From the IMG/VR virus record IMGVR_UViG_3300031565_000118, positions 1-40,853 of that record: 40,853 nucleotides of DNA; one strand, written 5' to 3'. Source of the stretch: a virus. The notes under the pieces are model-generated. The model made no database searches and was not told the DNA's origin. It worked only from the letters and a program-made list of their open reading frames with translations. A program made the translations under genes and the position numbers. Below, piece after piece: positions 1 through 40,853 of the stretch; within the stretch, counting starts at the first letter, position 1; each line of letters starts with the position of its first letter.

Positions 1-8
1 ATTTTCAT
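1..8 (-). CDS. Start of a leftward gene, truncated by the window edge
   Basis: On the minus strand a textbook Shine-Dalgarno AAGGAGG (positions 20-14) lies 5 bases before an ATG at 8-6, which opens the frame Met-Lys-(Ile/Met) and then leaves the window. The gene lies downstream of the 15-bp operator at 53-67, whose minus-strand copy contains TTGACA, so it is probably repressed by the local HTH protein. The product cannot be identified. In temperate phages an integrase or superinfection gene is common in this position. Confidence 0.55.
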
Positions 9-52
9 GATGCCCTCCTTGAGTGTTTGAATCAGGGTATCATACCTGTTTT

Positions 53-67
53 GTGCTTGTCAAGCAC
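53..67. promoter_or_regulatory. Operator palindrome, left copy (GTGCTTGTCAAGCAC)
   Basis: This perfect inverted repeat (GTGCTTG-T-CAAGCAC) differs from the copy at 387-401 only at its centre base, which is the same site read on the other strand. The minus-strand reading contains a consensus -35 box, TTGACA (63-58). A weak -10 candidate, TACCCT, follows 18 bases later at 39-34. Its place just upstream of the leftward gene at the window edge suggests that repressor binding blocks that promoter. The repressor is inferred to be one of the two HTH proteins encoded nearby. Confidence 0.7.
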
Positions 68-73
68 AATCGG

Positions 74-112
74 AATAAAAATAAAGCCCACGTGCATTTT
101 TTTCCGTGGGCT
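74..112 (-). terminator. Rho-independent terminator of the leftward HTH gene
   Basis: An 8-bp stem, AGCCCACG (85-92) with CGTGGGCT (105-112), encloses a 12-base loop. On the minus strand it is followed by a T-rich tract (TTTATTTTTATT). It sits 16 bases past the stop codon of the leftward HTH gene and before the left operator, so it should separate that gene from the next leftward gene. Confidence 0.75.
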
Positions 113-127
113 AATCTAACTTATTGA

Positions 128-370
128 TTAGTCTATAAATATGGCGCTCAGTAATTTTTCATACTTTTTTCTAGGCATTCGTTTTGCCAGCGTGAGCAAT
201 AATCTAGCAAAATCATCCCCTGCCATAGTCTGTCTAGCATTTTCTTTGTGATACCATGCTGTTCTGTCAATCCCAGCCATTTCCGCAAGTTCTTGCTCAC
301 TGAATTCACTAAGTATACGAATCCGCTCTAACAAGATTGGAGTAATTTCGGCTTTTTTCTTTCCGCCCAA
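128..370 (-). CDS. Small XRE-type HTH regulator (candidate phage repressor)
   Basis: This 80-residue protein has a helix-turn-helix core around FSEQELAEMAGIDRTAWY, where the Q-ELA-x-x-AGI pattern is typical of XRE/Cro/CI proteins. A basic C-terminal tail follows and there is no oligomerisation or cleavage domain. The frame is open up to 403, but that region overlaps the operator. The chosen TTG start at 370 is preceded by AAGGGGG with a 5-base gap. The gene is divergent from the rightward HTH gene, is flanked by the two identical operators and ends at its own terminator. It probably acts as repressor or antirepressor in the lysis-lysogeny switch; which of the two HTH proteins is the lysogenic repressor cannot be told from sequence. 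Confidence 0.75.
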   Translation of the reverse strand: MGGKKKAEITPILLERIRILSEFSEQELAEMAGIDRTAWYHKENARQTMAGDDFARLLLTLAKRMPRKKYEKLLSAIFID

Positions 371-386
371 ATGAGCCCCCTTAAAA

Positions 387-401
387 GTGCTTGACAAGCA
401 C
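387..401. promoter_or_regulatory. Operator palindrome, right copy (GTGCTTGACAAGCAC)
   Basis: This 15-bp perfect inverted repeat is the second copy of the site at 53-67. It lies between the divergent HTH genes and contains the -35 TTGACA of the rightward promoter, so a dimer bound here would exclude RNA polymerase. Two copies flanking a small HTH gene are the expected layout for a compact phage immunity region. Confidence 0.75.
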
Positions 402-419
402 AAATTATTTTTATATATT
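391..419 (+). promoter_or_regulatory. Strong sigma70-type rightward early promoter
   Basis: TTGACA (391-396), a 17-base spacer and TATATT (414-419) make a near-consensus promoter. The -35 box is embedded in the operator. Transcription would start about 426-427, directly at the GTG start codon of the downstream HTH gene, so the transcript would be leaderless or nearly so. Confidence 0.8.
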
Positions 420-426
420 AGTCAAC

Positions 427-678
427 GTGAAATCTGACATTTCTCAATTTGTCAAATCTGTTCGGGCAAGAGCGGGATTAAGTCAAGAGAAGTTCGCTTC
501 TGCAGTGAGTTCTAACCGATGTGCTATCGCTAATTACGAGAACAACAGGGCAATCCCACCAGGAGATGTCTTGTTGCGAATTCAATGCTTCGAGTCCACT
601 CTACACCAGGCCAAAAAATCAAAATATACCACACTAAACCGTATCTTCAAAACACTTTTTATGCGGGGAACTACCTAG
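427..678 (+). CDS. XRE-family HTH protein, probably translated from a leaderless mRNA
   Basis: This 83-residue protein has an XRE helix-turn-helix: RARAGLSQEKFASAVSSNRCAIANYENNR (read in parts) shows the usual GLSQ...A...S...I..YE.NR spacing. The frame is open from 391, but those codons overlap the promoter. GTG at 427 falls within a base of the predicted transcription start, and no Shine-Dalgarno is possible. Lambda cI from PRM is a known example of such leaderless initiation. It is the first gene of the rightward early transcript and is probably a Cro- or CI-like regulator acting on the two 15-bp operators. The C-terminal third is basic and of unknown role. Confidence 0.75.
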   Translation: MKSDISQFVKSVRARAGLSQEKFASAVSSNRCAIANYENNRAIPPGDVLLRIQCFESTLHQAKKSKYTTLNRIFKTLFMRGTT

Positions 679-712
679 TCCAAACTAAGTATTTCTACCT
701 ACGGAGGGAGCC

Positions 713-904
713 ATGCGTAAATACAAAAACGGTAAAGAGCAATGTAGTCTGTATCTCGAAAGCGACCTTGTCGAAATAATAGACCACGAAGCCGGTAAGC
801 GAAATCTTAAACGCTCTGAATTTTGTAGTGTGGCCATTGAGGAATACATAGCTCGTCTTTATGCCTCCAAACTTTGTATAGCATTATCCCGAAAACGCAA
901 ATGA
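713..904 (+). CDS. Small putative ribbon-helix-helix DNA-binding protein
   Basis: This 63-residue basic protein starts at an ATG with a good ribosome site (GGAGGGAG) 3-9 bases upstream. The N-terminal strand-like stretch (CSLYLESDLVEIID) is followed by two helices (AGKRNLKRSEFCSVAIEEYIARL), which matches the general CopG/Arc layout of a strand, a helix, a turn with N-x-x-R-S-E, and a helix. It is probably an early transcriptional regulator. The call rests on pattern only. Confidence 0.55.
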   Translation: MRKYKNGKEQCSLYLESDLVEIIDHEAGKRNLKRSEFCSVAIEEYIARLYASKLCIALSRKRK

Positions 905-918
905 AAGTAAAAGTAGAG

Positions 919-937
919 TCTAATTAAAATAATTAGA
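919..937. repeat. AT-rich inverted repeat upstream of the methyltransferase gene
   Basis: TCTAATT (919-925) and AATTAGA (931-937) form a 7-bp perfect inverted repeat around AAAAT. It lies 19 bases before the methyltransferase start. The preceding gene encodes a possible ribbon-helix-helix protein, so this could be its operator, or it could be a weak mRNA hairpin. Confidence 0.35.
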
Positions 938-956
938 TGAAGGATTTCGATAGGTT

Positions 957-1955
957 ATGAATGAGTTGATACTAAGAACCGGCCCATATCGCACAACATT
1001 TGTTGGCACCGAGCTTGTTAGGGAATCCACAAAAGAAGAATGGGAAGGCTATGGTGGAATACTGAAACGAGTGGACGAAGCCAAACAATGGGCCATAGGC
1101 GACTGGCTGGTTGATGGGAAAAGGCATTATGGGGATGGGTTGTATCAGGAGGCGGAAAGGGTCTTAGAGTATCATTACCAAAATTTGGCCCAATTTAAGC
1201 GAATAGCTGAATTATTTGAAATTAAGTGTCGTCACTTAAATGTTTCATACGCTCATCACTACGAAGTCGCCTCTCTTAAAGAAATAGAAATCAATGCTGA
1301 AAGAATGGCATGGGGTAAAAACCATGACATGAATAAGGCTCAAGAATTTTTAAATAAAGCTGAAAAAGAAAAACTATCAATCCGTGAATTACGCCAAGTT
1401 GTACAACAATACATCGTTGATAAGGAAAATGAATTTCGTCTAGCCAATGAACCTAAGAAATATCACGTCATTTATGCCGACCCCCCTTGGCCAGTTGGCT
1501 CTATTATCGTGGATAAATGGGAAAGTCCTATTGAAGATAAATATCCCACCATGAGCATTGAGAATATCAAAACTCTACCTATCGCTAATCTCGCTGCAGA
1601 ACAATGTTCTCTCTTTCTTTGGACTACTCATACGTTCCTTCCAGATGCATTAGACGTAATGAAAATATGGGGATTTAAATATTTCTGTCTCATAACGTGG
1701 GATAAGGGAAATGGGTGGACCCAAAATGGATTTCATAAAAAAACCGAATTATTGCTTTATGGTTATAAAGGCAAAATCAACATAGAGCAATATGGTGATG
1801 CTATACCAACCCTTATTAGCGAAACTAAAGAGCAACATTCTAAAAAACCGGATAAAATTCGAAAATTAATCGAAGTAAAAACCATAGGGAATCGTTTAGA
1901 GCTTTTCGCAAGGGAAACTTATGAGGGTTGGGATTCATGGGGCAATGAGATTTGA
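957..1955 (+). CDS. MT-A70-family DNA N6-adenine methyltransferase with an extra N-terminal domain
   Basis: This 332-residue protein has a C-terminal half (about 165-332) that is an MT-A70 methyltransferase. It has the catalytic DPPW motif at 175-178, a YPTMS stretch, a LFLWTTHTFLPDAL segment and a closing KTIGNRLELFARE region typical of phage MT-A70 enzymes. It would methylate adenine N6 in DNA with S-adenosylmethionine. The first 160 residues are a separate helical region (WAIGDWLVDGKRHYG and later AQEFLNKAEKEKLSIRELR) that resembles the helical part of ParB/KorB-like or DUF3102-like proteins and may bind DNA. It lies in the early operon, and its TGA overlaps the TTG of the next gene. Likely roles are self-protection from host restriction or epigenetic control. 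Confidence 0.85.
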   Translation: MNELILRTGPYRTTFVGTELVRESTKEEWEGYGGILKRVDEAKQWAIGDWLVDGKRHYGDGLYQEAERVLEYHYQNLAQFKRIAELFEIKCRHLNVSYAHHYEVASLKEIEINAERMAWGKNHDMNKAQEFLNKAEKEKLSIRELRQVVQQYIVDKENEFRLANEPKKYHVIYADPPWPVGSIIVDKWESPIEDKYPTMSIENIKTLPIANLAAEQCSLFLWTTHTFLPDALDVMKIWGFKYFCLITWDKGNGWTQNGFHKKTELLLYGYKGKINIEQYGDAIPTLISETKEQHSKKPDKIRKLIEVKTIGNRLELFARETYEGWDSWGNEI

Positions 1956-2350
1956 ACGAAGCCAGGAAAGAATGCAAAAATTGTCTTTATTATCAGGGTT
2001 GGGTTGGTGAATCCATAATTCGTACTTTTCTTAGCAATCGGGACTTGCCCTATTTTCAGGCTGATATTCTTTATCGATATAATAGTAATTGGTTTTTGGC
2101 TGAGGTTAAAAGACAAGAGCGATACAAGCCGCCACCGTTCGAGGGTCATGGGCTTCCATTGTGGCAAATAAAAAGGCGATTAGAATTTCAAAAGCAAACA
2201 GGGATTCGTGCAGTGTTATTTATCGTAGAAAAGCCAAATGATGTAATTTTTTGGAATTATCTTGATATTTTATGGATGGATAAAGCTCACGAAACAAGCG
2301 GGAAAAGGCCACGAGTTATATTCCCGTTAAACCATTTTAAGGAACTATAA
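1952..2350 (+). CDS. Small PD-(D/E)XK-like nuclease
   Basis: This 132-residue protein is read from a TTG overlapping the methyltransferase stop (TTGA), which implies coupled translation; no ATG lies near in frame. An acidic residue in helix 1 (WVGE), an Asp in YFQADILY, the E-V-K of LAEVKRQE and a Gln-containing helix (WQIKRRLEFQKQTGIRA) follow the order of the PD-(D/E)XK core, as in VRR-NUC or Hjc-like enzymes. Two Cys (ECKNC) near the N terminus could bind metal. It probably processes DNA during replication or recombination. Its place after a methyltransferase could suggest restriction, but its size and the neighbouring repair-like genes favour DNA repair. Confidence 0.6.
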   Translation: MNEARKECKNCLYYQGWVGESIIRTFLSNRDLPYFQADILYRYNSNWFLAEVKRQERYKPPPFEGHGLPLWQIKRRLEFQKQTGIRAVLFIVEKPNDVIFWNYLDILWMDKAHETSGKRPRVIFPLNHFKEL

Positions 2351-2365
2351 GCATTTCAGGGGATT

Positions 2366-2851
2366 ATGCCCCAAACAGTCATACATGAAGAATTCGATTA
2401 CGATGTCAGCATTGCAGATATCAAGAAATACTTTCGCACCAATCACACCGGCCCATATTTTAGCATGTTTGAAACCGGCTTAGATAATAACCGGTTTGAC
2501 CTTATCCGGGTTAATCCATACAGCCAGCACATACGAATCTATGAATTTAAATCGTGTCGGCGGGATTTTATCTCTGATAAGAAATGGCAGAACTATCTGG
2601 AGTATTGCCATACGTTTACATTCGTTTGCCCACGAGATGCAATCAAGAGAGACGATTTACCTCGATATGTTGGCCTTATGTACATCTACAAATGGAGATG
2701 GCACCATGAAACACGACTTGATGATACTTGGATTTTAGAACAAGAATGGATCAAACGGCCTAAAAAGCGAGAGATGGAGAAAAGCATGGTATCAAGAATA
2801 GCCTTTATGCTTATACACCGGACAAAATGGCGCAAAGAGGATGTTTTTTAA
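2366..2851 (+). CDS. MmcB-like PD-(D/E)XK protein
   Basis: This 161-residue protein has a central part (NRFDLIRVNP...IRIYEFKSCRRDFISDKKW) that fits the MmcB/DNA-repair family. An Asp two residues after Arg, then E-F-K, a basic RRDF, D-K-KW, and a final Y-C-H-x-F-x-FV strand form a compact PD-(D/E)XK fold. Family members are linked to mutagenic translesion repair and are common in phages and proteobacteria. The C-terminal tail is basic. It is the second of three different PD-(D/E)XK-like genes in this early operon. Confidence 0.65.
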   Translation: MPQTVIHEEFDYDVSIADIKKYFRTNHTGPYFSMFETGLDNNRFDLIRVNPYSQHIRIYEFKSCRRDFISDKKWQNYLEYCHTFTFVCPRDAIKRDDLPRYVGLMYIYKWRWHHETRLDDTWILEQEWIKRPKKREMEKSMVSRIAFMLIHRTKWRKEDVF

Positions 2852-2858
2852 GGGGCTT

Positions 2859-3086
2859 ATGACTAAACCTACGCAAGCCAGGCGCGAACAAATCACTAGG
2901 CAAATCGCCAGTTACACGGGCGCCCGAGGCAAAGGGCGTGTGGATAAATATTGCACCGTCTGCGGCAGAAAGTTTAAAGGCCCACCCGGTGGATTCAAGC
3001 GGAGCCCAGAGCCTGGGATTTGCGACAAGCACGAGGATGAATACGGCCCAGAAGATTGGAATCAACATGATAGGGGGGAGATATGA
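2859..3086 (+). CDS. Small putative zinc-finger protein
   Basis: This 75-residue protein has the Cys pair CTVCGRKF and a second pair made of Cys and His (GICDKHED), consistent with a small zinc ribbon. An N-terminal basic helix (ARREQITRQIASYTGARGKGR) could contact nucleic acid. The ATG at 2859 follows AAGGGG but with only a 3-base gap. An in-frame ATG at 2841, overlapping the previous gene, is the alternative. Function is unknown. Confidence 0.55.
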   Translation: MTKPTQARREQITRQIASYTGARGKGRVDKYCTVCGRKFKGPPGGFKRSPEPGICDKHEDEYGPEDWNQHDRGEI

Positions 3087-3229
3087 TCACTCCATACGAA
3101 GAAGGCCGCCTAGCTTACCTGCAGGGTGGAAAGCTCGAGGACAACATATACCCGGTAGGAACCGTAGCGGCGGCAGCCTGGGAAATGGGATTTAAGGACT
3201 GTGCCGCAGAGATCAGGGTGGGAGGGTAA
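3083..3229 (+). CDS. Tiny Rmf/CrpP-like protein
   Basis: This 48-residue reading frame begins in an ATGA overlap, with GGGGGGAG just upstream. Its pattern (YEEGRLAYLQGG, then NIYPVGT, then AAWEMGF) is that of short phage proteins related to ribosome modulation factor and CrpP, in which Y-x-x-G-x-x-A-x-x-x-G, N-x-YP and W-x-x-G-(F/W) are conserved. In bacteria Rmf dimerises ribosomes; what the phage versions do is unclear. It is packed tightly between two other small genes. Confidence 0.6.
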   Translation: MITPYEEGRLAYLQGGKLEDNIYPVGTVAAAAWEMGFKDCAAEIRVGG

Positions 3230-3237
3230 GTGACACC
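3221..3237 (+). repeat. First copy of a 17-bp stop/start junction repeat
   Basis: GGAGGGTAAGTGACACC occurs here and again, identical, at 3413-3429. It holds the ribosome site (GGAGGG), the stop TAA of one gene and the GTG start plus the second codon of the next. The duplication suggests that a gene cassette was inserted at, or copied with, this translation junction. Confidence 0.7.
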
Positions 3238-3421
3238 ACAAAAGAAATATCAATACATTTCTTGGTTTCCTCGATGGCATGTATCTGGATTCATCAAGGC
3301 AAAGTATGGGATGTCGCTTATCTATGATTGGTATCTATGCCTTGGCTTTTGGGAAATCAGAAAATGGCATGAGCTAAAAGACGGAGATATTGTGAGGTAT
3401 AACCAAGAGAGCGGAGGGTAA
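3230..3421 (+). CDS. Small aromatic-rich early protein of unknown function
   Basis: This 63-residue protein is read from a GTG that abuts the previous TAA, with GGAGGG as ribosome site. It is rich in Trp and Tyr (YISWFPRWHV, YDWYLCLGFWEIRKWHELKDGD) and has no transmembrane segment. No family was recognised. The ribosome site, tight spacing and colinearity make it a probable real gene. Confidence 0.55.
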   Translation: MTPQKKYQYISWFPRWHVSGFIKAKYGMSLIYDWYLCLGFWEIRKWHELKDGDIVRYNQESGG

Positions 3422-3429
3422 GTGACACC
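3413..3429 (+). repeat. Second copy of the 17-bp stop/start junction repeat
   Basis: The sequence GGAGGGTAAGTGACACC is identical to 3221-3237. Here it ends the aromatic-rich small gene and starts the next one. Confidence 0.7.
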
Positions 3430-3619
3430 CGCAGAAATCCGAGACCTCATCAAAGCGTTTGAGAAGGTGGATAAGCGGGATGATTGGATAATGGAAAAAG
3501 ACGACGGGAAATACAGTTGCGATGTTTGGGATAAGACCTGTCACCGGCATTGGGTTACAGGGCAGCCTACTCTTGCCCTGGCTATCTGTATGGCATGTAA
3601 GAAAGCAGGGGAAGAATGA
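3422..3619 (+). CDS. Small early protein of unknown function
   Basis: This 65-residue protein starts at a GTG inside the repeated junction motif. It has an amphipathic N-terminal helix (AEIRDLIKAFEKVDKRDDW), a His/Cys-containing middle (CDVWDKTCHRHWV) and a C-terminal helix ending in a Cys pair (ICMACKKAGEE). The Cys and His residues may bind zinc. Its stop overlaps the next start (ATGA). No family was recognised. Confidence 0.55.
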   Translation: MTPAEIRDLIKAFEKVDKRDDWIMEKDDGKYSCDVWDKTCHRHWVTGQPTLALAICMACKKAGEE

Positions 3620-3885
3620 GCGGAGGCAAATCACCACGCACCAAAGGCTTCGATTTCGAGAGGGAAGTGGTCAACATTGCCAAAGATGCGGGTATCGATG
3701 CCGTCCGCAGTGTTGCGAGTGTCTACCCAGACGTGAAACTCAACAATCGTCCAGTATCGTGCAAGCGCCGAAAGAACGGGCTTGAGTGGGCATACAAGGA
3801 ATTGGAATCTCCAGAACCGCACGACTTTGTATTGTTTAGGGCAGACCGGAAACCCATTTTGAAAATCAGTTATTGGAAACCATGA
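3616..3885 (+). CDS. Holliday-junction-resolvase-like PD-(D/E)XK protein
   Basis: This 89-residue protein shows a start helix with an acidic residue (GFDFEREVVNIAKDAGI), then a polar strand (AVRSVASVYPDVKLNN), then a basic strand (VSCKRRKNG) and a final FVLFRADRKP strand. This is the order seen in short phage PD-(D/E)XK proteins annotated as putative Holliday junction resolvases. The position normally filled by (D/E)-x-K reads S-C-K, so the active site may be altered. It probably takes part in phage recombination. It starts in an ATGA overlap. Confidence 0.5.
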   Translation: MSGGKSPRTKGFDFEREVVNIAKDAGIDAVRSVASVYPDVKLNNRPVSCKRRKNGLEWAYKELESPEPHDFVLFRADRKPILKISYWKP

Positions 3886-4049
3886 TTAACCAATGGTGCC
3901 CACGTATCCGGCCACATCGGGTACACCCGGACGTCTGCCTTTGGCATTATCAACAGAGTGACCGGGAGTGCAGGGGCTGTGAAATGTACGCGAGTTTGAA
4001 AGGGTATGAGGCGCTACCGGGGAGAAAAGTGATGGAATACCATGTCTGA
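3882..4049 (+). CDS. Small Cys-rich protein
   Basis: This 55-residue reading frame starts in an ATGA overlap with the previous gene and overlaps the HNH gene by 8 bases. Four Cys (WCPR, DVCLW and CRGCEMY) suggest a small zinc-binding fold. The N-terminal half is basic (RIRPHRVH). No family was recognised. Overlaps on both sides and an intact frame support a real gene. Confidence 0.5.
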   Translation: MINQWCPRIRPHRVHPDVCLWHYQQSDRECRGCEMYASLKGYEALPGRKVMEYHV

Positions 4050-4305
4050 TTACCCGGATAATTGGTCTGAGATAGCTGATGAAATTAAAGATAAAGCTGG
4101 CCGGAAATGTGAGAATTGCGATTCTGATTCTGTTCCCGGGAGGATCCTCACTGTACACCACTTAGATTTGAACAAGGCGAATTGTACATACGAGAATTTG
4201 TTGGCTTGCTGCCAAGTCTGTCATTTAAGCATTCAAGCGAAGTATAGGCCGGGGCAAATGTGGCTGACTGAAAAGCCTGAATGGGCAAAGAAAAGGAATT
4301 TATGA
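4042..4305 (+). CDS. HNH endonuclease
   Basis: This 87-residue protein has a full HNH core. It includes the first zinc pair (KCENCD), the catalytic VHHLD, then N (LNKANCTYENLL) and the second pair with His (ACCQVCHLSIQ). Small stand-alone HNH proteins are common in phages; several work with terminase, while others act in replication or as homing enzymes. This one lies in the early region, far from the terminase, so a replication or host-DNA role is more likely. Confidence 0.85.
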   Translation: MSDYPDNWSEIADEIKDKAGRKCENCDSDSVPGRILTVHHLDLNKANCTYENLLACCQVCHLSIQAKYRPGQMWLTEKPEWAKKRNL

Positions 4306-4327
4306 GGCCGAGGGAGAAACGGGAGGG

Positions 4328-5056
4328 ATGACAAAAGCACCAGCATTTCAATTTTATCCTAATGATTGGATGCACGATTTAGACGAGCATCCTTTAGAGA
4401 TAGAAGGTGCCTGGATAAGAATCTGCTGCAAGTTATGGTGGTCTGAGGAACACGGGAAACTCACAAAAACAATAACTCAGTGGGCTCGGATTCTAAGGGC
4501 AACGGAACAAGCTACAAGAGAAATACTTTTATACCTTAAAGATGAGCAAATAGGCGACATTATCTTCTCTAATAACGGTAAGGTAACGGTTATGTCACGT
4601 CGTATGCTCAGGGATGAAAAGGAAAGGGAAAACAATAGATTAAGGCAAAACAGATTCAGAGAGAAGCGTGACAGTAACGCTCCAATAACACCACTGTCAC
4701 AACCCTCTTCATCTTCTTCTTCACCTTCAAAGAAGGTAAAGAAAGAGGATATGGAGGAGATTAGAGAATATATACGGCTCACAACCGAGCAATACACCAA
4801 CCTTAAATCTCAGTTTGAAAAAGAAAAATTGGAATGGATGTTTAATAAGCTCGACTTCTATCTATCTACCACGAAAAAGAAATATACCGGTGCTTATGGA
4901 TTCTTTAAGAAGGGCTCCTGGCTCATCGAGGAAATGGAGAAGCATTTTAATCTCAGTCCGAAGGATTCAGGTTTATGTGAGCATTGTGGCAAAGGCCAGA
5001 AGTATCTTGGGGGCCTGTGCATCGATTGTCATTATAGGAAGGATGAGGATGTCTGA
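4328..5056 (+). CDS. Replication-initiator-like protein (DUF1376-type N terminus) with C-terminal zinc ribbon
   Basis: This 242-residue protein has an N-terminal domain (FQFYPNDWMHD, then EIEGAWIRICCKLWW and TVMSRRMLRDEKERE) that matches the DUF1376/YdaU-like domain of phage replication organisers, which is thought to be a winged helix. A Ser-rich, Lys-rich linker (about 123-137) leads to a helical DnaD-like region. The protein ends in a four-Cys zinc ribbon (CEHCGKG and CIDCHY). Such proteins bind the phage origin and recruit the helicase. The gene lies about 230 bases before a set of 14-bp iterons, a possible origin. The ribosome site is GGGAGGG. Confidence 0.65.
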   Translation: MTKAPAFQFYPNDWMHDLDEHPLEIEGAWIRICCKLWWSEEHGKLTKTITQWARILRATEQATREILLYLKDEQIGDIIFSNNGKVTVMSRRMLRDEKERENNRLRQNRFREKRDSNAPITPLSQPSSSSSSPSKKVKKEDMEEIREYIRLTTEQYTNLKSQFEKEKLEWMFNKLDFYLSTTKKKYTGAYGFFKKGSWLIEEMEKHFNLSPKDSGLCEHCGKGQKYLGGLCIDCHYRKDEDV

Positions 5057-5270
5057 TCACCTCTGCCAAGGATGGAAGCAAATAGCTCAAGTACTAACCG
5101 ATGGGGAAGGCATACAAATGTATTCGGCTGAGGCTATGAGACAGAGATTTAAGGATGAAATGAGAGAGGCGGGTGTTACTTTTAGGATGAGCAGAGGCCA
5201 TAGAAATGAACGGACCTGTGCCTGGGCAAGCAAAGTCAGGATGTTTTTTGAGTTACGGGGGAGGGAGTAA
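5049..5270 (+). CDS. Small HTH-like protein
   Basis: This 73-residue protein starts at an ATG overlapping the previous gene, after AGGATGAGG. The arrangement WKQIAQVL, then a helix with RQRFKDEMREAGV and a basic strand FRMSRGHRNERTCAW, recalls the winged or MerR/excisionase-type DNA-binding domains that phages use as late regulators or Xis proteins. It is the last gene before the iterons and the second promoter, so it is a candidate activator that binds them. No exact family was recognised. Confidence 0.5.
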   Translation: MSDHLCQGWKQIAQVLTDGEGIQMYSAEAMRQRFKDEMREAGVTFRMSRGHRNERTCAWASKVRMFFELRGRE

Positions 5271-5288
5271 AAAAGTTGCTTTTTTTCT

Positions 5289-5344
5289 CTTGGGATAGGG
5301 GGCTTGGAATACTAGGTCTAAGATAGTAGGCTTGGGATAGCCCA
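5289..5344. repeat. Four direct 14-bp iterons upstream of a promoter
   Basis: Four repeats lie at an exact 14-base period: CTTGGGATAGGGGG (5289), CTTGGAATACTAGG (5303), TCTAAGATAGTAGG (5317) and CTTGGGATAGCCCA (5331). The first and last share a perfect 10-base core. They end 1 base before the -35 box of the promoter at 5346. They may be binding sites for the upstream HTH protein acting as activator, or initiator sites of a replication origin. Confidence 0.6.
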
Positions 5345-5345
5345 T

Positions 5346-5374
5346 TTGACATTTAAAAAAGGTGCAATTACAAT
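5346..5374 (+). promoter_or_regulatory. Strong sigma70-type promoter for the cargo and late genes, leaderless
   Basis: TTGACA (5346-5351), a 17-base spacer and TACAAT (5369-5374) are near consensus. The expected start of transcription (5381-5383) coincides with the ATG of the glycosyltransferase gene at 5383, and no ribosome site is present. A 9-base repeat, TTACAATGA, occurs at 5368-5376 and 5379-5387, covering the -10 box and the start codon. Confidence 0.75.
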
Positions 5375-5382
5375 GACTTACA

Positions 5383-6102
5383 ATGATTCTCGATAAGACA
5401 ATCGCCGTTGTCGTTCCTGCCTACAATGAAGAGCGCCTTATCTACGGCACGCTCACCACTATCCCTCGCTTTGTTGACCATATTATCGTGGTGGATGATG
5501 CCAGTACGGATGAGACTCGCCGGATCATGTCATTAGCTCAGGGCGAAGATGAAAGAATAACTTTGTGCTACCACAACGCAAATCAAGGCGTAGGGGTGGC
5601 GATTTGTGATGGTTATAGGGCTGCTTTAAGCGCAGGAGCCGACATTATCGCAGTCATGGCCGCAGATGGTCAGATGGATGCCGGGGATCTCTACCGGATC
5701 GTGGAGCCGGTGGCCCTGGGAGAGGTGGATTATGCTAAAGGCAATCGTTTTATTATGCCTTGGGTGCGCTATATGGGAGGGGTGGCGCTTTCTTGGCTTA
5801 CATCTTTCGTCTGTGGCAGACAAATTATCGACAGTCAATCTGGTTTTACTGCTATATCTCGTGATGTCCTCCAAAAACTCCCTCTAGACAAAATCTATCC
5901 CCGCTACGGTATGCCCAACGACATGCTCATCAAACTCTCGAAGGTAGGAGCTCGGATCAGGAACGTGCAGACAGCACCAGTATACGGACATGGTGAGCAA
6001 TCGGGGATTAAGATACATAAGGTGATTTGGCCGATACTCGGCATATTAGCGAGAGGGTTATGGCAAAGGATTTCACCCTTACGGCTTATAAAGAACTCTT
6101 AG
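5383..6102 (+). CDS. Family 2 glycosyltransferase, polyprenyl-phosphate-sugar-synthase-like
   Basis: This 239-residue GT-A-type enzyme opens with VVVPAYNEE, followed by VVDDAST and the metal- and donor-binding AADGQMD (about 92-98). A long acceptor region contains SQSGFTAISRD, and the C terminus (SGIKIHKVIWPILG) matches the DPM1/polyprenyl-phosphate mannosyl- or glucosyltransferase group. These enzymes load a sugar from its nucleotide form onto a lipid carrier at the inner membrane. No transmembrane helix pair is present. Its promoter is strong and leaderless. It begins a cargo block with a deacetylase and a radical SAM enzyme, and could supply donor for the GT-C-type enzyme encoded at 20981. 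Confidence 0.8.
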   Translation: MILDKTIAVVVPAYNEERLIYGTLTTIPRFVDHIIVVDDASTDETRRIMSLAQGEDERITLCYHNANQGVGVAICDGYRAALSAGADIIAVMAADGQMDAGDLYRIVEPVALGEVDYAKGNRFIMPWVRYMGGVALSWLTSFVCGRQIIDSQSGFTAISRDVLQKLPLDKIYPRYGMPNDMLIKLSKVGARIRNVQTAPVYGHGEQSGIKIHKVIWPILGILARGLWQRISPLRLIKNS

Positions 6103-6752
6103 GCTCACTCCTCGGGGCTGGCTACAAGATCATCACGGCTGAGGAGTATTTCAGGCTGAAAGAGCAAGGGCCGTTCGTTGTCCTCCGGCATGACGTGGAT
6201 CGCAGGCCTGAGAATGCGCTGAGGATGGCAGACCTTGAGGCAGAGATAGGCATTAATGGAACTCCAAGCACTTATTACTTTCGTCGGAGTACATTTAATC
6301 AAGATATCATCGAAAGAATCTATAACCTGGGCCACGAAATAGGCTACCACTACGAGGTAATGGACAAGGCCAGGGGTGATGTAGGGGTGGCTCATGCTTT
6401 GTTTAACAGTGAGCTTGAGAGGCTTCGATGCTGGGTCCCGGTCAAGACCTGTGCAGCTCATGGGAACCCGTTGACCAAGTATGATAACCGGGAGTTTTTT
6501 GAGAGCTTCGACCCTGGGCAGTTTGGATTGGTGGGGGAGGCGGAGAAGGTAGGAGGCGAATATATCACCGATACAGGCAGGGACAAGCCTGAATACAACC
6601 TCAAGGACTGGCCTGAAGGCGATGGTGCAGGTGTAACAGTTGATATTTATTACAACATCCACCCCGAGCGCTGGAATGATGGCCTGGCTTGGTATCGGCA
6701 GTGGGTGTTTGACTGGGGGTGTAATTTGGTGAAGAGGTGCATAAAGTGTTGA
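6060..6752 (+). CDS. Polysaccharide deacetylase-like protein (NodB homology)
   Basis: This 230-residue protein carries the NodB-type metal site: RHDVD (about 43-47) with HD-D geometry, then STYYFRR, then GHEIGYHYE (about 93-101) with two His, and a later AAHGNPLT. Such enzymes remove acetyl groups from sugar chains such as peptidoglycan, chitin-like polymers or lipid-linked sugars. The start at 6060 has GAGAGGG upstream and overlaps the glycosyltransferase gene by 43 bases. No signal peptide is seen, so the substrate is probably a cytoplasmic sugar precursor. Together with the preceding GT2 it looks like a surface-sugar modification unit. Confidence 0.75.
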   Translation: MAKDFTLTAYKELLGSLLGAGYKIITAEEYFRLKEQGPFVVLRHDVDRRPENALRMADLEAEIGINGTPSTYYFRRSTFNQDIIERIYNLGHEIGYHYEVMDKARGDVGVAHALFNSELERLRCWVPVKTCAAHGNPLTKYDNREFFESFDPGQFGLVGEAEKVGGEYITDTGRDKPEYNLKDWPEGDGAGVTVDIYYNIHPERWNDGLAWYRQWVFDWGCNLVKRCIKC

Positions 6753-6922
6753 GAATTAGAGTAGTTGTTACTCATAAAGAAAAAGAAACCGAATATCTTA
6801 AATTTCCGCATTGTCTTGCTCTGCTTGATTACCAATTAGGTCTAGGGATTGAGCAATTAGACGAGATTGAATCTTTTGACGTTTACCCGGAGCATTTATT
6901 TAATGAAAATCCTCCTCATTAA
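6746..6922 (+). CDS. Small protein of unknown function
   Basis: This 58-residue acidic protein is read from a GTG overlapping the deacetylase stop, with GAAGAGG about 8 bases upstream. An earlier in-frame GTG at 6737 is possible. The pattern is a strand (LRIRVVVTHKEKETEY) followed by a helix-like stretch (CLALLDYQLGLGIEQLDEI). It overlaps the start of the radical SAM gene. No family was recognised. Its base use is more AT-rich than the neighbouring genes. Confidence 0.45.
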   Translation: MLRIRVVVTHKEKETEYLKFPHCLALLDYQLGLGIEQLDEIESFDVYPEHLFNENPPH

Positions 6923-8264
6923 CCCACCCCTAACCGCAGAGCAACGCTATGGCAAGGACCTGGCGCAGTTCGGACCATGCTCTGAGCCCCTGGGATTGGC
7001 TTATGTGGCGGGGGCTCTCGAGCAGGCAGGGCATGAGGTGAGGATATGGGATGGGCAGGTGGAGAGGCGCACACCATGGGCACCAGAGGCCGAGCTTATT
7101 GGAATTACCATGAATACCCCTTCATACCAGGTCGTCAAAGAAATGTGCATTGCTCTGAAGTCTGAGCATAGCACCATTTTCCATGACATTCCTATCATCC
7201 TCGGCGGTCCTCATCCTACTGTGATGCCTGAGGAGACGGCAAAAGACATTCCAGAAGCGGATTATATCGTAGCTGGTGAAGGTGAAAGAACAGATATTTG
7301 GGATATGCCTTCAGGTACGATCGCTCATACATTTCCCGTTAAGAATCTTGATGATCTCCCCCTCCCCGCCCGCCACCTCCTCCCCATGAAGCAGTACCAG
7401 ATCACGGCCTCGCGCAACAAAGGGCATCACGCTTATACTGTGATAGTGGCTCGAGGCTGTCCATTCGAGTGCGCCTTCTGCTGCCGGTTGCATGGCCGCA
7501 AGGTGCGGTTTCACTCAGTTGATCGGGTAATTCAAGAGATAGAGCTCCTTGTGAGGGACTACGATGCAAAGGAAATCAATCTGGAAGCTGATACCATTAC
7601 GGTCAATCATAAGTGGATGTATGGCTTGTGTGATGCTCTTATTAGCAGCGGTCTTAATCACCGTATTTCATGGACATGCGAGAGCCGGGTGGATACGGTA
7701 GATGAGAATATGCTGCGGTACATGAAGCAGGCCGGCTGCTGGCAGATAAGTTATGGAGTGGAGACAGGAACCCAGAGGCTCTTGGACTTCATCAAGAAGG
7801 GTATCACGTTAGAGCAAGTACGGGAGACATTTGCAATAACCAAGAAGGTAGGTATCAATGTACGGGCATTCTTTATGCTGGGGATACCTACGGAGACACG
7901 GGAGGAATCAGATGCCACGATTCAATTTGCTAGACAGCTTAAAGCGGGTTGGTCACAGTTCACAATCTGTGTGCCATTCCCTGGAAGTTCTTTATATCAA
8001 TGGTGTCTTGAGAATGAACCCGGAAGAATATCGGGTAATTGGGCAGATTTTAGAACGCATGGAGGATGGGGTAAAGGACCTCTCGCTTATTTTCCAAAAG
8101 CACGTACCCAAGCCGAAATGAAAGCCCTCCAAAAAGAAGCATACCGCAGGGTATATCTCCGGCCAAGTCGTGTATGGTCCTATCTTGCCAAGGTGCGCTC
8201 TCTCAGGCAACTGTGGCAGGGTTTCAAGGGTGCCTGGGTGGTAGCAAAGACGAGGTGGGCGTGA
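6903..8264 (+). CDS. B12-binding-domain radical SAM protein
   Basis: This 453-residue protein begins with MKILLINPPL, the start of a cobalamin-binding domain (about 1-140, with LGLAYVAGALEQAGHEV and GGPHPTVMPEE). The iron-sulfur site is C186-x3-C190-x2-C193 (GCPFECAFC), followed by the TIM-barrel features NLEADT, YGVETG and FFMLGIPTET. The C-terminal 80 residues are basic and helical. Relatives methylate unactivated carbons or build odd rings in surface sugars, lipids and antibiotics. Such enzymes are unusual in phages. It sits with a glycosyltransferase, deacetylase and methyltransferase, which suggests surface-glycan or lipid tailoring. The substrate is unknown. Confidence 0.9.
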   Translation: MKILLINPPLTAEQRYGKDLAQFGPCSEPLGLAYVAGALEQAGHEVRIWDGQVERRTPWAPEAELIGITMNTPSYQVVKEMCIALKSEHSTIFHDIPIILGGPHPTVMPEETAKDIPEADYIVAGEGERTDIWDMPSGTIAHTFPVKNLDDLPLPARHLLPMKQYQITASRNKGHHAYTVIVARGCPFECAFCCRLHGRKVRFHSVDRVIQEIELLVRDYDAKEINLEADTITVNHKWMYGLCDALISSGLNHRISWTCESRVDTVDENMLRYMKQAGCWQISYGVETGTQRLLDFIKKGITLEQVRETFAITKKVGINVRAFFMLGIPTETREESDATIQFARQLKAGWSQFTICVPFPGSSLYQWCLENEPGRISGNWADFRTHGGWGKGPLAYFPKARTQAEMKALQKEAYRRVYLRPSRVWSYLAKVRSLRQLWQGFKGAWVVAKTRWA

Positions 8265-8419
8265 AAAAAATAATTGGTTACTGTCTTGTTCCAACACCTT
8301 TATTTGTGTTCTTGATATTTCTAATTAGCATGAAAGAATGGGGAGCAGTTATCGCCCTTTTTGTAATTGTTGCAGCATTTGTGTGTATGGGTATTGGAAT
8401 GACACTTATTCAAAAATGA
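8261..8419 (+). CDS. Small two-helix membrane protein
   Basis: This 52-residue protein is read from a GTG overlapping the radical SAM stop (GTGA), with GAGGTGGG as ribosome site. Two hydrophobic helices (about 5-22 and 27-48) are joined by a short KEWG turn. It is probably an inner-membrane protein of the cargo operon, possibly a superinfection-exclusion factor; there is no direct evidence for that role. Confidence 0.6.
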   Translation: MKKIIGYCLVPTPLFVFLIFLISMKEWGAVIALFVIVAAFVCMGIGMTLIQK

Positions 8420-8739
8420 AAAACTGGCCCTCACTCATAGCAACCTTTCTCCTCGTGATCTTCGTTCGTATCGTGATCACCAAAGAGCAAACAGTTCTCA
8501 TGGCGCTCTCCTCCGGGCGATATGGCGAGGCATGGCTGGGGCTCAAGGCGCTCTTACCCTCCGGGTGCCCCCCCAAGAAGGTCGTCAGAGTCCCAGCCAA
8601 TGTCTTGAAGGAGTGTGCCAAGGGCTACGTGGATACGCCTCTGTATCATACCGGGGGCTGGTTGATGAGGTGGCTGCAATGGGGCAAGTTGAGGGCGTTG
8701 TGGAGGCTTTTAGAAATAGGAAAACAAAAATGGATTTAG
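8416..8739 (+). CDS. Protein of unknown function with an N-terminal membrane anchor
   Basis: This 107-residue protein starts in an ATGA overlap. An N-terminal hydrophobic helix (SLIATFLLVIFVRIVI, about 5-21) is followed by a basic, Trp-rich domain (GWLMRWLQWGKLRALWRLLEIGKQKW) that should lie along a membrane. No signal cleavage site is evident, so an anchored cytoplasmic or periplasmic protein is likely. No family was recognised. Confidence 0.5.
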   Translation: MKNWPSLIATFLLVIFVRIVITKEQTVLMALSSGRYGEAWLGLKALLPSGCPPKKVVRVPANVLKECAKGYVDTPLYHTGGWLMRWLQWGKLRALWRLLEIGKQKWI

Positions 8740-8849
8740 ACACTACCCCTGTTTCGATAAAGGATGTCATAATGTGTTTCGTCATTGCTGTGGGCCCACT
8801 GTTTTTAGCAGTTGTTTTAATGCTACTTGTTGGCTATTTTTTGGATTAG
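8730..8849 (+). CDS. Tiny single-pass membrane protein
   Basis: This 39-residue reading frame overlaps the previous gene by 10 bases and ends 2 bases before the methyltransferase ATG. A short acidic N terminus (MDLDTTPVSIKD) precedes one strongly hydrophobic helix (about 13-37). GGAAAAC upstream is a weak ribosome site. Tight packing in the operon supports it, although it is too short to be sure. Confidence 0.45.
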   Translation: MDLDTTPVSIKDVIMCFVIAVGPLFLAVVLMLLVGYFLD

Positions 8850-8851
8850 CT

Positions 8852-9337
8852 ATGAACATCCTTGACTTCGGTTGTGGAAACGGCGTGATGCTGCCTACCC
8901 TGGCAGAGCACTTCAGCTCTGTGGTGGCTTTTGATATCTATACCAAGGCCGCAAATCAACTGAGAATGAAATATGGCTTTGAAAATATAGAAATTCGCAA
9001 AGGACAATCAAGATGGCCTGCTTATGTGCCTTTTGATGCAAATAGATTTGATGTGGTCTGGGCCTCATCTACCCTGGAGCACATCAAGAACTTGGGCATG
9101 GCAGTGTATCAGCTTCACCGTGTCCTGAAACCAGGAGGTCAGCTCCTATGTCTCTCCCCAAGCGAAGATTGGCTCTACAACCTGGGCCGGAAACTGTTTA
9201 GATTGCACAAGCCAGCGGATCACTATCACACCGGCAAAGAGATTCATGAGGCATTACAGGAGTATTTCACCTGTGAGGCAAAGAAATCATGGCCTCCGCT
9301 CACAGGAACTTATTTGATGGGGAGGTATAGGAAATGA
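8852..9337 (+). CDS. Class I SAM-dependent methyltransferase (type 11)
   Basis: This 161-residue protein has motif I DFGCGNG (about 5-11), an acidic second strand FDIYTKA, then FDVVWASSTLEHI and the post-motif VLKPGGQLLCLSP. It is short for the family and lacks an N-terminal extension; the ATG at 8852 is used because motif I must follow a single strand. Members methylate small molecules, sugars or lipids. Placed after the radical SAM gene, it probably belongs to the same surface-modification pathway. Confidence 0.85.
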   Translation: MNILDFGCGNGVMLPTLAEHFSSVVAFDIYTKAANQLRMKYGFENIEIRKGQSRWPAYVPFDANRFDVVWASSTLEHIKNLGMAVYQLHRVLKPGGQLLCLSPSEDWLYNLGRKLFRLHKPADHYHTGKEIHEALQEYFTCEAKKSWPPLTGTYLMGRYRK

Positions 9338-10062
9338 GATATGTAACGATTATAGGGTTGGCCTTGCTTCTAACAGGCTGCCTTGCAACAACCAAGAGTG
9401 TCCAGGCTCCTCCACAGGAGATAATCTTGACCGTCAAGGCCGTCGATCAGCCGGTGGAGGTTGCCAAGGAAGATGAAGGCGACAAGATCAACCGGACCAT
9501 GCAAATTCAAAACCAGGAAGGTGTGCTTTCTGCTTTGTCATTCAAATGTGATGGAGAGGTATTTATCAAGTTATGGTCTGCCCTTACTGTTGTCGATGTT
9601 ATGAATATCTGGAGTGATATTACTATTTTGGAGAAAACCACAGATATTCGCACGATTCAACTTTTTATCAATTCTCCTGGCGGTGATGCCTTTTCCGGGC
9701 TTGCTCTTGCCGATGAGATCAAACGTGCAAAGGTATTAGGCTTTACCGTGATAGGTCATGCCTCCGGTATCGTTGCCAGTGCTGCTGTACCCATATTCGC
9801 TGTTTGCAATAAGCGTATTACCGCCCCCAGTACAATATTTATGGTTCACGAGACATCAATCTGGAAGTGGCCGGGAAGGGAAACACATTCCGATATTATT
9901 TCTCAAGGGAAACTCATGGATTTGCTTAGGGATCGGTACATGGACACATTGACTGAAAATAGCAAACTCTCCCGTGAGCAATGGGAAGCAATGGAAGCAA
10001 AAACCACATGGTTTTCTGCTCAACAAGGCATGGAATGGGGCCTGGTGGATAGGATAGAATGA
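9334..10062 (+). CDS. ClpP-like serine protease domain in a predicted lipoprotein
   Basis: This 242-residue protein has a lipoprotein signal (LLLTGC, acylated Cys16) and then a linker to a ClpP/SppA-fold domain. The oxyanion motif INSPGGD is at about 112-118, the nucleophile is Ser149 in VASAAVP, the catalytic His is 172 in MVHET, and the closing pattern is FSAQQGMEWGLVD. The usual third-triad Asp is replaced by Thr in KTTWFSA, as it seems in some phage ClpP-like proteases. In phages this fold usually serves as head-maturation protease. A lipid anchor argues instead for an envelope role, such as cleaving membrane proteins to exclude rival phages. It precedes the terminase genes with ATGA overlaps. 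Confidence 0.75.
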   Translation: MRYVTIIGLALLLTGCLATTKSVQAPPQEIILTVKAVDQPVEVAKEDEGDKINRTMQIQNQEGVLSALSFKCDGEVFIKLWSALTVVDVMNIWSDITILEKTTDIRTIQLFINSPGGDAFSGLALADEIKRAKVLGFTVIGHASGIVASAAVPIFAVCNKRITAPSTIFMVHETSIWKWPGRETHSDIISQGKLMDLLRDRYMDTLTENSKLSREQWEAMEAKTTWFSAQQGMEWGLVDRIE

Positions 10063-10583
10063 CCCGCAAAGTCACAAAAGAGGACATGGAGCAGGAAGCT
10101 GATGGACCGACTACCATCAAGAAGCGGATCGGCATCAACCGGCTTTTGGACAAGCTCGAAGCAGAACTTGATGCCTGCGAAACAAAGGTATTTTCAAATG
10201 CACTGGGTGTTATTTACTCCGATGATCTTACAGCATGGAACATTCGTCAAAAAGCCCGTATGGATGCACATAAGCTCCGGGGTGACTATCCAGCAGAGAA
10301 ATTTGAAGGTGAGCTCAGGTTGCCTAATGCTATGGCCCTGGTGGTAGAGGCACGGCAGGAAGCCAAGAAGAAGCCGAAGAAGAAAGGAAAAAAAATGACT
10401 GAGGATGAGATTAAAAGACATTTGCTTATATTAATCGAAGGAGTAATTGATGAAGAGAGTTTAACTAATGGTGAAGGATTTGTTGAAATGGAAGACGGAG
10501 TTATTCACCTTGCCCTAGAAGATAGTAACCATTATTTCCGAGTTACATTAAGCAAGGTAGATGAAAGTGAATATCATTGCTAA
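10059..10583 (+). CDS. Probable terminase small subunit
   Basis: This 174-residue protein lies directly before the large terminase gene (TAATG overlap), the usual position of TerS. Residues 15-90 hold a helix-rich segment (INRLLDKLEAELDACETKV, then a Trp-containing helix and KLRGDYPAEKFEGE) like the core and end of small terminase proteins. A Lys-rich stretch (KKKPKKKGKK, about 103-112) joins a second domain of 60 acidic residues. The second domain is of unknown role and may have arisen by fusion. TerS recognises phage DNA and regulates TerL. Confidence 0.6.
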   Translation: MTRKVTKEDMEQEADGPTTIKKRIGINRLLDKLEAELDACETKVFSNALGVIYSDDLTAWNIRQKARMDAHKLRGDYPAEKFEGELRLPNAMALVVEARQEAKKKPKKKGKKMTEDEIKRHLLILIEGVIDEESLTNGEGFVEMEDGVIHLALEDSNHYFRVTLSKVDESEYHC

Positions 10584-12196
10584 TGCAAAGTGAAGCCATA
10601 GACATATTTCAGGAGCAAGTTAGAGAGTCTGAGAAGGTGTGTGAATCCTTTCCCTACTTCGTGGGTGAGTATTGCTGGATCGAAGATAAGATCACGAGCC
10701 AGGCCATACCCTTCAAACTATGGCAATCACAAGAGCGGATCATGCCGAAGGTAGTCGGATCAAAGCGCCTTATCATCCTTAAAGCTCGACAACTAGGGCT
10801 TACGTGGCTCACGGCTGCTTACTGCCTATGGCTTGCAATGACCAAACCTCTGCAGCTCATCGTTATTATCAGCTATAAGGAACAAATCGCCTGGGAAGTG
10901 ACGGCGAGAATCAAGTTTATGCTCAATGCTCTTCCCGAATGGCTTTATCCTCCCATACGCAAATCTACTAATGAAGAGGTCGTGTTTTCACATAGCAACG
11001 GCCTTGAATCCATCATTCAGAGCATAGCAACCACGCCTTCAGGAGCACAGTCAAAGACGCTCAACCTCCTGGTGCTCGATGAAACGTGCTGGAATCGGTA
11101 CGTGAAAGAGATTTACTCGGCATCAAAGCCCGGTGTTGACTCTGCCCAGGGCCGGATTATCGTTATCTCAAACAGCATCAAGACAGCTCCGGGATGGTTC
11201 TGGACCCGTGAGATTTACTCTGGAAGCATGAACGGTGCCAACGACTTTGAACGTATCTTCATGCCCTGGTCTGATCACCCGTTACGCTCTACAAAGCTCG
11301 TCTATGACGAGGACCTGAAAGAGAAGATCCCTGAGTTTATCAAGCAGCAAAGGGATGGAGGTACGGACGATGAGGAGATATCTGAACACTATCCCGCTAC
11401 CGAACAGGAAGCTATTAGCACTATGCTTGGCAGTTATTTCGGAAAGGTGCTGGCTCGGCATACGTTTACGATGGAGGGCAATCGGGGGCATCTTGAGCTT
11501 AACAAGCACAAGGAAATAGAGTTTATCGCTGATAAGCGGGGAATCCTGGAAATATGGCGCTATCCCTATCACATGATAGGTGGCTGGGATGGTAGATACT
11601 GGGAGAATCGGTATTGTGTCGGCGCCGATGTTTCAGAAGGTCTGGGGGAGACCTACAGTACAGGATATGTGATCGATCGGAAGATTGACGAGGTTGTGGC
11701 CCGGATGCGGTCAAACAGAATAGATGCTGACCAGTGGGGCGAAATGCTCTTTATGCTCTCACAGTATTACAACAACGCAGATGGTAACGCCCTGATATGC
11801 CCGGAACGTACAGGCGCAGGGATTACCACCTGCAAGCGCTTGGAAAAGCTCGAAGCAAACCTCTATTTCAAGATGATACCCGCAAAGATAGGTGGTCCCA
11901 CCAAGGAAATAGGATGGTCTGAAACACAGCAAAGCAAACATGAGTTGTGCGGAGATTTCAAGACCTGGCTCCGGCAGATGAAGGGCACCTTGTATGATGC
12001 GATACTCATTGGCGAGTGCTCCACGTTTATCCGTGATGAGAGCGGCAGGCTGGGGGCAGAGGAAGGCAAGTTTGACGATTGTGTGATAGGTGGCGGATGT
12101 GCGGTACAGGCAAGCCAGTTTATAGGAGATAAGGCGGTACAGGTGCCGGAAAAGCCACAAGGATGGCTCAGGAAATGGCAGGAGGGGAAATATTGA
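10583..12196 (+). CDS. terL: Terminase large subunit
   Basis: This 537-residue packaging motor has an ATPase domain with the Walker A variant LKARQLGLTW (about 67-76), a Walker B LLVLDE (about 161-166) and the coupling motif VISNSI. The nuclease domain has the acidic sites GADVSEGLG (about 347-355), ICPERTGAG and GKFDDCV. It cuts concatemeric DNA and pumps it into the prohead. The in-frame TTG at 10577 is less likely than ATG at 10583. The length is usual for the family. Confidence 0.93.
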   Translation: MQSEAIDIFQEQVRESEKVCESFPYFVGEYCWIEDKITSQAIPFKLWQSQERIMPKVVGSKRLIILKARQLGLTWLTAAYCLWLAMTKPLQLIVIISYKEQIAWEVTARIKFMLNALPEWLYPPIRKSTNEEVVFSHSNGLESIIQSIATTPSGAQSKTLNLLVLDETCWNRYVKEIYSASKPGVDSAQGRIIVISNSIKTAPGWFWTREIYSGSMNGANDFERIFMPWSDHPLRSTKLVYDEDLKEKIPEFIKQQRDGGTDDEEISEHYPATEQEAISTMLGSYFGKVLARHTFTMEGNRGHLELNKHKEIEFIADKRGILEIWRYPYHMIGGWDGRYWENRYCVGADVSEGLGETYSTGYVIDRKIDEVVARMRSNRIDADQWGEMLFMLSQYYNNADGNALICPERTGAGITTCKRLEKLEANLYFKMIPAKIGGPTKEIGWSETQQSKHELCGDFKTWLRQMKGTLYDAILIGECSTFIRDESGRLGAEEGKFDDCVIGGGCAVQASQFIGDKAVQVPEKPQGWLRKWQEGKY

Positions 12197-12411
12197 TGTT
12201 TGTTCCTATCGAACCCGGAAAATATTACTGTCAACCGTTTTGGGACGGGAAGAATCAGCCTAGACGATTAATCGAATGCTACAAAAAAGTTTGCTTGATT
12301 CAAGATGATGTTGGCCCACGCGAAGAATTGGTTTGTGATTATGAAGGCTACACGCATCTTGTCGCTTTAACAGGAATCAATAAATGGGAGCCAGAAAACA
12401 AAATAGTATAG
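12196..12411 (+). CDS. Small protein of unknown function after terL
   Basis: This 71-residue protein starts in a TGATG overlap with terL, after GGAGGGGAAA. It looks like a small all-beta protein (VPIEPGKYYCQPFWDGKNQPRRL, then VCLIQDDVGPREELVCDYEGYTHLV) and contains three Cys. It is the last gene before the terminator, so it is co-transcribed with terL. No family was recognised. Confidence 0.5.
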   Translation: MFVPIEPGKYYCQPFWDGKNQPRRLIECYKKVCLIQDDVGPREELVCDYEGYTHLVALTGINKWEPENKIV

Positions 12412-12426
12412 CATAACCCAATATCA

Positions 12427-12465
12427 GCCCCGATCCGCAGGCGCACGGTAGGGGCGAAAGCCAAC
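12427..12465 (+). ncRNA. Candidate structured RNA leader before the terminator
   Basis: This non-coding stretch can fold in mutually exclusive ways. GCCCC (12427-12431) pairs with GGGGC (12451-12455), with an inner CCG/CGG. Alternatively GGC-GAAA-GCC (12453-12462) forms a GNRA hairpin, or GCCAAC (12460-12465) pairs with GTTGGC (12506-12511) beyond the T-run. It could be an attenuator or just a compact intergenic fold. It matches no riboswitch that I recognise. Confidence 0.35.
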
Positions 12466-12468
12466 ATG

Positions 12469-12505
12469 AACCTCGAACTCTAGCTAGAGGAGTTCGGGGT
12501 TTTTT
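12469..12505 (+). terminator. Rho-independent terminator between terL and the portal operon
   Basis: AACCTCGAACTC (12469-12480) pairs with GAGTTCGGGGTT (12490-12501) in a 12-bp stem with one G-U pair around a 9-base loop, and is followed by TTTTTT (12500-12505). It would end the terminase transcript, or act as an attenuator with the upstream folds. No consensus promoter is evident before the next gene. Confidence 0.8.
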
Positions 12506-12522
12506 GTTGGCACAAGGAGCAC

Positions 12523-12975
12523 ATGAGCAGGCGAAGAAAACAACCTATGAAGATCGACAAGGACTTTAAAGAAGGCCTGGAAGAACTCAGGCACCGGGTA
12601 GAGAACCCCAACAAACTCCCTTCTATTCATCTTGTGGGTAACGTCTACAAGCAGAGAGAAATCAGGGAAATTCAAATGCTCACGTTTCCCCCATGGGAGA
12701 TAGGCTATCAGGTTTTACCAGTACCGGATATGGGCGGGGTGTTCGTGCGGAATATCTTCTTCAAACTACCGGGAGAGAAGATTGATGATCTCAAGGACGA
12801 TGATGTTGATTGGATTCTACTTCATGCCAAGGTGCTCATAGATGAAGGCCAGGGTCCCCCCGTTATTCAGAAGATAAACTTTGACTGCATGAAAATCAGC
12901 CAACACTTCATGCCTCTTCTGAGGGTGGAGAAGAACCCAAATATCGTAGTACCGGGAGGAACAGGCCATGCCTGA
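12523..12975 (+). CDS. Phage head-region protein of unknown function
   Basis: This 150-residue protein starts at an ATG with AAGGAG 7 bases upstream and opens the portal operon. It has a basic start (SRRRKQPMKID) and a middle with LTFPPWEIGYQVLPVPDMGG, then a DDVDWILLHAKVLIDEG helix. It has no signal peptide or membrane segment. Its place between terminase and portal suggests a packaging- or portal-associated role. No family was recognised. Confidence 0.5.
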   Translation: MSRRRKQPMKIDKDFKEGLEELRHRVENPNKLPSIHLVGNVYKQREIREIQMLTFPPWEIGYQVLPVPDMGGVFVRNIFFKLPGEKIDDLKDDDVDWILLHAKVLIDEGQGPPVIQKINFDCMKISQHFMPLLRVEKNPNIVVPGGTGHA

Positions 12976-13129
12976 AGCGTTTGAGAAATGCAGAGCAGCA
13001 GGCGGGAAGATCAGGACCATATCAGGCCCGAGCAAACAGTTCAACGTGCCTGCGGGTAAGTACCGCCATATCTGAATTAAGGGCGGCAATGTCCATTTAG
13101 GGCATTTAAAGACGAAAAAAGGCAAGTAA
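12968..13129 (+). CDS. Tiny basic protein with an in-frame TGA at 13073
   Basis: The frame starts in an overlap with the previous gene and reads 35 codons (CRAAGGKIRTISGP, then GKYRHI) to a TGA at 13073-13075. It stays open for 17 more basic codons (IKGGNVHLGHLKTKKGK) to a TAA that overlaps the portal ATG (TAATG). This fits a small phage protein of about 53 residues in which the TGA stands where relatives, as I recall them, carry a Cys after Tyr-x-x-Ile. The full length is annotated because the tail looks coding and reaches the next gene. A nonsense mutation, readthrough, selenocysteine and a true stop with a fortuitous tail are all possible. Confidence 0.45.
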
Positions 13130-15048
13130 TGGAAACCATCGACCTGAAACGATTAGAAGCGGTACTCGGAGATAAGCCCGATGCCAAGAAGATACTCGAG
13201 GTCTACTCCTATCTTAAAATCTACAAGGAAGATACGGAACGCGGGAAATGGATAGAACGCCGCAAGATATGTTGGGGCATCATCGAGAATGACCGGGAAT
13301 CCTGGTGGACGGCACAGGAACTTGAGGAAATTAGGAAGCAGAAACAAGAACCCGTTGTCACCAACAAATGCGTCAAGGGTGTCCAAGGCAAGGCCGCAAT
13401 CGTTACGGACCAAAAGCCTGAAATCAAGTTCTTTCCGGTTGGTAGTTCCGACCTTTACATTGCCGAACTCCTGAAACGTGCCCACGACCTCGTATGGACA
13501 AAGAACGAGGGTAACGATGTTACCTATGATGCCGTGGAAGAAACACAGGTGGGCGGGATCTCCTTTATCAAGGTATCGCACAACCCCTCGAAAGGTCCGT
13601 TTGGCCGGATTGTGTTCGAGGAAGCCCCCCCCGATGATTTTTACTGGGATAGAAACGCACGGCAACGCGACCTCTCAGATACCCATATCATAGAAGCAAA
13701 ACTCCGTTCAAAGCCCTACCTCAAGGAACAGTACGGCGACATCATCACGGATGATGATCTGAACTTCAAGATAGAGCTCAAGGACGAAACCGGAGACAAG
13801 TCAAGCGGTGTAACCGGGAAAGACAACTATCCAGAGGGCAAGGACAAGGTAGACGACCAAGGGGATGCCACGGCAGAACCCGAGAACATTTGGGAAATCG
13901 ATGCCTATATGCGGAAGGTGGTTAATGAGGATTGGGTAGTTATCTCAAACGAGAAGGGTCTGCCTATAGCCCAGCCTATTAAACTTAGCAAGGATCAGAA
14001 AAAGAACCTCAAGGCCGGTGATGCGGTAGGGGATGCTGTCTACTGGCCCCGAAAGCTCGAAAAGAGAATCCATCGTTTCATTATCGGCAAGAAACTCATT
14101 GAGGAGAAAGAAAACCCTCACGGCATGGATGCTGACGGCAATCCTGTTCTGCCTATAATTGCACTCCGGGCACAAAGAACCCGCAGTTCCTACCCCATGA
14201 GTCCCACGGCCTACGCCAAGGATATCAACCGGCAACTCAACAAGTCCACCCTGCAATTTGCTCATGCGGTGGCGCACCTCGCCAACTCCCCCATTGTCAG
14301 ACCTAAGAGCGCGTCAATGTGGGTAGGGGAACCGGGAACACCGGGTTCTGAATTGCTTGTCAGCAATCAGGCTGCTTTTGCTCCTTCACGCCTGGGAGCA
14401 GGTTCTATTGATGCGAACAAGTTTCTTGAGATCCGACAACTATCCGAGGCCGACATCAACGATATGTACGACCTTCAGGACGTAATGAGGGGGAAGATAC
14501 CACAGGGAACAGACCCCTCCGGGCGGGTAGTCCTGGCCCTTCAGGACATGGGCGGCATGATGAGCAAGCCCTTTCTCCGGACCCTGGAAGCTGCGCTTAT
14601 ACGGGTTGGGAAAGTCGATATCGCCATGGTTCTGGCAAAATGGCCCCGGTACATGTGGGAGCGCCTTCTTGAAGAGGATGAGTGGACCAAATGGATGCCG
14701 GATGAGGAAAAGACCAAGCTGGGCGAGGATATGGAGGAACCTGATGAGGATATGCAGGCGCAGATTCGGCAGAAGTGGGAGGACGCGCTTGAGAAGATAC
14801 GGCCCGCCGATGCAAAGAAACCCCCTGGAATCAAGCTCATCGACCTTGATGTGAAACTCACGGCTGGAAGTTCCCTGCCCACCAACCGGATAGCAAAGAT
14901 GCAGGTGGCAATCGAATACGTGGGCGCTGGCATCTACGATGCCGAGGCCGCACTTGAATATGTGGATGATCCCAACAAGGACAAAATAGCTGCCCGTATG
15001 AAGAAGAGAGAAGAAGCAATGCTTCAGGCGGGAACACTAAAAAAATGA
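13129..15048 (+). CDS. P22-like portal protein
   Basis: This 639-residue protein sits between the terminase and scaffold genes, with the size and motifs of podovirus portals. Features include WWTAQELEEIRKQKQEPVVTNK (read in parts), the DQKPEIKFFPVG and DDFYWDRNARQRDLSD stretches, a QLNKSTLQFA helix, the IPQGTDPSGR loop and a helical C-terminal barrel region. Twelve copies would form the DNA channel at the head vertex and dock TerL. An acidic insert (about 224-260) is rich in Asp, Lys and Gly. Confidence 0.88.
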   Translation: METIDLKRLEAVLGDKPDAKKILEVYSYLKIYKEDTERGKWIERRKICWGIIENDRESWWTAQELEEIRKQKQEPVVTNKCVKGVQGKAAIVTDQKPEIKFFPVGSSDLYIAELLKRAHDLVWTKNEGNDVTYDAVEETQVGGISFIKVSHNPSKGPFGRIVFEEAPPDDFYWDRNARQRDLSDTHIIEAKLRSKPYLKEQYGDIITDDDLNFKIELKDETGDKSSGVTGKDNYPEGKDKVDDQGDATAEPENIWEIDAYMRKVVNEDWVVISNEKGLPIAQPIKLSKDQKKNLKAGDAVGDAVYWPRKLEKRIHRFIIGKKLIEEKENPHGMDADGNPVLPIIALRAQRTRSSYPMSPTAYAKDINRQLNKSTLQFAHAVAHLANSPIVRPKSASMWVGEPGTPGSELLVSNQAAFAPSRLGAGSIDANKFLEIRQLSEADINDMYDLQDVMRGKIPQGTDPSGRVVLALQDMGGMMSKPFLRTLEAALIRVGKVDIAMVLAKWPRYMWERLLEEDEWTKWMPDEEKTKLGEDMEEPDEDMQAQIRQKWEDALEKIRPADAKKPPGIKLIDLDVKLTAGSSLPTNRIAKMQVAIEYVGAGIYDAEAALEYVDDPNKDKIAARMKKREEAMLQAGTLKK

Positions 15049-15061
15049 AAGGAGGTACATC

Positions 15062-15280
15062 ATGGCAGACAAAAAGAAACCAGATCATGTGATTCAAGGT
15101 GAAGTCGTGTTCAAGAAGGTTGATCCTCTGGCCTGTTATTTTGAGATGGAGCCGAGCAAGACATTATTGAGCAATCGGAGATTCACCCTGGACAGATCAG
15201 TTTTGCCGACAGACTTCGACCCTGAGAAGTACGAAGTCACTGGCAGCTTCAGCATTGAACTGACCATTAACAAGAAGTAA
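15062..15280 (+). CDS. Small head-operon protein of unknown function
   Basis: This 72-residue protein has an ideal ribosome site (AAAGGAGG) upstream of ATG. A basic start (ADKKKPDH) precedes an apparent all-beta body (VIQGEVVFKKVDPLACYFEMEP and EVTGSFSIELTINKK). It lies between portal and scaffold, where small decoration or assembly proteins are often found. No family was recognised. Confidence 0.5.
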   Translation: MADKKKPDHVIQGEVVFKKVDPLACYFEMEPSKTLLSNRRFTLDRSVLPTDFDPEKYEVTGSFSIELTINKK

Positions 15281-15352
15281 CCGTCTTGACCCGGAAGGTC
15301 ATGCAAATAGGTCACTTGGCAACCTGAATGCCATGCGAAAGGAGTAATTCTC

Positions 15353-16288
15353 ATGGGAGATGAAGAATTCACGGAAGAAGAACTGAAGATATTAGGCGAA
15401 GAGCCTGAACCGGAACCTGGAAAACCAGAGCCGGAACCGGAACCGGGAGTTCCGGAACCCGAGCCAGAACCAGAGCCTATTCCTGAGCCTGGGGAACCAG
15501 AGCCAGAGCCAGAACCAAAGGGACCCGTACCACTTGAGAGATTCAATGAGGTGTACGGGAAGAGCAAGGAATTTGAACGCAAACTCGACCTTTTGAGGCG
15601 TGATCCCCAAGCCTATTACGAGAAGTATCCTGATGAGAAATCGGAAGAACCGGAACCGGTCCCTATTAGTGACAACTTATATGCTGACCTTATTCATTTG
15701 CGCGTCCAAAGTGGACCTTATGATGGGAAAAGTCTTGCAGAAGTGCATGAGATTGACCCACTGGCTGCTATGGCGATTTATAACGACTATCGGGACGACC
15801 AGCGAGAAACACAACGGACAACCAAGGACACACAGGAGCGGCTTAAACGAGAATCAGAAGCGGAGGTTAATGCCTTTGGTGCCAAGATGTCTGTAGAGAT
15901 GTTCAGCAAGGAAGTGGACAAGCTGGACGGCAAGGAAGCCAAACAGATGGAGCAGTTTGTTGATGAAATCGTAGATTGGATAGGGAAAACGGGCAGGGCT
16001 AACAACATGGAAGATGCCTATTTTCTCATGCACCGTGACAACATCCTCAAAACTGCTCAAGTGAACAGCACCAAGGCCCTCATTGAAGGACTGGCAAGTG
16101 GCGAGGTGAAAACCGTTACCACGAACAAATCCATTGAGGGTAAATCAGGATACGGGCAATTTATGGAGTACACGGTAGACCAACTTACTGCACACATAGA
16201 TGGTTTAACTGATGTGGCATTTAAAAAGTTTGCCAAGGATGCTCCAAAGGAATTGAAAGACAAGTTTCCGCAAGCGGCTTGGGATTAG
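15353..16288 (+). CDS. Scaffolding-like protein with a Pro-Glu repeat domain
   Basis: This 311-residue acidic protein lies immediately before the major capsid gene. Residues about 16-59 are made of Pro-Glu repeats (EPEPEPG-type units). The rest is helical and charged (QRETQRTTKDTQERLKRESEAE; DKLDGKEAKQMEQFVDEIVDWIG), like phage scaffolds that guide capsid assembly and then leave. The C terminus is Lys-rich, which is usual for the coat-binding end. The ribosome site is AAAGGAG. The Pro-Glu tract is a probable stiff spacer. Confidence 0.7.
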   Translation: MGDEEFTEEELKILGEEPEPEPGKPEPEPEPGVPEPEPEPEPIPEPGEPEPEPEPKGPVPLERFNEVYGKSKEFERKLDLLRRDPQAYYEKYPDEKSEEPEPVPISDNLYADLIHLRVQSGPYDGKSLAEVHEIDPLAAMAIYNDYRDDQRETQRTTKDTQERLKRESEAEVNAFGAKMSVEMFSKEVDKLDGKEAKQMEQFVDEIVDWIGKTGRANNMEDAYFLMHRDNILKTAQVNSTKALIEGLASGEVKTVTTNKSIEGKSGYGQFMEYTVDQLTAHIDGLTDVAFKKFAKDAPKELKDKFPQAAWD

Positions 16289-16324
16289 CGTCAAGAAAGG
16301 TCATTAGATTAGGAGGTATTTCTA

Positions 16325-17320
16325 ATGGCCGATTGGACTTTTACAACCGCAGACGCTCTCACCGCGCAAACCTGGGCGAAAAGGTGGTGGATAGAGGCCA
16401 AAACCGAATCCTACTTCTACGGTCAGGGCTTTATCGGTGCGAGTGAGGAAACAAATATAATCGTTGAGTTCCCGGATCTCGAAAGAGAACAGGGATATCA
16501 ACACACGTTCGGGCAGGTTCGGAACCTGAGTGGTGCCGGTGTTGCCGGTGATCTTATCATGGAGGGGAACGAAGAGGTCCCCAATGTCTATGACGATGCG
16601 ATTACGATCAACCAAAAGCGGAACGCAGTCAGGACATTCGGTAAGCTCTCCGATCAGTACCCTTCGGATAAGGCAGTTCGCCAATGGGCACAGCGATTGC
16701 TCAAGAGATGGAAGGCCGACACCATTGACCAGGACATGTTTGACGCTATCTGGTTGGCTCCGACCAAGGCCCTTTATGGCGGTGATGCTACAACCACGGC
16801 AACCATCGAAGCTGGCGATTACATGACGCTGGCCCTGATTTCCAAGGCCGTAGCGTATGCCAAGAAAGCAACCCCAAAGATCATAGGAACACCGGCAGGT
16901 GGCAGACGCTGGTATGTTTGTGTCATGTCTCCCGATCAGGAATTCGACCTCAAGGAGCGTGACGCTGCATGGGCACAGGCACAAAGAGAGGCCATGCAAC
17001 CCGGTCCCGATAATCCCCTTTTCACCGGGGCTATCGGACGCTGGAACAACACCATCCTGCATGTTCACGAGCGAATCCCCACTTCAACAGCGTGGGGGGC
17101 AGACACGCCGCCGACTTTGGCTGGTGCTGAGGCCGGTTTCTTCGGTGTTGGATGTGCGGGAATTGCCTACGCCAAGCGGAAGGTCTGGAACGAAAAGACC
17201 TTTGACTATGGCAATAAGGTAGGTTTCTGTATCGGTGCGATTTATGGCATGACCAAGGCTGTTTTTAACACCTACGACAATGCCTTTGTGGTTATTCGCA
17301 CCTATAGAACGAATAACTAA
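16325..17320 (+). CDS. Major capsid protein, N4-gp56 family
   Basis: This 331-residue protein shows a distinctive N4-gp56 signature. NLSGAGVAGDLIMEGNEE is followed by DAITINQKRNAVRTFGKLSDQ and then WAQRLLKRWKADTIDQDMF. HK97-fold coat proteins of this family occur in podoviruses and some siphoviruses. The ribosome site TAGGAGG precedes ATG. It follows the scaffold and has no signal peptide, unlike several genes downstream. Confidence 0.92.
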   Translation: MADWTFTTADALTAQTWAKRWWIEAKTESYFYGQGFIGASEETNIIVEFPDLEREQGYQHTFGQVRNLSGAGVAGDLIMEGNEEVPNVYDDAITINQKRNAVRTFGKLSDQYPSDKAVRQWAQRLLKRWKADTIDQDMFDAIWLAPTKALYGGDATTTATIEAGDYMTLALISKAVAYAKKATPKIIGTPAGGRRWYVCVMSPDQEFDLKERDAAWAQAQREAMQPGPDNPLFTGAIGRWNNTILHVHERIPTSTAWGADTPPTLAGAEAGFFGVGCAGIAYAKRKVWNEKTFDYGNKVGFCIGAIYGMTKAVFNTYDNAFVVIRTYRTNN

Positions 17321-17422
17321 TGATCTTTGGGTGGATAGCTGAAAGCTGGCCGCTGAAGGCGAAAAGGGATAACTCCCGGTCCCCTTCCACTCATTGACTA
17401 ACGGGACGATGGGAGAACGAAA

Positions 17423-18100
17423 ATGGCAAACGCAAAACTCATAGATCCGGCAGATAAAGCCGTGAAAGAAAAGGAAGAAAAGACACTCGATCAGGAAATG
17501 GAATCGCTCAAGGTGGATGGTCTTACCCTGGATGATTTCAAGCCGGTCCCGCAGGCGATAGCACGGGCGGCGCATCCTTTTGACGGATACCCGGAACGCA
17601 AGATCAAGGTTGTTATAAACGGGCGTGAGGGCATATTGAACGTAACTCATGTTGTGGCAATGAATCCCAAAGAACCGGAGATACAAGACCCTTCCGGCGT
17701 GAAAGTCTCGATCCGCAAGAAAGTTGGAAAGATGGAGCGGGAAGAGAAAGTCACGCTGAAGAGTTCTCACAGTAGGCCGGTTCGGGACTACGAAAATGGA
17801 GGCATTACTACTGCCAATGTGTTTGACCGCGATATCCCCCTTGCAGATGGAACCGTCATGCAGAGGTGCTGCATCGTGCCCAGTCACAGTGCGAGGGCTC
17901 AGATTTGCTTTAAGCTCGATTTGAAAAACGGACGGATATTACCTGATAATCGGTATGTTGTTCCTGATGGAAAACAGTTGAATCGGCTTCGTCGGGTCTA
18001 TGAGATGATCGTGAATCCTCAACTGAGAACCGAGAATTTGGCCCGGTGGGTTGCCGGTGAAACAGCCGAAGAACCGCCGGAATTGGTTGAGGAAGAATAG
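17423..18100 (+). CDS. Virion-region protein of unknown function
   Basis: This 225-residue protein follows the capsid gene after a 102-base gap without a visible promoter. It is highly charged: a helical N terminus (DKAVKEKEEKTLDQEMESLKVDG) leads to a beta-rich middle (RKIKVVINGREGILNVTHVVAMNP) and an acidic C terminus (EEPPELVEEE). GGGAGAACG precedes ATG. It is probably structural or an assembly helper. No family was recognised. Confidence 0.5.
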   Translation: MANAKLIDPADKAVKEKEEKTLDQEMESLKVDGLTLDDFKPVPQAIARAAHPFDGYPERKIKVVINGREGILNVTHVVAMNPKEPEIQDPSGVKVSIRKKVGKMEREEKVTLKSSHSRPVRDYENGGITTANVFDRDIPLADGTVMQRCCIVPSHSARAQICFKLDLKNGRILPDNRYVVPDGKQLNRLRRVYEMIVNPQLRTENLARWVAGETAEEPPELVEEE

Positions 18101-18109
18101 AGGTGAATA

Positions 18110-18835
18110 ATGGCTAATATACATCCAGAAATTAAGCCGAACGGGGTTAGCGACAAGTACCTCATTGATTTGATGTATATGTTGCAGCAGTCCATGTATG
18201 GGCTTTGCCTGAAATTAGACGTTGAAGGCACTGGAGGTGTTGATTACGTGGACCTTTGCTATACTGCCTTATTTCATACACAGGTATGGGATTACCGGGG
18301 CAATAAAACCCAAAACGTGACGACCTGCGATCATATCATCATGCCAAGTGGAGGTTTACCAAACGCTGCTCTGATCCAATGGCTTTATGATTGGATCAAT
18401 GCCTTTGAGACTCTGGTTGAAAAGCTCGATGCTGACGCCGGCATTACCGATGATACTGACTACGAGGATCTTTGTTATGAGGCAATCATTTTGCCGTATA
18501 TCTTTGAAAGCGGCAGATACGATCAACAGACCATCTTAGGGAATACCGTTTCAACAGGTGGTTTTGATACTATGTTGGATACTGCGGGAACTCCCTGGTT
18601 GGTGACGAGGATCGGACCAACCGGAAGGCCGAATGATAGGGTTCTTTGTGATCTACTCTATGACATTCTCAATGCGTGGGAAACGATGTGTGAAAAGATT
18701 GACGCGGACGCGACTGCGGCGGCTCCACCCGCGGCTAATACATACGAGGCTCTGTGGTATACGGCAACGGTTCTTATGCGAGTGGAAAACAGTCAGGCCA
18801 GTGTATTAGGCAATGCACAAACCCGTTTAGGCTAA
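18110..18835 (+). CDS. Protein with three degenerate internal repeats
   Basis: This 241-residue protein has three internal repeats of about 75 residues. Each has a helix (LYDWINAFETLVEKLDAD in repeat 2; LYDILNAWETMCEKIDAD in repeat 3; a weaker LMYMLQQSMYGLCLKLD in repeat 1). Each is followed by a (Y/T)-(V/E)-DLCY or YEALWY segment. Repeated helical units suggest a rod or trimeric bundle in the virion, but this is inference. AGAGGTG is the ribosome site. Confidence 0.5.
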   Translation: MANIHPEIKPNGVSDKYLIDLMYMLQQSMYGLCLKLDVEGTGGVDYVDLCYTALFHTQVWDYRGNKTQNVTTCDHIIMPSGGLPNAALIQWLYDWINAFETLVEKLDADAGITDDTDYEDLCYEAIILPYIFESGRYDQQTILGNTVSTGGFDTMLDTAGTPWLVTRIGPTGRPNDRVLCDLLYDILNAWETMCEKIDADATAAAPPAANTYEALWYTATVLMRVENSQASVLGNAQTRLG

Positions 18836-18862
18836 CTTAACAAGACAAGGAGGAACAAGAAA

Positions 18863-19855
18863 ATGAGAAAACTCTTAACTTTTATACTGGCCCTGGCATT
18901 GGTCTTTGCTTTGACTATGCCCGCCAGCGCGACCTACAAGAATATGTGGGCCTACGTCTACTCATGGGATGGGGATCTTACCGCAGACGGCAAATATGAG
19001 CTGAGCAGGGTAGAAAGCGGAATCAGTTTTGTGGTTCTGCAACATGACTCTGATGCCACGATGGAAACCCTCTATGTGTATGACAAGACGCCCCTCGTCA
19101 CAACCGGCATGGCTCAACCTGTTACCGGGACCAGCTATGCCTCGGATACTGTCTGCAATGACATGGTTGCATTCAGGGTTGACCCCAGCGAAACCGACGA
19201 CACGGATGTTGATTTAATCGTGGTGGACCAGGCCGGGGGCTATACGGCAGTGGTGAATGGGTTCAACGAAAATACACACACCATTGTTATTGACGAACGG
19301 CCCCTTGTGGAGCATTGGGGAGCGGCATGGTTGGTCACTACCGCTACGTCAAGCGAGATCGCGGCTGGAATCGACTTTGCTCGTCCGTCAATAATCCATG
19401 AGATGAAGATCAAGGTATGTACCGCATTTGCGAGTTTGACCTGTGTAAATGTGGGCCTGACTGCGGCTGGAACCAACGGAGATGCTGACGGTTTCATTCG
19501 TATGGAACAGGTAGCGACACAGGGCTGGCACAGCATTTACAGGCCCGGTGTCGATCTTACAAGTTATCTCGTGAGTAGTGGCGGCGAAAGATCGTCTTAT
19601 TGCAGCACCCATGAAACCGCAGATGGAGTAATGGGACCCAGCTTAGGGACGTACCTGGGTAATTTTATGGTGGGTACGGGCGCTAGTGCTCTTGCTAGTC
19701 CTGGCATCGGAATCATGAACAAAGAATCTCTCATGATTCATGCTACCTGGGAGCAAAGTCTTACCTATACCTTTGCCTCTGGTGCTTCCACAACTGTTAC
19801 CGCGAACAGCACGGGGTGGGGCATCGTCTGGTTCCGCTTTATAGCGATTAGGTAA
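18863..19855 (+). CDS. Secreted-type virion-region protein, paralogue A
   Basis: This 330-residue protein has a clear Sec signal (MRKLL, hydrophobic core, cleavage near PASA-TYK, about residue 24). The mature part is all-beta, with WAYVYSWDGDLTADGKYE, GMAQPVTGTS, IDERPLVEHWGAAWL and a closing TGWGIVWFRFIAIR. The next gene encodes a clear paralogue with the same landmarks. It has an excellent ribosome site (AAGGAGG). A Sec signal is unusual on a protein lying in a head-tail gene row. It may be an exported fibre or cell-surface coat rather than a standard tail part. Confidence 0.65.
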   Translation: MRKLLTFILALALVFALTMPASATYKNMWAYVYSWDGDLTADGKYELSRVESGISFVVLQHDSDATMETLYVYDKTPLVTTGMAQPVTGTSYASDTVCNDMVAFRVDPSETDDTDVDLIVVDQAGGYTAVVNGFNENTHTIVIDERPLVEHWGAAWLVTTATSSEIAAGIDFARPSIIHEMKIKVCTAFASLTCVNVGLTAAGTNGDADGFIRMEQVATQGWHSIYRPGVDLTSYLVSSGGERSSYCSTHETADGVMGPSLGTYLGNFMVGTGASALASPGIGIMNKESLMIHATWEQSLTYTFASGASTTVTANSTGWGIVWFRFIAIR

Positions 19856-19871
19856 GAGGCAACCTCTAACG

Positions 19872-19893
19872 GAGGCCTCGGAAACGGGGCCTC
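19872..19893 (+). other. GC-rich intergenic hairpin between the paralogues
   Basis: GAGGCC (19872-19877) pairs with GGCCTC (19888-19893) around a 10-base loop. No T-run follows, so it is not a classical terminator. A related hairpin lies after the second paralogue at 20945-20970, as if gene and hairpin had been duplicated together. It may slow polymerase or protect mRNA. Confidence 0.5.
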
Positions 19894-19914
19894 ATAACTA
19901 AAGTGGAGATGAAC

Positions 19915-20925
19915 ATGAAAAAAATCATTATAGCCATAGCACTCATAGTAAGCCTGACCTTTGGCCTGACTGCTGCGAATGCAGGAAAGCCCGTAGGAAT
20001 GCAGGATTTTTGGGCTTACGTCTACCGATGGGACGGCTCTATGACTGCTAACGGCCTGATGGAAGTTACTAGGGCAACCAGTGGTGTTACCTTTGTAGTC
20101 TTACAGCGCAACAGCGTTGTTACCATGGAAACATTGTATCAGTATGGCAAAAAGACCATGATTACCACTGGAATGGCGCAGCCTGTTACCGGGACGAGTT
20201 TCGGAGCTGTTCTCGTTTGTGATGACAAGATAGCTTTTGCCGTGGACCCCAGCGAAACCGGGGACACCTACGTTGACCTTATTGTCGTTGACCAGACGGG
20301 CGGGTACACCAGCGTTGTGCGGGACTTTAACCAATACATGCACACGATCATCATTGATGAAAGACCGTTGATAAAACACTGGGGTGCGGCTTTTCTCATA
20401 ACAACCGCAACCTCAACGGAGATTAGTGCGGGCATTGAACTTCCCCGACCTTCGATCATTCATGACATGAAGATCCAGGTTTGTACTGCCTTTGCGAGTA
20501 CGGCGGTTGTGCATGTTGGACTTAGCGCAGCCGGGACCAATGGGGATATTGACGGCTTTATCCATGGCGAACAGGTAGCGACGAAGGGCTGGCACAATAT
20601 CTATAGGCCGGGTGTCGATCTTACGAGCTATCAGGTCAGCAGCGGTGGCTCAAGAGGTTCCTATGCAAGCACACGGACTCCCACCGATGGGGTTCTTGGT
20701 CCTGCCCTTGGCACATACCTGGGTAACTGGATGATAGGTACCAATGTCACCAATGTCGCCCTAACGGGTGAAGGCATTGGCATTCTGAATAAGGAAGAGC
20801 TGGTAGTTCACGGCACCTGGGAACAGACGCTTTCCTATATGTTCGGCACCGGCGCGGCTTCGGCGGTGGCGGCTAACAGTACCGGATGGGGCATTGTGTG
20901 GTTTAATTTTACGGCAATCAGGTAA
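19915..20925 (+). CDS. Secreted-type virion-region protein, paralogue B
   Basis: This 336-residue tandem paralogue of the preceding gene shares WAYVY-WDG, GMAQPVTGTS, the DLIVVDQ-GGYT stretch, IDERPLI-HWGAA, GWH-IYRPGVDLTSY and a closing TGWGIVWFNFTAIR. It has its own Sec signal (MKKIIIAIALIVSLTFGLTA, cleavage near ANA-GKP). The start at 19915 follows GTGGAG with a 7-base gap; the upstream GTG is not needed. Two diverged secreted copies suggest heteromeric assembly or variation of an exposed protein. Confidence 0.65.
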   Translation: MKKIIIAIALIVSLTFGLTAANAGKPVGMQDFWAYVYRWDGSMTANGLMEVTRATSGVTFVVLQRNSVVTMETLYQYGKKTMITTGMAQPVTGTSFGAVLVCDDKIAFAVDPSETGDTYVDLIVVDQTGGYTSVVRDFNQYMHTIIIDERPLIKHWGAAFLITTATSTEISAGIELPRPSIIHDMKIQVCTAFASTAVVHVGLSAAGTNGDIDGFIHGEQVATKGWHNIYRPGVDLTSYQVSSGGSRGSYASTRTPTDGVLGPALGTYLGNWMIGTNVTNVALTGEGIGILNKEELVVHGTWEQTLSYMFGTGAASAVAANSTGWGIVWFNFTAIR

Positions 20926-20944
20926 TGCACAACCTAACTTTAAC

Positions 20945-20970
20945 CGGGGGCTCCTGCAAGGGGGCCTCCG
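20945..20970 (+). other. GC-rich intergenic hairpin after the second paralogue
   Basis: CGGGGGC (20945-20951) pairs with GCCTCCG (20964-20970) through seven pairs, one of them G-U, around a 12-base loop. The position and local sequence (CAACCTAAC upstream, GGGGCCTC within) parallel the hairpin at 19872-19893. No T-run follows. Confidence 0.5.
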
Positions 20971-20980
20971 CTGGGAGCTT

Positions 20981-22534
20981 ATGAAAAAGAATCTTATCAT
21001 TTTCGGGGTGCTGGCCGTTGCGATCCTCCTTGTCTATTCCAATACGTTCAAGGCAGGACTTCACTATGACGATAGTGTGAACATTACCCATAACAGCATA
21101 ATTCAGATTAAAAGCCTGGATTGGGAGAGCATTAAGGCAACGTGGTTCGCGGGTGGCGCACGGGGGGATATCTATCACCCGGTGCTTTACCGGCCCTTGG
21201 CTATGTGCTCCTTTGCCCTCAATTACTATTTCAACGGCCTTGATGTGTTCTGGTATCACGCCGTCAATACGCTGATCCATATCATAACCGCTATGCTTCT
21301 CTTTCTGTTTATCAAGGAAGTATTGCTTTTACCTGCACTGAGAGAGAAATATGGCGATTATGCTTTGCAGATTGCCGGACTCGCTGCTTTCTTGTGGGCG
21401 ATCAATCCGGTGCAGCTCACGAGCGTTACCTATATCGTGCAGAGGCAAAATAGCCTGTGCGGGATGTTTTATCTCCTTGCATTCTACTTCTATATTAGGG
21501 CCAGGAAGAGCAAATCGCCCCTACAGTACACTTTCTCCGGCCTAGCCATAGTCCTGGCTATGCTCAGTAAAGAAAACGCAATCCTGGCCTTTCCTGCGAT
21601 TGCCCTCTTTGAAGTGATGTTCTTCGGCATGAGCAGGAAAAAGCTCACAATTTTCGGGTGTTTTATAATTGGCGGGTTCTTGCTTATTCTGGCGGTCCAG
21701 GGCTGGGAAACTTTCAGCATCGACACCTTAATGAAAGGCTATGCAAAACGCGAGTTCACCGTGGGCCAGCGGGTTCTCACGGAATCACGGGTTATGGTGT
21801 TCTATATCATGCTCCTGCTTTGTCCCTACCATGGATTTCTCTGTCTTACTCATGTGGTGCCCTTATCTCATGGGTTGCTCAATCCACCTGCAACTCTGGT
21901 TTCCCTGCTTATTATCGCAACGATCTTTACCCTTGCCATAATCAAGATCAAGAAACACCCGCTAATATGTTACTGCGTGTTTTTCTTTTTCCTGAATCAT
22001 CTGGTGGAAGGCACGGTTATCCCCCTTGAGCTTATCTATGAGCACCGGAATTACATACCCTCATTCTTCTTTTTCCTACCGATAGCGATCCTTGTTATCC
22101 ATGCTTACCGCCACTGGTTCAAGTCTATGGCCCTCGTGACAACCGCGCTGATCGTGCTTTTCATGGGATACAATACCTATATCCAAAACAAAGTATGGGA
22201 AACGGATTATAAATTGTGGGTGGATGTTTGCACGAAAAGTCCTGATCCCCGGTCAATCTTCAATTTCGCCGGAGTCTGGTACACCTTTTGGGCTAAGGGA
22301 AATGCGGGTGACGAGGGGCTTCACAAGGCAATAGGGCTATGGATGATCGCGGCAACCTTTAATGAACGATACGGCACCGACTACTCGGAGGATCCTGATG
22401 TGATCCCTTACGGAAGGGTAATGAGCATGGCGCGGTATAATGCCCAAATGCTTATGAGGATGAGCAAAATGAAGAGGACCGAAGCAATAGCATTGCGAGG
22501 ATTGCCTGAAGATAGGAGTCAACCTAATGGCTGA
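20981..22534 (+). CDS. Polytopic membrane glycosyltransferase-like protein (TMTC/GT-C type)
   Basis: This 517-residue protein begins with a hydrophobic helix and then has the hallmark first loop YSNTFKAGLHYDD, a YRPLAMCSFALNYYFNG stretch, and WYHAVNTLIHI. LWAINPVQLTSVTYIVQRQNSL, an L-S-KENA segment and about nine to ten further helices follow. This is the arrangement of TMTC/DUF1736-like GT-C enzymes, which in animals transfer mannose to Ser/Thr of proteins from a lipid-linked donor. The C-terminal 90 residues are soluble and lack clear TPR units. The gene lies between secreted virion-region genes and an adaptor gene, inside the structural block, overlapping the next gene by 8 bases. GGGAGC is the ribosome site. 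It probably glycosylates exported phage or surface proteins. Confidence 0.7.
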   Translation: MKKNLIIFGVLAVAILLVYSNTFKAGLHYDDSVNITHNSIIQIKSLDWESIKATWFAGGARGDIYHPVLYRPLAMCSFALNYYFNGLDVFWYHAVNTLIHIITAMLLFLFIKEVLLLPALREKYGDYALQIAGLAAFLWAINPVQLTSVTYIVQRQNSLCGMFYLLAFYFYIRARKSKSPLQYTFSGLAIVLAMLSKENAILAFPAIALFEVMFFGMSRKKLTIFGCFIIGGFLLILAVQGWETFSIDTLMKGYAKREFTVGQRVLTESRVMVFYIMLLLCPYHGFLCLTHVVPLSHGLLNPPATLVSLLIIATIFTLAIIKIKKHPLICYCVFFFFLNHLVEGTVIPLELIYEHRNYIPSFFFFLPIAILVIHAYRHWFKSMALVTTALIVLFMGYNTYIQNKVWETDYKLWVDVCTKSPDPRSIFNFAGVWYTFWAKGNAGDEGLHKAIGLWMIAATFNERYGTDYSEDPDVIPYGRVMSMARYNAQMLMRMSKMKRTEAIALRGLPEDRSQPNG

Positions 22535-23426
22535 TTTTCTTACATTTGCAGAGATTTACGCAGAGATAGAGAAGGTTATCAAGCACTTTGACAGCTCTCA
22601 GACGAATATGGTCAAGGCCATGGCGAACATGGTCTATCTCGATGAGCTCATGGTGGCCGATGATCTGTATCCCCTCTACTGGCTTGTAGACTTTGACGAT
22701 AGCCTGAAATCGGTGGCTCCGGCCACGATTACCGACCTTACCGATGCAAACCCCGGCGTGGTTACGGCTACGGCACACGGCTTTGCCACGGGTGATCTGA
22801 TCACCATTCATAACGTGGTGGGCATGACTGAGGTGAACGATCGGATTTATTATGTGACCTATGTCAACGCAAATAGTTTCAGCATTGTGGATACAAGCGG
22901 ATACACAGCCTACACCTCCGGGGGCACGGCACACCACAGGGGCAAGACCCTGGCAACGACAGGAAAGAACGTGCAGAGGATACTCGAGGTTGCATGGCGT
23001 GATGGAGGATTAATGACAGAAATCACACCACAGGAGATCGAGGCCGATACAGCTCATCATTACAGCGAGATTACTTGCAGACCCCAGCGATGGTATCACG
23101 GCAAGGGCTTTACTTCGGCGGGTGTCGAAACAAATCAACTTATCTGGTTTCCGGGGGCCGATGCCGAATACATCTTGCGTTACTGGCTGGAAAAGCGGGC
23201 TTCGCCTTTGAGTGCCGATGGTGATGTGCCTTTACTTCCCCCTCAATTTCACCATGCGATTATAGCAGGCGCGGTAATGCGGCTGGCAGAGAGCAAAGTG
23301 CAGGTAGAAAATGCCGTTGTGTGGCCGGGGATCTACAAGCAGCAAATCAAGGCCCTGGTGAGCTTCAACCGGCGATATTACGAGGAACATGAGGCCCTGA
23401 GGAGAGGAAAACCATATCTATTATGA
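22527..23426 (+). CDS. Head-tail adaptor-like protein with an inserted FCCH-like beta domain
   Basis: In this 299-residue protein the outer parts resemble P22 gp4/T7 gp8-region adaptors: an N-terminal helical start (FAEIYAEIEKVIKHFD) and a C-terminal region with ITCRPQRWYHG and ILRYWLEKRA, then a closing helical FHHAIIAGAVMRLAE. In between (about 65-137) is an insert with PGVVTATAHGFATGDLITI, MTEVNDRIYYVTYV and TSGYTAYTSGG, the pattern of the ubiquitin-activating E1 FCCH-like beta module found in many phage tail proteins. The adaptor joins portal and tail. The insert may project outward. Confidence 0.65.
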   Translation: MADFLTFAEIYAEIEKVIKHFDSSQTNMVKAMANMVYLDELMVADDLYPLYWLVDFDDSLKSVAPATITDLTDANPGVVTATAHGFATGDLITIHNVVGMTEVNDRIYYVTYVNANSFSIVDTSGYTAYTSGGTAHHRGKTLATTGKNVQRILEVAWRDGGLMTEITPQEIEADTAHHYSEITCRPQRWYHGKGFTSAGVETNQLIWFPGADAEYILRYWLEKRASPLSADGDVPLLPPQFHHAIIAGAVMRLAESKVQVENAVVWPGIYKQQIKALVSFNRRYYEEHEALRRGKPYLL

Positions 23427-24598
23427 AAAAGATTCTTTTAATACTTCTGCTCTGTTTGCTTCCCTTCACCGGGTATGCCTACACGGTTGGCGAAAGCCCC
23501 GTAATGCTCCCCCCTGCCTATTCTGTCTATGCTCCACAATCGGCGGCTGCGGACCAGGGGGCTACGAGCACGGCTTATGTCACCTTGAAGAACCTCGTGG
23601 ATTCCATAGGGGTCGGGGAAATAGCGACTATCATCTTTAGTCATTCAGGGGCTACCGATACCACAACTTACACCCTCACGACAAATGAAACCGTACCTTC
23701 AAATATTACTGTCTGGGTGGAACCGGGAGCGATTCTGGATGGTGCAGGAACACTCACAATAAACGGACCTTTTGCTCCTGGTCTAACTCAATGTTTTGGG
23801 GCCAGTATCACCGTCACTTTCGGCGCTGGGGCGGTGAAACAAATACATTCTGAATGGTTTGGAAATTCTAGTCCATACACACTTACCGCCAACGACCCAA
23901 CGCCTTCTATTGGCAAAGGATATCTTTTTAAAACTGCAAATACTATAGCCACCACCATTAGCGATTTTACTAGTGGAATTACTGGTCAAGAAATTAAAAT
24001 ATTAATTAATGAGGCAAATACAAAAATAGATTTTTCAGGAACAAACCTAAAAGGTAACAATGGAGCAGACTGGTCATGCTCAAGTGGCGATTCAATGGTC
24101 TGTGTTTTTGATGGAACTAATTGGTATTGTATTATTTCCAGTGGAAGCACTACGGATATTTCTTTTTTATCGCCTCTATCAATCCCCCCAGCAGCTTTTG
24201 TTTCTGCATTAGATACATTCGATTGGGACTGTTCATGGACAGGGCTGAAAAATCGTGCCGCTTTAACCCTTCAATATTTCTATGCTCCCGTGCTTCTACC
24301 TCATGGAGTTACAGTTACTAAAGTAACTTTGTACGGATATAGAGATGATGCACTTGCTGTTTTAAAATTAAGTCTTGGTCGGAATAATAGAAGTAGCGCT
24401 GTTGCTCAATTACTAGTAACAAATCTTACGGCTGATTGGATAAGCGGGTATAGCAGCATAGGAGAGGACACTATTCTTCATGACACCATAGACAATGAAA
24501 CTTATCATTATTCACTGATAGCAGAGATGGATCCTAATGATTCTGTTGAAGATGTAAAATTTTTAGGGGCAACTGTAGACTTTGTAGACTTTGAATAA
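23423..24598 (+). CDS. Secreted mosaic fibre-like protein
   Basis: This 391-residue protein has a Sec signal (MKKILLILLLCLLPFTGYA, cut before YTVG) and a beta-helix-like start (VWVEPGAILDGAGTLTINGPF) of the kind found in tail spikes. A second module (EIKILINEANTKIDFSG...CVFDGTNWYCI) and a beta-sandwich-like C terminus follow. From about 23,850 on, the DNA is plainly richer in A and T and uses different codons from the first part, suggesting that the C-terminal two thirds were acquired by recombination, as is common in receptor-binding fibres. It starts in an ATGA overlap with the adaptor gene. Confidence 0.55.
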   Translation: MKKILLILLLCLLPFTGYAYTVGESPVMLPPAYSVYAPQSAAADQGATSTAYVTLKNLVDSIGVGEIATIIFSHSGATDTTTYTLTTNETVPSNITVWVEPGAILDGAGTLTINGPFAPGLTQCFGASITVTFGAGAVKQIHSEWFGNSSPYTLTANDPTPSIGKGYLFKTANTIATTISDFTSGITGQEIKILINEANTKIDFSGTNLKGNNGADWSCSSGDSMVCVFDGTNWYCIISSGSTTDISFLSPLSIPPAAFVSALDTFDWDCSWTGLKNRAALTLQYFYAPVLLPHGVTVTKVTLYGYRDDALAVLKLSLGRNNRSSAVAQLLVTNLTADWISGYSSIGEDTILHDTIDNETYHYSLIAEMDPNDSVEDVKFLGATVDFVDFE

Positions 24599-24628
24599 AA
24601 TAATATTTTGTTCTGGAAATAGCATGAT

Positions 24629-27600
24629 ATGAAAAAACTAACCACATCCCTAATCCTTCTCCTCATAGCCCTTACCGGCTATGCTCTGGCTTCCAGCTTT
24701 AAGCCCTATTCTTATCCCTTCATAGGACGCTGGCAACCGGCAGAGGATTCACGCCTGATCGATGATTACGGCTTTCAGGATATCCAGAACCTCCGCAAAG
24801 ACGGCAAGCGCCTCAAGGGTGTCTCGGGACATACCAAGATCAACACAACGCAACTCAGCACGACCTATCTCTACGCTGCAAATGCCTTCCATTTCCGCAA
24901 GGATAACCCGGCAGAGAGTCATGTGCTTGTGTTGGCCGTGAGTACTGGTGTCGATGCTGAAGGCGTGATCTTCAACAATGAGACCGCTATCCCGGCTCAG
25001 GGAGATTTTGCGGCAACCCTGGAGCATATCGATTCTTCAGGCGCAGGCCTCGGCAGATTCAGCATGGCCCCCCAGGGCAACATGCTCTATTGCAACGGAA
25101 AGGAATCGCAGATTTGGGGAGGTAATGAGCAACTACCTACCGCTTTTATCGTTTATGTATCTTCAAGTGAAGATGTAGTTGACAATCCAAAAGATTATAC
25201 CGATCGGATCAGAAACAGCCTTACGGAGAATGATGAGGTGGCTTGGATCGGCGGGGGTATTGATGCCTATACCATGTTGCTCATGCACTTCGATGGTACC
25301 ACCACAGAGTTTGCGGATGCCATAGGAGTGCATACACCAGTAGGCTCAGGGGATGCCGTAACGGATAGCACACAAAGGAAATTCGGGCCAAAATCGGGTT
25401 ATTTTGATGGGGCTTTAGATTGGATAGATTTGCCTGATCACGATAATTGGGCAATGACGAGTAGTGAATTTACTGTTGAAGCCTGGCTAAGACCTGATTT
25501 TGGGAACGGAGTAGGATCAACTTATGGGATATATCAACAATTCATAGATGATGACAATCTTTGGGAGTTTTACCTTAATGGTGACAATATTCAGTTTAGA
25601 GTTAGAGAAGCCGGATCACAAGAGGTTTATCTATCCGCTGCTCATTCTATGTCGGCAGATAATTGGTATCATGCGGCAATCATAAGAGGATGGGACGAAG
25701 ATGTCGATACCTGGGCTATTACGGTTAATGGAATCGCTGTTGCCACCCTGGAAGATATAGACGATGTACCCAATTTCGCAACAACTTTAGAAATTGGCAA
25801 TTTTACTTATTTGGGAAACACCTATGAATGGTCAGGTTGGATAGATGAATACTGTGTTTCTAAAGGGATTGCCCGCCATACCTCAAACTTCAACGTCCCT
25901 GTCCGTGCCTATGTCAGTGGTTCTCATAATTTTCTCGTTGGCTATACTCGCCCATTGCAGGGAGTTAAACTTTACTTATCCGATGTAAATCCATTAGACG
26001 ATGCTGCATTGCGTGTTTATGAGTGGAATGGTTCATCTTGGACACTTCTTGATTCAACCGACAATACGAGTGCCCTTGAATCTATCGGATGGATCACATG
26101 GGCATCAACCCTTGATAGTTCAAAACCAAGATATCTCGAAGGACAACTTCTCTATTGGTATAAGTTCTATGTTACCAAAGGAGATGCCACGATTTCTCAA
26201 GTCACGGTAGATGCTCCCTGGCAGAATATCACGAATATTTGGGATGGCGCAGAGGAAACGGTTAGCGCTTGCAAGAGCAATATCGGAGATGCCTGGAAAG
26301 ACTATTTCGATGAGGCAAGCGATTACGATTGGGATAGCGTCATTCTATCCAGCATGACGACCGATGAATATTGGTATGTGGGCTTTTCAGGACCGCAACA
26401 GGGACTTCACTTTTTCATCGAACCCAGTGGAACCCATGAAAACGTCAATGCGGCAGTCCTCACGATAGACCGCTGGACTGGGGATACCTGGGAAACCGTT
26501 TCAAATATCAGCAACCTTACAGGTGCAGCAACTACCTTCAATCAATCCGGTGTCGTTACATTCTCAGCGGCAAATCGGGGAGAAGAGTTTGAATACAGTT
26601 TGCAAGACAGCGCACCATTCTTTTTCTATCGATTGGGGTTATCCTCCGGGCCTCTCGATGCCGACACGGAAGTTGATTCTGTCCAGGGCATTCCCGTTAC
26701 TTATCCGCTTAAAGGCTATAAATTCCCCGGTTTCTACGCCGGCCGGTCTTTCCTTTTCAATGAACTCGTAGGCGAACAGAACAAGGCTATTTACTCCGCT
26801 TACAATGCCCCTGATATCTGGAATGGTGAGGATTCCGGAAGTCTCTATTTCGGGGATGAACAGGGTCTTACGGCTGCGGTATCAATTTACAATGTCTTTC
26901 AATATTCCGGTATCACACAACTTATCGTAACCAAACAACATGAGACATGGCGAGTATCCGGCGAGTGGATAGATGTACCTCTGGAATGGGAAAATAAACT
27001 GGTTTCGGGAAATATCGGGTGTATTGCTCCCCTTTCAATGGCGGCTTGTGATGTGGCAGACCTGGGAGAATCCGGTGGAATAAAGCGGCAAGTTGCGATG
27101 TGGCAGACAGACACTGGGGTCGTGAAATGTGACGGTGCCACGATTCAATATATCTCCGATGATATCAAATGTTACTGGGACCGGAACGATACCCGGTTGA
27201 TCCCTATTACACGGCTCGATGATAGCGTGGGTTGGTATGACCCGAATCTAAGGGCTTATAAACTCCTTATCTCCTCGGGAACGGGGCAGGAAACCCACAA
27301 CGTAGAACTCGAGTATTCCCTTGATTATAACGAATGGACAAAGCTCTACCGGGAAGTGACGACCACGAGCGAGGGGGCAAACCCCCTGCAGGTGGGCCTC
27401 ATGGTCAAGGATACCACAGGCAAATCTTACAGTTACGGCGTGACCGACCTCGGGTATATGTACCGGCTGGAAGATGGGCTCACCTGGGATAGCACACCGA
27501 TTGAGGAATATATCTGGACAAAAGACCTCATGCTTGATGATGAATGGCCTTTGATGCGGCATACCAATATTCAGTATTTCCGCTTGCTTTACGAGCAGAA

Positions 27601-27856
27601 GGCAACGACCGGGGAAACGATCAGCGTAGCCCATTACTGCGATAACGTGATTACGGTTGCCACAACCGCTATGACCTGGGAACTTCCGAATACGATAGAT
27701 CCCGGTACTCACGAGTTTGTAACGGACCAATGCTTACTCGGTCCCTGTTTGTATCACAGCTTTAAAATATCGGGGGATTTCGATTTAGTCTATGACGGGA
27801 TGGAGCTTATTGGCCTTGGGCTCTATTACGAAGTCTATGATGCGATCCGCGAATAG
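24629..27856 (+). CDS. Large tail protein (P22 gp10/tail-tube-like) with a LamG-type domain and a signal peptide
   Basis: In this 1075-residue protein, FIGRWQPAEDSRLIDDYGFQDIQNL near the N terminus and a late region (TKQHETWRVSGEWID..., SGNIGCIAPLSM, QVAMWQTDTGVVKCDG) are like podovirus tail-hub or tail-tube proteins. Residues about 212-427 form a concanavalin/LamG-type domain (YTMLLMHFDGTTTEFADAIG, FTVEAWLRPD, WYHAAIIRGWDE, GWIDEYCVSKGIARH) likely to bind sugars. The first 21 residues form a Sec-like signal (MKKLTTSLILLLIALTGYALA). Such a large tail protein with an export signal is odd. The domain is probably a receptor or surface-glycan binder. Confidence 0.6.
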   Translation: MKKLTTSLILLLIALTGYALASSFKPYSYPFIGRWQPAEDSRLIDDYGFQDIQNLRKDGKRLKGVSGHTKINTTQLSTTYLYAANAFHFRKDNPAESHVLVLAVSTGVDAEGVIFNNETAIPAQGDFAATLEHIDSSGAGLGRFSMAPQGNMLYCNGKESQIWGGNEQLPTAFIVYVSSSEDVVDNPKDYTDRIRNSLTENDEVAWIGGGIDAYTMLLMHFDGTTTEFADAIGVHTPVGSGDAVTDSTQRKFGPKSGYFDGALDWIDLPDHDNWAMTSSEFTVEAWLRPDFGNGVGSTYGIYQQFIDDDNLWEFYLNGDNIQFRVREAGSQEVYLSAAHSMSADNWYHAAIIRGWDEDVDTWAITVNGIAVATLEDIDDVPNFATTLEIGNFTYLGNTYEWSGWIDEYCVSKGIARHTSNFNVPVRAYVSGSHNFLVGYTRPLQGVKLYLSDVNPLDDAALRVYEWNGSSWTLLDSTDNTSALESIGWITWASTLDSSKPRYLEGQLLYWYKFYVTKGDATISQVTVDAPWQNITNIWDGAEETVSACKSNIGDAWKDYFDEASDYDWDSVILSSMTTDEYWYVGFSGPQQGLHFFIEPSGTHENVNAAVLTIDRWTGDTWETVSNISNLTGAATTFNQSGVVTFSAANRGEEFEYSLQDSAPFFFYRLGLSSGPLDADTEVDSVQGIPVTYPLKGYKFPGFYAGRSFLFNELVGEQNKAIYSAYNAPDIWNGEDSGSLYFGDEQGLTAAVSIYNVFQYSGITQLIVTKQHETWRVSGEWIDVPLEWENKLVSGNIGCIAPLSMAACDVADLGESGGIKRQVAMWQTDTGVVKCDGATIQYISDDIKCYWDRNDTRLIPITRLDDSVGWYDPNLRAYKLLISSGTGQETHNVELEYSLDYNEWTKLYREVTTTSEGANPLQVGLMVKDTTGKSYSYGVTDLGYMYRLEDGLTWDSTPIEEYIWTKDLMLDDEWPLMRHTNIQYFRLLYEQKATTGETISVAHYCDNVITVATTAMTWELPNTIDPGTHEFVTDQCLLGPCLYHSFKISGDFDLVYDGMELIGLGLYYEVYDAIRE

Positions 27857-27866
27857 GAGCAATCTA

Positions 27867-28559
27867 ATGTACGCAAATTTCACTCAAAAGTTAATGGAGG
27901 CCAAGCGCAGGGCACGGCTTATGGGCCGACCTCTGGCAAAAAGCGAGGTAGCGGGGATCAGCGCGGGGTATGCTGCCACGGCCTCGGACCGGCTGGCACA
28001 GCATAAACAGCTATCCCTTCAAGAGAAGATGCACACGGAGAACCTGGCCCAGCGGAAGTATGAGACTGGGCAGGAATTACGGGCGGCACAGAAGGCAGAG
28101 CATCAGGAAAGACAGGGAAATGTTGCAGGTTCTATGGGTGCTCTTATCGGTGGAACTTTAGCTGGTAGTGTATCAGGAGGCCTTGGGTGGGGCATGGGTG
28201 CATTGATTGGTGGAGGTATTGGTAAAATGATCGGTGGCGGCTGCATCATAATCTCCGCTTGCACGGACCCGGATTCTTATGAAGTCAACATAGCTCGGCA
28301 CTATCGGGATGGCTACATGAGCCTCGAGGAATTAATAGGGTACTACACCCTGGCCCGGTTGGTTGTCCCGATTATGCCGAAAAAACTGGTTAAGCGCTTT
28401 CTTGTTGACCGGCTGGTTGACTATGGCGAAGTGATCCTGGGCATTAAAAAGCGCCTTAGATTCACAAGTTCATATTGGATAACCACGGGATTTCTAAAAC
28501 TCTGTGAGGGCATCGGGGGCCTCTATATCAGGAGAAGAACGGAGGTGTACGATGGCTAA
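27867..28559 (+). CDS. Glycine-zipper protein with CFI-box-like C terminus (candidate ejection protein)
   Basis: This 230-residue protein has a basic helical N terminus (KRRARLMGRPLAKSEVAGI). A long Gln/Glu/Lys-rich helix and a Gly-rich membrane-active stretch (MGALIGGTLAGSVSGG, MGALIGGGIGKMIGGG, about 92-127) follow. A C-terminal domain starting GCIIISACTDPDS has the EVNIARHYRD pattern of CFI-box domains (Cys-x-I-x-x-A-C..., R-x-(F/Y)-RD). Gly-zippers suit proteins that enter membranes, so it may be an ejected internal virion protein. It starts with AGGAGC and overlaps the next gene by 8 bases. Confidence 0.5.
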   Translation: MYANFTQKLMEAKRRARLMGRPLAKSEVAGISAGYAATASDRLAQHKQLSLQEKMHTENLAQRKYETGQELRAAQKAEHQERQGNVAGSMGALIGGTLAGSVSGGLGWGMGALIGGGIGKMIGGGCIIISACTDPDSYEVNIARHYRDGYMSLEELIGYYTLARLVVPIMPKKLVKRFLVDRLVDYGEVILGIKKRLRFTSSYWITTGFLKLCEGIGGLYIRRRTEVYDG

Positions 28560-30027
28560 CCGTTTTTATATTCCCAGACGTTCAAATGCCCTGGATTTCG
28601 GACAGATGGCGATACGACTTGCAGCCATGAAGCAGCAGGGAGCGCAGTTTGAGAAGGGCCATGCCCTTGCTGAAAGACGGCAGAAGTTATCGGAAGGTGA
28701 GCACCAATTACAAAAGGAGAGATTTAAAAAGGAGTATGGCTATGACCAACCCCAATCGGGAGAGTTTGACGAGTGGCACGGCATGGGGCATGTGCAGGGA
28801 TTGAAGGAGCGCGGGGTATCAGTCGCAGAACGACAGGTAGGAGCAACAGAACAACAAATTCCTATCACTGAAAAGGATTTCAGTCCTTCCAGTGTCCTGC
28901 GATTCGAGAAGTTACAGCTTGCAAATGTTGGCCTAGATAAAGCCTGGAAACCCGTTACTGACATAATCAAAGGATGGGCGAATGATCCTCAAATAACAAA
29001 CCGGGCAGCTTTGCATCTTGGTATAGCGAATTGGCCTCAACTACAAAGCCTTGCCCTTGAAGGATTGGAAAAAGAATATCAGAAAAGTTCTCCCGGTCCT
29101 CGGCAAAAGATGCTTGAGCAAATGATTGATCAGATTTCCAAAGATACAAAAGGGGATATGATTAAACAAATAATGCCAGCAACGGCAAAAGCCATAGAGA
29201 ATGAGCAGACCTTGATTGAATCGAAAGCGGGGGAGTCTAGGGCTATGAAATCCTGGGTGACACCTGATGGCAAAGTCGTCAATCTTCCGAATAACGTCAC
29301 ACCTCCTGAAGGTTCCGTACCTTATCAGTCGGGTATGGATATTGAGGTGACGGATGAGGGAACCAGAATCAGGACCGGAGTTTCGGGAATCGCTGGGGGA
29401 ATGCAACGAAAAACAGCCGGAACCCTTGAAGATAAGGTTTTAAACACGGTTGAAGGCATCCAACGGCTTGATCAAATAGCACAGAGTTATCGCCCTGAAT
29501 ATCAAGAACTTGGGACACGGTGGAAAACCTTTGCTTCAAAGTGGAAGGAAAAATTGCGCGGAACTCCTGTGGAAAAATGGGTGGATTTGGGACTTGAACC
29601 CGATGATAAGGTTTTGCTTCAAAACTACACAGCATTCAGGCGAGATGCCATTGATAACATCAACCGGCATATCAAGGAGATTACCGGCGCACAAATGAGC
29701 GAGAAAGAGGCAGGCAGAATCAGAAAGGGTATGCCGGACCCAGGGGAAGGCTTACTTGATGGCGATTCACCTACAGAGTTTGAGGCAAAGTGGAAATCAT
29801 CGGCCACCTCTTTGCGAATGGCTCAAGCCCGCTATGTGTATCTTTTGAAAACCGGCATGAATGAGGGTGCTATCAAGGGTCTTGCTAAACAAGACATGCT
29901 TCCATCTCTTTCCAATATGAAGGCAATCATTAACGACAAGGCCGAAGAAATCAAGGCGGCAAATCCAGGAATCCCAAAAGATCAACTGACGCTTGAAGTA
30001 TCAAAATATTTCGGGTTGGCAAAATGA
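28552..30027 (+). CDS. Candidate internal virion protein 1
   Basis: This 491-residue soluble, helical protein is rich in Lys, Gln and Glu. Notable parts are an early helix (QMAIRLAAMKQQGAQFEKGHALAERRQKLSEG, read in parts) and a C-terminal region (RWKTFASKWKEKLRG, KWKSSATSLRMAQARYVYL). Its position after the glycine-zipper gene and before a large Ala/Lys-rich protein matches the order of podovirus ejection proteins. The start at 28552 has CGGAGGTG upstream. No family was recognised with certainty. Confidence 0.45.
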   Translation: MANRFYIPRRSNALDFGQMAIRLAAMKQQGAQFEKGHALAERRQKLSEGEHQLQKERFKKEYGYDQPQSGEFDEWHGMGHVQGLKERGVSVAERQVGATEQQIPITEKDFSPSSVLRFEKLQLANVGLDKAWKPVTDIIKGWANDPQITNRAALHLGIANWPQLQSLALEGLEKEYQKSSPGPRQKMLEQMIDQISKDTKGDMIKQIMPATAKAIENEQTLIESKAGESRAMKSWVTPDGKVVNLPNNVTPPEGSVPYQSGMDIEVTDEGTRIRTGVSGIAGGMQRKTAGTLEDKVLNTVEGIQRLDQIAQSYRPEYQELGTRWKTFASKWKEKLRGTPVEKWVDLGLEPDDKVLLQNYTAFRRDAIDNINRHIKEITGAQMSEKEAGRIRKGMPDPGEGLLDGDSPTEFEAKWKSSATSLRMAQARYVYLLKTGMNEGAIKGLAKQDMLPSLSNMKAIINDKAEEIKAANPGIPKDQLTLEVSKYFGLAK

Positions 30028-32168
30028 GCGATATAGCAACTGACATTTTAGAAGGCAATCTCGGCAAGAAACAGGAGAAGAAAAAGCCCCCGACCTTCGA
30101 TATTGCAACGGAGATTTTAGAGGGCCTTACTCCTGTCCAAGCGAAAATTGGTGGAGAAACGGGTGCTCAGTTTCTACAAACGGAAGAGGAACCGACCGGC
30201 AAGGTCAGCACTATTACGTCAAAGCCGGAGATGAAACCTGTTCCCGTGGATGTGAAGCGGGCAGGATTCGGCACGCTTACTCAAGCTGCTATTGTGGATG
30301 ATCCCGAAACAAAGCTGAATATTCTATCTAAGGGGATGGGCATCCCCCGGGAACGATTCGGCATGGTCGAGGGCAGGCCGGTTTATCAAGGGGACGATGG
30401 GATTCTCTATTATGTGACACCTAAACGTGGTTGGATCAAAGGAGCGGCAGCAACGCAGGTAGCCCACGCCCCAGCAACGATTCTTGGCACTATTGGAGCC
30501 GCAGCAGGCCCAGGAACAGCGGCGGTACTCGCAGCAGGGGGCGAATCCATAAGAAAGCATATCGGTTCACTCGTCTACAAAGAACCACAGACCTCGCTTG
30601 GGAACATCAAAGCCATGGGTACTGAAGCTACGCTTGCCTATACCGGAACAAAATTTCTTGGTCGTGGAACGGTTAAGGCCATGGATGTTACCAAAGGCAG
30701 ACAAGGGGCCCGGCTTATCAAGGCAGCAGGCAGAGGACGCGAAAGAATAAGCCTGACCGAAACGAAGCGCATTGAAGCTCTCGGGAAAAAACACGGAATT
30801 AGCCTTTTACCTCCGCAAACAACTCGCAGTCCTGAACTTATAAGTCGGTTCAATATTCTAGGTGATTTACCGGAAACAGCGGATAGAATCGGAGGGGTCC
30901 GGAGAGCTCAGGCAGAACAGGTACAGAAAGCAATTACCAAGATGCTTGATTCTGTGGCACCTCCCACGACAACGGCAGAAGCTTCAGGTATGGCGGGAGT
31001 GAAAGCGGCAAAGACAGGGATTCAAGCGGCAAAGACGGTGAGGGCGAACAAGGCCGCGCCGATCTATAAGAAGGCGTTTACTGAGGCTCCGGACGTAGAT
31101 ATTAAGCCAGCCATAGATTTGATTGATGAGGAATTGCAAACAGCAAAAGGAGCCATTCGAGAGCATCTTTTGAGTGCAAAGAAACTCTTAATGCAACCCG
31201 ATGTTGAGGGGAAAGAAGCATGGGATACCAGCCTTAAAGGTCTCCATGCTGCCAAGATGCAGCTTGACGATACAATCGCCGGAGCCAAACAAACAGGTTT
31301 AGGCAACACAGTCAAGCGAAACTATACCAAAATCAGGGAAGCACTACTCGCTCAAATGGATACTGCAAGCCCTGATTATGCCAAGGCCCGCAAGATATTC
31401 AGCGGAGAATCGGAAGTCTTTGAACAACTGGCAGGCAAAAAACGAATGATTGGCCGGCTTGCCAAACTGGAAGGTGACGATGTTGAAAAGGCCGCGGGTC
31501 TCTTATTCAAATCATCTCCCGAGATCGTTAAGAAAGCCCGCCCTGTCATAGTCAAATACGGGGGGGAAGATACGTGGAATGCCCTTCTCAGGACACACCT
31601 ACAGAAATCCTTTGAGAGCATCAAGGAAACGGTTACAGGCGGGGTGACTAATCTAGGCGGCAGATTCAGACAAAAGGTATTCGGTGATATAAGCCAAAGA
31701 AATATTCTTGAAACTGCCATGACAAAGGCACAATTCAAGAACCTGGAAGATTTTGCCACGGTACTCGATCGGGCAGGATTGATACTCGGAAAAGAATCAA
31801 CCACGGCAACGAGATTGGTTCAACTGGAGAAATTCGGGGGTGGAACAGCGGAAGGCGTGGCAAAGGCAATAGCCTTTCCTTTACATACCTGGAAAATGTC
31901 TCTTTTTAACAAATTAAAGACGCTTTTTGGAAGTCGCTATAGCGAAAATCTGGCAGATGCCATGCTTTCCCCCAAAGCGGCTAAACAACTCCAAACCATG
32001 CTGCAATTAAAGCCAGGATCACAAAAATTGATACAGCAATTAGGAGCATTCGCAACCATGGTAACTGGCGCTCATCTACATCAAGAATGGCAAAAAAAGA
32101 CCACCCGAGATATTCGGCCAAAAACCAGATTAGTAAAGCCAAGGCGAATCCGAGGAGGAGGCCGCTAA
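30024..32168 (+). CDS. Candidate internal virion protein 2
   Basis: This 714-residue protein starts in an ATGA overlap. Its N terminus carries a duplicated short motif (SDIATDILEG and FDIATEILEG, 23 residues apart). A hydrophobic Ala/Gly-rich stretch is found at about 133-179 (ATQVAHAPATILGTIGAAAG). The rest is helical with many Ala and Lys (AAKTGIQAAKTVRANKAAP). The C-terminal tail is very basic (RPKTRLVKPRRIRGGGR). Podovirus ejection proteins are often this large and form a channel for DNA entry. That role is inferred from position, size and composition. Confidence 0.45.
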   Translation: MSDIATDILEGNLGKKQEKKKPPTFDIATEILEGLTPVQAKIGGETGAQFLQTEEEPTGKVSTITSKPEMKPVPVDVKRAGFGTLTQAAIVDDPETKLNILSKGMGIPRERFGMVEGRPVYQGDDGILYYVTPKRGWIKGAAATQVAHAPATILGTIGAAAGPGTAAVLAAGGESIRKHIGSLVYKEPQTSLGNIKAMGTEATLAYTGTKFLGRGTVKAMDVTKGRQGARLIKAAGRGRERISLTETKRIEALGKKHGISLLPPQTTRSPELISRFNILGDLPETADRIGGVRRAQAEQVQKAITKMLDSVAPPTTTAEASGMAGVKAAKTGIQAAKTVRANKAAPIYKKAFTEAPDVDIKPAIDLIDEELQTAKGAIREHLLSAKKLLMQPDVEGKEAWDTSLKGLHAAKMQLDDTIAGAKQTGLGNTVKRNYTKIREALLAQMDTASPDYAKARKIFSGESEVFEQLAGKKRMIGRLAKLEGDDVEKAAGLLFKSSPEIVKKARPVIVKYGGEDTWNALLRTHLQKSFESIKETVTGGVTNLGGRFRQKVFGDISQRNILETAMTKAQFKNLEDFATVLDRAGLILGKESTTATRLVQLEKFGGGTAEGVAKAIAFPLHTWKMSLFNKLKTLFGSRYSENLADAMLSPKAAKQLQTMLQLKPGSQKLIQQLGAFATMVTGAHLHQEWQKKTTRDIRPKTRLVKPRRIRGGGR

Positions 32169-32341
32169 GAAAGAAAACAGGAATAATATAGAAAAGGGCA
32201 AGAGGATCTTTGCAAGCGAAAATAGCATGCCCGGTTGTCATAAATGCAGGGAGTAAGATCAGCGTTGAGTATTTAGAGGAAATGATTTTTCGCAAAACAC
32301 CCATAAGAAACAAGAATAAGCTCATCAAGGAGGTAAGTCAA

Positions 32342-32731
32342 ATGAAAAAGATTTTCACTATCACCATGGCGATCCTGCTCCTGGCCGCAGGGGTCTACGC
32401 AAGCGGCTGGACAAAGCACAGTGTCACATCCGTTGCCGCGGCCACAAGTACAGCGGTTTCGGCAAGCCCCGGTTACTTATTCAATGTGATTGTTCGGGGA
32501 GATAAGGCCAGCACTTGCACCATGAACGTTTACGACTTCGCCACTAATTGCGCGTTTGTCACAACCACAGAGATTGAGATGGTGCCCACGATCATTGTCA
32601 CGACCACGGAGGTGGCCTGGTATCACACGATCCCGCTAAATCCTCCTGTGCGGTTTTATTATGGACTCTATCATACGATTACCAGCACCGGAGAGATAGC
32701 GGTTTACTGGCTTAACGATAATGATATGTAA
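32342..32731 (+). CDS. Small secreted protein
   Basis: This 129-residue protein has an ideal ribosome site (AAGGAGGT) and a Sec signal (MKKIFTITMAILLLAAGVYA, cleavage before SGW). The mature protein is beta-rich (HSVTSVAAATSTAVSASPG, YLFNVIVRGDKAS). It has three Cys (two of them in STCTMNVYDFATNCAF), which may form a disulfide in the periplasm. It resembles no family that I know. The 173 bases before it carry no + strand gene. Confidence 0.55.
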   Translation: MKKIFTITMAILLLAAGVYASGWTKHSVTSVAAATSTAVSASPGYLFNVIVRGDKASTCTMNVYDFATNCAFVTTTEIEMVPTIIVTTTEVAWYHTIPLNPPVRFYYGLYHTITSTGEIAVYWLNDNDM

Positions 32732-32741
32732 GGAGGTCTTT

Positions 32742-33071
32742 ATGAAAGCAATAACAGTTATTACAAGCATTTGCCTCATGGCGCTTTTGCTGGCGGTCCC
32801 AGCATTTGGACAGACATACCGCCTTGTCAGTGACCCTAATCCCGGCGTGGAATACGTGATTGTTCTTATCAATGGCGTAGAACAGCCGGTGGAGGATGCA
32901 GCCGCCGATGGCTCGGTTGACCATGTATTACTAGGATTTGACCCCGCAGGACCGAAGATGATCTTTAACGCAACGGCGAGTTTCGATGGGGAGGTCTGGT
33001 CTGATCCAGCCATCCCTTTGTACAAGGGGAAACCGGGAGCGTACACCGGCCTGGGTGTTTCTTCGGAGTGA
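32742..33071 (+). CDS. Small secreted protein
   Basis: This 109-residue protein has AAGGAGG and an ATG 5 bases on. The signal peptide (MKAITVITSICLMALLLAVPAFG, cut before QTY) is clear. The mature domain looks like a single beta-sandwich (YRLVSDPNPGVEYVIVLING, then FNATASFDGEVWSDP). This fibronectin-like pattern could bind a host surface. It is one of at least six late proteins with such a leader. Confidence 0.55.
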   Translation: MKAITVITSICLMALLLAVPAFGQTYRLVSDPNPGVEYVIVLINGVEQPVEDAAADGSVDHVLLGFDPAGPKMIFNATASFDGEVWSDPAIPLYKGKPGAYTGLGVSSE

Positions 33072-33082
33072 TAAGGAGATAG

Positions 33083-34891
33083 ATGCAGCACCACAAATGG
33101 ACGAAAACAGCTAGGATTTTCAAGCACGATACCGAACCAAATCGGTTTATTTGGCATGGACGAGTTGGGCAGCAAAATGTTGGCTTAGGTAATGATGAAT
33201 TTGTGCCTTATATATGGGATGCACAGAACCAGATTGCTCAATATGGCAATTTTCAGGTGCAGTTTTTTGATTGGTATCAGGTCGTTACAAGGCTTATCCC
33301 GGAAGAGAAGGTTGTCATTGACGATCAGCGATTTGAGGTTCAGCATTTTTTAGGGGACAAATGGCGAGTTCTCGATCTCTATAATCATTCTATTAGCGTT
33401 ACGGAAAATACCGAAAAGGGCCTACTTTTTCTTAAGAACACCTATGCGGGTGATGGGCAAGATGTTCTTGAAATAGAATATCAGATCGGGCAGGGAGATT
33501 CGATTAAATTCTCTACACGCCTCAAGATTGAAAATGCTGGTACATATAGAATCCGTTGGCAGAATACGGGCGTACAAGGGGAGATTGTTGCAGGCGAAAC
33601 TAACTTACGATTTGGAGAAATCCAATTCGGCTGGATGTCAACTGAATCACTTTTCAGAACCCATGAAATTGAGTATCAAGCACAGGGTCAGAAAGTTGAT
33701 ATTTTCATGGGGCCTTATGAGTTGGATGCAGGAGAGGAAATCCTTATATCTCCTGATACCTGGGGGCCAACAAATGTAAATGACGATGCGGATTATGACA
33801 GTACGGGAGATAAGTACGATCAACATACTGGCGGTAATGAGATTTGGGTAGGTAATGATGGTTCTAATGTTTGGAGTCTTGGACTCAGGTTTGTCAACGT
33901 TACTATTGCCAAAGATTCAACGATAAACTCAGCGTATATTTATCTTAACCGGTCGGGCGCCGGTGTCACAGCAAATTTAAGAGTGAAAGGGACTGATGAA
34001 GATAATACCGCAGCCTGGGAGGAAGCCAGTCAGTGGGAAGATAGGGACGTTACCGCTGCTACTGTGGATTGGGATATTACGGAAGATCCTGGATGGGGAG
34101 AATATACTACATCTCCTGACATTGACACTATTGTTGCCGAAATTACCAGCCGTGCCGGATGGTCGTCTGGCAATGCTATGGGTATTTGGGTGGATGATGA
34201 TGGTTCGGCTGGATGGAGATACTATAAAGCCTTTTCGGTAGAAACATCTGGTTATGAACCGTATATGCAAATTGATTATACGGCGCCCACGACCACGACC
34301 CCGGAACCTACAACCACCACCCCGGTGCCCACGACAACCACCCCGGTGCCCACGACCACGACTCCGGTGCCCACCACGACTCCGGTGCCCACCACGACTC
34401 CGGTGCCAACGACGACAACGCCAGTTCCGACGACGACGACAACCACCCCGGCTCCGACGACGACCACCACGACGACAACGCCAGTTCCGACGACGACGAC
34501 AACCACCCCGGTGCCCACGACCACGACCCCGGAACCTACAACCACCACCCCGGTGCCCACGACGACGACAACGCCCGCGCCTACAACAACCACGACTACT
34601 CCTGAACCTACTACCACAACCACGACTCCAATTCCCACAACTACCACGACGACTCCGGTGCCCACGACGACTCCGGTGCCCACGACAACCACCCCGGTGC
34701 CCACGACAACCACCCCGGTGCCCACGACCACGACTCCGGTGCCGACAACCACGGTGGCCCCGACAACCACGGTGGCCCCGACAACCACGACAACGGCAGC
34801 TCCGACTACCACTACCACGACAACGGCAGTTCCAGGAGCAGAGTGGTATCCAGAAATGTTGTTGGGCGTACTTAGAATGAGGCTAAAGTAA
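33083..34891 (+). CDS. Virion-like protein with DNRLRE-type beta domain and Thr/Pro mucin-like stalk
   Basis: In this 602-residue protein, residues 1-215 are soluble and beta-rich. About 225-398 form a beta domain (INSAYIYLNRSGAGVTANLRVKG, then SRAGWSSGNAMGIWVDD and YEPYMQIDY) like DNRLRE carbohydrate-associated modules. Residues about 400-583 are a low-complexity domain of runs of three to eight Thr separated by PVP, PEP, PAP or PIP, about 20 such units in all. It ends in a short hydrophobic, basic tail (EWYPEMLLGVLRMRLK). There is no signal peptide. The next gene overlaps (TAATG) and encodes a DSH-motif glycosyltransferase. A rod that is heavily O-glycosylated is the obvious model. It is probably a tail fibre or surface spike. 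Confidence 0.6.
   Translation: MQHHKWTKTARIFKHDTEPNRFIWHGRVGQQNVGLGNDEFVPYIWDAQNQIAQYGNFQVQFFDWYQVVTRLIPEEKVVIDDQRFEVQHFLGDKWRVLDLYNHSISVTENTEKGLLFLKNTYAGDGQDVLEIEYQIGQGDSIKFSTRLKIENAGTYRIRWQNTGVQGEIVAGETNLRFGEIQFGWMSTESLFRTHEIEYQAQGQKVDIFMGPYELDAGEEILISPDTWGPTNVNDDADYDSTGDKYDQHTGGNEIWVGNDGSNVWSLGLRFVNVTIAKDSTINSAYIYLNRSGAGVTANLRVKGTDEDNTAAWEEASQWEDRDVTAATVDWDITEDPGWGEYTTSPDIDTIVAEITSRAGWSSGNAMGIWVDDDGSAGWRYYKAFSVETSGYEPYMQIDYTAPTTTTPEPTTTTPVPTTTTPVPTTTTPVPTTTPVPTTTPVPTTTTPVPTTTTTTPAPTTTTTTTTPVPTTTTTTPVPTTTTPEPTTTTPVPTTTTTPAPTTTTTTPEPTTTTTTPIPTTTTTTPVPTTTPVPTTTTPVPTTTTPVPTTTTPVPTTTVAPTTTVAPTTTTTAAPTTTTTTTAVPGAEWYPEMLLGVLRMRLK
34285..34835 (+). repeat. Thr/Pro-coding tandem minisatellite
   Basis: About 550 bases consist of degenerate repeats on a CCGGTGCCCACGAC theme. 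Two long exact copies are visible: 41 bases at 34411-34451 and 34471-34511 (60-base shift), and 51 bases at 34285-34335 and 34513-34563 (228-base shift). This shows recent duplication or slippage. The repeats keep the frame, so stalk length could vary between relatives. Confidence 0.85.
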
Positions 34892-35685
34892 TGCTATTGA
34901 CTATTGGAATGCCCTGTTATGAGAATTTTACCGAGGTCTGGTTTACCGTCGAGGCCCTACGTCTTTATCAGGATTTAACCGATTGTGAGATTCTTGTGCT
35001 CGACAATAAAGGCTCAGATGATATGTATCATCTTGTGAAATCCTTTCAGACCATACGCTATGAGAAGTTTGGAGAGGTAAACGGCACAGGCCCCGCACGA
35101 AATGAGATATTCAACCGTGCTAATGGTGATTTTGTGCTTATCCTGGATAGCCATGTTTTCCTCTGGAAAGACAATATCGCCCGCCTGAAATGGTGGCTTA
35201 AAGAACATTGGGAAGAGGCAAAGAATTTAATTCAAGGAACCATCGTTTTGAGCAGCTTGAAGAATTGCTATACCAATTATCTCCCACAATGGAGAGCCGG
35301 GATGTGGGGAATATGGCCCCCTGCCCAGGATGTGAACAAATTGGGAGATCAGGCCATTGAGATTGAGATAGGACCGCTCGGCCTCTTTGGATGCCGTAAA
35401 GATTCATGGTTGGGTTTTCATTCCAAATGCAAAGGGTTTGCTGGTGTGGAAGGTGTTTTACAGGAAAAGTACCGGAAGGACGGGAGAAAGGTTTTGTGCT
35501 TACCCTGGTTGCGGTGGACCCACTTTTTCGGAAGTGAAAAGCGGGTATATCCCCTGCAAGTGGAAGATAAGATCAGGAATTTTCTCTATGGGTTTCAGGA
35601 AATCGGTCTTGACCCTAAACCGATATATGAACACTTCGGGGAAATGGTTGTGAGTAGGGTAGCGGAGAGTATTGTCAATGAGTGA
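34891..35685 (+). CDS. Family 2 glycosyltransferase with a DSH metal motif (GT2/GT27-like)
   Basis: This 264-residue GT-A-fold protein opens with LLTIGMPCYENF, followed by ILVLDNKGSDD, then GTGPARNEIFNRANGDFVLIL and the metal motif DSH at 86-88. The acceptor side has GLFGCRKDSW and KGFAGVEGVLQEKYR, then LCLPWLRWTHFFG. The D-x-H form recalls polypeptide GalNAc-transferases (DSH in GT27), though similar GT2 genes occur in phages. The gene overlaps the Thr/Pro-stalk gene (TAATG), so the two should be translated together. This makes the stalk the leading candidate acceptor. The sugar is unknown. Confidence 0.75.
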   Translation: MLLTIGMPCYENFTEVWFTVEALRLYQDLTDCEILVLDNKGSDDMYHLVKSFQTIRYEKFGEVNGTGPARNEIFNRANGDFVLILDSHVFLWKDNIARLKWWLKEHWEEAKNLIQGTIVLSSLKNCYTNYLPQWRAGMWGIWPPAQDVNKLGDQAIEIEIGPLGLFGCRKDSWLGFHSKCKGFAGVEGVLQEKYRKDGRKVLCLPWLRWTHFFGSEKRVYPLQVEDKIRNFLYGFQEIGLDPKPIYEHFGEMVVSRVAESIVNE

Positions 35686-35890
35686 GTTTTATAGAAACAA
35701 GTTTGAACCTGTATCTGAATCGGTCATGTTGGAAGGTCCAGAAGGAACAATATGCGGGGTATTGCGTGAGATATATATGAAATCAAGGAAGAAAGAGGTT
35801 AAACGGTTATGTCGTTTAGCAACGGCAATGGCAAAGCGGATGGGCATAGCCATAGCGGAGTATAAGAAAAATGAAACTTCCTCTCGTTAG
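35678..35890 (+). CDS. Small basic protein of unknown function
   Basis: This 70-residue protein overlaps the stop of the previous glycosyltransferase gene. The N terminus is mixed (YRNKFEPVSESVMLEGPEG), and the C-terminal half is a basic helix (MKSRKKEVKRLCRLATAMAKRMG). AGCGGAGAG lies upstream. It overlaps the next glycosyltransferase gene by 20 bases. No family was recognised. Confidence 0.45.
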   Translation: MSEFYRNKFEPVSESVMLEGPEGTICGVLREIYMKSRKKEVKRLCRLATAMAKRMGIAIAEYKKNETSSR

Positions 35891-36617
35891 TTGTCTTACT
35901 GCCACATACGGACGGTATTCGGCATTGACCGAGGCAATAAGTTGTTTCTTGGCCCAGGATTACCCGAATAAGGAATTGATCGTTTTGAATAATCACCCGA
36001 AAAGGCTTATATGCGAACTGCCACAGGTGAGGATTCATAACGAATCCGGTTGGCCGACACTGGGAGATTGCAGGGATTATCTTTTAACTCTTGCCCACGG
36101 TGAACTTATCAGAACATGGGATGATGATGACCTTTATCTTCCTTGGGCGATTAGCCAAGGTGTTCTGATGCTCCCCGATGATGCCCCCGCTTGGAAACCA
36201 GGGCATTCATGGGGTTGGCAGGTCACAGAAGATCGAATGTATCTCGGGGCCAATAAGTATGAGGCATCCTGGACAACGCGGAAGGAAATCGTAGAGAAAT
36301 ACGGCTATATCTTAAACTCAGGGGGCAATGAACACAATGCGCTAGAGCAAGGCATAGCAAAGGAAGGCGGCATAGCCCGGACAGACTTAGGAGCGGCAGG
36401 TGCATCTTATGTCTATCGGTGGGGATCGGGTCTTCACCGAATTTCTGGTACGCTTGACAAAACCAAAAACAATATTGCTGAAAGAACAGAACGCTGGAAA
36501 CAACGCAATGACGATCACGGAGACTATAAACCCATTAACCCAATAAGCCTTATCAAGTATTGGGAAAGGATAGAAAGGGCACGATATGAGCTGGATGCAC
36601 ACACAGATGAAACCTGA
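35871..36617 (+). CDS. Family 2 glycosyltransferase
   Basis: This 248-residue GT-A-type enzyme begins VSCLTATYGRYSALTEAISCFLAQDYPNKELIVLNN (read in parts). It has WDDDDLY (about 83-89) as the metal-binding D-x-D site and a later EHNALEQGIAKEGG region. It differs from the DSH-type enzyme two genes upstream, so the pair may add successive sugars. No membrane segment is present, so it acts in the cytoplasm. The gene overlaps the small basic gene before it and the methyltransferase after it. Confidence 0.8.
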   Translation: MKLPLVSCLTATYGRYSALTEAISCFLAQDYPNKELIVLNNHPKRLICELPQVRIHNESGWPTLGDCRDYLLTLAHGELIRTWDDDDLYLPWAISQGVLMLPDDAPAWKPGHSWGWQVTEDRMYLGANKYEASWTTRKEIVEKYGYILNSGGNEHNALEQGIAKEGGIARTDLGAAGASYVYRWGSGLHRISGTLDKTKNNIAERTERWKQRNDDHGDYKPINPISLIKYWERIERARYELDAHTDET

Positions 36618-37221
36618 AAAACGATGTGACGAGAATCCTCTGTTTCCGGTATCTAGGATATTCCAGGAGATAGACTGGAAACTATCGGGCGGAACGAAAC
36701 ACGCCTGTCTTATCTCGGCGGCTATGATCCTCGCTTATAACGTCAAGACCATTGTTGAAATAGGATTATGGAATGGGTTTACTTCGCAGATATTGGGCAA
36801 GGCTCTTGCCTCAAATGCTATGGAAGATGGGCTTTTGATCTCCTGTGACATTAATCAACGTGCCTGTGATCGATCGGAAGCATTTACCAGGGGGATCCCC
36901 ATTAAGCATGTCTTGGTTGTCGGTGATAGTAAAGCCGTAGACTGGAAACACTATCTCGGTGAGCGCAAGATTGGCCTTGCTTTTGTTGACGGTGATCACT
37001 CCTATGATAGTGCCATTACCGACATAGAGAAGTGCTCACAACTTCTTGACCGAAACGGCATTATGGTTGTGCATGATTATTCCGTAGGAAGCCATCCCCA
37101 TGTTTTCCAAGCGGTCAATGAGTTTATAGCATATACCAATATGCCTTGGTTCTTTCTTCCAGAGGATAGAAAAGCTACCGATTACAGGACCGTAATCTTT
37201 CAAAAGAGAGAGGTCTATTGA
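36586..37221 (+). CDS. Class I SAM-dependent methyltransferase (Methyltransf_24-like)
   Basis: This 211-residue protein has motif I IVEIGLWNGFTS, then LISCDINQRA, AFVDGDHSYDSAITDIEKC and a later NGIMVVHDYS, all typical of the Methyltransf_24 group, which often modifies sugars or sugar nucleotides. The start at 36586 has AAAGGG upstream; later in-frame ATGs at 36595 and 36607 are possible. It overlaps the glycosyltransferase gene by 32 bases and so probably caps or methylates the same glycan. Confidence 0.75.
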   Translation: MSWMHTQMKPEKRCDENPLFPVSRIFQEIDWKLSGGTKHACLISAAMILAYNVKTIVEIGLWNGFTSQILGKALASNAMEDGLLISCDINQRACDRSEAFTRGIPIKHVLVVGDSKAVDWKHYLGERKIGLAFVDGDHSYDSAITDIEKCSQLLDRNGIMVVHDYSVGSHPHVFQAVNEFIAYTNMPWFFLPEDRKATDYRTVIFQKREVY

Positions 37222-37571
37222 TGAAAAAGAAAATATTCGAGTTTTACGCTAGTAAGAGGTTTGAACTGACCAAACTCTATCGGGCGAAGCCACAGGGATT
37301 AAGCAACGCTCAAGTGCAGGCCGCAGCCCAGGAGCTTTATAAACAGATACAACGGGGTCTTGAAATCAAGAATATTAATATTGCTCGGAGAATCTTCGAA
37401 CTGGCGAAAACTGTCGAGTACAAAGAATTTGTGAAGGATCAGGAAATTATAGAGACATACAAGCCAGTGATCAGGACGTTGAAACGAGAACGGATTTTTC
37501 TCTGGGTTGCCATAGGAGTGCTTGCTGTTTCCTGGGTCTTGTTGCTACGAGATTATTTAGGAGGTTTCTAA
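37221..37571 (+). CDS. C-terminally anchored membrane protein of the lysis region
   Basis: This 116-residue protein starts in a TGATG overlap. A long basic cytoplasmic helical part (NAQVQAAAQELYKQIQRGLEIKN) leads to one C-terminal helix (IFLWVAIGVLAVSWVLLL, about 93-110). It precedes small lysis-like genes, so it may be an accessory holin or an anchored assembly factor. No family was recognised. Confidence 0.45.
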   Translation: MKKKIFEFYASKRFELTKLYRAKPQGLSNAQVQAAAQELYKQIQRGLEIKNINIARRIFELAKTVEYKEFVKDQEIIETYKPVIRTLKRERIFLWVAIGVLAVSWVLLLRDYLGGF

Positions 37572-37891
37572 TGAGAGGAGAAGCAGTAAATTTCACGGGA
37601 TCAGGTATATTGTGGAACTCTGAAGGTTCCTTAGTCGGATTTTTGATTGGCATGGATAATGCGACTGATCCTCAGATTACGTTTTATGATGGACTAAGTT
37701 CAGCCGGACGACAGATCACACCCACCACTGACCTTGATGCAACCGCAATGGGGTTTAATGGAGCCATGCCGGGTATAATGCACATACCGTTTAGAACTGG
37801 GCTCTATGTTTTGGTCGAAGATTACGATGGTACGGCGTGGAGTGGTACGCTTGAAGGCATAGCCTACATAGCTTCAGGACAGAAATCGTGA
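37571..37891 (+). CDS. Small beta-rich virion-like protein
   Basis: This 106-residue soluble protein starts in a TAATG overlap. It opens with GEAVNFTGSGILWNSEGSLVGFLIG and ends with MGFNGAMPGIMHIPFRTGLYVLVED, a regular beta-rich pattern seen in small phage structural or decoration proteins. It has no signal peptide. No family was assigned. Confidence 0.45.
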   Translation: MRGEAVNFTGSGILWNSEGSLVGFLIGMDNATDPQITFYDGLSSAGRQITPTTDLDATAMGFNGAMPGIMHIPFRTGLYVLVEDYDGTAWSGTLEGIAYIASGQKS

Positions 37892-38076
37892 ACGGAAATA
37901 ATAACAACATTTGTAAAGCACATTCGGGCTTTGAGGCTCGGATACAAGATTGCGAGGGAAATTTGAAAGAACTCTGGAGACACATGAACGCTAATCAAAA
38001 GATGGTCTTAGGTATCTTTATCACTTTGAGCCTTAATCTGATCGGGGTCATAGTGATGTTGTTCAAAACCTTTTAA
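37888..38076 (+). CDS. XhlA/holin-like small membrane protein
   Basis: This 62-residue protein is read from a GTG (GTGA overlap). A short amphipathic coiled coil (FEARIQDCEGNLKELWRHMNANQKM) precedes one C-terminal transmembrane helix (VLGIFITLSLNLIGVIVMLF) and ends KTF. The layout matches XhlA-type lysis proteins. It lies close to the endolysin gene, so it is a good candidate holin or holin partner. Confidence 0.55.
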   Translation: MNGNNNNICKAHSGFEARIQDCEGNLKELWRHMNANQKMVLGIFITLSLNLIGVIVMLFKTF

Positions 38077-38089
38077 CCTGGGGGCTATT

Positions 38090-38257
38090 ATGAAAGCCTC
38101 TAATGAAAGATTGGAGGGCTTGAATCATTTCTTGCGAAACGGAATGACAGTGATCGAAGGTCTTTTTGTGGAGATTGAAAAAGAACTTAGGGAAATGAAC
38201 CAAGCAGTTAAAGATTTCAACGATAAAAACAATGGCTCTAAGAAAGCAACAGAGTAA
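38090..38257 (+). CDS. Small coiled-coil protein
   Basis: This 55-residue reading frame has GGGGG 5 bases before its ATG. It is largely one charged amphipathic helix (MTVIEGLFVEIEKELREMNQAVKDFNDKN, read in parts) with a Lys-rich tail. It overlaps the endolysin start by 26 bases. It may be a regulatory partner of the holin or endolysin, or an unrelated small factor. Confidence 0.45.
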   Translation: MKASNERLEGLNHFLRNGMTVIEGLFVEIEKELREMNQAVKDFNDKNNGSKKATE

Positions 38258-38528
38258 ATTTGTCAAACTGGTGGCCTTGCTCATCCTGTTCGCTTATGAG
38301 AAAGGGTATGACCTCACCTTTGGAGATGCTTATGCTCACGATGGGCATATCGATGATAGCTTTCATTATAAGCGGTTGGCGATTGACTTCAATCTTTTTA
38401 AGAATGGAAAATACCTGACTAAAACGGCAGACCATGAACCGCTCGGCCTATTTTGGGAATCCATAGGGGGATCCTGGGGAGGCCGGTGGAATGATGGGAA
38501 CCATTACAGTCTAGGAGAAAGGAGGTAA
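38232..38528 (+). CDS. Endolysin, M15 (VanY-like) L-Ala-D-Glu or D-Ala-D-Ala peptidase
   Basis: This 98-residue protein has the full pattern of a phage M15 peptidase. It starts with QSKFVKLVALLILFAYEKGYDLTFGDAYA (read in parts). FHYKRLAIDFNLFKNGKYL holds His44 and Asp51 for zinc, and the end has WGGRWNDGNHYS with the third ligand His. It cleaves peptidoglycan cross-bridges during lysis. It has no signal peptide, so it needs a holin. Single-domain enzymes of this size are usual for phages of Gram-negative hosts. Confidence 0.88.
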   Translation: MALRKQQSKFVKLVALLILFAYEKGYDLTFGDAYAHDGHIDDSFHYKRLAIDFNLFKNGKYLTKTADHEPLGLFWESIGGSWGGRWNDGNHYSLGERR

Positions 38529-38533
38529 AAGCT

Positions 38534-38749
38534 ATGGACTGGTGGCAAATCGCATTAGGTTTACTCGGTATTGTAATCGCCGCTTATGCAGGCGGCAAGG
38601 CAATGGTTCACGGCAAAATAAAACAGCTCCGGGAACTGGCAAGGTCGATGGATGAGGCGTTGCAGGAAACCGGACCGGGAGGCCAGAATCTCACCAAAGA
38701 AGAGATTTTGGATATTTGGACAGATTTCAAAGTATTGGTGGGGTTTTAA
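38534..38749 (+). CDS. Small N-terminally anchored membrane protein (lysis region)
   Basis: This 71-residue protein has AAAGGAGG and a spaced ATG. An N-terminal helix (WWQIALGLLGIVIAAYAG) spans the membrane, then a charged helix (KIKQLRELARSMDEALQE) follows. The layout resembles small holin or i-spanin-like proteins, but a spanin call would need a nearby outer-membrane partner. The next frames are two more small membrane or exported proteins. Confidence 0.5.
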   Translation: MDWWQIALGLLGIVIAAYAGGKAMVHGKIKQLRELARSMDEALQETGPGGQNLTKEEILDIWTDFKVLVGF

Positions 38750-38750
38750 T

Positions 38751-38849
38751 ATGATCATTACACCATCACTAGTTTTAGCATGGATTCTCGTGTTTAAACA
38801 ACTCAAGGATCTATTTTCAAAGAAGAAAGGGGAGAAAAAAGAGAAATGA
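38751..38849 (+). CDS. Tiny membrane protein
   Basis: This 32-residue reading frame directly follows the previous stop. One hydrophobic segment (IITPSLVLAWILVF) is followed by a Lys-rich tail (KKKGEKKEK). No strong ribosome site is visible, so it may be translated by coupling. It overlaps the next gene (ATGA). It could be an antiholin-like peptide; too short for confidence. Confidence 0.35.
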   Translation: MIITPSLVLAWILVFKQLKDLFSKKKGEKKEK

Positions 38850-39265
38850 GAAATCTATTACTCATAGCTCTGATGGGAGCGTTTCTGGTTGCTTCAGGGT
38901 TTGGCACATGCCAGATCCAGGCCCCGGTCATTGACAAGACCGTATTGATGGAAGTCACAACTTCGACTCTGGGCTATCTCATCGGGAAGAAGTACCCGGA
39001 GATCAAGGATACTATTCTCGAATATTCAATGGACTTGATGCAGGGAGAAGATGCCGACGACTTCAAGTTCGATCTGAATAAGGGAACGGACTGGTTGCTG
39101 AATCAGCTTACCGAAGATCCTTATTTGAGAATGCAACTTGTGAGGATTCTGCCAAAGGTTGAGCTCAAGCAGGAGATGGAATTGCTACCGGCCTCGAGTG
39201 CCTGGATGGAGAGAGTAAAGGGCTTGCTTGATGATTTTATAGCAGGGTTGCAGGCGGCTTCGTAG
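38846..39265 (+). CDS. Exported protein at the end of the lysis region
   Basis: This 139-residue protein has a signal peptide or lipid-anchor-like start (MRNLLLIALMGAFLVASGFGTC) with a Cys at 22 in a weak lipobox (GFGTC). The mature part is helical (VLMEVTTSTLGYLIGKKYPEIKDTILEYS, read in parts). It is the last + strand gene. An outer-membrane-facing spanin partner is possible but cannot be confirmed. Confidence 0.5.
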   Translation: MRNLLLIALMGAFLVASGFGTCQIQAPVIDKTVLMEVTTSTLGYLIGKKYPEIKDTILEYSMDLMQGEDADDFKFDLNKGTDWLLNQLTEDPYLRMQLVRILPKVELKQEMELLPASSAWMERVKGLLDDFIAGLQAAS

Positions 39266-39355
39266 GCCAGGATCTTAAAAGCCTAGCCTGAAGTCTTAGG
39301 GCCAGGGCCCCCACCACACAAAGAACCCACCATGCGCTTTTGTAGAGGTGTTTTG

Positions 39356-39622
39356 TCATTTGATACGGCGGCGTAAAAGAATCTCAAAGGCATTAACATG
39401 AAATGGTTCCCAGCCCTGCTCAATGAGAATATCTTTGTTTAGATCCTTCCAGATAATTCTTTTGACTTCCCATTGCTGATGATGGTCCCATTGGTCTGTT
39501 AATACAAACATAGAATCCTCCGGCCCTACCGTACTCGGAAGGCCTCCGTTGCCGGCCAGAACGATACACGCCCCGGCGATAACGATCGCGGCAATAAGAG
39601 GGATAATGTATTTTTGTTCCAT
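39356..39622 (-). CDS. Small single-pass exported protein
   Basis: This 88-residue protein is read leftward from ATG at 39622, with TGAGG upstream. An N-terminal helix (IIPLIAAIVIAGACIVLAG, about 6-24) is followed by a polar domain with QWDHHQQWEVKRIIW and a basic RRRIK tail. It follows the lipoprotein gene on the same strand, and the 90 bases to the end of the + strand genes hold only GC-rich convergent sequence. No family was recognised. Confidence 0.55.
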   Translation of the reverse strand: MEQKYIIPLIAAIVIAGACIVLAGNGGLPSTVGPEDSMFVLTDQWDHHQQWEVKRIIWKDLNKDILIEQGWEPFHVNAFEILLRRRIK

Positions 39623-39642
39623 CTCAAAACCTCATTTAAAGT

Positions 39643-39966
39643 TTAATCCAACCCCCGATCATACACCACACAACCGGCGTTCACTGTGCCATATCCCCAT
39701 AGAATCCACTGGCGGGCATCCTTCCAGATATGGGCCACGATGAGAGCTCCTACTCCAGTAAGGGAAAAATAGACAAGGCATTTCCGGTCGGAAGGATGTT
39801 CATCGAGGATAGGATTGTTCTCGTGGTTATTGGGATTATCAAGGGCTTTTTCTGTACTGTAATAATTTGCCGTATGAGCTGCCAGGAAGAATGCGCCAGC
39901 CACTTTCTCCTGGGTGGACCAAGCGCAGCTAGTTAGGATCAGGCAGGCTATGATGAGGGGTTTCAT
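39643..39966 (-). CDS. Predicted lipoprotein with hydrophobic helices
   Basis: This 107-residue protein has a lipobox (LTSC, Cys14) after a short hydrophobic core. The rest includes KVAGAFFLAAHTANYYSTEKAL, then ENNPILDEHPSDRKCLVYF and an amphipathic or membrane-inserting stretch (LTGVGALIVAHIW), ending RGLD. The N-P-I-L-x-x-HPS motif is familiar from small phage membrane proteins of unknown function. It is transcribed away from the integrase group and may be a lysogenic conversion gene. Confidence 0.6.
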   Translation of the reverse strand: MKPLIIACLILTSCAWSTQEKVAGAFFLAAHTANYYSTEKALDNPNNHENNPILDEHPSDRKCLVYFSLTGVGALIVAHIWKDARQWILWGYGTVNAGCVVYDRGLD

Positions 39967-40018
39967 TTGTTCCGAAGCCTCCCACAGAAAAAGGTTAATA
40001 ATTCTAACTACTTATCCC

Positions 40019-40047
40019 CAAAACCCGGTGCTATTTCGTTACCGGGT
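40019..40047 (-). terminator. Weak leftward terminator
   Basis: On the minus strand ACCCGGT pairs with ACCGGGT (+ strand 40041-40047 and 40023-40029) around an 11-base loop, followed by TTTT. It lies between the small charged gene and the lipoprotein gene and may reduce read-through from the integrase transcript. Confidence 0.5.
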
Positions 40048-40096
40048 GCGCCTTGCTGGGCGCGGGATTCAGAGGGTTGTTCCGAGGGTTTGCCGA

Positions 40097-40276
40097 TTAT
40101 CCATGATGCTTATCAAGTACATCATCAAGCCACCTATTAATATGATCTTTTGCAAATTCATCGTTTGGGTAAATCCTGTTTTTTCTTCGTGGTGCAAAGG
40201 GATCTTGCGGTATTCTAGGTTGCTCATAATTTATTTTCTTTGTGAACAATCCCTTAATCCAACTTACGACTTTCAC
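40097..40276 (-). CDS. Small charged protein coupled to the integrase
   Basis: This 59-residue reading frame starts at a GTG that overlaps the integrase stop (GTGA), with GGAGG 6 bases upstream. It is highly polar (WIKGLFTKKINYEQPRIPQDP, then KNRIYPNDEFAKDHINRWLDD). An excisionase-like helper is possible from its position only. It falls below the usual 60-residue cutoff and would be missed by a length filter. Confidence 0.6.
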   Translation of the reverse strand: MKVVSWIKGLFTKKINYEQPRIPQDPFAPRRKNRIYPNDEFAKDHINRWLDDVLDKHHG

Positions 40277-40853
40277 TCCCTACCTCCCATAACTTCAAGT
40301 TTTCTTAAATGGCGTATCCCCGGCCCCTTGTATACCTCAGTCGTCAGCTTGCTCCTGTGGCCGTGAATGGCCTGGACTTCTTCTAAATGATACCCGTCTG
40401 CGATTCTGTCCTTGATGGAACTGTGACGGCATTGGTGCAAATGAGCCTGTGGCAATCCATAGGCTCGTGCTGCCCGTTTGAATACTTTGCTCACCCGGTC
40501 AACCTGCAAGTGATTTCCCTTCTTTCCATGAAATACCCAAGGGACCGCGAGGCTGGGCTTCCGATTCAAGAGCATTTCCTTTGTTGTCTGGCTGTACGGC
40601 ATATCGAAAGGCGCGTGGTATTCATCCCCGCCCTTTCGCATCGGCACAACTTTGGTGCCTGAGACATGGCGCACGATTCGCAGGAGTCCCTGGTTGACGT
40701 CAACGCAATCCCATTGCAAAGCCACAACCTCGCCTATCCGGAGACCCATTTCGATAGAGAGGACTAGTGGGGGCTTGCAGAGTGGATCATCTACCAGTTT
40801 CCATATTCCCCAACGATCCTCGAGTTCAATATAGGGGGTAGGCTTCTTATCAA
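40273..40853 (-). CDS. int: Tyrosine recombinase (integrase), C-terminal part
   Basis: The frame is open to the right edge, so the N-terminal part is outside. The catalytic domain is complete: first Arg in MGLRIGEV, a Lys in VPMRKGG, HLHQCRHS with the His-x-x-Arg pair, a second His in IHGHRS and the nucleophile Tyr in TEVYKG. It joins phage and host DNA at the attachment sites. Its presence with the HTH switch shows a temperate phage. No attachment core can be seen in this window. Confidence 0.93.
   Translation of the reverse strand, partial: DKKPTPYIELEDRWGIWKLVDDPLCKPPLVLSIEMGLRIGEVVALQWDCVDVNQGLLRIVRHVSGTKVVPMRKGGDEYHAPFDMPYSQTTKEMLLNRKPSLAVPWVFHGKKGNHLQVDRVSKVFKRAARAYGLPQAHLHQCRHSSIKDRIADGYHLEEVQAIHGHRSKLTTEVYKGPGIRHLRKLEVMGGRE

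Follow-up and report, generated by a model that had tools for sequence, protein, structure and literature searches.

The window analysed here is a linear IMG/VR record of 40,853 bases (positions 1–40,853). It carries genes for a terminase, a P22-type portal (PF16510) and a capsid protein of the PF13252 family, with a partial integrase at its right end, and this combination identifies a temperate, podovirus-like phage. The portal had no relative by tblastn among the 50,697 phage records of INPHARED, and the lineage therefore lies far from cultured phages. The search itself works, because the GtrB-like glycosyltransferase of the window, encoded at 5383–6102 and separate from the cassette described below, did give tblastn matches in the same collection. 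A PMT_2-like membrane glycosyltransferase is also encoded by the phage, for which a PDB search and tblastn in INPHARED returned no match.

The stalk gene and the enzymes that follow it

On the plus strand, positions 33083–34891 encode a protein of 602 residues, which consists of a 400-residue head, a Thr/Pro stalk and a C-terminal tail of 21 residues. The stalk (34283–34825, residues 401–581) is a mucin-like stretch and the presumed acceptor for glycosylation. Its 181 residues comprise 110 threonines, 44 prolines and 16 valines, arranged as runs of three to eight Thr with spacers that are mostly PVP, PEP or PAP. All four threonine codons are in use (ACG 43, ACC 35, ACA 19, ACT 13), so this is not a simple one-codon repeat; an artefact of repeated DNA is ruled out by the codon mixture together with the recurrence of such stretches with varied units. 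The preliminary description had spoken of a virion-like protein with a Thr/Pro stalk of about 180 residues. The stalk is as described, and the place of the protein in the virion is something we infer, as it has no match in Pfam, PHROG or NCBIfam. The head alone likewise gave no match in a single-sequence scan of IMG/VR or by tblastn in INPHARED.

One A, in the sequence TAATG, serves both the stalk gene's stop codon and the next gene's start codon. This second gene (34891–35685, plus strand) encodes GT1, a soluble, GT27-like glycosyltransferase of 264 residues with a DxH motif (PF00535, 46 bits), which we presume to be the initiating enzyme. Three more genes follow on the same strand: one for a basic protein of 72 residues (35672–35890), coupled between GT1 and GT2, for which the homologue search came back empty; GT2 (35871–36617; PF00535), an ordinary GT2-type glycosyltransferase with a WDDDD motif and presumably the extending enzyme; and a Methyltransf_24-type methyltransferase (36586–37221; PF13578, E 8e-17), presumed to O-methylate sugar. 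No signal peptide or membrane segment was predicted for GT1, GT2 or the methyltransferase. The serial overlap of these five genes had been noted before, and its coordinates and features were all confirmed. The order of the chain thus stands; its extent had been set too short, since it continues past the methyltransferase through two small plus-strand genes at 37218–37571 (with one membrane segment) and 37571–37891. Both have homologues in one relative (L140), and their membership of the cassette is putative.

Fold, motifs and family standing of GT1

The AlphaFold model of GT1, built on an alignment of 14 homologues (A1), has a mean pLDDT of 88.3 and a pTM of 0.89. All of its 50 best PDB matches are GT27 polypeptide GalNAc-transferases, some of them peptide-bound complexes, and they include GalNAc-T1, T2, T4, T7, T10 and T12, Drosophila PGANT9 and Toxoplasma GalNAc-T3 (best E 2.5e-14; TM by query 0.62–0.77). 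When the model of GT2 was handled in the same way, it matched heparosan synthase, SpsA, TarP and chondroitin polymerase, and its 50 best PDB matches contain no GT27 enzyme. Coming from the same operon and given the same treatment, GT2 serves as an internal control. The candidate view that GT1 is an ordinary GT2 is ruled out by this comparison, and the earlier proposal to set the 34891 product against GT27 and GT2 folds is answered with GT27 as the nearest.

A profile search of PDB sequences gave a similar division: bacterial GT2s align with only the first 120 or so residues of GT1, and GalNAc-T10 aligns to residues 34–228. In the latter alignment DSH falls on DSH, GGE on WGGE and the distal histidine on its counterpart. 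The DSH of GT1 occupies residues 86–88, and the putative metal ligands are D86, H88 and H211; in GALNT1 the DxH/His set is Asp209, His211 and His344 (PMC4202792). The DxH motif is kept in 178 of 178 GT1 homologues, and the distal metal-ligand histidine (WxH) in 177 of them.

From its fold, GT1 is predicted to work like a GT27 enzyme. We do not file it as a member of that family, because two features that were tested fail. WGGE is absent, the family having FGGE with phenylalanine in place of tryptophan; and the C-terminal ricin-like lectin domain that is part of the GT27 family (PMC4202792) was not found in GT1, which ends at 264 residues and has PF00535-type matches only. The window copy departs further, as the family motif FGGEE, complete for example in L103 and L108, here reads F183 A184 G185 V186, with E187 retained. 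V186 stands where the family has a glutamate equivalent to that of the GalNAc-transferase WGGE, and its loss may mean another donor or lowered activity. On the family tree the window enzyme sits on a long end branch (length 0.76; the median is 0.33). Similarity between GT1 and GtrB is weak (E 0.013), and no GtrB match was listed for GT2. As a single sequence GT1 found nothing in IMG/VR, and neither it nor four relatives from its family gave a tblastn match in INPHARED.

Recurrence of the pairing in phages and bacteria

To look for the pairing elsewhere, IMG/VR was scanned in two directions. The forward scan used a DNA pattern for TTTTPxPTTTT, which is blind to glycosyltransferases, and yielded 120 loci (1.07 Mb); a control pattern for AAAAPxPAAAA yielded another 120 (1.08 Mb). 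GT1 homologues were present at 16 of the 120 T/P loci and at none of the A/P loci (Fisher 2e-5), and in ten of the 16 the homologue is the very next gene after the T/P gene, in the same orientation. Among full records, 50 of each kind, six with a T/P stalk contained GT1, compared with no A/P record. Since the other 44 T/P records, many of them fragments, are without GT1, the presence of the enzyme does not follow from a T/P stalk by itself.

The reverse scan used the GT1 profile alone and took the best 80 of at least 473 viral matches, a selection that may be skewed because the profile, A1, had itself been assembled from T/P loci. A T/S/P-rich ORF was found at 59 of these 80 loci (the best of at least 473), against 20 of 120 A/P loci and one of 27 relatives of the capsid gene taken from IMG/VR. 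Such an ORF directly precedes 33 of the 79 viral GT1 genes at these best 80 of at least 473 loci, compared with 28 of 632 other genes at these loci (Fisher p 7e-19, with relatedness not corrected for), and over half of the GT1 genes are without a directly adjacent stalk. When the viral enzymes were clustered at 75% identity, the adjacent case was seen in 18 of 45 clusters, and at 60% identity with single linkage in 15 of 32. The adjacent state requires 22 changes on the GT1 tree, at least ten of them on well-supported branches, which shows that the pairing arose or vanished repeatedly and does not go back to a single inheritance. It is beyond chance, being far above the A/P control and above the other genes of the same loci.

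The other enzymes of the cassette also recur with GT1. A GT2-family domain is fused to its C-terminus in L061, L103, L288 and L350, and a Methyltransf_24 domain is fused to it in L076 (27.9 bits, above the cut-off; L322 falls below), so that all three enzymes of the window are linked elsewhere by fusion. Matches to GT2-family domains number 18 viral and 15 genomic in GT1 loci, against one in the A/P set.

The GT1 profile matches bacterial genomes of many phyla, where a T/S/P-rich ORF comes before 13 of 72 GT1 genes, compared with 7 of 640 other genes; some of these loci may include prophages. The check proposed at the outset, whether Thr/Pro-stalk genes recur beside DSH-type glycosyltransferases, has therefore come out in favour of the pairing, which spans many GT1 lineages of uncultured phages as well as bacteria. 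Several bacterial partner proteins (Oricola, Hyphomicrobium, Bradyrhizobium, Desulfofustis) have an RR leader, a motif resembling LPxxWTKPVVxxVxxPAHA and a Thr-rich tail. Cultured strains with such a pair include Oricola indica JL-62 (L370) and Desulfofustis glycolicus DSM 9705 (L388). Judged by eye, the leader looks like a Tat signal, and leaders of this kind would fit a modification made in the cytoplasm prior to export.

In the window, the stalk gene occupies a variable slot behind ejection-type proteins. A sister phage (L126/L436) is 73–84% identical in the genes that precede the slot and, at the syntenic place, encodes a protein whose unrelated head leads into a stalk of the Ser/Pro type (SPSESPSVSPSAS), within which its contig ends. 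Scans that took this Ser/Pro protein or the 30024 gene as query returned the known contig or nothing. Partner proteins in other phages are pectate-lyase-like (L108, L285) or carry tail-fibre and FGE-sulfatase-type domains (L027), and some of them look like tailspikes or tail fibres. The slot is the kind of variable site expected for receptor-binding or adhesin genes, and its position together with the domains of the other partners suggests that the stalk proteins are receptor-binding proteins.

Proposed stalk glycosylation and the competing readings

In our best reading, the cassette serves to glycosylate the stalk and occupies a variable site of this temperate, podovirus-like phage that is given over to receptor binding. 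We put the probability at roughly 60% that the stalk is O-glycosylated in the cytoplasm by GT1, that GT2 extends the glycan and that the methyltransferase O-methylates it. GT1 would move a sugar from a nucleotide donor to threonines of the freshly made stalk, GT2 would attach a second sugar and the methyltransferase would cap the product. The stalk would be the acceptor, the sugar may be GalNAc and the link may be of the mucin type. A stalk glycosylated in this manner would be stiff, extended and resistant to proteases, and could hold a receptor-binding or adhesive head off the particle, perhaps masking it.

Three alternatives have to be weighed against this. In the first, the enzymes would modify the host surface during lysogeny (O-antigen, capsule or a surface glycoprotein) in the manner of Gtr systems, and the linkage to the stalk would merely reflect a shared variable region of tail-fibre and moron genes. 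The integrase of a temperate phage, the separate GtrB-like and PMT_2-like membrane glycosyltransferases and the resemblance of GT2 to polysaccharide-type enzymes are all in keeping with such a role. Nevertheless we consider it unlikely, given that GT1 has the fold of GT27 and no membrane segment, that it follows T/S/P-rich genes ten times oftener than genes of the same loci do, and that bacterial genomes show the pairing too, there with Thr-rich proteins that bear Tat-like leaders. Gtr O-antigen conversion resembles the present case in that glycosyltransferases are encoded by a temperate phage. Gtr proteins, however, work at the membrane and use sugars linked to lipid, through a GtrB-type bactoprenol glycosyltransferase and membrane-associated partners, whereas GT1 is soluble and neither it nor GT2 has membrane segments.

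Somewhat less probable again is a cassette that glycosylates another Thr/Ser-rich protein of phage or host, or DNA, with the stalk no more than a linked gene. A directly adjacent stalk is missing from more than half of the GT1 genes, and DNA hypermodification by virus-encoded glycosyltransferases is on record (cited in PMC12619734). Against this, a GT27-like fold is combined with adjacency to T/S/P-rich ORFs whose other domains differ, which leaves the repeat as their shared element. That the family glycosylates stalks and the window copy alone is decaying or changed in specificity, as A184 and V186 in an otherwise conserved FGGEE and the long end branch might suggest, we think improbable for a cassette in which all genes are open and overlapping and the enzyme, confidently modelled, retains DxH, E187 and the distal histidine.

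Returning to the proposed glycosylation of the stalk, the closest known chemistry is that of the GT27 GalNAc-transferases of animals and Toxoplasma, which transfer GalNAc with retention to Ser or Thr of peptides and with which GT1 shares the predicted GT-A fold, the DxH and distal histidine, a GGE-type motif and, like the acceptors of those enzymes, neighbours that are rich in Thr and Pro. It differs from them in having neither a ricin-type lectin domain nor a signal anchor, in the phenylalanine that replaces the tryptophan of WGGE and, in the window copy, the valine that replaces its glutamate, and in its origin from a prokaryotic virus, in an operon with a GT2 and a methyltransferase. Glycosylation of mycobacteriophage virions is already known (Freeman et al., 2023, cited in PMC12691614 and PMC12619734), and according to PMC12619734 the glycans are carried by capsid and tail tube subunits at their C-termini. 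The system proposed here would likewise be phage-associated and would act on a putative structural protein; unlike the mycobacteriophages, the window has a dedicated Thr/Pro stalk with an adjoining GT27-like enzyme. Bacteria have serine-rich repeat glycoproteins (PMC7948813). As proposed here for the phage stalk, O-glycosylation of a low-complexity stalk takes place within the cell and is carried out by co-encoded enzymes. Serine-rich repeat glycoproteins are surface adhesins of Gram-positive bacteria that are exported by an accessory Sec system, and their glycosyltransferases (GtfA/GtfB) are of another type. The accessible literature contained no account, for phages or bacteria, of a mucin-like stalk together with a GT27-like enzyme; the absence is a weak one, since most subscription papers lay outside that literature.

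A broader reading, which we offer tentatively and rate below glycosylation of the window's stalk, is that mucin-type O-glycosylation is widespread in prokaryotes and their phages and is brought about by soluble GT27-like enzymes, each with a Thr/Ser/Pro-rich acceptor as its partner. In phages these enzymes might act on receptor-binding stalks, and in bacteria on proteins that combine a Tat-like leader with a Thr-rich tail. If so, mucin-type initiation is not confined to eukaryotes, and GT27, the family that starts mucin O-glycosylation in animals, counts phage and bacterial enzymes among its relatives, with the same kind of substrate. Linkers rich in Thr and Pro occur commonly in the proteins of environmental phages and tend to be dismissed as low complexity; their glycosylation by a dedicated GT27-like enzyme would mean that phages build mucin-like stalks. 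The window offers a testable pair of enzyme and acceptor, and a DxH glycosyltransferase adjoining a T/S/P-rich ORF provides a search rule for further cases. GT1 is in addition a compact GT27-like putative catalyst (264 residues, without the lectin domain); the GT1-type enzymes of bacteria are larger and carry HprK-like, PqqD-like or GT25 parts.

Stalk protein of the sister phage and Thr-rich bacterial proteins

At the syntenic place of the Thr/Pro stalk gene (33083-34891), the sister phage (L436, from the same record as L126) encodes a Ser/Pro stalk with SPSESPSVSPSAS repeats, within which the contig terminates, and the head of this protein is unrelated to that of the window stalk gene. In seven bacterial loci (L359, L366, L370, L378, L381, L415 and L388), enzymes resembling the GT27-like glycosyltransferase of the window (GT1, 34891-35685), with HprK/PqqD-like and GT25 parts, are preceded by small proteins that have an RR leader and a tail rich in Thr, as well as a WTKPVV..PAHA motif. 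Together these bacterial pairs possibly represent an undescribed exported mucin-like glycopeptide system.

Signal peptides in the structural module

Six structural-module genes of the window (starting at 18863, 19903, 23423, 24629, 32339 and 32742) encode proteins with Sec-like signal peptides at their N-termini; homologues are present in L126-L129 and L135-L145. A dozen capsid relatives conserve the signal peptide in their homologues of 19903 (33-64% identity), which is odd for proteins belonging to a virion that is put together in the cytoplasm. Directly behind the capsid region, 18863-19855 and 19903-20925 are adjacent paralogues, 63% identical; the loci of relatives gave a single match each.

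Further enzymes of the window

Separate from the stalk cassette, the window carries a second glycosylation module, comprising a PMT_2-like multi-pass membrane glycosyltransferase (20978-22534), which is preceded by two signal-peptide proteins and, judged by eye, looks like TMTC, and a GtrB-like polyprenol-phosphate glycosyltransferase (5383-6102). Both are retained only in the nearest relatives, L124-L127 (64-76% identity, same-phage records aside); more distant capsid relatives lack them. Two more genes lie before the terminase: 6867-8264 encodes a B12-binding radical SAM enzyme, and the product of 9334-10062 is Clp-protease-like, its N-terminus (LTGC) resembling that of a lipoprotein.
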